Positions 1 through 64,000 of a stretch of 64,000 bases of DNA are shown in pieces. A program made the translations under genes and the position numbers. Numbering within the stretch: the first letter of the stretch is position 1; the number at the start of each line of letters is the position of its first letter. The notes under the pieces were generated by a model. It did not search any database, had not been told where the DNA came from, and worked only from the letters and a program-made list of their open reading frames with translations. This stretch comes from Dicyema japonicum (taxonomy: Eukaryota; Dicyemida; Rhombozoa; Dicyemidae): contig RDEW01000018.1 of NCBI GenBank assembly GCA_011109175.1, positions 913,962-977,961 of the forward strand. Reading direction: 5' to 3'.

Positions 1-46
1 TTGTTGGCCCTACCAATCTCAACAGGATGGTACCGATATTTCATTG

Positions 47-917
47 TTAAAAACATTTGAGGTAATCGATCAAATTATGTGGTAGTTCGCACAGTTTGTC
101 TCCGTTTTGGATCATAAAGTCAACGATATCTATGCAGTCTTTCATATTATTCATTAAATCAAATTCAATCTGAAATTAGGATTAAATATACAGGAAATAA
201 TGTCGGAGTAAAAACTATGGCCAAATTCTTACTATTCATATTGGGGGACCGATGACCGATTTCATGGAGGAAACAAAATAAGTTGAATATTCCACACTGA
301 ATATATCTCGGCATTAAACGAATTAAGATTGAGTAAGCAGTCAGTTTGTTGGCTTCTGTACATTCTAAACATTATTCCTAATATCCCACGTGGTGAAATC
401 AGTCGGACGGCTTCAATAAATTCAAGTGGAATTACTGAAGGCTCAAATGTACGAAGGAGTCGTTTTAGTGCACATGCCAACTCATGAATGGTAAAGTAGT
501 TCTGCACTTTAAGGAACTCATCTTTTTTCAGCAGCTCAATGATCTTTGTGACTTTATCATTGTTTCCACTCAATCTGAAGATTCCCTCCATTAAGTAGTC
601 TATGGTACATTACTCATATGACTACCCTTAAATGATTTAATTTTGTCCATTATCTGTTGGACTCTACTAATCAACCTCAATTTATCAGAATCTTCTATGC
701 TTATCTTATATCTCTTACCTTTAACCAGCGTTTTTTTCTTGCTAAAATTATGCATCTTTTTCTTTACTGGTACTTTAATTTCCATGAATTCGTGAACACA
801 CTCAACTTCTATGTACTGAAAGGCATGCATCATCATAACAGTCCTATAGCTTTCAGGGAAATTAATCATCATTGAAATAATGAACTCTTCAAGCATCAAA
901 CTGTTCACAAATAACAT
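47..917 (-). CDS. RhoGAP-domain protein (Rho GTPase-activating), micro-intron gene
   Basis: The product should stimulate GTP hydrolysis by Rho-family GTPases in the cytoplasm. Joining exons 626-917, 390-599, 192-364 and 47-169 gives 798 nt, 265 residues plus stop, without a frame break. The removed introns are 600-625 (26 nt), 365-389 (25 nt) and 170-191 (22 nt), all GT...AG. A further in-frame 24 nt GTAAGA...TAG segment at 695-718 is probably also spliced. The RhoGAP domain runs from about residue 95 to the end. The arginine finger is in EGIFRLSG (Arg106), the central LLRTFEPSVIP corresponds to the family's lLreLPePl, and NMNSKNLAIVFTPTLFP (from about residue 209) is the second diagnostic block. 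The first ATG at 917 is my choice of start; an AG just downstream leaves room for an upstream exon. The 95 residues before the domain are not recognised. The stop at 47-49 is taken as real, but an exon beyond the window edge cannot be excluded. Confidence 0.82.
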
Positions 918-2130
918 TTAATGTAAGCGAACGGAATACTCAATTTAAATATAACCGGTTCCTTTACGAATATTACTTCCTTAGACTAATTGATTTAATT
1001 ATTATCATACTAAAATATTATTAATTCAAACAGCTATTAATAGTAGTATTTAACAATAATAGTCATCTCTCATTTACAACACGTGTGGAAGTTATTCATG
1101 TTACACGTCGATAGAACCTCCCCATGTCGATCTGGGGTCATTTACTTAGTTGGGAACTATCTCTTTTTCTTTGTAACCTTGTTATCCTGGGGTAATAATA
1201 GTGCTCTTTAACCGGATGTCTACATCGGAATCTTCAATAAGACCCTGTCGTTGGGAGGCCACCTAGAAATAAGAAGCTGAGAATATCTTCAACAATCACT
1301 TGACCACTACCACAAAGTTTCCCATTACTTGAATCCACTAACCAGAGACACACCTGGAGAACACTCAGGAAAATCTAATCTCCAGCAAAAGAACAAACCT
1401 GGACCAAGAGTAAAAAAACTTCGTATCTACGCATGTCATACGGACCCTCGAAGTGAACAAGATAATGGATCAGAGACTTCATGAGATAACACTTTAGAAA
1501 TGCTTCCCCGTGGGCCTTCAGACTGGAACGTGCACACCTCCGATGTGGGCATCATCTATATCTTGTTGGAAGAGTTGTTCAGGATCTCTTTACTTGCCCT
1601 GGAACATAAACGTGGATTGTATAACGTCAAGATGGGTCCCAATACTTCGGGAGTGCATTGATTCTTTACCGCTCCCGTGGATCTCTAAGAAACTAGACAG
1701 GCGCGTAGGGGGTTGCTATTCAGCAGTTTCTCAAACATACCTTCACACATGCTTTTACAAAGGTTTTTCTGGGATGGGAAACTTCCGACTACTCCGCATT
1801 GTTGGTCTCTGATGATTCTGTGAGAGGTGAGGATCACATTGACCAACACCTGAATGGAGTTTAGGGAAAAATGGGGGTGTTCTAAATCTATGGGAGTGTG
1901 GATTTCCAGATCGCCGAAGCAGACAAATAGGATGCTTGGTCCATTCTTGATCGTCAAATTTCAGTTTCGTACAACGTTCAATAGTGGAAGGAAGAGGGAG
2001 TGATTAGATTGAACTGTTTTATTCTTAGAACCAAGGTACCTTGTGGTTGTGGTGGACATGTTTCAGTTTTGTGCTAATAGGGAGTTCCTCAATAGAACAT
2101 GATGTATACCCGTCCAGCGTCTCAAGATGT
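918..2130. other. Intergenic, no gene recognised
   Basis: The first 150 bases are AT-rich, and the rest is of mixed composition without a convincing ORF. A short plus-strand stretch near 2010-2080 reads KVPCGCGGHVSVLC, which faintly recalls the cysteine cluster of the retroelement C-terminal module seen at 6.6 kb. It is too short to call. Undetected micro-exons are possible here. Confidence 0.4.
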
Positions 2131-2137
2131 GCGAATG

Positions 2138-2520
2138 TCATTTTATTTGTCCTCCTTTGAGAGTATCTCTAATTTCACGTCTTAAAGGGTATCCAAGTAC
2201 CTCCAGTTGGTGTGATGGTCTCCGAGGGCTTTGGAATGATCTATCAAAACGAGAAAAAATCAGATTAAATTCAAAGTGGGGGAATCCAAAATTGGTGACC
2301 TCACATTTTGAAGTATTAAGACTAAAGTCGAGGCTCTCCTGTTGAAGCATTAGTCTTCTTAGATTCTCTAACACATTGTTTGTTGGTCACCATAGTTCGT
2401 CATCAAAGTATATAGATTAACACCCCGTCACTAAATTGAACAAGAGCTGGTTGCAGTGGATCCCCTTTTGGAGACCCGAGGACGAGATAATGAAGTATTT
2501 GCTGTGACCCAGGCTTGACG
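2138..2520 (-). pseudogene. Reverse transcriptase fragment, non-LTR retroelement
   Basis: Read across frameshifts on the minus strand, this piece holds three reverse transcriptase landmarks in the right order. These are a GSPKGDPLQPAL stretch (motif 4, normally G.qqGDPLgPlLF), a YILDDELW stretch (catalytic YxDD box) and LNTSKCEVTNFG (the lN..KCE motif) followed by VLGYPL. The surrounding residues resemble the reverse transcriptase of the same metazoan element family whose C-terminal module lies at 6595-7321. It is a relic of under 400 bp with at least one stop and one frame change, sitting between two cellular genes. No ends, tail or target duplication could be seen. Confidence 0.6.
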
Positions 2521-2808
2521 TTTTTGTGTAAGGGCCACGCCCATATTTGTATTTTGAGGGAGAGTCCTCCAAAATTACATCACGACGTATGCTGTCGAAG
2601 GTGTTTTAACATCAATTTGGGAATCATGGGGAATATTCATGTCTTTGAGCGTAACTGTCAAAACAGAGTGTACTTTTACTTCTCAACCTTCGAGACTGTC
2701 GACCCCTACTTCATTGGCTTAAGAGATCACACAAAAAACCAGACAACTTAAACACCAAAACTTGCTCTCAATAAATTTTAAGGTTTAAGACATACAATTT
2801 GTTAAAAA
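2521..2808. other. Spacer downstream of the L1-domain gene
   Basis: There is no convincing coding content. The plus-strand frame at 2515-2751 has no recognisable motifs and probably arose by chance. The minus-strand stop of the RSL1D1-type gene marks the right-hand edge. Confidence 0.35.
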
Positions 2809-3804
2809 TCAAATAATCTCAAAATCTCCATTGGCAAATACCCTAATGGATCGCTCAGGAATACACGACAGCTCCCCCAGTGCTAATTCCTTCTTATAAT
2901 CAACGACAGTCTCCTCTGCCGAACATTCACTCAAATCAATATAAAAAGGGAGTAACGGGGACTTATGCAACTTCACCCCCACTGTCTTTATATTATTCCA
3001 CTCCTGGAATTTTAACGACGATTCTACTAAAGGCTTCAATTATGTTATCAGTCAAGAACTGCTCCCCCAACGAGCTGGTCCCAACCATGAAAGAACTAAA
3101 AGATGAGGACCAATCTTACCTAGTAGAAGCTCCCCCTCGAATAATACAGCCAATAGTGCACAAAGCTCGACGGACTTCTCTTGGAAGACTGAACTCTGAG
3201 CAATTCAAGGGAATCGGGATCCTGAGTTAACCCACATTTACTTTGCACAAGTCATAAACTTTGACCCCAGAAAATTACGCACGTGATGCTTTATAGACTT
3301 GTCTACCCAAAATACATCAAATGAGGCGCCCAGGTTTCTTTTAGCCTCAAAGGGTATGAACTCTTGTTTGAGCTTCATCATTGGGAAGATCTGGGGTCAA
3401 CAATAAAAGAACCTCAATGGATTCTAGGCATTTCATGTTATTGAGTCTTTGTTTGACTGTCTCGACTGTGTGATGTACACCCACGCCTTCGTTGAGTCTG
3501 AGAGCTATTAATTCGTGTTGTAGCACCTCCTGCTGGTCAACGGAAGGTAACTTGAGGTCTTTGTGGAATAAACAGATTTGCGGATTTTCTGGCACAGTTC
3601 TGTGAGGAAGTCTGCAATAAATTATGGTTTTGGATGATTTTAGGGATTTCTTGAGTGAAAATTGAACGTATATTTTGGATTCTGCAGAGGAATTAAAAAT
3701 GTCCTTATTTTCCTTAGACAATTTTGTATTATATTGTAACAATGCATGAACTGCTTCTTTAACCTACATAAGAGAAATTTTGTCACCTTATTTGAATTTA
3801 ACAT
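2809..3804 (-). CDS. RSL1D1: Ribosomal L1 domain-containing protein (RSL1D1/Utp30/Cic1 type)
   Basis: This is a nucleolar protein of the ribosomal L1 superfamily, a group linked to pre-rRNA processing and large-subunit assembly. Exons are 3787-3804 (MLNSNK), 3413-3763, 3242-3390, 3120-3221 and 2809-3095. Introns are 3764-3786 (23 nt), 3391-3412 (22 nt), 3222-3241 (20 nt) and 3096-3119 (24 nt), all GT...AG. With them removed, family blocks appear in order: VKEAVHALLQY at the start, LPHRTVPENPQICLFHKD, FEAKRNLGASFDVFWVD, AKIPIPLNCSEFSLPREVRRAL, FMVGTSSLGEQFLTDNIIEAF and WNNIKTVGVKLHKSPLLPFY. The total is about 300 residues, shorter than the human protein because the long basic C-terminal tail is missing. 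One frame break remains near 3001-3008 in the last exon. It is either a single-base error or a 16 nt intron (3004-3019). The start is fixed by the small first exon and its donor. Confidence 0.83.
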
Positions 3805-4886
3805 AAAACTGAATCAAAAGCACGTGCAATGTAATCTTTATAAATATAATTTTAAATAATTTAAAAAATATAATATAAATATTTTAAATAAGCTATTATA
3901 TAAAATGTCCTTTAATAATAATAATAAAAATGGAAAGTGCCCGTAAGGCCAGTTAGGTAAGTGGCCAATTGGTTGGAAAGTTGAGGTGGTCCTTGTCATC
4001 CTTCTCATGAGATTGGACGAAATGATTCACTCGGAAGACATCGAAAACTTGAATTTTTGAACAAAGTAAGTGTCTGATGCTCATAGGATCTGTATTCGAA
4101 TCTTGTCCAGTTTGAAATTAAAGGAACATTGAGGATCATCTGTCACGAACTTCGTGTATAGGAAATTAGTTGGTATGCTTATACTTGTTATGCCAATATC
4201 TAGCCACATTCCTGAACTTACCACCATTTGGAGTCTTTCCTATCCGTAAAGACAAGGATCATTTGGATCCCGATTAGACTAAGTCGGAATATAGAATAAT
4301 ACAACTTCAACAATTTTTTACTAACCAGGAAATGAAGAGGAATACTACCTTGGATTCTTACTTATCCTCCTTTTCATAGTTGGGGGATAAAATTGGACGA
4401 AGCACTTGGAAGAGTTGAGAAGAATAGAAAGTGAAATCAGGGGAGCTATTGGAATCTTCTTGAATTGTGGAAGAGGGTGCATTTAGGCGGTGGTCGTTCA
4501 GGCATACTAAATGGTCCTGTTCAGATAGGATATGAAGTTAAGGGAAGTTCACCAAGCAGGACTCTTGGCCTTAAAATTCCAACAAATTAAAAAGTTTTCA
4601 ATGGTGGAAAGGCTGAATAGTCGGTGAAGGTAGTCCCCTGAGCAACTTTTTGTGGTGGAATGTAGAGATTAAAGATCGTGTGAGGTTTAAAAAACTACCG
4701 GTATCCCACAAGCACAATAATACATATCATCTAGTGTCTTGGAGTACCAATGGTCAAGTCATAAAGGGTCAACATAGTGCAAGTCCACGTTATAGACAGT
4801 AAAAAACAAAATAATCCGTAATTGGCGAAACAAAAAAAATTCAAAAAATCAAAATAAATAGAATTTAAAAATATAAATAAAAACTA
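3805..4886. other. Intergenic between L1-domain gene and GPHR
   Basis: 3835-3935 is very AT-rich with an (ATA/AAT) run near 3914-3930. It would be the upstream region of the RSL1D1-type gene on the minus strand. The rest shows no gene, tRNA or repeat that I could recognise. Confidence 0.4.
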
Positions 4887-6494
4887 TCAATGTCTGGAAG
4901 AGTTGGTGTACCTCATAGCATCGTGCTTATTAAAAATGCAGAGGAATGTAATCAAAGCGGAAATCAGGAAAATAATGTTGAACCACCTTTGGTAAAAATC
5001 AAATCTAAGGCCTTCCAAAATGGAAGTAATTATGGTCCTATACTCCGGAGGCACAGTGGACCTCATCAGTAACACGGAGGAGACACAGTACATCCCCTAA
5101 CCAATGAGACCATAATCTACCATGATCTCCGCCATCACCAAAAACAATAATGTCAGAAAAGGTCCCTTCGTTTGCCGCCCCTGTGAACAACCTCTCAAGA
5201 TTCAACAGAAGACCCCTCACACTGGTCACTGCCAGGATCCCCACTGCCATAAACGACGCCTGTTGAGACCACAGTTTCACCTATGCCATAAAATAGCTCA
5301 CTACGTCAATGTCGATCGAAAGAAAGCCTACCAAGATCGCTATTCCATTAGTAACGGGGTCCGCCCCGCCCACACGATTAAGTAGAATGCTGACGATCGT
5401 CTAAAGGTCACTCAAAATGCCACAATAAAAATCTTCCAGCAGCAGTAACCGAAGAACAACCAACCGACGATGTTGAAATAGATCCCCTTGTAGGTTAGTG
5501 ACTCTAGTATGAGTTTCTAATGGGTGAGAGTGGTGGGTACCCGCTGTCTGGCCAACTCTCGATATTCAAGGTAGTACCAGGTGAACGAATCCTCTAGCAG
5601 TTCAATCTCACGTGCTAGTTTTCCTAGGCTTCAATACAAGATAAACCGATCTCATCGTCCTCTGAGCTGAAATACTTGGAAAAAACGTGGAAACTCCGAC
5701 TTTTGAGAAGGTTTTCCTCGTTCCTTAAAAGTATGAGTCTACGCTTAGAGCCACGTGGACCTCCTTTTCTTTCCAATAATCATATTCAGTGTGACCATGA
5801 CCTGGTTCTTGGCAAACTCAACGTCCCGATCCTCGACTCGGCTAAAATCAAAAGAAGAGGTACCAGAGGAAGTAGAACATGGTATTGTAAGGGTAGGTGA
5901 TGACTCCGACCCCTGACAGAAGGGCAATAACGGCGACTCCAATGATTCCAACTCGACGACCGCCTGCTCGAGAGAGAGGTACCCTGGGTTGGGGAAAGAA
6001 AAATACCTGCCTTGTGGGAAATGAATGGGAACGGATTTCCGATCTTCCAGAAGAGGCAGAATAGGAAGGCCCAAAGAAGGGTGATGAGGAACCGACGAAG
6101 ACTACGATTAGCTGGAATATAAGAGAAGGATACTGAATGGGAGAGACTGCACAAGGGTGTAAGCCATGTGGAGGGGAATAACGAAAATTATGAAGAAAAT
6201 CATCATCACGAGGCTGAACTTCCAATGAAAATGGCGGGAACTAGGCTTGGGAATAAGTAATACTCTTGGGAGAGGATATCGAGGATCTCGAAAATTATTA
6301 GTTCAAATAAGGTGCACGAGAAGGCGAAGGTGAGGGAGAAAAGGAGAATCACGCTGAAGTTACGGATTTGGTAGTCACGGAAAAGTTTTTCGAGGAAGAA
6401 TATCCACGATCCAAGGAAGAAGATGATCTGTTTTGGTTAAAGAATAGAATACCTGGCTTGCTAAGACAACTATAGAATCTATAACGATCGGCAT
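4887..6494 (-). CDS. GPR89: Golgi pH regulator GPHR (GPR89 family), 12 exons with 22-25 nt introns
   Basis: This is a multipass Golgi/ER membrane protein, the anion channel component needed for Golgi acidification. Exons are 6453-6494, 6264-6427, 6134-6240, 6007-6111, 5864-5983, 5761-5841, 5647-5738, 5541-5623, 5424-5516, 5305-5400, 5121-5280 and 4887-5096. The eleven introns are 25, 23, 22, 23, 22, 22, 23, 24, 23, 24 and 24 nt, all GT...AG. The joined length is 1353 nt, about 450 residues, matching the family's roughly 455. Family landmarks run the whole length: MPIVIDSIVVLASQ at the start, FAFSCTLFELIIFEIL, FHWKFSLVMM, FWKIGNPFPF, GVAVIALLSGVGV, WKIFITIVSILLNRVGGADP, VKLWSQQASF, VTSVRGLL, MYCVSSVLLMRSTVPPEYR and the terminal FDFYQRWFNIIF. 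Two compensating one-base frame breaks (about 5954-5963, and a T run at 5140-5144) look like sequencing errors because the protein is otherwise intact. The start ATG at 6494 aligns with the family N-terminus. Confidence 0.95.
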
Positions 6495-6594
6495 CAGCAC
6501 ATGAACGTAGAATTCTTTTGGATTATTTATATTTTATTATATAAATTAAAAAATTAATATCACTATATTTTATTTCAAATATTATTATTTCAAA

Positions 6595-7321
6595 TTGATC
6601 CATAGATGGAATGCTCTGGCATCCAACCTAGTCAGCCGGCTCTCTGGACATCGCCTGGATTGTTTCCAAAATTCGAGGGAGGCGGTTGATGGATCTTGGC
6701 TTGGGGTTTACCCATGTCAAGAAGTTGGTGGATTGTTGGATGATGACTCACTTCGTACAGCTGTATGTCTACACCTCGGATTGCCTGTTTGCACCAAATC
6801 GAAGTGCAAATGTGGCTGTCTATCGGACGAACTGGGTCTCCACCTCCTCTCATGCCGGAGCGGAATTGGCAGATCTTCTCGACATTCGGCAATGAACGGC
6901 ATCATTAAGAAAGCATTAGAATCGGCTGGATTCCGTTGCCGGATCGAACCGACTGGTCTATTTGACAACGGAAGACGCCCTGACGGCATGACCTCCTTTC
7001 CTTTTGAGCGAGGGCGAAACCTTGTATGGGATGTGACCTGTGTCTGCTCTTTCGCCCCAAGCAAAAAAATTATTCACCGGGCAGACCTTCTTCTCAAGCA
7101 GAGGAAGTAAAAAATGCTAAATACTCTGATATCAGCGACAGGTACATTTTCGCACCTGTCGCGATTGAAACTTCGGGGAACTTTGGCCCTTCCTGAACCA
7201 TTTGGGAAAACTACTAACTGACAAAACTGGTGATCTTCGTGAGACGAGATGGCTCAAGGAGAGGCTCTCGTTGGCTGTTGTCCGTGGGAATAGCTTGTGC
7301 ATCTCCCAACAGCTGAATTAA
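6595..7321 (+). pseudogene. C-terminal zinc-cluster/endonuclease-like module of a non-LTR retroelement
   Basis: The first 172 codons are open. A frame change near 7105 then leads into ISDRYIFAPVAIETSG and, after another stop, GDLRETRWLKERLSLAVVRGNS. Visible landmarks are a cysteine/histidine cluster (KCKCGC, then GLHLLSC), an arginine-histidine (SRHSAMN), EPTGL, RRPDG and GRNLVWDVTC. The Cys/His cluster, RPD and later Asp are the layout of restriction-like endonuclease ends of non-LTR elements; that function is inferred. The reverse transcriptase that should precede it is absent, so this is a 5'-truncated copy. An A-rich stretch with A13 (7356-7368) lies just downstream and may be its 3' tail. 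It begins 100 bases upstream of the GPHR start, on the opposite strand. Confidence 0.7.
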
Positions 7322-7389
7322 AATTAACTATTCTTTTTCCATTTAAAATTTTGTAAAAAAAAAAAAATCGTTTAAGTGTTTTTATTTTT

Positions 7390-7505
7390 AATAAAACCGG
7401 GGAGGAGCATCGGGCCAAGATGAGGTCCCTGCTAGAGCGTGCTGGGATCACGTGATTAGTTAGTTTGTGTGACCGTGGTCTGGTGTTATTATTATTATTA
7501 TTAAC
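7390..7505 (+). repeat. Short 3'-tail module ending in (TTA)n, shared with the tandem arrays
   Basis: Positions about 7393-7485 match, in reverse complement, a segment present in every 5.34 kb sub-unit (for example 11348-11450 and 13496-13600). Shared landmarks include GAGGAGCATCG, ATCACGTGAT and TTAGTTAGTTTGTGT. It ends in GTTATTATTATTATTATTAA. In the arrays the same border is the A/T-rich AATAATATTAACACC. A conserved module ending in a simple trinucleotide run resembles the 3' end of a SINE or RTE-type element. Confidence 0.55.
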
Positions 7506-8040
7506 TGGAAATTTTACTGTGTCGGCTCTCGGGAGGAGCACCGAAAAGGATGAGGCGGCTGCTTAAAGAGGCAACCCACAATCTCATTTATTTAGTCGGT
7601 GATTCTTGGTTTTAAATAAATAACTGGAAATAAGTGTCGGAAAATATCCAGATTGTTCCGGGTTTGCTTCTAGCTGCTGTCCATTCCGACTGAAGGTTTC
7701 CTGCATATACGACGTTTCTTGGCTTTACAAATGACCCCCGTCTTCAGTGATACCCACTAGTGACAGGATTGTCTTCAGGGACTCACACGCAACAATAAGA
7801 AAAAAATAAATTGAGAAAAATCTATATTTTGGCTTCAGGTATTTCATATCTCGTTTGGCCATAAATAAATAAGCTTTATCGATTTACTGTAATTAACAGA
7901 GGAATTAACATTTTTAATCAATGTGTGCTTGCACTGCATTTTCAATGTTATCTTTATTTAAAATGGTTCGCCAACAACAAAATTTAATTAATTTTTAATT
8001 TTAAAAACCTTAAGACCACTAAGAAAGAAATGATAACTCA
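7506..8040. other. No gene recognised
   Basis: A second GC-richer patch at 7510-7575 partly echoes the preceding module (GGGAGGAGCACCG against GGGGAGGAGCATCG). The rest is AT-rich non-coding sequence without a recognisable element. Confidence 0.35.
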
Positions 8041-8049
8041 CTAATTAGG

Positions 8050-9430
8050 TGATCCCATCCTCCAAAATCTCCCGAATTTTCCTTGAATGTTCCTTCAGCG
8101 ACCAAACTGACCTCAGGAAGTTCCTTCTTTGTGTCTGCAGAGGAACTCTATCGGAGTACACTTCTTTATGGTCGATCTGAATTCCTCTTCATGTGCCGCC
8201 TTTCTAACCCTGGTCATTTCTCAACGAGGTCGCTTCTGAAAAGAAACTGGGGATGGATCTACTATGATCCAGCTAAACCTCCACCTAACCCTAAGCTAAG
8301 GAGAAGGAAATAATGCTCGATAATCTGTTTTATCTTATATTATAGGTTCGATAACACTGCCTACCTTAATTTGGACCCTGCTGTTCTCAGCTACAGATTC
8401 CATCTTATGAGTCCGCAACTGTCTGGTGTGGCGAACACCATACTAGTGCATAGTAGAAGATGAAGACTCATGACTACCACGTTATGCCTCCATACTTAGC
8501 ATGCAAAAAAGATCTGATAGTGGCTAGGTGGGTTGCCCGTGTTTTCTCGGTCGTTATTATGGCGTGCTTCCTAGCACAAACACTTCTCCCAGCTATCAGT
8601 GTGTCGTGCAATCGCATAAGGATCTGCTCACTTAGTTGGACTAATCCACAAGGCTAAATTTATCACGGGGTAAATATAGTCTTTCCTTGGATGCCAGCAC
8701 ATGGAAATTCAGTAATTTGTTTCTTCGTCTCAGGCATTATAAGGGACTTTGGAGTTTCGGTAACACCAAGATACTTATCCTTCGTGTTCCTCTAGGACTC
8801 TTACTAACTCGCTACATACTTGCGTGTTAGACGCAGACTTTGAATAATTCAAATCTAGTCCTATACTCTCAAAGAATTCACTGGCACAGACCACCATGGA
8901 GTAGAGCTCCTCGGCTGTTCTAGTATACATCTTCAGGTCATCGATAAAAAAGAAGGTGATTTGTACTGAAACAAACACCCTCACAATCAACTGATATTTG
9001 CCAAACTGGGTCATTGGGGCGGTGACTCATTAGAAGAGAATTGGATTGGCCTCGACAAAGCTCATGACCTCATCAACCATCAATTTGGTCATCAGCTTAT
9101 ACTGGGTTGGCATGAGGATATCGATCGATAATCTGCAGCAGACTGAGGGTTGTCCAGCTTTAGGATCAAATTGTTTCGGTGCAGGCCCAATCAGGAATTG
9201 TTTCTTGGTTAGTGATGTTTTCTGTAATACGCGACACATAGACTCGTGCAATGAAATGCATCTTCTGATAAATTATACACTTTATCTACCCCGGTCGTTT
9301 CCCAATCGGAAAGACGTCTCACTATCGCCTCAAATTTCTTGCAAAATCGAAAATTCTGCAAGATTCCGCCAAGAAAGGAGCGGTGCTGTACGGGAAATTC
9401 CACGCATTACCGAGTCCTGTTGGAAACATG
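8050..9430 (-). pseudogene. R2/NeSL-like non-LTR retroelement, broken (RT then endonuclease region)
   Basis: On the minus strand 9.43-8.77 kb encodes reverse transcriptase pieces in three frames. WETTGVDKVYNLSEDAF is followed by FLIGPAPKQFDPKAG, then CCRLSIDILMPTQYKLMTKL (the position of the ITCLp..YKl.T motif of this group) and VMSFVEANPIL. Further on comes FFIDDLKMYTRTAEEL (the xxDD box followed by K-x-Y). From 8.70 down to 8.25 kb it matches, in inverted orientation, the endonuclease region repeated at 30.30-31.05 kb. So the order reverse transcriptase then endonuclease is kept, but most of the middle is deleted and frames are broken. The thumb region between 8.77 and 8.70 is nearly absent. 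8050-8250 has no recognisable partner in the array copies. Confidence 0.6.
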
Positions 9431-10249
9431 CACTATGGCCATTTTCGTGTAGGTGACGGTATAACAATCTGAGATTAAACTCAAGCAGATTATTTTTCCT
9501 CTTCTTCACTTACACCGACTTTCATGAGCATAGAGTTTCCTCTTATACACCATTATTGTCCTCCCCAATTTTTTAAGGTCGCATTTGGGAATACGGAGTT
9601 TACTAAGTAACCCTTATACTATAGGCGGTGCTCTTCCTTTAACCCCTCTCGCCACACTTGTACTTGTACGTCGACTCCTAGTAGGTGATCTGTGCTGAAT
9701 ACATTACTAGGGAGATGTTACCCAGTGACTTTATTGGATTAGCTTCCATCGCATAAGCCACAGCCTTTTTAATACAGGTTAACACTACTCAGATAACTAT
9801 ACTACGAGGGATCTTGCGAGTAAATCTTTGGTCCCTAGGGAAAATCTGCCGTTGCAGCGAGATTCAGCGCAAAGCTTGAGCTGCAACGTATCACAGCTCT
9901 GATACTATTGCTTTCTTTGACAGTTGTGATCATCTGGTCCCCGCCCCCTTTAGAGCAGAACTGCTCGTCTGACCCTCTTTGTCTACAGCAATGTTCTTGA
10001 GTTCACTCAGATATAGCAGTACTGAATCTGCCACTGCAGAGCTCCGCCAAATATGGCCAGCCATTCAAGAGCATCCAGGATAGCATGCTACTTGGTATAG
10101 TTATATATTATACTAAAGATAGCTCTTGCCCATAGCGAGATCGATGTTCTGGAAGTGCTACCAGTATAAACGAATAAGATGTTCGAGAAAGCGAAGACTA
10201 TAAGTAGAAAGTTTTTTCAATTTTTTGAAAAAAATAAACATCATAAAAA

Positions 10250-10325
10250 TGGTCCCCGACCGGATTCGAACCGGCAACATAGTGACTTTGAAACCACTGC
10301 TCTAAAAATTGGAGCTACGAGGACC
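10250..10325 (-). tRNA. tRNA-like gene, array A copy a1
   Basis: The minus strand folds as a cloverleaf: acceptor stem GTCCTCG with CGGGGAC (one U-G pair), U8 A9, D stem GCTC/GAGC, and T arm CCGG-TTCGAAT-CCGG with a perfect B box. The 3' end is followed at once by TTTTT, a Pol III terminator. The anticodon arm is irregular: AGTGG/TCACT leaves an 8-base loop TTTCAAAG, so no isotype can be assigned. It is a tRNA gene, a tRNA pseudogene or a tRNA-derived element. Confidence 0.65.
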
Positions 10326-11734
10326 ATTTCTATTGTTCTATATTCCTATTAGCCTCTGCATCTCAATATCCTTGGTATGATCTCCCTTTTTCCAATCCTG
10401 GATCCTCAATTAACGAAACAGTAGTACAATAATCATGCAACGAAATGTACAATCAATAAAACTTTATTCGAGTTGCATGCATCGTTGTGATTGTAGTGGT
10501 CGAAATACAAGACTCACTATCGAACAAAAAATGCAAATATTGCGTTATAATGACGACAACAACATATTATAATGCAAAGAATTGCTGATAAAATTCCTTT
10601 TTTAAAACTGAAAAATTGCAGAAAGACTGTTAACTTATCTAAATATGTCGCGAGTCAAATTTGAAACAATTCAAAACTAAAAACTCTTCAACAAAAACAG
10701 TCAAAAATTTAAAAGTTTCCGCAACTGATGAAAAGCTCGTTAAGTGAATGGATTTGATAGATTCAAAAGGTTTACTTAATGTTTTTAAATTTTAAAGTGC
10801 ATTATTGCCATGTAAAACAGAATTCTTTGTTAAGCTCTTTCTCTAGACTATTTCAAAAAATCATGGATTATAATCCATATTTAAGAAAATGGATTAATTT
10901 TAGATTAGGAAATTACACGGACAAATGTGTACACACAATAATGTCGACATTGAAAGGTTTTTCAAAGAATTTAAAGAGGTTTCAAAATCATATACCTGCA
11001 TCAGATTTATTACCTGGATAAAACTGGTCTTTTTACAAGCTTTTTCCATCAAGAAGTAGTATTCGCAAGACTCCATTTGGAGGATAAAAGAAATTAAAAG
11101 ATAGAGTATCTGTGAAGTCATTCACAAATATTTTTGGAAATCATAAAATAATGGCGTTTATTCATTGGAAAATCAAAATGTAAAATGTTTCAGAAAATAT
11201 GATCATCGGTATTCTGTTTCATCTTATAATGCCAAAGATCGTCTACTTTATTTTACGACGTATTATTCTTTAGTCTAGTCTCATACCAGGCACAGAGACA
11301 TCGATTCTGAGTTTCAAAAGTCAATAGGTTTGTTAGATGAAAAGGCCTAATAATATTAACACCAGAGACTACGGTTAATCAAACTAACTATTCACGTTAT
11401 ATCAGCACGCACTAGCATAGATCTCATCTTGGCCCGATGCTCTTTCCTCGACCCTAAACAACCACGTGTTGGTCGATTGACATAAGGCAGCTTATATCAG
11501 ATGCAGCAAGGGATGGTATTCTATCAAATTAGAGCAAAAGTAAAAGTCTTTAATTATCATTTAATAATCATGAAAATTAGCAGTCAATATTAAATTAATA
11601 ATATTCCCAAATTTTAAGCCACATCACCCTTTAATATCAGGTCGATCACCTTTAGGCTTTTTATGCGTTTTTTACGATTTGAATTTATTTTGGGTTCTGC
11701 TGAATTCTTATCAAAGTCAAGGAAGGAAACTAGT

Positions 11735-11956
11735 TTAAAACATTCGGTTAATTTTCCGTTGTAGATCTCCTACCATAGTAAGTAGGAAAACCTCAGGAAC
11801 TTCCAAACATTTCGATACCTGTTCTAGCTCACTAGTTACACGGTATTGAGTTTCACTTTTTTTAGGAATCTTTAATATCTCAATATTCAGAGTGTTAAAA
11901 TTATCTACGTAATTCTCTACCCTATCAGTCATACTACTATTACTCACATCCGCCAT
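11735..11956 (-). pseudogene. Conserved short ORF of array A, type a (unknown)
   Basis: The frame reads MTDRVENYVDNFNTLNIEIL, then LKIPKKSETQYRVTSELEQV and EVFLLTMVGDLQRKINRMF. It recurs at 17073-17270, 22421-22618 and 27766-27963. The b sub-units hold a diverged, frameshifted version (13880-14098, 19217-19435, 24564-24780), and array B has a further relic near 34650-34880. The shared DxLDNFDxLNxExLKIPKKN core suggests the N-terminus of an element-encoded protein. I recognise no family. The frame ends in stops on both sides, so it is a remnant. Confidence 0.4.
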
Positions 11957-12368
11957 ACTACTTATTTGTTATTCAAGTGCTTCCAGCTCTGTCTGTCTCC
12001 ATGCATTCATGGCTAAGATCTGCTCCCTCCATTTACGTGGAGGTCTGTTCTAGTACGTCAACTCAACGTAGGTGATCTGTTTTGGATACATCACATTGGA
12101 GATGTGACCAGATGATTTTACTGGCTAGTTTTGCCGGACTGACTATGCCACTGCCTAGCTTCGCCAAGTATAGCCAGCTATTCAAGAGCATCCAGGATAG
12201 CATGCTACTTGGGTATAGTTATATATTGTGCTAAAGATAGCTCTTGCCCAAATCGAGATCGATTTAATGGGAGTGGTACCAGTATAAACGAATAAGATGT
12301 TCGAGTAAGCGAAGACTATAAGTAGAAAGTTTTTTCTATTTTTTGAAAAAATTTAAACATCAAAAAAA

Positions 12369-12444
12369 TGGTCCCCGACCGGATTCGAACCGGCAACATA
12401 GTGACTTTGAAACCACTGCTCTAAACATTGGAGCTACGAGGACC
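12369..12444 (-). tRNA. tRNA-like gene, array A copy b1
   Basis: It has the same cloverleaf as a1 with one base difference in the D loop (AAACATT on the plus strand). The B box is intact, and the 3' end runs directly into seven T residues. The anticodon arm has the same 8-base loop. Confidence 0.65.
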
Positions 12445-12541
12445 ATTTCTATTGTTCTATATTCCTATTAGCCTCTGCATCTCAATATCCTTGGTATGAT
12501 CTCCCTTTTTCCAATCCTGGATCCCCAATTAACGAAACAGT

Positions 12542-12890
12542 AGTACAATAATCATGCAACGAAATGTACAATCAATAAAACTTTATTCGAGTTGCATGCA
12601 TCGTTGTGATTGTAGTGGTCGAAATACAAGACTTACTATTGAACAAAAAATGCAAATATTGCGTTATAATGACGGCAACAACATATTATAATGCCAAAGA
12701 ATTGCTGATAAATTTTCCTTTTTCTAAAGTGAACATTTGCCGGAAAACAGTTATCCTTATCTTAATATATCGAGAGTCAATTTTAAAACAATTCAAATCT
12801 AAAAACTTTTCAACAAAAACAGTCAAAAAGTAAAAGTTTCCCCAACTTGATGAAAAGCTTGTTGAGTGGATGGATTTGATGGAATCAAAA
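12542..12890 (+). pseudogene. Remnant resembling the N-terminal DNA-binding domain of a Tigger/pogo-type transposase
   Basis: Read across stops, the strand gives RLTIEQKMQILRYND, then QRIADKFSF, then YRESILKQFKSKNFS and LVEWMDLMESKSFLKV. This resembles the helix-turn-helix start of Tc5/pogo/CENP-B proteins (lT..qK..Il...iA..f.isk.ti...i...W). No DDE catalytic region follows, so the call is tentative. Equivalent segments start near 10437 (type a), 15788, 17892, 21132, 23239, 26470 and 28584, and in array B near 35490, 42730 and 50300. The copies are frameshifted in different places, which argues against present function. Confidence 0.3.
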
Positions 12891-13302
12891 AGCTTTCTTA
12901 AAGTTTTTTTAATTTTAAAGTGCATTAGTGCTATGTAAGGCAGAATATCCATTAAGATAAAATTCTTCGCTAAGAAACGATCTCTTGACTATTTCAAAAA
13001 CTCTTATGGAGTTGTATAAAAATTTAAAATAAGAAATTAAATTCGGATTAGGGAATTACATGGACAAATGTGCACACACAAAAGCGTCGACATTGAAGGG
13101 TTTTTCAGATTTTCAAGAGGTTTCAAAATCATATACCTGCGATCAGATTTATAACTGGAAGAAAATGGGATTTTTAAAAGCTTATTCCATCCAGAAGTAT
13201 CTGCAAGAATCCATTCGGAGGATAAAAGAAATTCAAAGATAGAGTATCTGTGATGTTATGCACAAATATGTTAGGAAATCATAAATTAAAGCTCACTATT
13301 CA

Positions 13303-13632
13303 TTGGAAAATCAAAAAAGTGCAAAGTGTTTCAAAAAATATTATTATCGGTGTTCTGTTTCGTATTACAGTGCCAAAGAGCGTCTACTTAATTTTACAGA
13401 GACATATTCTAAAGTCTACTGTCATAAGTGTCTCAGAGATATCGGTTCAGTGTTCTCCACAAATCAAAAGCTCCGTTACACTGAAAGCCTAATAATTTTA
13501 ACACCAGAGACCATGGTTACACAAACTAACTTATCACGTGATTCCAGCACGCACAAGCATGGACCTCAATTTGTCACGATGCTCCTCCCTCGACCCCACA
13601 CAAGCACGTATCGGTCGATTCACCTATGGTAG
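13303..13632 (+). pseudogene. Conserved ORF of array A, type b (unknown)
   Basis: This 109-codon frame (MENQKSAKCFKKYYYRCSVS...) is identical at 18640-18969, with its C-terminal half at 24133-24315. It overlaps another open frame (13250-13492) and runs through the 3'-tail module shared with 7390-7505, so much of it is probably not protein coding. The identity between units reflects recent duplication rather than selection. No family is recognised. Confidence 0.25.
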
Positions 13633-14359
13633 TTTACATCAAATGCAGCAAGGGAGGGTTTTCTAGCAATTTAAATCAATAGTAAAAGTCTTTAATTATC
13701 ATTTAATTATCATGAAAATTAGCAGTCAATATTAAATTAATAAAAACATTCAAATCCTAAGCCACATCACCCTTTAATAATCAGGTCGATGCACTTTAGG
13801 CATACTTATGCGTTTTTACGTGTTGACTTTATTTTAGGTTCTGCTGAAATCCTATCCAAGACAAGGAAATCAAGCTCGTTTAAAACATTCGGTTGATTTT
13901 CCGTTTAGATCCTAACCATAGTAGACTCGAAAACCTCAGGAACTTCCACAACTTTCGATGCCTGTACTGGCTCATTTGTACAACGGTATTGATTTTCACA
14001 TTTTTCTTAGGAATCTTTAATTTATCCAAATTCAGACCATCAAAATTATCCACGTCATCCTCAGGTTTGCCAATTTCACTAAATGGGTAAATAATCAAAT
14101 AAATAGTTTATTCGGCTGAGTTAGTAGAATTTTGTCATCTTCAATCGGAATAGAAACTTGGGAGCAATTTTTCTCAATTCCAACGTTCAGTCTTTTACCC
14201 CATTTGTTTACTAATCCACTTGTCTAAAACGTGTCTAAATAGCAGGAATCAGCTACCCATAGGAATCGGTATTTTCGTTTGAACTTGATTAATCAGTGAA
14301 TTCAACTCAGATCAGATATAGGTTCATAACATGCAGTTACTTCCTCCTATTTGAACAAA

Positions 14360-14575
14360 TCACGTCAAAAACAATTTCCAAACGGCTTCCAAGAAACAGC
14401 TCAATGGAAACATAATCGAAGGGAAGTAGATACTTCCTCCTCTTACTTCTAGTAACATAGAGGACAGGAAAGCGTCCATACTTCTTATCACTTCAACCAC
14501 CAGACGGTCATAGTAAATACCTGCTTCAATAATGTGGTAATCCACTGTATGAACAGTGTGCACAAACCTAGTCAC
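14360..14575 (-). pseudogene. Conserved short ORF of sub-unit b (unknown)
   Basis: It starts TRFVHTVHTVDYHIIEAGIY and continues YYDRLVVEVI. Copies lie at 19738-19920 and 25020-25259; the last keeps the longest frame (79 codons, with YVSIELFLGSRLEIVFDVIC). Codon-like composition and conservation of the first 30 residues suggest an ancestral protein fragment, and frameshifts differ between the copies. No family is recognised. Confidence 0.3.
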
Positions 14576-15601
14576 TATTTAATGTCAGAGAAATTCACGA
14601 ATCACATAAAGAAGTAGAAATAAATGGCACGCAGGAGAAAAAAACTGGGAGACTACAAGAGTTGGCGTTCTTCTAAATGACCACCTGTAGGTTTTAATAG
14701 TTCTTATGAATGGGATCTGTCTCCTATGAAAATAACTTAGATTGAAAAATTAGTACAGGATTTCACGCAGTGAGAAATTTAGAGTAAGAACCAAGAAACT
14801 CCTGATCAATACGAAAAAATTAATAATTGACAGATTCACTTATCAAAAAAGTCTAATCAATCATCTTGATTTATTACATTCTATAGTAAATTTTATTATA
14901 AAAGAATTTTTCCAATTTTTTATTAAGCTTTTTAAGAAAATCCTCATTTTTGGGGAAAACCTCAAAATTAGGGAATTTTACTTTATTTCGGGGTCGGACT
15001 TGAACATTTATGTTAAACCGTAGATGAGAAATTATTGACTCGACTATGAATAATGAGATTACTCGAAGACATATGAAATATCAACAACCTATCGAATGTC
15101 AAGTCCATTTTACAAACAAAAAGTAGCGTGTTAAAATTATATACGTAATTCTCTACCCTATCAGTCATACTACTTCTACCCCATCCGCCATACTACTTAT
15201 TTGTTATTACAGTGCTTCATGCTCTGTCTGTCTCCATGCAATCATGGCAAAGAGCTGCTCCCTCCAATTACGTGGTGGTCTGTTCTAGTACGTCAACTCA
15301 ACGTAGGTGATCTGTTCTGGATACATCACATTATAGATGTGACCAGATAATTTTACTGGCAGTTTTGCTGGACAGATTATGCCACTGCAGAGCTCCTCCA
15401 ATTATGGCCAGCCATTCAAGAGCATCCAGGATAGCATGCTACTTGGGTATAGTTATATATTGTGCTAAAAATAGCTCTTGCCCAAAGCGAGATCGATTTA
15501 ATGGGAGTGGTACCAGTATAAACGAATAAGATGTTCGAGTAAGCGAGAACTATAAGTAGAAAGTTTTTTCTATTTTTTGAAAAATTTAAACATCAAAAAA
15601 A

Positions 15602-15677
15602 TGGTCCCCGACCGGATTCGAACCGGCAACATAGTGACTTTGAAACCACTGCTCTAAACATTGGAGCTACGAGGACC
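15602..15677 (-). tRNA. tRNA-like gene, array A copy a2
   Basis: It is identical to b1 across the 76 nt and is followed by a T7 run. The flanks follow the a sub-unit. Confidence 0.65.
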
Positions 15678-17705
15678 ATTTCTATTGTTCTATTTTCCTA
15701 TTAGCCTCTGCATCTCAATATCCTTGGTATGATCTCCCTTTTTCCAATCCTGGATCCCCAATTAACGAAACAGTAGTACAATAATCATGCAACGAAATGT
15801 ACAATCAATAAAACTTTATTCAAGTTGCATGCATCGTTGTGATTATAGTGGTCGAAATACAAGACTCACTATCGAACAAAAAATGCAAATATTGCGTTAT
15901 AATGACGACAACAACATATTATAATGCAAAGAATTGCTGATAAATTTTCTTTTTTCAAAACCGAAAATTTGCAGAAAGACTGTTAACTTATCTTAATATG
16001 TCGCGAGTCAAATTTGAAACAATTCAAAACTAAAAACTCTTCAACAAAAACGTCAAAAATTAAAAAGTTTCCGCAACATGATGAAAAGCTTGTCAAGTGA
16101 ATGGATTTGATAGATTCAAAAGGTTTACTTAATGTTTTTAAATTTTAAAGTGCATTATTGCCATGTAAAACAGAATTCTTTGTTAAGCTCTTTCTCTAGA
16201 CTATTTCAAAAAATCATGGATCATAATCCATATTTAAGAAAATGGATTAATTTTAGATTAGGAAATTACACGGACAAATGTGTAAACACAATAATGTCGA
16301 CATTGAAAGGTTTTTCAAAAAATTTAAAGAGGTTTCAAAATCATATACCTGCATCAGATTTATTACCTGGATAAAACTGGGCTTTTTACAAGCTTTTTCC
16401 ATCAAGAAGTAGTATTCGCAAGACTCCATTTGGAGGATAAAAGAAATTCAAAGATAGAGTATCTGTGAAGTCATTCACAAATATTTGTGGAAATCATAAA
16501 ATAATGGCGTTTATTCATTGGAAAATCAAAATGTAAATGTTTCAGAAAATATGATCATCGGTATTCTGTTTCGTCTTATAATGCCAAAGATCGTCTACTT
16601 TATTTTACGACGTATTATTCTTTAGTCTAGTCTCATACCAGGCACAGAGACATCGATTCTGAGTTTCAAAAGTCAATAGGTTTGTTAGATGAAAAGGCCT
16701 AATAATATTAACACCAGAGACTACGGTTAATCAAACTAACTATTCACGTTATATCAGCACGCACTAGCATAGATCTCATCTTGGCCCGATGCTCTTTCCT
16801 CAACCCTAAACAACCACGTGTTGGTCGATTGACATAAGGCAGCTTATATCAGATGCAGCAAGGGATGGTATTCTATCAAATTAGAGCAAAAGTAAAAGTC
16901 TTTAATTATCATTTAATAATCATGAAAATTAGCAGTCAATATTCCCAAATTTTAAGCCACATCACCCTTTAATATCAGTTCGATCACCTTTAGGCTTTTT
17001 ATGCGTTTTTTACCATTTGAATTTATTTTGGGTTCTGCTGAATTCTTATCAAAGTCAAGGAAGGAAACTAGTTTAAAACATTCGGTTAATTTTCCGTTGT
17101 AGATCTCCTACCATAGTAAGTAGGAAAACCTCAGGAACTTCCAAACATTTCGATACCTGTTCTAGCTCACTAGTTACACGGTATTGAGTTTCACTTTTTT
17201 TAGGAATCTTTAATATCTCAATATTCAGAGTGTTAAAATTATCTACGTAATTCTCTACCCTATCAGTCATACTACTATTACCCCATCCGCCATACTACTT
17301 ATTTGTTATTCCAGTGCTTCCAGCTCTGTCTGTCTCCATGCATTCATGGCTAAGATCTGCTCCCTCCATTTACGTGGAGGTCTGTTCTAGTACGTCAACT
17401 CAACGTAGGTGATCTGTTTTGGATACATCACATTGGAGATGTGACCAGATGATTTTACTGGCTAGTTTTGCCGGACTGACTATGCCACTGCCTAGCTTCG
17501 CCAAGTATAGCCAGCTATTCAAGAGCATCCAGGATAGCATGCTACTTGGGTATAGTTATATATTGTGCTAAAGATAGCTCTTGCCCAAAGCGAGATCGAT
17601 TTTCTGGGAGAGGTACCAGTATAAACGAATAAGATGTTCGAGTAAGCGAAGACTATAAGAAGAAAGTTTTTTCTATTTTTTGAAAAAATTTAAACATCAA
17701 AAAAA

Positions 17706-17781
17706 TGGTCCCCGACCGGATTCGAACCGGCAACATAGTGACTTTGAAACCACTGCTCTAAACATTGGAGCTACGAGGACC
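17706..17781 (-). tRNA. tRNA-like gene, array A copy b2
   Basis: It is identical to b1 in sequence, with a T7 terminator run. The flanks follow the b sub-unit. Confidence 0.65.
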
Positions 17782-20700
17782 ATTTCTATTGTTCTATATT
17801 CCTATTAGCCTCTGCATCTCAATATCCTTGGTATGATCTCCCTTTTTCCAATCCTGGATCCCCAATTAACGAAACAGTAGTACAATAATCATGCAACGAA
17901 ATGTACAATCAATAAAACTTTATTCGAGTTGCATGCATCGTTGTGATTGTAGTGGTCGAAATACAAGACTCACTATCGAACAAAAAATGCAAATATTGCG
18001 TTATAATGACGACAACAACATATTATAATGCCAAAGAATTGCTGATAAATTTTCCTTTTTCTAAAGTGAACATTTGCCTGAAAACAGTTAACCTTATCTT
18101 AATATATCGAGAGTCAATTTTAAAACAATTCAAATCTAAAAACTTTTCAACAAAAACAGTCAAAAAGTAAAAGTTTCCCCAACTTGATGAAAAGCTTGTT
18201 GAGTGGATGGATTTGATGGAATCAAAAAGCTTTCTTAAAGTTTTTTTAATTTTAAAGTGCATTAGTGCTATGTAAGGCAGAATATCCATTAAGATAAAAT
18301 TCTTCGCTAAGAAACGATCTCTTGACTATTTCAAAAACTCTTATGGAGTTGTATAAAAATTTAAAATAAGAAATTAAATTCGGATTAGGAAATTACATGG
18401 ACAAATGTGCACACACAAAAGCGTCGACATTGAAGGGTTTTTCAGATTTTCAAGAGGTTTCAAAATCATATACCTGCGATCAGATTTATAACTGGAAGAA
18501 AATGGGATTTTTAAAAGCTTATTCCATCCAGAAGTATCTGCAAGAATCCATTCGGAGGATAAAAGAAATTCAAAGATAGAGTATCTGTGATGTTATGCAC
18601 AAATATGTTAGGAAATCATAAATTAAAGCTCACTATTCATTGGAAAATCAAAAAAGTGCAAAGTGTTTCAAAAAATATTATTATCGGTGTTCTGTTTCGT
18701 ATTACAGTGCCAAAGAGCGTCTACTTAATTTTACAGAGACATATTCTAAAGTCTACTGTCATAAGTGTCTCAGAGATATCGGTTCAGTGTTCTCCACAAA
18801 TCAAAAGCTCCGTTACACTGAAAGCCTAATAATTTTAACACCAGAGACCATGGTTACACAAACTAACTTATCACGTGATTCCAGCACGCACAAGCATGGA
18901 CCTCAATTTGTCACGATGCTCCTCCCTCGACCCCACACAAGCACGTATCGGTCGATTCACCTATGGTAGTTTACATCAAATGCAGCAAGGGAGGGTTTTC
19001 TAGCAATTTAAATCAATAGTAAAAGTCTTTAATTATCATTTAATTATCATGAAAATTAGCAGTCAATATTAAATTAATAAAAACATTCAAATCCTAAGCC
19101 ACATCACCCTTTAATAATCAGGTCGATGCACTTTAGGCATACTTATGCGTTTTTACGTGTTGACTTTATTTTAGGTTCTGCTGAAATCCTATCCAAGACA
19201 AGGAAATCAAGCTCGTTTAAAACATTCGGTTGATTTTCCGGTTAGATCCTAACCATAGTAGACTCGAAAACCTCAGGAACTTCCACAACTTTCGATGCCT
19301 GTACTGGCTCATTTGTACAACGGTATTGATTTTCACATTTTTCTTAGGAATCTTTAATTTATCCAAATTCAGACCATCAAAATTATCCACGTCATCCTCA
19401 GGTTTGCCAATTTCACTAAATGGGTAAATAATCAAATAAATAGTTTATTCGGCTGAGTTGGTAGAATTTTGTTATCTTCAATCGGAATAGAAACTTGGGA
19501 GCAAATTTGCTCAATTCCAACGTTCAGTCTTTTACCCCATTTGTTTACTAATCCACTTGTCTAAATCGAGTCTAAATAGCAGGAATCAGCTACCCATAGG
19601 AATCGGTATTTTCGTTTGAACTTGATTAATCAGTGAATTCAACTCAGATCAGATATAGGTTCATAACATGCAGTGACTTCCTCCTCTTTGAACAAATCAC
19701 GTCAAAAACAATTTCCAAACGGCTTCCAAGAAACAGCTCAATGGAAACATAATCGAAAGGAGGAAGGGAAGTAGATGCTTCCTCCTTTACTTTTAGTAAC
19801 ATAGAGGACAGGAAAGCGTCCATACTTGCTTATCACTTCAACCACCAGACGGTCATAGTAAATACCTGCTTCAATAATGTGGTAATCCACTGTATGAACA
19901 GTGTGCACAAACTGAGTCACTATTTAATGTCAGAGAAATTCACGAATCACATAAAGAAGTAGAAATAAATGGCACGCAGGAGAAAAAAAATGGGAGACTA
20001 CAGGAGTTGGCGTTCTTCTAAATGACCACCTGTAGGTTTTAATAGTTCTTATGAATGGGATCTGTCTCCTATGAAAATAACTTAGATTGAGAAATTAGTA
20101 CAGGATTTCACGCAGTGTGAAATTTAGAGTAAGAACCAAGAAACTCCTGATCAATACGAAAAAATTAATAATTGACAGATTCACTTATCAAAAAAGTCTA
20201 ATCAATCATCTTGATTTATTACATTCTATAGTAACTTTTATTATAAAAGAATTTTTCCAATTTTTTATTAAGCTTTTTAAGAAAATTTGCATTTTTCGGG
20301 AAAACCTCAAAATTAGGGAATTTTCCTTTATATCGGGGTCGGACTTGAACATTTATGTTGAACCGTAGACGAGAAATTATTGACTCGACTATGAATGATG
20401 AGGTTACTCGAAGACATATGAAATATCAACAACCTATCGAATGTCAAGTCCATTTTACAAACAAAAAGTAGCGTGTTAAAATTATATACGTAATTCTCTA
20501 CCCTATCAGTCATACTACTTTTACCCCATCCGCCATACTACTTATTTGTTATTACAGTGCTTCATGCTCTGTCTGTCTCCATGCAATCATGGCAAAGAGC
20601 TGCTCCCTCCATTACGTGGTGGTCTGTTCTAGTACGTCAACTCAACGTAGGTGATCTGTTCTGGATACATCACATTATAGATGTGACCAGATAATTTTAC

Positions 20701-20945
20701 TGGCAGTTTTGCTGGACAGATTATGCCACTGCAGAGCTCCGCCAATTATGGCCAGCCATTCAAGAGCATCCAGGATAGCATGCTACTTGGGTATAGTTAT
20801 ATATTGTGCTAAAGATAGCTCTTGCCCAAAGCGAGATCGATTTAATGGGAGTGGTACCAGTATAAACGAATAAGATGTTCGAGTAAACGAGAACTATAAG
20901 TAGAAAGTTTTTTCTATTTTTTGAAAAATTTAAACATCAAAAAAA

Positions 20946-21021
20946 TGGTCCCCGACCGGATTCGAACCGGCAACATAGTGACTTTGAAACCACTGCTCTA
21001 AACATTGGAGCTACGAGGACC
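20946..21021 (-). tRNA. tRNA-like gene, array A copy a3
   Basis: It is identical to a2, with a T7 run directly downstream on the minus strand. Confidence 0.65.
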
Positions 21022-23053
21022 ATTTCTATTGTTCTATTTTTCCTATTAGCCTCTGCATCTCAATATCCTTGGTATGATCTCCCTTTTTCCAATCCTGGAT
21101 CCCCAATTAACGAAACAGTAGTACAATAATCATGCAACGAAATGTACAATCAATAAAACTTTATTCAAGTTGCATGCATCGTTGTGATTATAGTGGTCGA
21201 AATACAAGACTCACTTTCGAACAAAAAATGCAAATATTGCGTTATAATGACGACAACAACATATTATAATGCAAAGAATTGCTGATAAATTTTCTTTTTT
21301 AAAACTGAAAAATTGCAGAAAGACTGTTAACTTATCTAAATATGTCGCGAGTCAAATTTGAAACAATTCAAAACTAAAAACTCTTCAACAAAAACAGTCA
21401 AAAATTAAAAGTTTCCGTAACTGATGAAAAGCTCGTTAAGTGAATGAATTTGATAGATTCAAAAGGTTTACTTAATGTTTTTAAATTTTAAAGTGCATTA
21501 TTGCCATGTAAAACAGAATTCTTTGTTAAGCTCTTTCTCTAGACTATTTCAAAAAATCATGGATCATAATCCATATTTAAGAAAATGGATTAATTTTAGA
21601 TTAGGAAATTACACGGACAAATGTGTACACACAATAATGTCGACATTGAAAGGTTTTTCAAAAAATTTAAAGAGGTTTCAAAATCATATACCTGCATCAG
21701 ATTTATTACCTGGATAAAACTGGGCTTTTTACAAGCTTTTTCCATCAAGAAGTAGTATTCGCAAGACTCCATTTGGAGGATAAAAGAAATTCAAAGATAG
21801 AGTATCTGTGAAGTCATTCACAAATATTTTGGAAATCATAAAATAATGGCGTTTATTCATTGGAAAATCAAAATATAAGATGTTTCAAAAAATATGATCA
21901 TCGGTATTCTGTTTCGTCTTATAATGCCAAAGATCGTCTACTTTATTTTACGACGTATTATTCTTTAGTCTAGTCTCATACCAGGCACAGAGACATCGAT
22001 TCTGAGTTTCAAAAGTCAATAGCTTTGTTAGATGAAAAGGCCTAATAATATTAACACCAGAGACTACGGTTAATCAAACTAACTATTCACGTTATATCAG
22101 CACGCACTAGCATAGATCTCATCTTGGCCCGATGCTCTTTCCTCGACCCTAAACAACCACGTGTTGGTCGATTGACATAAGGCAGCTTATATCAGATGCA
22201 GCAAGGGATGGTATTCTATCAAATTAGAGCAAAAGTAAAAGTCTTTAATTATCATTTAATAATCATGAAAATTAGCAGTCAATATTAAATTCCCAAATTT
22301 TAAGCCACATCACCCTTTAATATCAGGTCGATCACCTTTAGGCTTTTTATGCGTTTTTTACGATTTGAATTTATTTTGGGTTCTGCTGAATTCTTATCAA
22401 AGTAAAGGAAGGAAACTAGTTTAAAACATTCGGTTAATTTTCCGTTGTAGATCTCCTACCATAGTAAGTAGGAAAACCTCAGGAACTTCCAAACATTTCG
22501 ATACCTGTTCTAGCTCACTAGTTACACGGTATTGAGTTTCACTTTTTTTAGGAATCTTTAATATCTCAATATTCAGAGTGTTAAAATTATCTACGTAATT
22601 CTCTACCCTATCAGTCATACTACTATTACTCCATCCGCCATACTACTTATTTGTTATTCCAGTGCTTCCAGCTCTGTCTGTCTCCATGCATTCATGGCTA
22701 AGATCTGCTCCCTCCATTTACGTGGAGGTATGTTCTAGTACGTCAACTCAACGTAGGTGATCTGTTTTGGATACATCACATTGGAGATGTGACCAGATGA
22801 TTTTACTGGCTAGTTTTGCCGGACTGACTATGCCACTGCCTAGCTTCGCCAAGTATAGCCAGCTATTCAAGAGCATCCAGGATAGCATGCTACTTGGGTA
22901 TAGTTATATATTGTACTAAAGATAGCTCTTGCCCAAATCGAGATCGATTTTCTGGGAGTGGTACCAGTATAAACGAATAAGATGTTCGAGTAAGCGAAGA
23001 CTATAAGTAGAAAGTTTTTTCTATTTTTTGAAAAAATTTAAACATCAAAAAAA

Positions 23054-23129
23054 TGGTCCCCGACCGGATTCGAACCGGCAACATAGTGACTTTGAAACCA
23101 CTGCTCTAAACATTGGAGCTACGAGGACC
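23054..23129 (-). tRNA. tRNA-like gene, array A copy b3
   Basis: It is identical to b1, with a T7 run directly downstream on the minus strand. Confidence 0.65.
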
Positions 23130-26100
23130 ATTTCTATTGTTCTATATTCCTATTAGCCTCTGCATCTCAATATCCTTGGTATGATCTCCCTTTTTCCAAT
23201 CCTGGATCCCCAATTAACGAAACAGTAGTACAATAATCATGCAACGAAATGTACAATCAATAAAACTTTATTCGAGTTGCATGCATCGTTGTGATTGTAG
23301 TGGTCGAAATACAAGACTTACTATTGGACAAAAAATGAAAATATTGCGTTATAATGACGGCAACAACATATTATAATGCCAAAGAATTGCCGATAAATTT
23401 TTCTTTTTCTAAAGTGAACATTTGCCGAAAACAGTTAACCTTATCTTAATATATCGCGAGTCAATTTTAAAACAATTCAAATCTAAAAACTTTTCAACAA
23501 AAACAGTCAAAAAGTAAAAGTTTCCCCAACTTGATGAAAAGCTTGTTGAGTGGATGGATTTGATGGAATCAAAAAGCTTTCTTAAAGTTTTTTTAATTTT
23601 AAAGTGCATTAGTGCTATGTAAGGCAGAATATCCATTAAGATAAAATTCTTCGCTAAGAAACGATCTCTTGACTATTTCAAAAACTCTTATGGAGTTGTA
23701 TAAAAATTTAAAATAAGAAATTAAATTCGGATTAGGAATTACATGGACAAATGTGCACACACAAAAAGCGTCGACATTGAAGGGTTTTTCAGATTTTCAA
23801 GAGGTTTCAAAATCATATACCTGCGATCAGATTTATAACTGGAAAAAATGGGATTTTTAAAAGCTTATTCCATCCAGAAGTATCTGCAAGAATCCATTCG
23901 GAGGATAAAAGAAATTCAAAGATAGAGTATCTGTGATGTTATGCACAAATATGTTAGGAAATCATAAATTAAAGCTCACTATTCATTTGAAAATCAAAAA
24001 AGTGCAAAGTGTTTCAAAAAATATTATTATCGGTCTTCTGTTTCGTATTACAGTGCCAAAGAGCGTCTACTTAATTTTACAGAAACATATTCTAAAGTCT
24101 ACTGTCATAAGTGTCTCAGAGATATCGGTTCAGTGTTCTCCACAAATCAAAAGCTCCGTTACACTGAAAGCCTAATAATTTTAACACCAGAGACCATGGT
24201 TACACAAACTAACTTATCACGTGATTCCAGCACGCACAAGCATGGACCTCAATTTGTCACGATGCTCCTCCCTCGACCCCACACAAGCACGTATCGGTCG
24301 ATTCACCTATGGTAGTTTACATCAAATGCAGCAAGGGAGGGTTTTCTAGCAATTTAAATCAATAGTAAAAGTCTTTAATTATCATTTAATTATCATGAAA
24401 ATTAGCAGTCAATATTAAATTAATAAAAACATTCAAATCCTAAGCCACATCACCCTTTAATAATCAGGTCGATGCACTTTAGGCATACTTATGCGTTTTT
24501 ACGTGTTGACTTTATTTTAGGTTCTGCTGAAATCCTATCCAAGACAAAAAAATCAAGCTCGTTTAAAACATTCGGTTGATTTTCCGGTTAGATCCTAACC
24601 ATAGTAGACTCGAAAACCTCAGGAACTTTTACAACTTTCGATGCCTGTACTGGCTCATTTGTACAACGGTATTGATTTTCACATTTTTCTTAGGAATCTT
24701 TAATTTATCCAAATTCAGACCATCAAAATTATCCACGTCATCCTCAGGTTTGCCAATTTCACTAAATGGGTAAATAATCAAATAAATAGTTTATTCGGCT
24801 GAGTTGGTAGAATTTTGTTATCTTCAATCGGAATAGAAACTTGGGAGCAAATTTGCTCAATTCCAATGTTCAGTCTTTTACCCCATTTGTTTACTAATCC
24901 ACTTGTCTAAAACGAGTCTAAATAGCAGGAATCAGCTACCCATAGGAATCGGTATTTTCGTTTGAACTTGATTAATCAGTGAATTCAACTCAGATCAGAT
25001 ATAGGTTCATAACATGCAGTTACTTCCTCCTATTTGAACAAATCACGTCAAAAACAATTTCCAAACGGCTTCCAAGAAACAGCTCAATGGAAACATAATC
25101 GAAGGGAAGTAGATACTTCCTCCTCTTACTTCTAGTAACATAGAGGACAGGAAAGCGTCCATACTTGCTTATCATTTCAACCACCAGACGGTCATAGTAA
25201 ATACCTGCTTCAATAATGTGGTAATCCACTGTATGAACAGTGTGCACAAACCTAGTCACTATTTAATGTCAGAGAAATTCACGAATCACATAAAGAAGTA
25301 GAAATAAATGGCACGCAGGAGAAAAAAACTGGGAGACTACAGGAGTTGGCGTTCTTCTAAATGACCACCTGTAGGTTTTAATAGTTCTTATGAATGGGAT
25401 CTGTCTCCTATGAAAATAACTTAGATTGAGAAATTAGTACAGGATTTCACGCAGTGAGAAATTTAGAGTAAGAACCAAGAAACTCCTGATCACTAAGAAA
25501 AAATTAATAATTGAGAGATTCACTTATCAAAAAAGTCTAATCAATCATCTTGATTTATTACATTCTATAGTAACTTTTATTATAAAAGAATTTTTCCAAT
25601 TTTTTATTAAGCTTTTTAAGAAAATTTGCATTTTTCGGGAAAACCTCAAAATTAGGGAATTTTCCTTTATATCGGGGTCGGACTTGAACATTTATGTTAA
25701 ACCGTAGATGAGAAATTATTGACTCGACTATGAATGATGAGGTTACTCGAAGACATATGAAATATCAACAACCTATCGAATGTCAAGTCCATTTTACAAA
25801 CAAAAAGTAGCGTGTTAAAATTATATACGTAATTCTCTACCCTATCAGTCATACTACTTTTACCCCATCCGCCATACTACTTATTTGTTATTCCAGTGCG
25901 TCATGCTCTGTCTGTATCCATGCAATCATGGCAAAGAGCTGCTCCCTCCATTTACGTGGTGGTCTGTTCTAGTACGTCAACTCAACGTAGGTGATCTGTT
26001 CTGGATACATCACATTATAGATGTGACCAGATAATTTTACTGGCAGTTTTGCTGGACAGATTATGCCACTGCAGAGCTCCGCCAATTATGGCCAGCCATT

Positions 26101-26285
26101 CAAGAGCATCCAGGATAGCATGCTACTTGGGTATAGTTATATATTGTGCTAAAGATAGCTCTTGCCCAAAGCGAGATCGATTTTCTGGGAGTGGTACTAG
26201 TATAAACGAATAAGATGTTCGAGTAAGCGAGAACTATAAGTAGAAAGTTTTTTCTATTTTTTGAAAAATTTAAACATCAAAAAAA

Positions 26286-26361
26286 TGGTCCCCGACCGGA
26301 TTCGAACCGGCAACATAGTGACTTTGAAACCACTGCTCTAAACATTGGAGCTACGAGGACC
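26286..26361 (-). tRNA. tRNA-like gene, array A copy a4
   Basis: It is identical to a2, with a T7 run directly downstream on the minus strand. Confidence 0.65.
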
Positions 26362-28398
26362 ATTTCTATTGTTCTATTTTCCTATTAGCCTCTGCATCTC
26401 AATATCCTTGGTATGATCTCCCTTTTTCCAATCCTGGATCCCCAATTAACGAAACAGTAGTACAATAATCATGCAACGAAATGTACAATCAATAAAACTT
26501 TATTCGAGTTGCATGCATCGTTGTGATTATAGTGGTCGAAATACAAGACTCACTATCGAACAAAAAATGCAAATATTGCGTTATAATGCCGACAACAACA
26601 TATTATAATGCAAAGAATTGCTGATAAATTTTCTTTTTTAAAACTGAAAATTTGCAGAAAGACTGTTAACTTATCTTAATATGTCGCGAGTCAAATTTGA
26701 AACAATTCAAAACTAAAAACTCTTCAACAAAAACGTCAAAAATTAAAAAGTTTCCGCAACTGATGAAAAGCTTGTCAAGTGAATGGATTTGATAGATTCA
26801 AAAGGTTTACTTAATGTTTTTAAATTTTAAAGTGCATTATTGCCATGTAAAACAGAATTCTTTGTTAAGCTCTTTCTCTAGACTATTTCAAAAAATCATG
26901 GATCATAATCCATATTTAAGAAAATGGATTAATTTTAGATTAGGAAATTACACGGACAAATGTGTACACAATAATGTCGACATTGAAAGGTTTTTCAAAA
27001 ATTTAAAGAGGTTTCAAAATCATATACCTGCATCAGATTTATTACCTGGATAAAACTGGGCTTTTTACAAGCTTTTTCCATCAAGAAGTAGTATTCGCAA
27101 GACTCCATTTGGAGGATAAAAGAAATTCAAAGATAGAGTATCTGTGAAGTCATTCACAAATATTTGTGGAAATCATAAAATAATGGCGTTTATTCATTGG
27201 AAAATCAAAATGTAAGATGTTTCAAAAATATGATCATCGGTATTCTGTTTCGTCTTATAATGCCAAAGATCGTCTACTTTATTTTACGACGTATTATTCT
27301 TTAGTCTAGTCTCATACCAGGCACAGAGACATCGATTCTGAGTTTCAAAAGTCAATAGCTTTGTTAGATGAAAAGGCCTAATAATATTAACACCAGAGAC
27401 TACGGTTAATCAAACTAACTATTCACGTTATATCAGCACGCACTAGCATAGATCTCATCTTGGCCCGATGCTCTTTCCTCGACCCTAAACAACCACGTGT
27501 TGGTCGATTGACATAAGGCAGCTTATATCAGATGCAGCAAGGGATGGTATTCTATCAAATTAGAGCAAAAGTAAAAGTCTTTAATTATCATTTAATAATC
27601 ATGAAAATTAGCAGTCAATATTAAATTAATAATATTCCCAAATTTTAAGCCACATCACCCTTTAATATCAGGTCGATCACCTTTAGGCTTTTTATGCGTT
27701 TTTTACGATTTGAATTTATTTTGGGTTCTGCTGAATTCTTATCAAAGTAAAGGAAGGAAACTAGTTTAAAACATTCGGTTAATTTTCCGTTGTAGATCTC
27801 CTACCATAGTAAGTAGGAAAACCTCAGGAACTTCCAAACATTTCGATACCTGTTCTAGCTCACTAGTTACACGGTATTGAGTTTCACTTTTTTTAGGAAT
27901 CTTTAATATCTCAATATTCAGAGTGTTAAAATTATCTACGTAATTCTCTACCCTATCAGTCATACTACTATTACCCCATCCGCCATACTACTTATTTGTT
28001 ATTCCAGTGCTTCCAGCTCTGTCTGTCTCCATGCATTCATGGCTAAGATCTGCTCCCTCCATTTACGTGGAGGTCTGTTCTAGTACGTCAACTCAACGTA
28101 GGTGATCTGTTTTGGATACATCACATTGGAGATGTGACCAGATGATTTTACTGGCTAGTTTTGCCGGACTGACTATGCCACTGCCTAGCTTCGCCAAGTA
28201 TAGCCAGCTATTCAAGAGCATCCAGGATAGCATGCTACTTGGGTATAGTTATATATTGTGCTAAAGATAGCTCTTGCCCAAATCGAGATCGATTTAATGG
28301 GAGTGGTACCAGTATAAACGAATAAGATGTTCGAGTAAGCGAAGACTATAAGTAGAAAGTTTTTTCTATTTTTTGAAAAAATTTAAACATCAAAAAAA

Positions 28399-28474
28399 TG
28401 GTCCCCGACCGGATTCGAACCGGCAACATAGTGACTTTGAAACCACTGCTCTAAACATTGGAGCTACGAGGACC
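28399..28474 (-). tRNA. tRNA-like gene, array A copy b4
   Basis: It is identical to b1 and is the last copy of array A, 594 bp before the array breaks off. Confidence 0.65.
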
Positions 28475-29068
28475 ATTTCTATTGTTCTATATTCCTATTA
28501 GCCTCTGCATCTCAATATCCTTGGTATGATCTCCCTTTTTCCAATCCTGGATCCCCAATTAACGAAACAGTAGTACAATAATCATGCAACGAAATGTACA
28601 ATCAATAAAACTTTATTCGAGTTGCATGCATCGTTGTGATTGTAGTGGTCGAAATACAAGACTCACTATCGAAAAAAAATGCAAATATTGCGTTATAATG
28701 ACGACAACAACATATTATAATGCCAAAGAATTGCTGATAAATTTTCATTTTTCTAAAGTGAACATTTGCCGAAAACAGTTAACCTTATCTTAATATATCG
28801 CGAGTCAATTTTAAAACAATTCAAATCTAAAAACTTTTCAACAAAAACAGTCAAAAAGTAAAAGTTTCCCCAACTTGATAAAAAGCTTGTTGAGTGGATG
28901 GATTTGATGGAATCAAAAAGCTTTCTTAAAGTTTTTTTAATTTTAAAGTGCATTAGTGCTATGTAAGGCAGAATATCCATTAAGATAAAATTCTTCGCTA
29001 AGAAACGATCTCTTGACTATTTCAAAAACTCTTATGGAGTTGTATAAAAATTTAAAATAAGAAATTAA

Positions 29069-30250
29069 ACGGGCAACATAATAGTACGTCATACCACTGC
29101 TAACAAATAAAAAAACGAATATTAGCAAAAAATTTTTTTCAGAATCCGTGAATCATATTAATATATGAAAGATCGTGAGAATAAAAATATAGATCACAGT
29201 CACAACAAAACTTATAAACCACACAGATATACAAACCTGTGTAGGCACTCGACAAAGTAAGAAATATCAAATAATTAGAAGCCTTCTTCACATGCATCCA
29301 CATAGACAAAAATGAGTTTTTGTGAGACAAAAAAATTTACATGTTGATCAAAGCCTATTCCTTTGCCTCCTGACAAATTCGCACAGTTCCAAATCGATTC
29401 ACGGTAAAAATCCCACTGCTTCTAGAAAGCCGTTGACCTCATTAGCCACCAATTTAGTCATTATTGCCACAACGCTCTCGGATATGCCAGGAATAGTAAT
29501 ATTAGATCTGGTAACGTAAGTGAACCTTCTATTTATCCATTCACATAAATAACAAAATTTAAAATATTTTATAAATAATAATTAGGAAATAATTATTATA
29601 AAAAAATTACTTGGAGCCTTTAAATTTAGATTTTTAAACGTCGACAAAAAAGTTTTAAACAATTCTTTGAAAAACACTTTAAAGTATATTTTAAATTTTA
29701 TAATACTCCATAATGCATATTTGGATGATCTTGGAATGCTGATTATAATTTACTCAATTGAAATAATTTTATTTTACTTTTGAATCAAATTCTATATTAT
29801 TTTAATCTGATTTGTGTATTGAGGTTAATCAACGTGATATTTACATTGTGATTTTTTAAGATTTAAGTTAAGGTATATAAGAAATTATACACTTTAAGAC
29901 TGACTCAAAAAACATTAGTCTATTTTATATATTATAATATATATAGTTTTTGCCAGAAGGAAAATGGATGTTCTTGAAGTGCTACCAGCATTTACAAATA
30001 AGATGCTCGAGAAAGCGAAGACTATAAATAGAAAGTTTTTTTTTATTTCTTTAAAAAACTTTATACATTAAAAATACAATTAATAGTCCTCAATCTGATT
30101 TGAACCGGACAATTATAGCGTTAACCACTGCTCTAATCATTGTAGGTAGGAGGACCATTTCTTTTGTTCAATAAGTCTTTGATTATCATTTAATATCACA
30201 AAATAGCAGTTAATAAATTAATAATAATCACATATCTTAAGTGAAAATTT
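29069..30250. other. AT-rich junction between arrays A and B, with degenerate tRNA-like relics
   Basis: 29069-29100 is a broken piece of an array-B-type tRNA-like gene. 29.53-29.95 kb is very AT-rich without genes. 30085-30155 is a decayed tRNA-like copy (AGTCCTCAATCTGATTTGAA ... GAGGACC) with its usual flank AAAGCGAAGACTATAA just to the left. No coding sequence was recognised. Confidence 0.5.
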
Positions 30251-30299
30251 TAGAGAGAAAAAATGACGTACCTCTTAGTGGATTTATTCGAAACAATTA

Positions 30300-31416
30300 G
30301 CTTGTTGCAGTTGAATCCTCGATGCTGGAAGCCAATAAGGAGAGATTATATTTACCCCGTGATAAATTTGGCCTTTGACTGTGTGGATTAGTCAAACTAA
30401 GTGAGCATATCCTTATGCGATTTTACTACACCCTGATAGCTGGGAGAAGTGTTTCTGCTAGGAAGCACGCCATAATAACGACGAGAAAACACGGGCAACC
30501 CACCTAGCCAATATCAGATTTTTTTTATGCTAATTATGGTGTTGATGGTGGTGGGCTAGTAAATTTGAAGGCGTTGGTCGAATTACAATATAATAGTTTG
30601 ATGGAAAAAATCAATTTAAAAAGCCTTCATAAGGTCATCTTCATACCATCGGACAACCCACATGATGACTTTAAGTCGTCGACAACATGGTTAAAATACG
30701 TGACAGCTCACCTAGATCGGAGGTGTTGTACACGTATGTGCAATACATGCCCCCATGGTAAATTAAGGAGCATGTCGGTTGATCATTTAGCCACTTGGTG
30801 TATTCTCTGCACGTCTATGTGTGGAGGAATAACTTGGTAGTAATGAGTCATCATCTTTTACTATGCATTAGGTATGGTATTCGCCATACCAGACAGTTGC
30901 GGACTCATAAGATGGAATCTGTAGCAGAGAACAGCAGGGTCCAAATTAAAGTGGCAGTATTATCGAACCTATAATATAAAATAAACCAGATCATCGAGCA
31001 TTCTTTACTTCTCTTTAGCATAGGGTTAGGTGGAGGCTTAACTTGTATCATAGTAGATAAGGAGTCTGGCCAAGTCCTTATCATAGAGGTAGGCATCACG
31101 TCTCAAGACCGTTTGCAGACTGTGGAGGTGGAGAAAAAAATAAGTATGACTTTCTTGTAAACGAGATCGGGCAGATGTTTGGTTGCAAAGGTCCTCGTTA
31201 TTCCTATAGTAATGACATGGGAAGGAATGCAACAAAGTACCACAAGGGTTATCTGAAGCAGTTGGAGGTAGATAGGAAGCTCCAGGAGTATCCACAGTCT
31301 ACTGTGGTAAAGGGACCCTAGAGAGCCTGACACTGGAGTATAAGAGGCAGAGCCCTGAGATGCCATATGGGCAGATGGTTCAATTGGACAAGGCGCTCTC
31401 GGAGTTGTTTCAGTAA
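30300..31416 (+). pseudogene. 3' end of an R2/NeSL-like retroelement (endonuclease region), unit 1
   Basis: Read across frame breaks, this encodes the region after the reverse transcriptase. MKALVELQYNSLMEKINLK at 30565 is followed by SVDHLATWC, HHLLLCIRYGIRHTRQLRTH and LIIEVGITSQDRLQTVEVEK. Then come FLVNEIGQMF, KYHKGYLKQLEV and LESLTLEYKRQSPEM, ending at TAA 31414-31416. The HLATxC, RYG and IEVGIT...D blocks are those of the restriction-like endonuclease domain at the C-terminus of this element group. The E-x-G of IEVGIT would be part of its active site. No reverse transcriptase precedes it, so it is 5'-truncated. Its 3' UTR is the 59 bp sequence that flanks the nested LINE. Confidence 0.65.
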
Positions 31417-31420
31417 CCAG

Positions 31421-31479
31421 AATCGAACCTGCCTGAAGAGGCTGGGGAACAGGCAGTCGAGGAAGGTTGTTGATTATTA
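31421..31479. repeat. 59 bp direct repeat, left copy, unit 1
   Basis: It runs from AATCGAACCTGCC to TGATTATTA and matches 34521-34579 with one difference (GGAAG against GGAAA). It includes the inverted pair CTGCCTG...CAGGCAG. It lies five bases after the stop codon of the upstream element. Confidence 0.85.
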
Positions 31480-34400
31480 TTTATTTAAGCACTTCACGAG
31501 AGCCTTATTAATTATAGCCCCGCATGTGCAGCAAAAGAAACAAGGTTAGATGTCATCCTTTTCCATGCTCTCCTGTTCATAGCCAAGGCTCTCATGCTGT
31601 CCAGGTCGTCGGCATTTTTAGATTTTTTTGATCTTGACCAGGTCTTTTTGTAAGACTATTGGCAGTGTTGTTCTTGGTCTTCCACGATAGCGGCCTTCTT
31701 GACTAACATAGTATGTTTCCATAGATATGTTCGGTGGGGATGTTAATTCCATCCTCAGCACGTGTACGAAGAGCCTCCATCGGGATTCCAGTACTTCTAA
31801 GCTGATAGGTATAGTGCTGCATCTCTTATATAAAGCGTTCCTCGATATTCTCGTAGGCCAAGTAGTTCCTGTTATTTTTCTCAGCTGACCTCTGTGGAAC
31901 GAGTCTAGTTTTTCCATATCCGCTGATGAGGTCGCCCAAGTTCCAGCGTTATATAAAAGTACGGGTTTTATGAATGAGTCGTATAATAGGATTCTCATTT
32001 TCGTGTCGATGCCTTTTTGATTGAGCCATAAATTCTTCAGTTTATATAACGCAGCATTGGCTAGAGTTTTCCTACGTAAAATATCTTCGCTATCTCCCAA
32101 AAGTGAACCGAGTTTCTTTACTTGTCGCCACTTCTCTTCTAGGACGTTACTCATCCTTCTTATCTCTGTGAGTTCTGTTTTCTCTGTTCACAGTAAGAAA
32201 CCATTTCCCTAGTACATCTGGTGCTTTTTCTAATAGGTTTTCCAGGACCTCTTTGTCTTCAGAAATTAGGTCTACATCGTCCGCGTAGATTACTTCTTCC
32301 GTCTTTCCTTGGTATGACGGTCTAAGTTCCCTCATAGCGGCTTCCAAATAAATTGTGAATAGTAGAGGAGAAAGAGAGTCTCCTTGTGGAGTGCCCGTAT
32401 TTGTTTCAAATTTTCTTGAATAGGTTTTTCCGACTCTCACAAGGAGCTCAGTGTTAGAAAGTAGAATTCGGATCATCCTTAGACTCGATTCATCAAGAAA
32501 TCCGCTCAGTACCCCCATTAATTTGTTCCTGTTAACCGTATCAAAAGCTCTTGATAGGTCAATTCCCAGAATATTGGTGGCGTTACGGTATCTTTGATAT
32601 GTTGCACACCTCCATCTGTGACTCCAGACCGCATCAGCTGTGGATCTCCCTTCTCGAAAACCACTTTGACTATCTGGTAGGTATTTGTAAGCAGATCCTT
32701 TTATTCGTTCAAGCACAATGTTTGCCAAGACTTTGCGTAATGAATTTAGTAGTATGATGGGTCGCAAATTTTCGAGCGGTCCTCTGTTTTTGTTGTTTTT
32801 TGTATGGGGATTAGTAGTCCCGTACCCAGAGGTAGAGTTGAGTTAGTTGAAAACATTTCATTTAGTAGTGTAGCGATTTTTTCAAAAAGGAGGTCAGGGC
32901 CGTATTTCAGTAGTTCTGGGTTTATCGCATCTGGTCCGGGGCTTCTGTTATTCTTGAGTTTTCGGCAGGCCGTTTTGATTTCCTCGGCCGTGATTGGTAT
33001 CTTAAGGGGTCTTGGCCTTCCATCAAATGGGTGGATTTCTATGGTTTTGATGTTGAAAAGCTTCTCAAAGTGAGCCGCGATGGCTTCAGTTTGTTCTTTG
33101 GTGTTCAGTATCAGCTTACCGTTCTCGTCTTTTATGGTTAGTCGACTTCGGTTTGTTCGCCGCAGCAAACGGGCAGCGACGTACACCTGTGCGTTGTCTT
33201 TCACTTTGTTTACTTCTTCTATACAGGAGCTATTTCTTCTATGAAAAGCTTCTTGTTCAGACCCTTTATTTTTCTTCTGACACGTTGTCTTTCGCCTTGA
33301 AGGGCTTTTATCGCATTAGTGTCAGTGGCATTTGATTTTCTCATATTTATTTCTTTTAGACTTTTCGCAAGCTCAGGAACATCTGGATGAATAGCCTTCA
33401 GGTGCATTTTACTATTCTCCCTTTTGCCAAGACATGCTTCAGCAGCTTCGTTGATGGTGTCCTTTGTGCGTTTCCAGGCGTCTTCTAGCGTGGTATCCAC
33501 CAATACGTCCTGCAAATTAGTCTGAATGTATTGTTGATATCTCTCAGTAGTCTCCGGTTGAGAAATCAGCCTTTCAGTCGCGTAGTCGCCTCTGATTTTC
33601 TCAAATTCGTGATTTTTTGCATTCTGTATTTAATGGCATGTTTTTTCAGGGTGAAGGTCGCAATAACCATCTTGTGGTCGCTGACAGTCGTCGAGCCTTC
33701 ATATGAACGTGCGTTTACTAGAAGGTGTTTGTCTTTAGCCCGGCATATGACATAATCGATTTGGTTGTATATTGGGACCAGCTTTCCTTCTGAGTTCCTT
33801 CGCTTCCCCATCCACGTAGTTTTGTGGCAGGCAGGATGCGTAAATGCAGTATTGCATAGGAAAAGGTTGTTTGCCATACAAAAGTGACCAAGTATTGTCC
33901 CGGGTAAATTTCTTATTCCACGTCCATGTTCTCCCAAGAAAACATCATCCGGGTTATTCTTCATCCCGACTTTTGCATTCAAATCCCAGCAATGAGTATT
34001 AGTGATGACGACTCATATTCGTTGTACGTCCGTAACAGTGCTGAATAGAAGTCGTCTAGTTCTGTCGGATCTTTCGCTACTCTCCCGCAGTGTGGCGCAT
34101 AAACATTTACAATTGTCAGAAAGCTCTTCGAAGGTGGTAAGTCGTTTAGCCGGATTTGTATAACACAGATCCTGTCATTCACACTCCATATACGGTGGAC
34201 TGCACTTGTCAACTTTGAGTGGATGGCAAATCCAAGTCCATAATGTTTTGAGTCGCTTGGCTGACATATAATTCGATATTCGCCAAAGTTTTCATCAAGG
34301 CTACAAGTAACTTTCGTCTCTTGTAGGCACCCAATAGATACGTCGTATCTCTCCAGGTCATCACAGAGAATCTTCCTCGACCATGTCGTAGATAAGCCTC

Positions 34401-34520
34401 TAGCATTGAACGTAAGGACTTTTAGACGAGATGCATCGCTTTTGTATCCATTGCCTTTTAGACATTTTTCTCAATTGCGATCCAATCAAGAAACGAAGCA
34501 CGTCACCACCTCACCAAAAA
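31480..34520 (-). mobile_element. RTE-type LINE (endonuclease + reverse transcriptase), unit 1, broken
   Basis: The single ORF runs on the minus strand from MSKRQW (34463-34465) to the stop at 31618-31620. It begins with an apurinic-type endonuclease (NARGLS, CLQETKV, YNQIDYVICRAKD, SDHKMV). This is followed by reverse transcriptase (NNRSPGPDAINPELLK, GFREGRSTADAVW, DLSRAFDTVNRNKL, TPQGDSLSPLLFTIYLE, IYADDVDL) and the tail RGRPRTTLPIVLQKDL. This EN-RT plan in about 3 kb, lacking a separate ORF1, fits the RTE group and CFDP2-like proteins. Several one-base breaks interrupt it, among them a lost G in the endonuclease GDLN motif near 33985. The 3' UTR is short (31480-31617). Confidence 0.85.
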
Positions 34521-34579
34521 AATCGAACCTGCCTGAAGAGGCTGGGGAACAGGCAGTCGAGGAAAGTTGTTGATTATTA
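34521..34579. repeat. 59 bp direct repeat, right copy, unit 1
   Basis: This is the partner of 31421-31479, directly upstream of the LINE 5' end (minus strand) and preceded by a short A run. Confidence 0.85.
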
Positions 34580-34619
34580 AATATATTAACTTTTTTATTG
34601 TTTGTTAAATAAAGTGGGA

Positions 34620-36300
34620 TCTATATTTTTGGTTCTGCTGAAATCTTATCCAAGTCAAGGAAGGCAAACTCGTTTTAAAACACTGTGTTGATTTTACGTA
34701 GTAGATCCCCTACCATAGTCAGCAGGAAAACCTCAGGAATTTCCACACCCTTCGATACCTGTACTGACTCACTTGGCACGATTGAGTTTCAGTTTTTCCT
34801 TAGGAATCTTAATTTCTCAACATTCAGATTATAAAATTATCCACATAATCCTCTACCCTATCTGCCATATTACTTTTACCCCATCTGCCATAATAGTTAT
34901 TTGTTCCTTCAGTGATTCCAGCTCCGTCTGTTTCCAATCAATCTTGGCAAAGATCTGCTCTTTCCATTTATGTGGTGGTCTGTGCTACTACGTTAACTCA
35001 ACATAGGTGATCTGTTCTGAATACATCACATGGGAGATGTGACCCAGTGACCTTACTTGCTTGTATAGCAGGACTGAATCTGCCACTGCAGAGCTCCGCC
35101 AAGTATAGGCCAGCCATTCAAGAGCATCCAGGATAGAATGCTACTTTGGTATAGTTATATATTATACTAAAGATAGCTTTTGTTCAAAGCGAGATCGATG
35201 TTCTGGAAGTGGTACAAGTATAAACGAATAGATGTTCAAGAATACAAAAACTATAAGTAGAAAGTTTTTTCTATTTCTTTGAAAAATTTAAACATTAAAA
35301 AAATGGCCCTCGACCGGATTCGAACCGGCAACATAATAGTACCTCATACCACTGCTCTAAACATTGGAGCTACGAGGACCATTTATATAATTCTATATTC
35401 CTATTAGCTTCTGCATATCAATATCCTTTGTATGATCTCCCTTTTTCCAATCCTGGATCCTCAATTAACGAAACAGTAGTACAATAATCATGCCACGAAA
35501 TGTACATTCAATAAAACTTTATTCGAGTTGCATGCCTCGTTGTGATTGTAGTGGTCGATATACAAGACTCACTATCGAACAAAAAATTCAAATATTCCGT
35601 TATAAGGAAGATAACAACATATTATAATGCCAAAGAATTGCCATAAATTTTCCTTTTTTTAAACATAAAATTTGCAGAAAGACAGTTAACTTATCTTACT
35701 GTTTCGCGAGTCAATTTTGAAACAATTCAAAACTAAAAACTCTTTTAACAAAAACAGTCAAAAAGTTAAAGTTTCTGCACCATGATGAAAAGCTTGTTGA
35801 GTGAATGGATTTGATAGATTCAAAAGGTATTCTTAATGTTTTTAAATTTTAAAGTGTATTGTTGTACGATGTAAGGCAGAATCTCCAGTAAAAACAGAAT
35901 TCTTCGCTAAGAAATTTTTCTCGACTATTCAAAAACTCTTGAGGATTTTTATCCAAATTTATGAAAAGGGATTAACATCGGATGAGGAAATTACATGGAG
36001 AAATGTGCACACACAAAAAGTGTCGACATTGAAGGGTTTTTCAAAGAATTTCAAGAGGTTTTAAAATCATATACCTGGTGTCAGATTTATAACCTGGATT
36101 AAACTGAGAATTTTACAAGTTTATTCTATCCAGAATATCTCCCAACTCCATTCAAAAGATAATAAAATTCAAAGATAGAGTATCTGTGATGTTATTCTCA
36201 AATATGTTTGGAAATCATAAATTAAAGCCCTTTATTAATTGGAAAATCAAAAATGCCTAGTGTTTCAAATAATATTATAATCGGTAGTCTGCTTCTGGAA
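34620..36300. repeat. Array-A-related block, unit 1 of array B
   Basis: From GGTTCTGCTGAAATCTTATC to ATTATAATCGGTA the order of sequence follows one array A sub-unit, with clear divergence: the MTDRVENY-type relic, the tRNA-like gene, the transposase-like relic and the KSYTC-type stretch. The two arrays therefore share an ancestral sub-unit. Confidence 0.75.
35304..35380 (-). tRNA. tRNA-like gene, array B copy 1 (variant)
   Basis: The acceptor end is GGTCCTCG/CGAGGGCC, and the D stem and B box are as in array A. The anticodon arm differs: GTGGT/ACTAT closes a normal 7-base loop ATGAGGT, which would place GAG as anticodon. A T7 run follows the 3' end. Confidence 0.55.
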
Positions 36301-36631
36301 ACTAGGGGACCTAGCGATCCTCTAAAATGACCACTGTAGATTTGAACATTGACATTACCAATCTCCAAAAGTTTTATGTTAAAAATACGAAAGGTAAGCT
36401 CTTTGGAAAAGGGGGAGCCCATTAAAATTAGGTGTTCCTCATCAGCAATTTTTATTCGAACAAAAGTGTTTTAAGAGAACCGTCCTTTGTGTGTATGATA
36501 TTCAAATTAATCGGATTTTAAAAGCAATATAGTTAAAATTTTAATCTATATTTTAAACCAACTCAAAATATTAAGAAAAATCAAACTACTATTATTTCAA
36601 ACGGGCAACGAGTAAATTAACATTACCCAAT

Positions 36632-36826
36632 TTAAACATTGGAATATTTTCCATCTGTTTTATTATATTTCTTTGACGTTTTTTTATAAAAAAACAAAGT
36701 AACTCCAATAATCGTAAGTACTACAGCAGTGATGGCAACTCCCATAATTTTATAATTTTGTGAAAGACTATTAGTAGTCTCTCTTGTAGCTTCTTCACTT
36801 ACAAAACACCCATAATCTAAAATCAC
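36632..36826 (-). pseudogene. Membrane-anchor ORF (single TM + basic tail), unit 1
   Basis: The frame encodes a polar stretch (SEEATRETTNSLSQNYK), one strong hydrophobic helix (IMGVAITAVVLTIIGVTLFF, about residues 27-46) and a lysine-rich tail ending KTDGKYSNV. This is the layout of the C-terminus of a type I membrane protein. The upstream exons are not visible. 22 nt GT...AG segments lie just upstream (36783-36804 and 36817-36838), so it may be a captured terminal exon. Copies lie at about 43910-44105 and 51475-51715, both with frame breaks. Confidence 0.45.
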
Positions 36827-37072
36827 CGTAATTCAAACCTCTTCCAATTTAACAAAAAGTCAATCATTTCGAAAAATTTGATTGTAGATAAAACCAATTT
36901 CTGAAATATAATATTTATTTTGTGTCGAATTAAATTAAGTGATGGGGGAAGTAATATGAAAAGGTAGGGCATGCCAACCGACTTCTACCCCGACAGTCTC
37001 CACCAAAAATCACAGGGTCATCTCTGAAGATATGTGGCAGATTCTTTAGTTCGATTTATGAAACCTTGAATA

Positions 37073-37188
37073 AGATTTTCGAAAGTTCCGGCAGCTTTGC
37101 AATTTTTTATCAAATCATAAGGAAATAGGAACGAGGATTTTCGATAGTTCCAGTAGCCTTGCCATTTTTATCAAATCATGGAAGAGAC
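37073..37188. repeat. Two imperfect 55-60 bp tandem repeats, unit 1
   Basis: GATTTTCGAAAGTTCCGGCA... is followed by GATTTTCGATAGTTCCAGTA..., each ending in TTTATCAAATCAT. The same pair is present near 44340-44455 and 51950-52070. Confidence 0.6.
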
Positions 37189-37199
37189 CTTATTATTGT

Positions 37200-37690
37200 C
37201 AATTTATTACTTTGTATTACCTAATTTATGTTGAATTGTCTGTCTTGTTTTCTTTGTCTCATTAATGGTTTATGTAAATTAGAGAGTCTGTCTTCCATGC
37301 ATTTAAGCTTAATTTCACATTCACTATTTGATGACGTTAGTTTGGCTGTCTTTTAGTAAATATTTATTAATTGCTCTCTCCTTATACAGAATATTCTCAT
37401 CTAATTTTGAGATACTCACACTCATGCAATCTACTGTTGTTTGCAAATCATTATTCTTTACCTCCAATCTATCAACCCCTCTTTTTTGATGTTCCAAACA
37501 TTTTTGTAATTCCTATAACTTTATATTAATTTTACTATTATTTCATTTTCCTTATTACTAATACATTCTTTACTACGTCGAATACTATCTTGTGCTTTTC
37601 TTAGAGTTTCATTGAGGTGATTAGTATATCTAATGACGATTCTATATTTTGCTGAATTTTTTTTTGACTTAGAAAAAAAGTTTTTAAAAT
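37200..37690 (-). pseudogene. Coiled-coil protein fragment, unit 1
   Basis: Read across frame breaks, the minus strand gives NHLNETLRKAQDSIRRSKEC, ISNKENEIIVKL, CLEHQKRGVDRLEVKNNDLQ and TTVDCMSVSISKLDENILYK. This is heptad-rich and charged and looks like part of a long coiled coil. It resembles the longer decayed coiled-coil region at 53.4-55.1 kb (HLNETLRKAQ against EFNETLRRVQ). Copies lie at 44500-44960 and 52110-52560. No family is assigned. Confidence 0.45.
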
Positions 37691-37699
37691 AGAAGTCAG

Positions 37700-37818
37700 G
37701 TAAGTTGCCGCACTCACTGCGTGGCTGTTCCCTCTCAAAAATTGCGAGCGAAATTCGCTTCAAATAGCCAGCGGCGTTCACGGAGATCTCCAGTGCATGA
37801 GGTGATCCGGTTTCCAAG
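37700..37818 (-). pseudogene. Retroelement C-terminal tail fragment, unit 1/2 border
   Basis: The minus strand reads ETGSPHALEI, then KRISLAI, matching the end of the fuller module at 52580-53309. It is cut at TTTCCAAG, where the next unit begins. Confidence 0.6.
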
Positions 37819-37856
37819 AGAAATCCTCTTTAGTGGATTTAATTCGAAACCAATTA

Positions 37857-38976
37857 GCTTGTTGCAGTTGAATCCTCGATGCTGGAAGCCAATAAGGAGA
37901 GATTATATTTACCCCGTGATAAATTTGGCTTTTGACTGTGTGGATTAGTCAAACTAAGTGAGCATATCCTTATGCGATTTTACTACACCCTGATATCTGG
38001 GAGAAGTGTTTCTGCTAGGAAGCACGCCATAATAACGACGGAGAAAACACGGGCAACCCACCTAGCCAATATCAGATTTTTTATGCTAATTATGGTGTTG
38101 ATGGTGGTGGGCTAGTAAATTTGAAGGCGTTGATCGAATTACAATATAATAGTTTGATGGAAAAAATCAATTTAAAAAGCCTTCATAAGGTCATCTTCAT
38201 ACCATCGGACAACCCACATGATGACTTTAAGTCGTCGACAACATGGTTAAAAATACGGTGACAGCTCACCTCGATCGGAGGTGTTGTAGACGTATGTGCA
38301 ATACATGCCCCCATGGTAAATTAAGGAGCATGTCGGTTGATCATTTAGCCACTTGGTGTATTCTCTGCCACGTCTATGTGTGGAGGAATAACTTGGTAGT
38401 AATGAGTCATCATCTTTTACTATGCATTAGGTATGGTATTCGCCACACCAGACAGTTGCGGACTCATAAGATGGAATCTGTAGCAGAGAACAGCAGGGTC
38501 CAAATTAAAGTGGCAGTATTATCGAACCTATAATATAAAATAAACCAGATCATCGAGCATTCTTTACTTCTCTTTAGCATAGGGTTAGGTGGAGGCTTAG
38601 CTTGTATCATAGTAGATAAGGAGTCTGGCCAAGTCCTTATCATAGAGGTAGGCATCACGTCTCAAGACCGTTTGCAGACTGTGGAAGTGGAGAAAAAAAA
38701 TAAGTATAACTTTCTTGTAAACGAGATCGGGCAGATGTTTGGTTGCAAAGGTCCTCGTTATTCCTATAGTAATGACATGGGAAGGAATGCAACAAAGTAC
38801 CACAAGGGTTATCTGAAGCAGTTGGAGGTAGATAGGAAGCTCCAGGCGTATCCACAGTCTACTGTGGTAAAGGGACCCTAGAGAGCCTGACATTGGAGTA
38901 TAAAAGGCAGAGCCCTGAGATCCCATATAGGCAGATGGTTCAATTGGACAAGGTGCTCTCGGAGTTGTTTCAGTAA
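37857..38976 (+). pseudogene. 3' end of an R2/NeSL-like retroelement, unit 2
   Basis: It has the same content as 30300-31416. The frame 38243-38533 is the longest here (HLDRRCCRRMCNTCPHGKLR through RTHKMESVAENS). The IEVGITSQDRLQTVEVEK and FLVNEIGQMFGCKGPRYSYS blocks follow, and the stop is at 38974-38976. Breaks fall in partly different places than in unit 1. Confidence 0.65.
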
Positions 38977-38980
38977 CCAG

Positions 38981-39039
38981 AATCGAACCTGCCTGAAGAG
39001 GCTGGGGAACAGGCAGTCGAGGAAGGTTGTTGATTATTA
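38981..39039. repeat. 59 bp direct repeat, left copy, unit 2
   Basis: It has the same sequence and position relative to the stop codon as in unit 1. Its partner is 41758-41816. Confidence 0.85.
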
Positions 39040-41757
39040 TTTATTTAAGCACTTCACGAGAGCCATTAATAATTATAGCCCAGCATGTGCAGCAAAAGAA
39101 ACAAGGTTAGATGTCATCCTTTTCCATGCTCCCCTGTTCATAGCCAAGGCTCTCATGCTGTCCAGGTCGTCGGCATTTATTTGATTTTTTTGATCTTGAC
39201 CAGGTCTTTTTGTAAGACTATTGGCAGTGTTGTTCTTGGTCTTCCACGATAGCGGCCTTCTTGACTAACATAGTATGTTTCCATAGATATGTTCGGTGGG
39301 GATGTTAATTCCATCCTCAGCACGTGTCCGAAGAGCTTCCATCGGGATTCCAGTACTTCTAAGCTGATAGGTCTAGTGCTGCATCTCTTATATAAAGCAT
39401 TCCTCGATATTCTCGTAGGCCAAGTAGTTCCAGTTATTTTTCTCAGCTGACCTCTGTGGAACGAGTCTAGTTTTTCCATATCCGCTGATGAGGTCGCCCA
39501 AGTTCCAGCGTTATATAAAAGTACGGGTTTTATGAATGAGTCGTATAATAGGATTCTCATTTTCGTGTCGATGCCTTTTTGATTGAGCCATAGATTCTTC
39601 AGTTTATATAACGCAGCATTGGCTAGAGTTTTCCTACGTAAAATATCTTCGCTATCTCCCATAAGTGAACCGAGTTTCTTTACTTGTCGCCACTTCTCTT
39701 CTAGGACGTTACTCATCCTTCTTATCTCTGTGAGTTCTGTTTTCTCTCTGTTCACAGTAAGAAACCATTTCCCTAGTACATCTGGTGCTTTTTCTAATAG
39801 GTTTTCCAGGACCTCTTTGTCTTCAGAAATTAGGTCTACATCGTCCGCGTAGATCACTTCTTCCGTCTTTCCTTGGTATACGGTCTAAGTTCCCTCATAG
39901 CGGCTTCCAAATAAATTGTGAATAGTAGAGGAGAAAGGGAGTCTCCTTGTGGAGTGCCCGTGTTTGTTTCAAATTTTCTTGAATAGGTTTTCCGACTCTC
40001 ACAAGGAGCTCAGTGTTAGAAAGTAGAATTCGGATCATCCTTAGACTCGATTCATCAAGAAATCCGCTCAGTACCCCCATTAATTTGTTCCTGTTAACCG
40101 TATCAAAAGCTCTTGATAAGTCAATTCCCAGAATATTGGTGGCGTTACGGTATCTTTGATATGTTGCACACCTCCATCTGTGACTCCATACCGCATCAGC
40201 TGTGGATCTCCCTTCTCGAAAACCACTTTGACTATCTGGTAGGTATTTGTAAGCAGATCCTTTTATTCGTTCAAGCACAATGTTTGCCAAGACTTTGCGT
40301 AATGAATTTAGTAGTATGATGGGTCGCAAATTTTCGATCGGTCCTCTGTTTTTGTTGGTTTTTTGTATGGGGATTAGTAGTCCCGTACCCAGAGGTAGAG
40401 TTGAGTTAGTTGAAAACATTTCATTTAGTAGTGTAGCGATTTTTTCAAAAAGGAGGTCAGGGCCGTATTTCAGTAGTTCTGGGTTTATCGCATCTGGTCC
40501 GGGGCTTCTGTTATTCTTGAGTTTTCGGCAGGCCGTTTTGATTTCCTCGGCCGTGATTGGTATCTCAAGGGGTCTTGGCCTTCCATCAAATGGGTGGATT
40601 TCTATGGTTTTGATGTTGAAAAGCTTCTCAAAGTGAGCCGCGATGGCTTCAGTTTGTTCTTTGGTGTTCAGTATTAGCTTACCGTTCTCGTCTTTTATGG
40701 TTAGTCGGCTTCGGTTTGTTCGCCGCAGTAAACGGGCAGCGACGTACACCTGTGCGTTGTCTTTCACTTTGTTTACTTCTTCTATACAGGAAGCTATTTC
40801 TTCTATGAAAAGCTTCTTGTTCAGACCCTTTATTTTTCTTCTGACACGTTGTCTTTCGCCTTGAAGGGCTTTTATCGCATTAGTGTCAGTGGCATTTGAT
40901 TTTCTCATATTTATTTCTTTTAGACTTTTCGCAAGCTCAGGAACATCTGGATGAATAGCCTTCAGGTGCATTTTACTATTCTCCCTTTTGCCAAGACATG
41001 CTTCAGCAGCTTCGTTGATGGTGTCCTTTGTGCGTTTCCAGGCGTCTTCTAGCGTGATATCCACCAATACGTCCTGCAAATTAGTCTGAATGTATTGTTG
41101 ATATCTCTCAGTAGTCTCCGGTTGAGAAATCAGCCTTTCAGTCGCGTAGTCGCCTCTGATTTTCTCAAATTCGTGATTTTTTGCATTCTTGTATTTAATG
41201 CCATGTTTTTTCAGGTTGAAGGTCGCAATTCAAATCCCAGCAATGAGTATTAGTGATGACGACTCATATTCGTTGTACGTCCGTAACAGTGTTGAATAGA
41301 AGTCGTCTAGTTCTGTTGGATCGTTCGTTACTCTCCGCAGTGTGGCGCATAAACATTTACAATTGTCAGAAAGCTCTTCGAAGGAGGTAAGTCGTATATA
41401 ACACAGATCCTGTCATTCACACTCCATATACGGTGGACTGCACTTGTCAACTTTGAGTGGATAGCAAATCCAAGTCCATAATGTTTTGAGTCGCTCGGCT
41501 GACATATAATTCGATATTCGCCAAAGTTTTCATCAAGGCTACAAGTAACTTTCGTCTCTTGTAGGCACCCAATAGATACGTCGTATCTCTCCAGGTCATC
41601 ACAGAGAATCTTCCTCGACCATGTCGTAGATAAGCCTCTAGCATTGAACGTAAGGACTTTTAGACGAGATGCATCGCTTTGTATCCATTGCCTTTTAGAC
41701 ATTTTCTCAATTGCGATCCAATCAAGAAACGAAGCACGTCACCACCTCACCAAAAAA
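39040..41757 (-). mobile_element. RTE-type LINE, unit 2, with internal endonuclease deletion
   Basis: The ORF runs from MSKRQW (41700-41702) to the stop at 39177-39179. Its central part is the best preserved of the three copies: 394 codons are open over the linker and reverse transcriptase palm, and 226 over the YADD box and C-terminus. A segment of about 315 bp present in copies 1 and 3 (33664-33977 in copy 1) is missing at 41229. This removes the middle of the endonuclease including the region before SDHKMV. A one-base break near 39885-39890 separates the two long frames. Confidence 0.85.
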
Positions 41758-41816
41758 AATCGAACCTGCCTGAAGAGGCTGGGGAACAGGCAGTCGAGGA
41801 AAGTTGTTGATTATTA
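41758..41816. repeat. 59 bp direct repeat, right copy, unit 2
   Basis: This is the partner of 38981-39039, preceded by an A8 run at the LINE 5' boundary. Confidence 0.85.
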
Positions 41817-41859
41817 AATATATTAACTTTTTTTATTGTTTGTTAAATAAAGTGGGATC

Positions 41860-43560
41860 TATATTTTTGGTTCTGCTGAAATCTTATCCAAGTCAAGGAA
41901 GGCAAACTCGTTTAAAACACTGTGTTGATTTTACGTAGTAGATCCCCTACCATAGTCAGCAGGAAAACCTCAGGAATTTCCACACCCTTCGATACCTGTA
42001 CTGACTCACTTGGCACGATTGAGTTTCACGTTTTTCTTAGGAATCTTTAATTTCTCAACATTCAGATTATCAAAATTATCCAGATAATCCTCAACCCTAT
42101 CTGCCATATTACTTTTACCCTATCCGCCATAATACTTATTTGTTCCTTCAGTGATTCCAGCTCTGTCTGTTTCCAATCAATCATGGCAAAGATCTGCTTT
42201 TTCCATTTATGTGGTGGTCTGTGCTACTACGTTAACTCAACATAGGTGATCTGTTCTGAATACATCACATGGGAGATGTGACCCAGTCACCTTACTGGCT
42301 AGTATAGCAGGACTGACTCTGCCACTGCAGAGCTCCGCCAAATATGGCCAGCCATTCAAGAGCATCCAGGATAGAATGCTACTTTGGTATAGTTATATAT
42401 TATACTAAAGATAGCTTTTGTCCAAAGCGAGATCGATGTTCTGGAAGTGGTACAAGTATAAACGAATAAGATGTTCGAGAATACAAAAACTATAAGTAGA
42501 AAGTTTTTTCTATTTCTTTGAAAAATTTAAACATTATAAAAATGGCCCTCGACCGGATTCGAACCGGCAACATAATAGTACGTCATACCACTGCTCTAAA
42601 CATTGGAGCTACGAGGACCATTTCTATTGTTCTATATTTCTATTAGCCTCTGCATATCAATATCCTTGGTATGATCTCCCTTTTTCCAATCTTGGATCCT
42701 CAATTAACGAAAAAGTAGTACATTCATCATGCCACGAAATGTACATTCAATAAAACTTTATTCGAGTTGCATGCCTCGTTGTGATTGTAGTGGTCGAAAA
42801 ACAAGACTCACTATCGAACAAAAAATGCAATATTGCGTTATAAGGACGACAACAACATATTATAATGCCAAAGAATTGCCATAAATTTTCTTTTTCTAAA
42901 GTGAACATTTGCCGGAAGACAGTTAACCTTATCTTAATATATCGCGAGTCAATTTTAAAAAAATTCAAATCTAAAAACTCTTCAACAAAAACAGTCAAAA
43001 ATTAAAAAGTTTCCGCAACCCATGATGAAAAGCTCGTTGAGTGAATGGATTTGATAGATTCAAAAGGTATTCTTAATGTTTTTAAATTTTAAAGTGTATT
43101 GTTGTACGATGTAAGGCAGAATCTCCAGTAAAACAGAATTCTTCGCTAAGAAATTTTTCTCGACTATTCAAAAACTCTTGTGGATTTTTATCCAAATTTA
43201 AGAAAAGGGATTAACATCGGATGAGGAAATTACATGGACAAATGTGCACACACAAAAAGTGTCGACATTAAAGGGTTTTTCAAAGAATTTCAAGAGGTTT
43301 TAAAATCATATACCTGGTGTCAGATTTATAACCTGGATTAAACTGAGAATTTTACAAGCTTATTCTATCCAGAAGTATCTGCCAACTCCATTCAAAAGAT
43401 AATAGAAATTCAAAGATAGAGTATCTGTGATGTTATTCTCAAATATGTTTGGAAATAATAAATTAAAGCCCTTTATTAATTGGAAAATCAAAAATGCCTA
43501 TGTGTTTCAAATAATATTATAATCGGTATTCTGCTTCTGGAAACTAGGGGACCTAGCGAT
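41860..43560. repeat. Array-A-related block, unit 2 of array B
   Basis: It has the same order as 34620-36300. It is followed (43570-43760, +) by a frame reading SSYEWIKVKMINIDITNLQK that is intact at 51151-51339 and partly deleted in unit 1. Confidence 0.75.
42543..42619 (-). tRNA. tRNA-like gene, array B copy 2 (variant)
   Basis: It has the same fold as array B copy 1, but the 7-base loop is ATGACGT, giving GAC at the anticodon position. The B box is intact. The 3' run is TTTTTATAATG. Confidence 0.55.
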
Positions 43561-43909
43561 CCTCTAAAATGACCACCTGTAGATTTGAATAGTTCTTATG
43601 AGTGGATCAAGGTCAAGATGATTAACATTGACATTACCAATCTCCAAAAGTTTTATGTTAAAAATACGAGAGGTAATCTCTTTGGAAAAGGGGGAGCCCA
43701 TTAAAATTAGATGTTCCTCATCAGCAATTTTTATTCGAACAAAAGTGTTTTAAGAGAACCGTCTTTTGTGTGTATGATATTCAAATTAATCGGATTTTAA
43801 AAGCAATATAGTTAAAATTTTAATCTATATTTAAACCAACTCAAAATATTAAGAAAAATCAAACTACTATTATTTCAAACGGGCAAACGAGTAAATTAAC
43901 ATTACCCAT

Positions 43910-44105
43910 TTTAAAACATTGGAATATTTTCCATCTGTTTTATTATATTTCTTTGACGTTTTTTTATAAAAAAAACAAAGTAACTCCAATAATCGTAAGT
44001 ACTACAGCAGTGATGGCAACTCCCATAATTTTATAATTTTGTGAAAGACTATTAGTAGTCTCTCTTGTAGCTTCTTCACTTACAAAACACCCATAATCTA
44101 AAATC
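43910..44105 (-). pseudogene. Membrane-anchor ORF, unit 2 copy
   Basis: It is the same hydrophobic helix and lysine-rich tail as 36632-36826, with an extra A in a homopolymer (near 43970) that breaks the frame between helix and tail. Confidence 0.4.
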
Positions 44106-44499
44106 ACCGTAATTCAAACCTCTTCCAATTTAACAAAAAGTCAATCATTTCGAAAAATTTGATTGTAGATAAAACCAATTTCTGAAATATAATATTTATT
44201 TCGTGTCGAATTAAATTAAGTGATGGGGGAAGTAATATGAAAAGGTAGGGCATGCCAACCGACTTCTACCCCGACAGTCTCCACCAAAAATCACAGGGTC
44301 ATCTCTGAAGATATGTGGCAGATACTTTAGTTCGATTTTTGAAACCTCGAATAAGATTTTCGAAAGTTCCGGCAGCTTTGCAATTTTTTATCAAATCATA
44401 AGGAAATAGGAACGAGGATTTTCGATAGTTCCACCAGCGTATTTTTATCAAATCATGGAAGAGACCTTATTATTGTCAATTTATTACTTTGTATTACCT

Positions 44500-44960
44500 A
44501 ATTTATGTTGAATTGTCTGTCTTGTTTTCTTTGTCTCTATTAATGGTTTATGTAAATTAGAAAGTCTGTCTTCATGCATTTAAGCTTAATTTCACATTCA
44601 CTATTTGATGACGTTAGTTTGGCTGTCTTTTTAGTAAATATTTATTAATTGCTCTCTCCTTATACAGAATATTCTCATCTAATTTTTTAGATACTCACAC
44701 TCATGCAATCTACTGTTGTTTGCAAATCATTATTCTTTACCTCCAATCTATCAACCCCCTCTTTTGATGTTCAAACATTTTTGTAATTCCTATAACTTTA
44801 TATTAATTTACTATTATTTCATTTTCCTTATTACTAATACATTCTTTACTACGTCGAATACTATCTTGTGCTTTTCTTAGAGTTTCATTGAGGTGATTAG
44901 TATATCTAATGACGATTCTATATTTTGATGATTTTTTTTGACTTAGAAAAAAAGTTTTAA
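44500..44960 (-). pseudogene. Coiled-coil protein fragment, unit 2
   Basis: This is a copy of 37200-37690. The open part 44803-44985 reads TNHLNETLRKAQDSIRRSKE. The other frames are broken by indels. Confidence 0.4.
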
Positions 44961-44984
44961 AATAGAAGTCAGGTAGTTGCCGCA

Positions 44985-45087
44985 CTCACTGTGGGGCTGT
45001 TCCTCTCAAAATTGCGAGCGAAATTCGCTCAAATAGCCAGCGGCGTTCACGGAGATCTCCAGTGCATGAGGTGATCCGGTTTCCAAG
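44985..45087 (-). pseudogene. Retroelement C-terminal tail fragment, unit 2/3 border
   Basis: This is a copy of 37700-37818 cut at the same TTTCCAAG, which confirms that the break predates amplification. Confidence 0.6.
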
Positions 45088-45117
45088 AAAAATCCTCTTA
45101 GTGGATTTATTCGAAAC

Positions 45118-46238
45118 AATTAGCTTGTTGCAGTTGAATCCTCGATGCTGGAAGCCAATAAGGAGAGATTATATTTACCCCGTGATAAATTTGGCCTTTG
45201 ACTGTGTGGATTAGTCAAACTAAGTGAGCATATCCTTATGCGATTTTACTACACCCTGATAGCTGGGAGAAGTGTTTCTGCTAGGAAGCACGCCATAATA
45301 ACGACCGAGAAAACACGGGCAACCCACCTAGCCAATATCAGATTTTTTATGCTAATTATGGTGTTGATGGTGGTGGGCTAGTAAATTTGAAGGCGTTGGT
45401 CGAATTACAATATAATAGTTTGATGGAAAAAATCAATTTAAAAAGCCTTCATAAGGTCATCTTCATACCATCGGACAACCCACATGATGACTTTAAGTCG
45501 TCGACAACATGGTTAAAATACGGTGACAGCTCACCTCGATCGGAGGTGTTGTACACGTATGTGCAATACATGCCCCCATGGTAAATTAAGGAGCATGTCA
45601 GTTGATCATTTAGCCACTTGGTCCATGCTCTGCCACGTCTATGTGTGGAGGAATAACGTGGTAGTAATGAGTCATCATCTTTTACTATGCATTAGGTATG
45701 GTATTCGCCACACCAGACAGTTGCAGACTCATAAGATGGAATCTGTAGCAGAGAACAGCAGGGTCCAAATTAAAGTGGCAGTATTATCGAACCTATAATA
45801 TAAAATAAACCAGATCATCGAGCATTCTTTACTTCTCTTTAGCATAGGGTTAGGTGGAGGCTTAGCTTGTATCATAGTAGATAAGGAGTCTGGCCAAGTC
45901 CTTATCATAGAAGTAGGCATCACGTCTCAAGACCGTTTGCAGACTGTGGAGGTGAGAAAAAAAATGTATGACTTTCTTGTAAACGAGATCGGGCAGATGT
46001 TTGGTTGCAAAGGTCCTCGTTATTCCTATAGTAATGACATGGGAAGGAATGCAACAAAGTACCACAAGGGTTATCTGAAGCAGTTGGAGTTAGATAGGAA
46101 GCTCCAGGCGTATCCACAGTCTACTGTGGTAAAGGGACCCTAGAGAGCCTGACACTGGAGTATAAGAGGCAGAGCCCTGAGATGCCATATGGGCAGATGG
46201 TTCAATTGGACAAGGCGCTCTCGGAGTTGTTTCAGTAA
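45118..46238 (+). pseudogene. 3' end of an R2/NeSL-like retroelement, unit 3
   Basis: It has the same content as units 1 and 2. Open pieces are 45387-45584 (ALVELQYNSLMEKINLK) and 45523-45798. The endonuclease block IEVGITSQDRLQTVEV follows, then FLVNEIGQMFGCKG, with the stop at 46236-46238. Confidence 0.65.
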
Positions 46239-46242
46239 CCAG

Positions 46243-46301
46243 AATCGAACCTGCCTGAAGAGGCTGGGGAACAGGCAGTCGAGGAAGGTTGTTGATTATT
46301 A
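46243..46301. repeat. 59 bp direct repeat, left copy, unit 3
   Basis: The sequence is the same as in the other units. Its partner is 49333-49390. Confidence 0.85.
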
Positions 46302-49300
46302 TTTATTTAAGCACTTCACGAGAGCCTTATTAATTATAGCCCCGCATGTGCAGCAAAAGAAACAAGGTTAGATGTCATCCTTTTCCATGCTCTCCTGTTC
46401 ATAGCCAAGGCTCTCATGCTGTCCAGGTCGTCGGCATTTATTTGATTTTTTTGATCTTGACCAGGTCTTTTTGTAAGACTATTGGCAGTGTTGTTCTTGG
46501 TTTTCCACGATAGCGGCCTTCTTGACTAACATAGTATGTTTCCATAGATATGTTCGGTGGGGATGTTAATTCCATCCTCAGCACGTGTCCGAAGAGCCTC
46601 CATCGGGATTCAGTACTTCTAAGCTGATAGGTCTAGTTCTGCATCTGTTATATAAAGCATTCCTCGATATTCTCGTAGGCCAAGTAGTTCCTGTTATTTT
46701 TCTCAGCTGACCTCTGTGGAACGAGTCTAGTTTTTCCATATCAGCTGATGAGGTCCCCCATGTTCCAGCGTTATATAAAAGTACGGGTTTTATGAATAAG
46801 TCGTATAATAGGATTCTCATTTTCGTGTCAATGCCTTTTTGATTGAGCCATAGATTCTTCAGTTTATATAACCCAGCATTGGCTAGAGTTTTCCTACGTA
46901 AAATATCTTCGCTATCTCCCATAAGTGAACCGAGTTTCTTTACTTGTCGCCACTTCTCTTTAGGACGTTACTCATCCTTCTTATCTCTGTGAGTTCTGTT
47001 TTCTCTCTGTTCACAGTAAGAAACCATTTCCCTAGTACATCTGGAGCTTTTTCTAATAGATTTTCCAGGACCTCTTTGTTTTCAGAAATTAGGTCTACAT
47101 CGTCCGCGTAGATCACTTCTTCCGTCGTTCCTTGCTATAACGGTCTAAGTTCCTCATAGCGGTTTTCAGATAAATTGTGAATAGTAGAGGAGAAAGAGAG
47201 TCTCCTTGTGGAGTGCCCGTGTTTGTTTCAAATTTTCTTGAATAGGTCTTTCCGACTTTCACAAGGAGCTCAGTGTTGGAAAGTAGAATTCGGTCATCCT
47301 TAGACTCGATTCATCAAGAAATCCGCTCAGTACCCCATTAATTTGTTCCTGTTAACCGTATCAAAACTCTTGATAGGTCAATTCCCAAATATTGGTGGCG
47401 TTACGGTATCTTTGATATGTTGCACACCTCCATCTGTGACTCCAGACCGCATCAGGCGTGGATCTTCCTTCTCGAAAACCACTTTGACTATCTGGTAGGT
47501 ATTTGTAAGCAGGTCCTTTTATTCGTTCAAGCACAATGTTTGCCAAGACTTTGCGTAATGAATTTAGTAGTATGATGGGTCGCAAATTTTCGACCGGTCC
47601 TCTGTTTTTGTTGGTTTTTTGTATGGGGATTAGTAGTCCCGTACCCAGAGGTAGACTTGAGTTAGTTGAAAACATTTCATTTAGTAGTGTAGCGATTTTT
47701 TCAAAAAGGAGGTCAGGGCCGTATTTCAGTAGTTCTGGGTTTATCGCATCTGGTCCGGGGCTTCTGTTATTCTTGAGTTTTCGGCAGGCCGTTTTGATTT
47801 CCTCGGCCGTGATTGGTATCTTAAGGGGTCTTGGCCTTCCATCAAATGGGTGGATTTCTATGGTTTTGATGTTGAAAAGCTTCTCAAAGTGAGCCGCGAT
47901 GGCTTCAGTTTGTTCTTTGGTGTTCAGTATCAGCTTACCGTTCTCGTCTTTTATGGTTAGTCGACTTCGGTTTGTTCGCCGCAGCAAACGGGCAGCGACG
48001 TACACCTGTGCGTTGTCTTTCACTTTGTTTACTTCTTCTATAGGAAGGCTATTTCTTCTATGAAAAGCTTCTTGTTCAGACCCTTTATTTTTCTTCTGAC
48101 ACGTTGTCTTTCGCCTTGAAGGGCTTTTATCGCATTAGTGTCAGTGGCATTTGATTTTCTCATATTTATTTCTTTTAGACTTTTCGCAAGCTCAGGAACA
48201 TCTGGATGAATAGCCTTCAGGTGCATTTTACTATTCTCCCTTTTGCCAAGACATGCTTCAGCAGCTTCGTTGATGGTGTCCTTTGTGCGTTTCCAGGCGT
48301 CTTCTAGCGTGGTATCCACCAATACGTCCTGCAAATTAGTCTGAATGTATTGTTGATATCTCTCAGTAGTCTCCGGTTGAGAAATCAGCCTTTCAGTCGC
48401 GTAGTCGCCTCTGATTTTCTCAAATTCGTGATTTTTTGCATTCCTGTATTTAATGGCATGTTTTTTCAGGGTGAAGGTCGCAATAACCATCTTGTGGTCG
48501 CTGACAGTCGTCGACCTTCATATGAACGTGCGTTTACTAGAAGGTGTTTGTCTTTAGCCCGGCATATGACATAATCGATTTGGTTGTATATTGGACCAGC
48601 TTTCCTTCTGAGTTCCTTCGCTTCCCCATCCACGTAGTTTTGTGGCAGGCAGGATGCGTAAATGCAGTATTGCATAGGAAAAGGTTGTTTGCCATACAAA
48701 AGTGACCAAGTATTGTCCCGGGTAAATTTCTTATTCCACGTCCATGTTCTCCCAAGAAAACATCATCCGGGTTATTCTTCATCCCGACTTTTGCATTCAA
48801 ATCCCAGCAATGAGTATTAGTGATGACGACTCATATTCGTTGTACGTCCGTAACAGTGTTGAATAGAAGTCGTCTAGTTCTGTCGGATCTTTCGCTACTC
48901 TCCCGCAGTGTGGCGCATAAACATTTACAATTGTCAGAAAGCTCTTCGAAGGAGGTAAGTCGTTTAGCCGGATTTGTATAACACAGATCCTGTCATTCAC
49001 ACTCCATATACGGTGGACTGCACTTGTCAACTTTGAGTGGATGGCAAATCCAAGTCCATAATGTTTTGAGTCGCTCGGCTGACATATAATTCGATATTCG
49101 CCAAAGTTTCATCAAGGCTACAAGTAACTTTCGTCTCTTGTAGGCACCCAATAGATACGTCGTATCTCTCCAGGTCATCACAGAGAATCTTCCTCGACCA
49201 TGTCGTAGATAAGCCTCTAGCATTGAACGTAAGGACTTTTAGACGAGATGCATCGCTTTGTATCCATTGCCTTTTAGACATTTTTCTCAATTGCGATCCA

Positions 49301-49332
49301 ATCAAGAAACGAAGCACGTCACCACCTCACCA
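46302..49332 (-). mobile_element. RTE-type LINE, unit 3, broken
   Basis: The ORF runs from MSKRQW (49279-49281) to the stop at 46438-46440. The endonuclease region is full length as in unit 1. The open frame 47361-48023 covers the linker and reverse transcriptase start (SPGPDAINPELLK, GFREGRSTPDAVW). More indels than in the other copies fall in the C-terminal half (for example near 46610, 46961, 47138 and 47293). The lost G in the GDLN motif (near 48803) is shared with units 1 and 2. Confidence 0.85.
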
Positions 49333-49390
49333 AATCGAACCTGCCTGAAGAGGCTGGGGAACAGGCAGTCGAGGAAGTTGTTGATTATTA
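49333..49390. repeat. 59 bp direct repeat, right copy, unit 3
   Basis: This is the partner of 46243-46301, one base shorter (GGAAGTTG). Confidence 0.8.
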
Positions 49391-49429
49391 AATATATTAA
49401 CTTTTTTTATTGTTTGTTAAATAAAGTGG

Positions 49430-51130
49430 GATCTATATTTTTGGTCTGCTGAAATCTTATCCAAGTCAAGGAAGGCAAACTCGTTTAAAATACTGTGTTG
49501 ATTTTACGTAGTAGATCCTCTACCATAGTCAGCAGGAAAACCTCAGGAATTTCTACACCCTTCGATACCTGTATTGACTCACTTGGCACGATTGAGTTTC
49601 ACGTTTTTCTTAGGAATCTTTAATTTCTCAACATTCAGATTATCAAAATTATCCAGATAATCCTCTACCCTATCTGCCATATTACTTTTACCCATCCGCC
49701 ATAATACTTATTTGTTCCTTCAGTGATTCCAGCTCTGTCTGTTTCCAATCAATCATGGCAAAGATCTGCTCTTTCCATTTATGTGGTGGTCTGTGCTACT
49801 ACGTTAACTCAACATAGGTGATCTGTTCTGAATACATCACAGGGGAGATGTGACGCAGTGACCTTACTGGCTAGTATAGCAGTACTGAATCTGCCACTGC
49901 AGAGCTCCGCCAAATATGGCCAGCCATTCAAGAGCATCCAGGATAGAATGCTACTTTGGTATAGTTATATATTATACTAAAGATAGCGCTTGTCCAAAGC
50001 GAGATCGATGTTCTGGAAGTGGTACAAGTATAAACGAATAAGATGTTTCGAGAATACAAAAACTATAAGTAAAAGTTTTTCTATTTTCTTTTGAAAAATT
50101 TAAACATTAAAAAAGTGGCCCTCGACCGGATTCGAACCGGCAACATAATAGTACGTCATACCACTGCTCTAAACATTGGAGCTACGAAAACCATTTCTAT
50201 TGTTCTATATTCCTATTAGCCTTCTGCATATCAATATCCTTTGTATGATCTCCCTTTTTCCAATCCTGGATCCTTCAATTAACGAAACGTAGTACATCAT
50301 CATGCCACGAATGTATTCATCATGCCACGAAATGTACATTCAATAAAACTTTATTCGAGTTGCATGCCTCGTTGTGATCGTAGTGGTCGATATAAAAGAC
50401 TCACTATCGAACAAAAAATGCAATTATTGCGTTATAAGGGACGACAACAACATATTATAATGCCAAAGAATTGCCATAAATTTTCCTTTTTTAAAGCTGA
50501 AAATTTGCAGAAAGGCAGTTAACTTATCTTAATTTGTCGCGAGTCAATTTTGAAACTATTCAAACTACAAACTCTTTTAACAAAAACAGTCAAAAAGTTA
50601 AAGTTTCTGCACATGATGAAAAGCTTGTTGAGTGAATGGATTTGATAGATTCAAAAGGTATTCTTAATGTTTTTTAAATTTTCAAGTGTATTGTTGTACG
50701 ATGTAAGGCAGAATCTCCAGTAAAAACAGAATTCTTCGCTAAGAAATTTTTCTCTACTATTCAAAAACTCTTGTGGATTTTTATCCAATTTATGAAAAGG
50801 GATTAACATTTCGGATGAGGAAATTACATAGAGAAATGTGCACACACAAAAAGTGTCGACATTAAAGGGTTTTTAAAAGAATTTCAAGAGGTTTTTAAAA
50901 TCATATACCTGGTGTCAGATTTATAACCTGGATTAAACTGGAATTTTACAAGCTTATTCTATCCAGAAGTATCTGCCAACTTTATTCAAAAGATAATAGA
51001 AATTCAAAGATAGAGTATCTGTGATGTTATCACAAATATGTTTGGAAATCATAAATTAAAGCCCTTTATTAATTGGAAAATCAAAAATGCCTAGGTGTTT
51101 CAAATAATATGATAATCGGTATTCTGCTTC
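49430..51130. repeat. Array-A-related block, unit 3 of array B
   Basis: It has the same order as 34620-36300. A small local duplication is present at 50283-50333 (ATCATGCCACGAATGTATTC then ATCATGCCACGAAATGTACA). Confidence 0.75.
50116..50192 (-). tRNA. tRNA-like gene, array B copy 3 (damaged)
   Basis: The loop is ATGACGT as in copy 2, but the 5' acceptor strand reads GGTTTTCG instead of GGTCCTCG, which disrupts the stem. The terminator run is also weaker (ACTTTTTTAATG after the 3' end). It is probably a pseudogene. Confidence 0.5.
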
Positions 51131-51150
51131 TAAAATGACCACCTGTAGAT

Positions 51151-51339
51151 TTGAATAGTTCTTATGAGTGGATCAAGGTCAAGATGATTAATATTGACAT
51201 TACCAATCTCCAAAAGTTTTATGTTAAAAATACGAGAGGTAATCTCTTTGGAAAGGGGGAGCCCATTAAAATTAGGTGTTCCTCATCAGCATTTTTATTC
51301 GAACAAAAGTGTTTTAAGAGAACCGTCTTTTGTGTGTAG
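51151..51339 (+). pseudogene. Small conserved ORF of array B (unknown)
   Basis: It reads NSSYEWIKVKMINIDITNLQ, KFYVKNTRGNLFGKGEPIKI and RCSSSAFLFEQKCF. It is preserved in unit 2 (43600-43760), while unit 1 has lost the first part. No family is recognised. It faces the membrane-anchor ORF on the other strand. Confidence 0.3.
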
Positions 51340-51474
51340 ATATTCAAATTAATCGGATTTTAAAAGCAATATAGTTAAAATTTTAATCTATATTTTAAAC
51401 CAACTCAAAATATTAAGAAAAAACAACAACTATTATTTCAAACGGGAAACGAGTAAATTAACATTACCCATTTT

Positions 51475-51715
51475 AAAACATTGGAATATTTTCCATCGGT
51501 TTTATTATATTTCTTTGACGTTTTTTTTTATAAAAAAAACAAAGTAACTCCAATAATCGTAAGTACTACAGCAGTGATGGCAACTCCATAATTTTATAAT
51601 TTTTTGAATGATTAAACTTATCATTTTTCAAAATTATTTCATAATTTTGTGAGTAGTCTTTCTTGTAGCTTTCTTCACTTACAAAACACCCATAATCTAA
51701 AATCACTGTAATTCA
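51475..51715 (-). pseudogene. Membrane-anchor ORF, unit 3 copy
   Basis: It is the same tail and helix as 36632-36826, broken by indels in the T/A runs (51520-51540) and by an extra piece of about 40 bp (51600-51645) between helix and polar stretch. Confidence 0.35.
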
Positions 51716-52109
51716 AACCTCTTCCAATATAACAAAAAGTCAATAATTTCGAAAAATTTGATTGTAGACAAAACCAATTTCTGAAATATAATATTTATTT
51801 TGTGTCGAAATTAAATTAAGTGATGGGGGAAGTAATATTGAAAAGGTAGGGCATGCCAACCGACTTCTACCCGACAGTCTCCACCAAAAATCACAGGGTC
51901 ATCTCTGAAGATATGTGACAGATTCTTTAGTTCGATTTATGAAACCTTGAATAAGATTTTCGAAAGTTCCGGCAGCTTTGCAATTTTTTATCAAATCATA
52001 AGGAAATAGGAACAAGGATTTTCGATAGTTCCACCAGCCTGGCCATTTTTATCAAATCATGGAAGAGACCTTATTATTGTCAATTTATTACTTTGTTATT
52101 ACCTAATTT

Positions 52110-52560
52110 ATGTTGAATTGTCTGTCTTGTTTTCTTTGTCTCAATTAATGGTTTATGTAAATTAGAAAGTCTGTCTTCCATGCATTTAAGCTTAATTTCA
52201 CATTCACTATTTGATGACGTTAGTTTGGCTGTCTTTTAGTAAATATTTATTAATTGCTCTCTCCTTATACAGAATATTCTCATCTTCTATTTTTGAGATA
52301 CTTACACTCATGCAATCTACTGTTGTTTGCAAATCATTATTCTTTACCTCCAATCTATCAACCCTCTTTTTTGATGTTCCAAACATTTTTGTAATTCCTA
52401 TAACTTTATATAATTTTACTATTATTTCATTTTCCTTATTACTAATACATTCTTTACTACGTCGAATACTATCTTGTGCTTTTCTTAGAGTTTCATTGAG
52501 GTGATTAGTATATCTAATGACGATTCTATATTTTGCTGAATTTTTTTTTGACTAAGAAAA
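52110..52560 (-). pseudogene. Coiled-coil protein fragment, unit 3
   Basis: This is a copy of 37200-37690 with a small insertion (CTTCTATTTTTGAG near 52285). It lies directly next to the fuller retroelement module at 52580-53309. Confidence 0.4.
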
Positions 52561-52579
52561 AAAGTTTTTAAAATAGAAG

Positions 52580-53309
52580 TCAGGTAGTTGCCGCCCTCAC
52601 TGCGTGGCTGTTCCCTCTCAAAATTGCGAGCGAAATTCGCTCAAATAGCCAGCGGCGTTCACGGAGATCTCCCAGTGCATGAGGTGATCCGGTTTCCAAG
52701 ACGTCCGAAAAACTCGAGTGTAGAGGGGAGTAGGATCCGGAAGTCTCCATAGCAAGGGGAACAAATTTGACATCATCGGGAAGGTCGACGTATTTAACGA
52801 GTTTGGCCTTCTCCGCCTTTACGGATGCTGAACAGGCCCTTGTAGCACTCTCGTGAAGATTTTTCTGGGCGAACGTGTCTGTACATGTCACATCCCAAAA
52901 CCAGTGGTTTCCCGGGCTCAAATGGAAATATGGTCATCCCGTCCGGTCGTTTCCCGTCACTTCTGCATAACCGACCGGTTCAAGAATGGCCGAGTATCCT
53001 GCAGCATCCATAACTCGCCTGACAATTTCATTCAGAGCCCTTGTCCCTTGGGGATCTGCCAGCGCTCCTCCTGCAGGCGAGAGGGTGCAGGCCATAGCAG
53101 TCTATCAGGATGCCACATCGGCACGGGTGAGGTACACATACTTTTAGTCCCAGCCGCAGAGAGATACCAGTTCTAACGCATTCATCATCCAGAAAAGTGC
53201 CCAAGCTCCCATTGGGGATGGCGTTTAGCCTAGCTCCGCTCTCAGGGGAAGCCCCCGAAAGCAAACAAGCGCGTCTGTGCTGATTGGCAGATTCCAGTAA
53301 GGAGTCCAA
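52580..53309 (-). pseudogene. C-terminal zinc-cluster/endonuclease-like module of a non-LTR retroelement
   Basis: On the minus strand, 53309-53028 reads ARLNAIPNGSLGTFLDDECV, then LRLGLKVCVPHPCRCGILID and GLHPLACRRSAGRSPRD. After a frame break comes NHWFWDVTCTDTFAQKNLHE, ATRACSASVKAEKAKLVKYV, VKFVPLAMETSGSYS and LFERISLAILRGNS. This is the same family as 6595-7321, here with the upstream GSLGTFLDD piece preserved. The Cys/His cluster (C-x-C-G ... GLH-x3-C) and WDVTC are intact, whereas RPDG (near 52940) lies in a broken frame. Its last 120 bp also end array B units 1 and 2. Confidence 0.7.
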
Positions 53310-55110
53310 ATGATTTCCAACATAATAAAACCTTTTGCTGAAGGTTTTGGTTATCTATTGTTGCATTGCATTCTCTATCTTGAGCAAAGTTAAGTTTTTC
53401 CTATCAATTATTTACTTGACTTGCCGATAGTATTTTCTTATCATAATTTAATTGTTTATAATTGACTGTTGCTCAGACACCTGACTTTTGTATTTATTAA
53501 TTCGTTTTTCGTTTAATCTTTCTGATTCTTCTTGTTTTGAAAGGACGAGTTGAGTTTCTTCCAGTATGCCTTCCATTCTACTTTTTTCTAATATAATTAT
53601 ATTTATTTACTTTTGTAAATATCAGATAATGTTGTCTGTAATTTAATCAAACGGAATTCTATGTTATTCTTTGTTCTTCAGTTTCTTTTAAAGATGACTT
53701 TGCATATTTTGCCTGTTCTTTATATTCTATCTAAATTAATATTAATACTTTTTCTTTTTCTGTTTTTATTAGCTTTTGTAAGGCATTTCTAATTATTGAA
53801 CTAATTTGATTTGATTCTCTTAATATATAGTAATGCTACTCTGAGAACATCCAAAACAAAGTCTAATTTCAGTACAAATATTATTAATTTCATTTTCCAA
53901 TTCACTCTTTATTTCATTAATTCTAAGTAATTGTCCTTCCAATAATTCTATTCTTCCATCATTTGTTACAATTATTGTCTTTAAATTATTAATCTTTTTT
54001 AATATTATTACTTCTTCATTGGCACTCTATATTACGTCATTCAGTACTTTCTTTTCTTTTTTAATTTATTTTCCACCAAAGAAAAGTTATCAACTATTTT
54101 TTTCAAATTCTAATTCATTTTGCTTCACTAATTCATTCACACATTTAATCTTTTCTCAAGAGATTCTATTTTTACGTTAAATGATTTTTTTCACGTTCAA
54201 TATCCACCATATTCAGTCATTAACAAAAAATTCATTTTATTATTTTTTCATAAATATCATTTTTGAATTTATTTATTTGTTCTCGACTATTCGACAATTC
54301 ACAATTTAATTCACAGATTTCTTGTCTCGTTCTAATTCTCTCAGAGTTCATTTCTTTTTCAACCAAATCACATTCATTCCTCTCTTCTTGTACTCTTCTT
54401 AGTGTCTCATTAAATTCTTGAGTTTGTCTTTGAGAACTTGTCCACTTGTCATCCAAGTCTTAATAAATTCATAATAAAACTTAATATTATCGACTGTGCC
54501 TCTTTTAATTGACGAGTCATTTCAGAATTGTGATTCCATTCCACGTATATTATCTCAATTTTTTAGTTAATGTAATAGCCTTCTCATTTTCTTTAGTTTT
54601 ATATCAATGCAAACTAAATTATAAAATATTATTATTTTTTAATTCAGAATTATCTTTAAATTATAACATCTGTTTCACCTATTTTAATAATTTTCTTTTC
54701 CATCAAATCAATCTGTGATTTTAAATTATAATTAATTAGTTCTAGTTGCTCATCTGGGAATTCTTTTTGTTCATTTCATTTGCAGATTTAGTAATGCTTT
54801 CCTTTAATGATTTTTGTGATTCCTCAGTATCACATCTATCAATTAAACACTTTTCAATCATAGTCTCAGATTGTCTCAGACTCGTTTCTAATTCTTTAAT
54901 ATTTTCTTCACTGTAGTTTTGTCTATTCCCTGAATCTCGTTTTGTACGATTTAACTCATCGTTGATTTGTTCTATTTCTTCATTTAAATATATATTTTCT
55001 CTTGTAGTGAATTTATTTCACGGTTTAGATATATTTTAGTCTTAAATATAATAGTAATAAACTTGTTGATTTTCATCCTCCAAACATCTCTTTATTCGTT
55101 CACATTCAAG
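53310..55110 (-). pseudogene. Decayed coiled-coil gene or element region
   Basis: The minus strand is AT-rich but keeps coiled-coil-like pieces in changing frames. LNEEIEQINDELNRTKRDSG and SEENIKELETSLRQSETMIE lie near 54.75-54.97 kb. QTQEFNETLRRVQEERNECD and EMNSERIRTRQEICELNCEL lie at 54232-54456. The composition (E, K, N, L heptads) indicates a long rod-like protein. Indels and stops show decay, although undetected micro-introns could explain some breaks. It resembles the short coiled-coil fragments in array B, so those may derive from it. No family assignment is possible. Confidence 0.45.
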
Positions 55111-55122
55111 ACTGATTGTAAC

Positions 55123-55141
55123 GCGTAGAGGTGCTCTACGC
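55123..55141. other. Perfect short hairpin
   Basis: GCGTAGAG-GTG-CTCTACGC has 8 paired bases around a 3-base loop, between the coiled-coil relic and the retroelement fragments. The role is unknown; it may be chance or a transposon end. Confidence 0.4.
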
Positions 55142-55352
55142 ACTTTTCTAAATATAGAAGCGCTCTAATTATAGAATCCCTTATGACTATTTTTCAAAGA
55201 ATATCCTATAGAAAGTATACTGATTTAAATCGGATAATCTTATTTCATTACAAGTGAGCTTGATAATCTAATTCAATACGAGTACCTACCAGGCTTTCCC
55301 TACATTCCACTTTCTCTCATGGTGGAAGTCTTCCGCTTAGAAGAGCGAGAGG

Positions 55353-55592
55353 TTGAAACGGGAAAAGTGCGTGATCCTACCCAAGGATTTTTTGTTTGTA
55401 CCACTCGCTATTGAGACTGCGACACTGGAATTCTTGAGTTGTCTTGGGAATCGGATTCTACACGAACAGGAGATCCCCGTGAGCTTTGCTAGATATTTGA
55501 AAAAATGTCGCTCGCCATCCGAGAGGCCACACAGTCAACTGCCGGAGAAATCTTTTGGAACAACCATTCGGTTTCCCGACGCTCGTTGCTGA
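55353..55592 (+). pseudogene. Retroelement C-terminal tail fragment
   Basis: The open frame contains ILPKDFLFVPLAIETATLEF and LSCLGNRI, matching the FVPLAxETSG...LG block of the module at 52580-53309 and 6595-7321. It lacks the cysteine cluster and RPDG. Confidence 0.5.
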
Positions 55593-55711
55593 CTCTAGAG
55601 ATCATTGACCCAAACGATCTTAGAAAAGAGACCGTCTTGGGCCCGAAGACTCCACTTGTCTCGATAACAATGGACTGAAAATGGAATATTGTAGAGAGAC
55701 TGTCGTATTTT

Positions 55712-55822
55712 TATCTTGAAATTCTATAAAATACGAGCAGCCTTTCTAGCTTTCAACGCGGAACCTAAAAGCCTCGACTGGGAAAAGGTGTCGGTACAAG
55801 TCCGATCCCAAATCAAGCATTT
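55712..55822 (-). pseudogene. Retroelement fragment in opposite orientation
   Basis: The minus strand reads CLIWDRTCTDTFSQSRLLGS and ALKARKAARI, which is the WDxTCxDTF block of the same family. It is a second copy, facing the plus-strand fragment at 55353-55592. Confidence 0.5.
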
Positions 55823-55875
55823 TTCTAAAACAAATTTTATTAAAAATTCCAAAATATTCTAGCCATCTAATTAAT

Positions 55876-56520
55876 TAAAAACTTTTGGACTCTCCGACCA
55901 GTCCATCTTTTGCAATTCTCTTACTAGCATTTCCGCTTCTCCCCCCATTTCTGGACCATCCAGCTCTTTATCAGTGTCGTGCTCCCTCCTTCCCGACTTG
56001 TAGCCAATAAGAAGATTACATTATGAAAACTTTTCCGCCAAGAATGAAGTGATGTCAGCGACGGTAGGACGTGTGACATAAATAGAATAGGGCGAACCTA
56101 CTTTTTTTCTGAAGCGGAATACTGTAATGGACTACTGGAGAATGGAAGTAAATGTTCTCCCTTTGGACAATTCAAAACTCACTTAATCACCGATTAAAGT
56201 TTTATTTTACTCATAAGCTTAATTCAATGCGAATTAGTCATCAATCATAACTTTTAATCAAAAAAAACAACGAAAATTACAGGGAACAATCAAAAGTCTT
56301 TATAATCCTTAATGTGATACTTGTAGCCGTCTTTTCTGCAGTTGATAATTCTAAAGTCATCATAGTACTCAGCTTTCGCACTTTCTAACCATGTGCATTC
56401 GGGGCTCCTCAGCCAATCATTGTTGTATTCTTCCGCCATGGGAATCTCGATTATTTCTTTTCCATATGCGTACTGTCGTACCCCGACCCATTTTATTATT
56501 AACGTTATTTTCCGTTTATA
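55876..56520 (-). CDS. Possible exons of an unidentified gene
   Basis: Three coding-like pieces follow one another on the minus strand. 56520-56291 reads LIIKWVGVRQYAYGKEIIEI, then DWLRSPECTWLESAKAEYYD and HIKDYKDF before a stop. 56155-56020 reads SITVFRFRKKVGSPYSIYVT and RPTVADITSFLAEKFS. 56008-55876 reads ELDGPEMGGEAEMLVRELQK and MDWSESPKVFN before a stop. A 23 nt GT...AG segment (56009-56031) lies between the last two, but the frames do not join cleanly with it. I do not recognise the protein, and the pieces could belong to one gene or to several. Confidence 0.35.
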
Positions 56521-56549
56521 TTTAAATTTATGAGCGCTGCTTGTTACTT

Positions 56550-56602
56550 AATCGAATCTCGCTCGCTACTCTGAGAGGGAATAGCCACGCAGCAGGGGAC
56601 GC
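56550..56602 (+). pseudogene. Very short retroelement tail fragment
   Basis: The plus strand reads NRISLATLRGNSHAAGD, matching the terminal ISLAILRGNSHAVRA of the module at 52.6 kb. Confidence 0.45.
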
Positions 56603-57735
56603 TATATGACCATTTGCTCACTTTTTTGCTTAATAAATTAATTTTTGGTTATTTAAATTGATTGATAAATTCAAGGATATTGTCAAATTATTGATATATT
56701 ATGACATTCCGATTAAATTTATTTCAAAAGACAGCAGGGGTTTGCATGGGCTCAGAAGAATCACAGAGCCAGGTTGAGCTCTGCTGAGACGTGTCTAGAT
56801 CACATATGATCTAGGTATCCTTGACGAGTTAAGGTTTCCGGAGTTTTTGGTGACTGTCGTTTTTATAAGTCGTTCAATATTTCCTCAAACCTCCATGTTC
56901 CATATTTACTTCCTTACTCATCATTTCTCACTCCAATTGAGAATTTTAGCACTACGTTCCAGTGGAGGGCCTGAAAATGAGAAAAATTTAAAAAGGTTGT
57001 TTTTTACCCTTAAAAATTTTTTAGCCTTAAATTTAGTGATGCATTGAAAGTGACGCTAATAGTCGGGAAACCCTATATCTCTAGCTTTTTCTGTTTCTAC
57101 ATGCCATTCCAACACGTGATGACAAGACTCCCTACTGTTATTCCATACAGATGACTTTAATCTCCCACCAAAAACCATTCCGCGTCATCAATATCCTTCA
57201 ACTGATGCTTAAGAATGTGTATGGGCAACAAAATCAATGTGGACACCATTCACTTCGGACCGACAATATAAAAAACATGGAATCTTTATTGGCTCTTTGG
57301 TAGTACCCGTAACAAGCTATTCAACGATTCTGGAAGTAACATACGACAGACTGATGAAGTTCACGGCCAATCCCAAGTTAATCGTCAAGATAACTTATTT
57401 TAATGTTGACGAATTCATCTCTAAACTTTATCGACAGACCATAGCATCAGCTGTGGTGTGTCCTTCTACCGCACAGAGATTCAGGCTATCAGAATCAATA
57501 CTCCATTGAAACAACTAATCCTCTTTACCGTAGAGAGTATCCTCTACCGTAGAAGGCCAACTGATGGAAGGTATACAGTGACTATTAACGAAGGCAAGGT
57601 AAATGAATAACAGTGGATAATAGGTGGGTAGTACCTTTTAGTCACTGTTATGTAAAATTTTTAATGCTCACATAAATGTAGAATTCTGTAATTCAATTAA
57701 ATCAATTATATATGCTTGCAAATACAACAAGGGGT
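56603..57735. other. No gene recognised
   Basis: An open frame of 90 codons on the plus strand (57237-57509) has no recognisable motif. It lies just upstream of the Helitron and might be part of its unrecognised 5' region. No Rep (HUH) motif was found. Confidence 0.3.
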
Positions 57736-57739
57736 CAGG

Positions 57740-59503
57740 TCAGGCAGTTTTGCTATAGAAGGACAGGATGAGGTTACACAATACATGCATGGGAGATATA
57801 TTTGCAGCAGTGAGGCTGCGTGGAAAATTTTTTGGATTTCCCATACATGATAGATATCCTTTGGTAATGGATTTGAGTACACTTTGGAAAATGTACAAAA
57901 GAGTTTACTTCAATGAAGAAAACGTAAAAGACCAAATACAAACCACAAAGAATCTTTATGCTTTCTTTGGACTTGTGAACATACACAAAACATTATTATA
58001 TTGTGAAATTCCTAGATACTACACATGGGAAACTACCAGTAAGAAATTCAAACGAAGAATAAGAGAAGAACCAGTGAATGGATATCCAGGAATTGTAAGT
58101 AGTGATGCATTGGGCAGGGTGTACACAGTTTACCCTAACAACTCCGAATGTTATTGTGTTAGGTTGCTTCTGCATACCATCCGAGGACCGAAATCTTTTA
58201 CTGATTTAAAGACAGTCGATGGAGTAATCCGCGCAACATATAGAGAAGCCTGTTTTAAATTGGGACTTTTAGAAGATGACAAAAGCTGGACGACGCATTG
58301 ACCGAAGCTGGGATTTTCAATATGCCATCACATATTAGATATTTATTCACATTGATGTTGACATATTGTAATATATCAAATCCCTACAACTTTGGGAAGC
58401 ATAAAGAAATAATGTGTAAAAATATATTAAAGAGGGACACAAAATCAGATTTGATGAGGACATTTTTAATGAAGATTACTAATCATCAATAGATGCCTCG
58501 AGTCAGTGATTGGCGAAAATATTAATGAGTACGGGTTTACCGTTGACAGTCAAAATACTGCAAAAATTTGGAGATGTGAAAAATATAATTTAGAAAACTT
58601 CAAATAATAAAAGAAAGGGAACGAATTTATTGGAAGGTCAATCAAGAATCTAATCATCAATAGATGACTCGAGTCAGTGATTGGGAAAAATATTAATGAG
58701 TACGGGTTTACCGTTGACAGTCAAAATACTGCAAATAATTTGGAGTGTGAAAAATATAAATTAGAATAATTGCATCAAATAATAAAAGAAAGGGAACCGA
58801 ATTTATTGGAAGGTCAATCAAGAATCTATACTGAAATTAACAGAAATTTTGAAGAAAATGATGGTAAGATATTTTTTATAGATGCACCAGGAGGTACAGG
58901 TAAGACATATTTGTTGTATCTATTCTTAGCAAAGGCGAGATGCAATCATAAAATAGCCATAGCAGTTGCATCTACAGGTATCGCGGCTAAGCTTTTAGAT
59001 GGTGGTCGAACAGCGCATTCAATGTTCACACTACCATTTAATCTAGCAAGAGATATGGACCCAGTTTACAGCATTAAAGGAAATTCACTTATTAGGACTA
59101 TTATACGTGATTGTAATCTAATAGTATGGGATGAGTGCACAATGGTAAGTAAAAGAGCATTTGAAGCAGTTGATAAAACTTTTCGCGACATAAAACACTT
59201 CGACATACCGTTTGGTTAATCGGTATTAGTAATAGCAGGTGATTTTAGACAGACACTGCCTATTATTCAAAGGGGAACACCAGCAGATGAATTAAATGCA
59301 TGTCTGAAATCATCGTATTTGTGGACTTTTGTAAAAAAGGTAAGTTTAGATATAAATATTCGTGCACAAAACAAGTCAGAACGAATACCTTCGCTAAGGT
59401 ACTTTTAAATATAGGGAATGGAGCACTCGAAAAAAATTCGGAAAATTTAAAGGTACAACTTCCTGAAGAATTATGTATAAATGTATACAGCCCAGAAAAA
59501 TAA
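57740..59503 (+). mobile_element. Helitron helicase (PIF1-like) with preceding Helitron domain, broken
   Basis: In order this shows: QDEVTQYMHGRYICSSEAAW with FGFPIHDRYPLV; TKNLYAFFGLVNIHKTLLYC and EIPRYYTW (57933-58040); ECYCVRLLLHTIRGPKSFTD; ALTEAGIFNMPSHIRYLFTL; and finally the helicase at 58770-59219. The helicase has Walker A (APGGTGKT), the STGIAAKLL block and Walker B (LIVWDECTM). After a stop comes AGDFRQTLP (motif III). These are the typical successive blocks of the Helitron RepHel protein. The Rep nuclease, motifs IV-VI and the ends are missing. Frame breaks occur near 57830-57930, 58290 and 59217, and a 171 bp tandem duplication splits the ORF at 58.48-58.83 kb. Confidence 0.8.
58479..58825 (+). 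repeat. 171 bp tandem duplication inside the Helitron ORF
   Basis: CTAATCATCAATAGATGCCT at 58479 is repeated from 58650 with few differences, up to CAATCAAGAATC. Only the second copy leads in frame into the helicase. Confidence 0.85.
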
Positions 59504-59506
59504 TAT

Positions 59507-59548
59507 AGGTAGTATGATATGACTGATAGGTAGTATGATATGACTGAT
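59507..59548. repeat. 21 bp direct repeat, two copies
   Basis: AGGTAGTATGATATGACTGA plus T occurs twice back to back, exactly between the end of Helitron homology and the 3' end of the minus-strand LINE. Confidence 0.8.
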
Positions 59549-61250
59549 ACCTCTCTGATCTGATGCCTCCTTAGGCGACTGACTCGTAGAGAGCTGGATT
59601 TCTCAGTGGACAATCTCATCCCTCTTTTAATGCACCAGTCCTGTACTTGTCCAATAAATGACATGATTCTTTTTTCCGAGAGTCGATTTTCCGAATATAT
59701 CCGTGATCAGAATATCATCAGCGTATATCAATAATCTGGTGTTCATATCCGGTGGAGTTGGGAAGTCTGACAAGAATATGTTGAACAGAAGTGGGCTCAA
59801 GACAGAACCCTGTGGAGCTTCCCTCTTCAGTATGATATCTTTTGACATATTTGCTCCAACACGTACTTGGGAGATCCGTCTTGTTAGGAAGTCCTTTATC
59901 CACATGAAAATTTTTGTTTTGAATATCAGCAGTTGCTAGCCTTGATAGGAGGGCTTCGTGTCACACGCTATCAAAGGCTTTAGACAGATCCAAACATACC
60001 AGGTTGACTAGTCTCTTAAATTCCAGACCTCTCAATACCATCAAATGCATCTGGTAGATGCAGTCCGTGCATGATTTTCCAGGTCTGAAGCCACATTGTT
60101 CTGCGAGGAGGAAACCACTTTCTTCTATGTGGTCGTTAAGCTTTTTAAAGATAATTCGTTCGATAATCTTAGAGATCGAACAGATGAGGCTTATCGGCCT
60201 ATAGCTGAGTGAGTCCCTCCTCGATTTTCCCGGTTTCAGCATCATTCTGACTATAAAAGATTTTCAGCGTTTTGGGACATGGCCATAATGAATGCTTGCA
60301 TTGAATAAATTCTTTAGTATGGGAAATAGATCCTCTTGGCTTTCCTTGAACAATCTCATGCTTAGATGGTCATGTCCAGGAGCGTTAACCTTGCTTGTCA
60401 TGATTGCAGTCATGACGTCTTCCGTAGTTATCTTCATTTCAGGATCTTTGAGAACGTCCAAAGAGTAGGTTAAAATTACACATAAAAAATTTAACATCTC
60501 CCTTGGAATCAGCTCCATCTAGTTGACCTCTTGAATGCGGTCTAGTTGCTTCTTAAAGATATCTGAGGCTTCTTCCATAGAACACAGTCCACCTTCTGGC
60601 TTAGTCAAAGAGATTTTTATGTCATTCCTTTCCTGGCCAGTTATTCTTTTGTGGAACTTCCAGAACGAAGGGTCTTTGGTGTTTAGTTTGCTTGCCTCTA
60701 CCCTCAAACATTGTTTTTGAGATAATCTTGCTTTTTCTTCAATGGCTGTCTTGATTATCTTCAATTGTCCGGTCAATGCAATCCGGTCTATCCAGTCCAT
60801 CTTCTGAGTTTGGTCCTCAGGCGATTCCCTTCATTGATCAAAGATAATATGGAACGGGAAAGACTGATACTCTTTCCATAATTGGTACTTGAGGATCTCC
60901 TTTATGCGTAAAGCATTAAGTATGTCTTTATCATGATGGAGAGTTCATTGTCCACAGCATCTCACCTCGACGGAAACAAATTCACAGTGTGTATTCATAA
61001 TAATTTTTGGCTCACGTATCTGTAGAACTTCACTGTAGAAAAATGTGGTTCCAGTACCAGCTTCTGCACCTTCGAACCATGGAATTTCTATAGAATTGTA
61101 TCCCTGTAGCATTGTGGTGTTGGTCTTTTTCACCTTGGTCTCGTTGACCACCAGGATGTCAATCTTGGTGGACGATAGTAGTAGTGCCAGGTCATGACGC
61201 CTCTTCTTTAGGGATCGGGCGTTCACCAGCACTATCTTCAAGTTTCTTTT
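59549..61250 (-). mobile_element. Second LINE (apurinic-type endonuclease start + reverse transcriptase), deleted and broken
   Basis: The minus strand begins with an endonuclease N-terminus (NLKIVLVNARSLKKRRHDLA, IDILVVNETKV) that stops at 60945. A degraded linker with DPSFWKFHKRITGQERNDIK follows. The reverse transcriptase blocks then come in several frames: SKVNAPGHDHLSMRLFKESQ, SYRPISLICSISKIIERIIF, EQCGFRPGKSCTDCIYQ, CLDLSKAFDSV, APQGSVLSPLLFNIFLSDFP, LLIYADDILI and WCIKRGMRLSTEKS. The order and motifs fit the Jockey/CR1 assemblage. The endonuclease centre with its catalytic Asp/His residues is missing, and the 3' end is cut at the Helitron junction. Confidence 0.75.
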
Positions 61251-61299
61251 CAATTTTCTTGTTGGTGGCCCAGGCTCTCTATGGCCAGGTCCACCATAC

Positions 61300-62748
61300 T
61301 GCGTAAATCCACCTCGAGTATCCCGCTTAGTTCCTTCAGTCTTGATATTATTTCCTTTAGTTCTTTTATAATACTCCCTAATAACTTTTCCCTCGGTAGC
61401 CGACTCTCGTGGAAGAAAAGCACTCTCGTTTTTTCTCGAAGTTTCACTTGATGAACAAAACCATGCAAGATATTCAGTTGCTTCAGTTTGTGTTTCTTTA
61501 TTCCATGAATTAATTTGCTTGAACATTTCATTCATTTCCTCTTCTGAGTAATGATTATTTATGGTTTCATTGGCAGAAGCTCCGAACATCAATTTAAAAA
61601 GAGCGTGCAAAGTTGTTGACTGTTGGACAGAATTATAGGAACTTGTAATTTCTTCAATTATGTCTATCCATTTGAAATTCAAATTCTTTGAAAAATAGGT
61701 TGAAGAAATCATAAATTTCAATGTCTGATTTAGACGCTCGACTTGTCCCTGCACCCAGGGACATCTAGGACGTCCCCTGATGTGTTTTATACCATATGTT
61801 GAGCATAACTCGAACATTTTTTCATTTACAAANATCAATTTAAAAGGAGCGTGCAAAGTTGTTGAATGCTGGACAGAATTATAGGAACTTGTAATTTCTT
61901 CAATTATGTCTATCCATTTGAAATTCAAATTCTTTGAAAAACAGGTTGAAGAAATCATAAATTTCAATGTCTGATTTAGACGCTCGACATGTCCCTGCAC
62001 CAAGCAACATCTAGGACGTCCCCTGATGTGTTTTATACCATATGTTGAGCATAACTCGAACATTTTTTCATTTACAAATTACTTGTAATTTTCCGTTTAC
62101 AAAAAGGGTTGTTTTTCCAAACATTGAAATTATGCTCTTTATTGTACTTGACACCTCCGTAGCCGATTTACTCTTTAGAGGTCTTGTCCAGCAAAATTTG
62201 GAAAAGGAATCCAACCCAACCAAAAGCCAATAAAAGTTTTCATTGAAAATTGAAGTGTAGTAGATCAACTAAATCAAAAATATAGCTGAAATTAGAATAG
62301 TTAACTAGTGCTTATCTCTCATTGTATATGCTCTGATAGGTGTTATAGTTGGTCGAGTGTTCATAAGCCGTCTTGCCAGACATTGTGAGCAAGACCTGAA
62401 AACAACCATAACTTCATCTCTGCAAGATCCATAGACTAGATTCTTTAGAAGAGATAGAAGTCTATCACGACCATGATGTCCATTTTTTGAGGTGAACATT
62501 TTAAATAAATATCCTCTTCTGTTCATCTTCTTCCACTGCGAACACGTGCAATAAAATTCCACTTGTTTTGAAAAAAATAGTTGAGCCGGCAATGAGTCTT
62601 TCAGTCTGAATAATGACGCAGTTTTTATGAAATTTCGTTTTTCCTTCAGCAAATTAGGTGGTAAAATTTGGTATCTCAGATAGGTTATTATTTCTTGCTT
62701 TTGTGTCAGAATAAAATAGACAAGCTTCTTTACAAAAAACAAAAACAA
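61300..62748 (-). pseudogene. Retroviral-type integrase (H2C2 zinc finger + rve core), broken
   Basis: Order on the minus strand: the zinc finger NGHHGRDRLLSLLKNLVYGS with CSQC (62305-62748), then the core start LLVGLDSFSKFCWTRPLKSK (62068-62268). A region in two tandem versions follows (61588-62078), containing CSTYGIKHIRGRPRC and VQGxVERLNQTLKFMISS, with the Glu of the DDE triad. Where the second Asp is expected (family D-N-G) the sequence reads VNG. The type is that of Ty3/Gypsy integrases and the host or Ginger/GIN-like genes derived from them. No reverse transcriptase or LTR is nearby. Downstream the frame runs into the endonuclease start of the adjacent LINE. Confidence 0.7.
61588..62078. 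repeat. 245 bp near-identical duplication flanking a single N (61833)
   Basis: 61588-61832 and 61834-62078 differ at only a handful of bases, and exactly one undetermined base lies between them. This looks like an assembly join rather than a biological duplication. Confidence 0.85.
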
Positions 62749-62943
62749 GCGTGAGCAAAAATCTATTACTATTCTATCTGACGTAAGCCGTTAAGAAAAT
62801 GAAAATTTGTGAGAAATTTAAATTATTAAAATTACTAATCTTTATAAAAATAGGAATTAATTAATTTATTGATTTATTTTTCATTAAAAAAATTATTGAT
62901 TTCTAACGCCTTTAACGTCGACAAAAATAAAAACGGTAAGTTG
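62749..62943. other. AT-rich, no gene recognised
   Basis: This is the sequence upstream of the integrase frame. Nothing is supported here. Confidence 0.3.
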
Positions 62944-63261
62944 TCAAAGAAGAGATAAGAACTGCTTTTAAATTCTGTCCGATGAGGTGATAGATCAGGT
63001 ATGTTGTTTATATTTAAGAATTTCTACAGTTAGTAGGTATAACGTCTTTAACGGCTCGTATTGAACCTGGGTTCGTATTCAGCCAGTCACAATATATNTC
63101 AAAGAAGAGATAAGAACTGCTTTTAAATCCTGTCCGATGAGGTGATAGATCAGGTATGTTGTTTATATTTAAGAATTTCTACAGTTAGTAGGTATAGCGT
63201 CTTTAACGGCTCGTTTAACGGCTCGTATTCAACCTGGGTTCGTATTCAGCCGGTCACAATA
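62944..63261. repeat. 155 bp near-identical duplication flanking a single N (63098)
   Basis: TCAAAGAAGAGATAAGAACT starts both copies (62944 and 63099). The second has an extra TTTAACGGCTCG. As at 61833, one N sits exactly on the border. Confidence 0.85.
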
Positions 63262-63757
63262 TATAAGCCTGCCCAGTGGCTGAACAGGCATTGGTAGCAC
63301 TCTGAAAGATGTTATTTTAAACGAAAATGTCCGTGTACGTAAAGTCCCAAACTCGTGATTTTCCCACAAAAAAATGTAAGATGTTTATTCAATCGTTTTC
63401 CATTTTGTCTACATAAACTGGTAGGTTCAAATAACCACCCGCGTCTAAAGCCCATCGAACGACCTCGATTGATGTTTTATGGGGTCTTGGTAGTACTCCT
63501 TTAGTAAGTGAGTGTCTGCTAATCCCAGCTGTACTAGTGTTCACACAGATTTTCAAAGGTCCTGACAGCGGACAAGCAGTCGGTGTTGGTTGAAGACCCA
63601 AGAATCCTTTCACAATTTCCCTTGTAGAACAACATTGTCCAGGGTCCGCTGTTGGTCTGGAAATGTGAGGAGATACGATTCTAGATCTCATATGATTGGC
63701 AGACTTTCCAGTCAGAAGAAAATTCTGGGAGTGTAAATTCTGTAACGTCAACGTCAA
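63262..63757 (-). pseudogene. C-terminal module of the zinc-cluster retroelement family
   Basis: 63757-63389 reads CPLSGPLKICVNTSTAGISR, then VVRWALDAGGYLNLPV. A frame break leads to SRVWDFTYTDIF (near 63335-63365) and SATNACSATGQA (63262-63300). The order (Cys-rich part, ALxxAG, WDxTxTD, ATxACSA) is that of 52580-53309, but the cysteine cluster and RPDG are degenerate. Confidence 0.45.
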
Positions 63758-64000
63758 TCGTGAGGAAATCGTGAGGAAATAAAGATAAGCAATTCAAATT
63801 TCCACTAAGTTAATGGTCGATGGAGTAAACCACTGTACTATCTTCCAGATTGAAGTTGTTTTAAACTCAAAGACCAGTTCTTCAGGTTAAAATGAACTTC
63901 CTATTAAATTTCCAAGGAAACATAGAACTTCCGCCTAATAACCTTAATTCTTCTATTCCATAGAAAAGGTAAATTCTTTAAAAATTAAAAACCAAGTGAA
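63758..64000. other. No gene recognised
   Basis: This is non-coding-looking sequence to the window edge. Confidence 0.3.

Follow-up and report, generated by a model that had tools for sequence, protein, structure and literature searches.

The GPHR gene and its surroundings

The window, by which we mean the whole 64-kb stretch of Dicyema japonicum DNA analysed here, carries on its minus strand a gene for a membrane protein of the Golgi, the Golgi pH regulator (GPHR, GPR89-type). After removal of the GT-AG segments, its coding region runs from an ATG at 6494 to a stop codon ending at 4887. This identity had been proposed in a sequence-only reading of the window and is well supported: the spliced product contains the Pfam domains ABA_GPCR (98 bits) and GPHR_N (50.1 bits) against a cut-off of 22.1, and a protein search that scored 7999 candidates gives 349 homologues at E <= 0.001, the top match having an E-value of 1.1e-109 and 45% identity across 99% of the query. 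The homology with animal GPHR is full-length and colinear (profile columns 0-436 of 455), the exons in the spliced alignment contain no stop codon, and the product comprises 444 amino acids under one splicing choice. The gene shares with the GPHR/GPR89 family (Pfam PF12537 and PF12430) both domains above the cut-off as well as homology over the full length; it differs from other family members by a very long branch (3.13), which has no supported place in the tree, the five nearest rows by path being spiralians. There is no named dicyemid among the 120 listed of the 349 homologues, many matches bearing no name, and no solved structure matches the product at E <= 0.001.

A search of the 64.7-Mb genome with the ABA_GPCR profile of Pfam found one match, inside this gene. 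The sequence-only reading had named a separate intact GPHR gene elsewhere as evidence against splicing, and the search matched this gene only; it is blind to introns and scores the best candidates only, so that a divergent second copy could be missed.

Several other features are present in the window. An exon with a RhoGAP domain lies at 262-609 (38.8 bits). Repeat units of ~5.3 kb, judged by their spacing, occupy about 9500-30000, and seven tRNA-like copies, whose anticodon ARAGORN cannot assign, are found between 12370 and 28473. Similar reading frames of a LINE-like element occur in three places (31600-34500, 39200-41700 and 46600-49100); in the one frame tested, Pfam identifies RVT_1 at 39895-41229. 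A fragment of a PIF1-like helicase (58770-59219, 122.7 bits) perhaps belongs to a Helitron-type element.

Table 1. Coordinates of the GPHR gene, its introns and the minor-spliceosome RNA genes. The score drop is the number of bits lost if the intron is forbidden, frame jumps being allowed unless stated otherwise; the fourth intron is given in two alternatives.
Feature	Coordinates	Strand	Evidence and remarks
GPHR coding region, ATG to stop	4887..6494	-	spliced homology, Pfam
Intron 1, 25 nt, phase 0	6428..6452	-	score drop 11.4
Intron 2, 23 nt, phase 2	6241..6263	-	score drop 14.0
Intron 3, 22 nt, phase 1, begins GTATCCTT	6112..6133	-	score drop 18.4
Fourth intron, alternative A, 23 nt, phase 1	5984..6006	-	picked at 22-25 nt with frame jumps
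Fourth intron, alternative B, 19 nt, phase 1, frame kept	5964..5982	-	open search; score drop 8.1
Intron 5, 22 nt, phase 2	5842..5863	-	score drop 18.9
Intron 6, 22 nt, phase 2, ends uncertain	5739..5760	-	score drop 0.6; in-frame stop if kept
Intron 7, 23 nt, phase 1, ends uncertain	5624..5646	-	score drop 2.3; in-frame stop if kept
Intron 8, 24 nt, phase 0, in-frame stop	5517..5540	-	score drop 8.4
Intron 9, 23 nt, phase 0	5401..5423	-	score drop 15.2; 51.6 without frame jumps
Intron 10, 24 nt, phase 0, in-frame stop	5281..5304	-	score drop 8.0
Intron 11, 24 nt, phase 0, in-frame stop	5097..5120	-	score drop 19.5; 0.6 without frame jumps
Coding-strand run of five T with a one-base frame break	5138..5142	-	spliced alignment
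U12 RNA gene	C68:163471-163599		one match above cut-off, 85.4 bits
U11 RNA gene	C1:1591391-1591510		one match above cut-off, 67.6 bits
U6atac RNA gene	C34:237761-237858		one match above cut-off, 37.0 bits

Short introns in GPHR and in other genes

The introns were studied with a spliced-alignment program that we wrote for aligning a protein profile with DNA; it charges a fixed price per intron at any length and optionally allows frame jumps. The profile consisted of 110 GPHR homologues, chosen by length from the 120 listed. A spliced protein alignment with a minimum intron of 15 nt had been proposed as a check in the sequence-only reading, and it supports the introns: allowing GT-AG introns of 15-60 nt, without frame jumps, yields 472.0 bits, as against 115.2 bits with neither introns nor jumps. 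The score increases to 491.0 bits if frame jumps are added at 12 bits, while frame jumps alone give 251.5 bits; thus, the introns are jointly worth 239.5 bits (introns and jumps versus jumps alone). In a control at 22-25 nt without frame jumps, GT-AG ranks first among 256 donor/acceptor dinucleotide pairs with 432.0 bits, compared to 331.1 for the next pair and a mean of 148.3.

An open search (10-120 nt, jump price 12 bits) selects 11 introns, of 25, 23, 22, 19, 22, 22, 23, 24, 23, 24 and 24 nt. Ten of these 11 fall within 22-25 nt, although this range accounts for 31 of the 626 GT-AG candidates. Forbidding a single intron with frame jumps allowed costs at least 8 bits for eight of the ten; each drop is small because a frame jump can take the place of an intron. 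The exceptions, introns 6 and 7, sit in a poorly conserved stretch where alternatives score nearly the same: intron 6 competes with a 16-nt segment having the same acceptor and is replaced by a frame jump at a jump price of 8. Intron 11 without frame jumps has a drop of 0.6 and is replaced by a 49-nt intron with the same acceptor. In eight of the ten introns, reading through runs into a stop within the first nine codons (zero-based index 3-8), and in the others at indices 19 and 25; hence, unspliced RNA would be marked for decay.

The same habit is observed in other genes. Our sample includes 50 introns from 13 genes: GPHR (10), nine actin loci (24), V-ATPase B (7), V-ATPase A (3) and ATP synthase alpha (6). 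Their median length is 24 nt and the mean is 24.4; 49 of the 50 are 22-28 nt long and one is 34 nt, the latter (in the actin locus L012 of our numbering) being doubtful with a four-residue gap beside it. None is shorter than 22 nt, the search allowing 15 nt. The 24 introns from actin paralogues are non-independent; the other 26 span 22-27 nt. The actin sample comprises the fetched loci, further actin matches lying outside the alignment. Left out of the 50 are the contested fourth GPHR intron; L013, which is the same gene as L012; the unaligned L004 and L008, judged to be second copies of L003 and L007 by near-identical match rows; the apparent 60- and 68-nt introns of ATP synthase alpha, which arise from a tandem duplication there; and a segment of V-ATPase A. 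The tandem duplication (L043, 2346-2477) lies within the ATP synthase alpha gene and is either real or an assembly artefact. The V-ATPase A segment (around 1801 of L041) appears by eye to be a 25-nt intron with GT...GG ends, or else the acceptor base is in error.

Tubulin introns were kept apart. There are 14 of them, 21-49 nt long (9 under 30 nt and 5 at 30-49 nt), counted if the score drop was at least 5 and the length below 60 nt, in the 12 of 24 fetched loci that were aligned; four others, including one of 20 nt, had smaller drops and were not counted.

At GPHR, the segments have GT-AG ends, and their removal restores both the frame and the homology. Together with the rank of GT-AG among the dinucleotide pairs and with introns in the same size range from 12 other genes, this agrees with the sequence-only reading, in which the introns were taken to be spliceosomal, and we infer that they are excised from the transcript. 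We consider it highly probable that this is a functional dicyemid GPHR gene, the only copy found, with 11 U2-type spliceosomal introns of about 22-25 nt.

The fourth intron and the frame breaks

The sequence-only reading counted eleven introns of 22-25 nt. Ten of them are picked in the open search and stand; the eleventh, i.e., the fourth in order of translation, is ambiguous between 23 and 19 nt. Restricting the introns to 22-25 nt, at a jump price of 12 or 16 bits, yields exactly eleven, the last of them to be accounted for being the 23-nt segment 6006-5984; this set has 482.4 bits at a jump price of 12 and is very likely the one meant in that reading. It contains two one-base frame breaks, one near 5957 and the other in the five-T run near 5142. 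The statement that eleven such introns by themselves recover the protein has to be corrected: at 22-25 nt without frame jumps, twelve introns are needed (432 bits), ten of which are those listed in Table 1 for GPHR, while two are placed elsewhere and sacrifice conserved residues.

It is quite possible, although this is not the reading to which we incline, that the fourth intron is really 19 nt long, i.e., below the size of the others, and that the break in the T run alone remains. The 19-nt segment (5982-5964) keeps the frame by removing the break near 5957, its flanking residues GIF match the consensus, and it has the top score of the open search, exceeding the 23-nt set by 8.6 bits at a jump price of 12 (491.0 vs 482.4) and also leading at a price of 8 (495.9 vs 491.3 bits). 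Excluding it loses 4.6 bits at a jump price of 8, where the 23-nt intron is the runner-up, and 8.1 bits at prices of 12 and 16, where a 16-nt intron takes second place. Against it, none of the 50 sampled introns is that short in spite of the permitted minimum, the shortest of the 14 additional tubulin introns has 21 nt, and the 23-nt alternative restores GYLSLEQ, which is close to the family consensus GIFSIEQ, at the expense of the break near 5957.

Consequently, the gene, described as complete in the sequence-only reading, is so with respect to its ATG, stop codon and full-length homology; one or two one-base frame breaks remain after splicing, namely that in the T run and, if the 23-nt fourth intron is used, the second one. 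Without frame jumps, the T run requires a 19-nt intron and a six-residue gap in the spliced alignment at 15-60 nt. One-base breaks at homopolymers are also found in other genes: at C runs in the same codon of two actin loci (L002 and L012), at a C run in the beta-tubulin locus L052 and, in V-ATPase A, at a T run. Breaks outside homopolymers occur in actin L006 and in V-ATPase A near 1211 of L041, and V-ATPase B and five of the nine actin loci are free of breaks. The breaks in GPHR are most likely assembly errors, the simplest reading.

A different explanation is that GPHR is a recent pseudogene, the breaks being real and the full protein not made. One or two one-base breaks within 1.6 kb are what it would predict, and five tubulin loci of the same genome, with 3-11 breaks each, may be real pseudogenes. 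We believe this to be improbable for GPHR, since it is a conserved gene found in one copy, its homology is full-length (the best match shares 45% identity across 99% of the query), its aligned exons are stop-free, and actin and tubulin genes are likewise broken by one base at homopolymers. That the GT-AG segments are mere chance and all frame changes are sequencing errors is hardly credible: the assembly does seem to carry one-base errors, but frame jumps alone fall 239.5 bits below introns with jumps, GT-AG stands apart from the 255 other dinucleotide pairs, and three of the ten introns are 24 nt long with in-frame stops, which no single-base indel produces.

Splicing and comparison with published introns

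The GPHR gene suggests a pattern that is even across the genome, with a lower bound of about 21-22 nt and donors carrying about 0.4 bit beyond GT. Among the 50 introns, the donor begins with GTA in 22 and with GTT in 19, G at +5 is found in 16%, and the information at positions +3 to +6 is about 0.42 bit (0.29, -0.04, 0.11 and 0.06; corrected for the small sample). The acceptor is TAG in 34 of the 50. A strong branch motif is not found in these 50 introns above the shuffled level: CTRAY occurs in 1 (shuffle mean 2.0) and TACTAA in 0. YTRAY occurs in 14 (10.3), TTRAY in 13 (8.5) and YTNAY in 28 (22.0). The loose TNAY is clearly enriched, in 43 of the 50 against 33.1 in shuffles, a count reached in 0 of 400 shuffles.

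The pattern combines this lack of a strong branch motif with ordinary-looking recognition sequences in U1 and U2. The best U1-like RNA gene retains ACUUACCUGG, and the U2 gene retains GUGUAGUA. All 11 U1 matches are below the Rfam cut-off (the best has 69.0 bits vs 69.5), while 22 of the 25 matches for U2 and 9 of the 10 for U6 are above it. We infer from the sequence that splicing proceeds by intron definition, in which the minimal intron would be recognised as one unit. U1 would recognise a donor consisting of hardly more than GT(A/T), U2 would recognise a weakly defined A close to the acceptor, and AG would serve in the second step; the small size, the A+T-rich content and the in-frame stop or frame change on retention would presumably do the remaining work.

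The genome also has single matches above the cut-off for U12, U11 and U6atac RNAs (Table 1). U4atac has no match in the genome, an absence that says little. A minor spliceosome thus seems to be kept, most of the sampled introns of this genome being 22-28 nt long. U12-type introns have the consensus RTATCCTT at the donor and TTCCTTRAY at the branch site, and GPHR intron 3 starts with GTATCCTT, which we take to be a U12-type donor. It agrees exactly with the donor consensus; the chance of this by column shuffling is 0.049 among 64 introns. The branch site disagrees, the best window having 3 mismatches in 7 to CCTTAAC, and the intron was rejected as a U12-type candidate. It is highly doubtful that intron 3 is a substrate, squeezed to 22 nt, of the minor spliceosome that seems to be kept; if it were, donor and branch recognition of the U12 type would nearly touch at this length. 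Our literature search found no paper on a U12-type or minor intron in GPR89 or GPR89A and no mention of a minor spliceosome in dicyemids, on which the dicyemid passages of PMC2483917 are silent. The presence of tiny introns beside minor-spliceosome RNAs is a point worth a specialist's look.

The size of the GPHR introns fits what is known of dicyemids, minute parasites of octopuses and squids. A survey of dicyemid introns was reportedly made by Ogino et al. in 2010. According to the excerpted texts of the papers cited here and below, introns of about 25 nt occur in most of the printed dicyemid genes (PMC2222250, PMC6543705), GPHR being a different gene from these. The mean is 26.2 +/- 1.9 nt in Dicyema acuticephalum (n = 16; PMC2222250), and in the genome of Dicyema sp. 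the median is 27 bp with about two thirds below 30 (PMC6543705), as compared with our median of 24 nt for the 50 introns. In the orthonectid I. linei, the median is 57 bp (PMC6543705). In dicyemid introns, the donor score of 0.5 bit is described as the weakest known, and a branch signature is lacking (PMC2483917); our 0.42 bit is near this value, although the printed score may be defined otherwise. The sequence-only reading was right that such introns are described for dicyemids (PMC2222250, PMC6543705, PMC2483917). The tiny-intron habit is already in print, and GPHR adds one gene to the known pattern.

Very small introns that have weak sites and lack a branch signature are likewise described, in the excerpted text, for Paramecium tetraurelia and the nucleomorph of Bigelowiella natans (PMC2483917), which are lineages unrelated to dicyemids. 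The printed nucleomorph introns of 18-21 bp are shorter than those of GPHR (PMC2222250), so that the remark in the sequence-only reading that 22-25 nt is close to the physical limit needs a qualifier.

The ATP synthase beta sequence of D. acuticephalum is published (PMC2222250, in excerpt); no named dicyemid is present among the 120 listed of our 7998 ATP synthase beta matches. In the corresponding tree, the branch is 0.67 long and its place is unsupported, two hemichordates being nearest by path.

The excerpted report on D. japonicum (PMC6736024) puts the assembly at 67.5 Mb, the estimated genome size at 65 Mb and GC at 36.7%; the genome analysed here has 64.67 Mb, and the GC content of the window is 36.8%. 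Like the intron size and the weak donors, these values agree with published dicyemids, and it is improbable that the introns are those of some other animal in which they shrank independently. The same report prints a mean intron of 38.2 bp. The disagreement between this mean of 38 bp and our median may reflect the minimum intron length of the gene finder, and gene finders with a larger minimum would be expected to miss genes such as GPHR.
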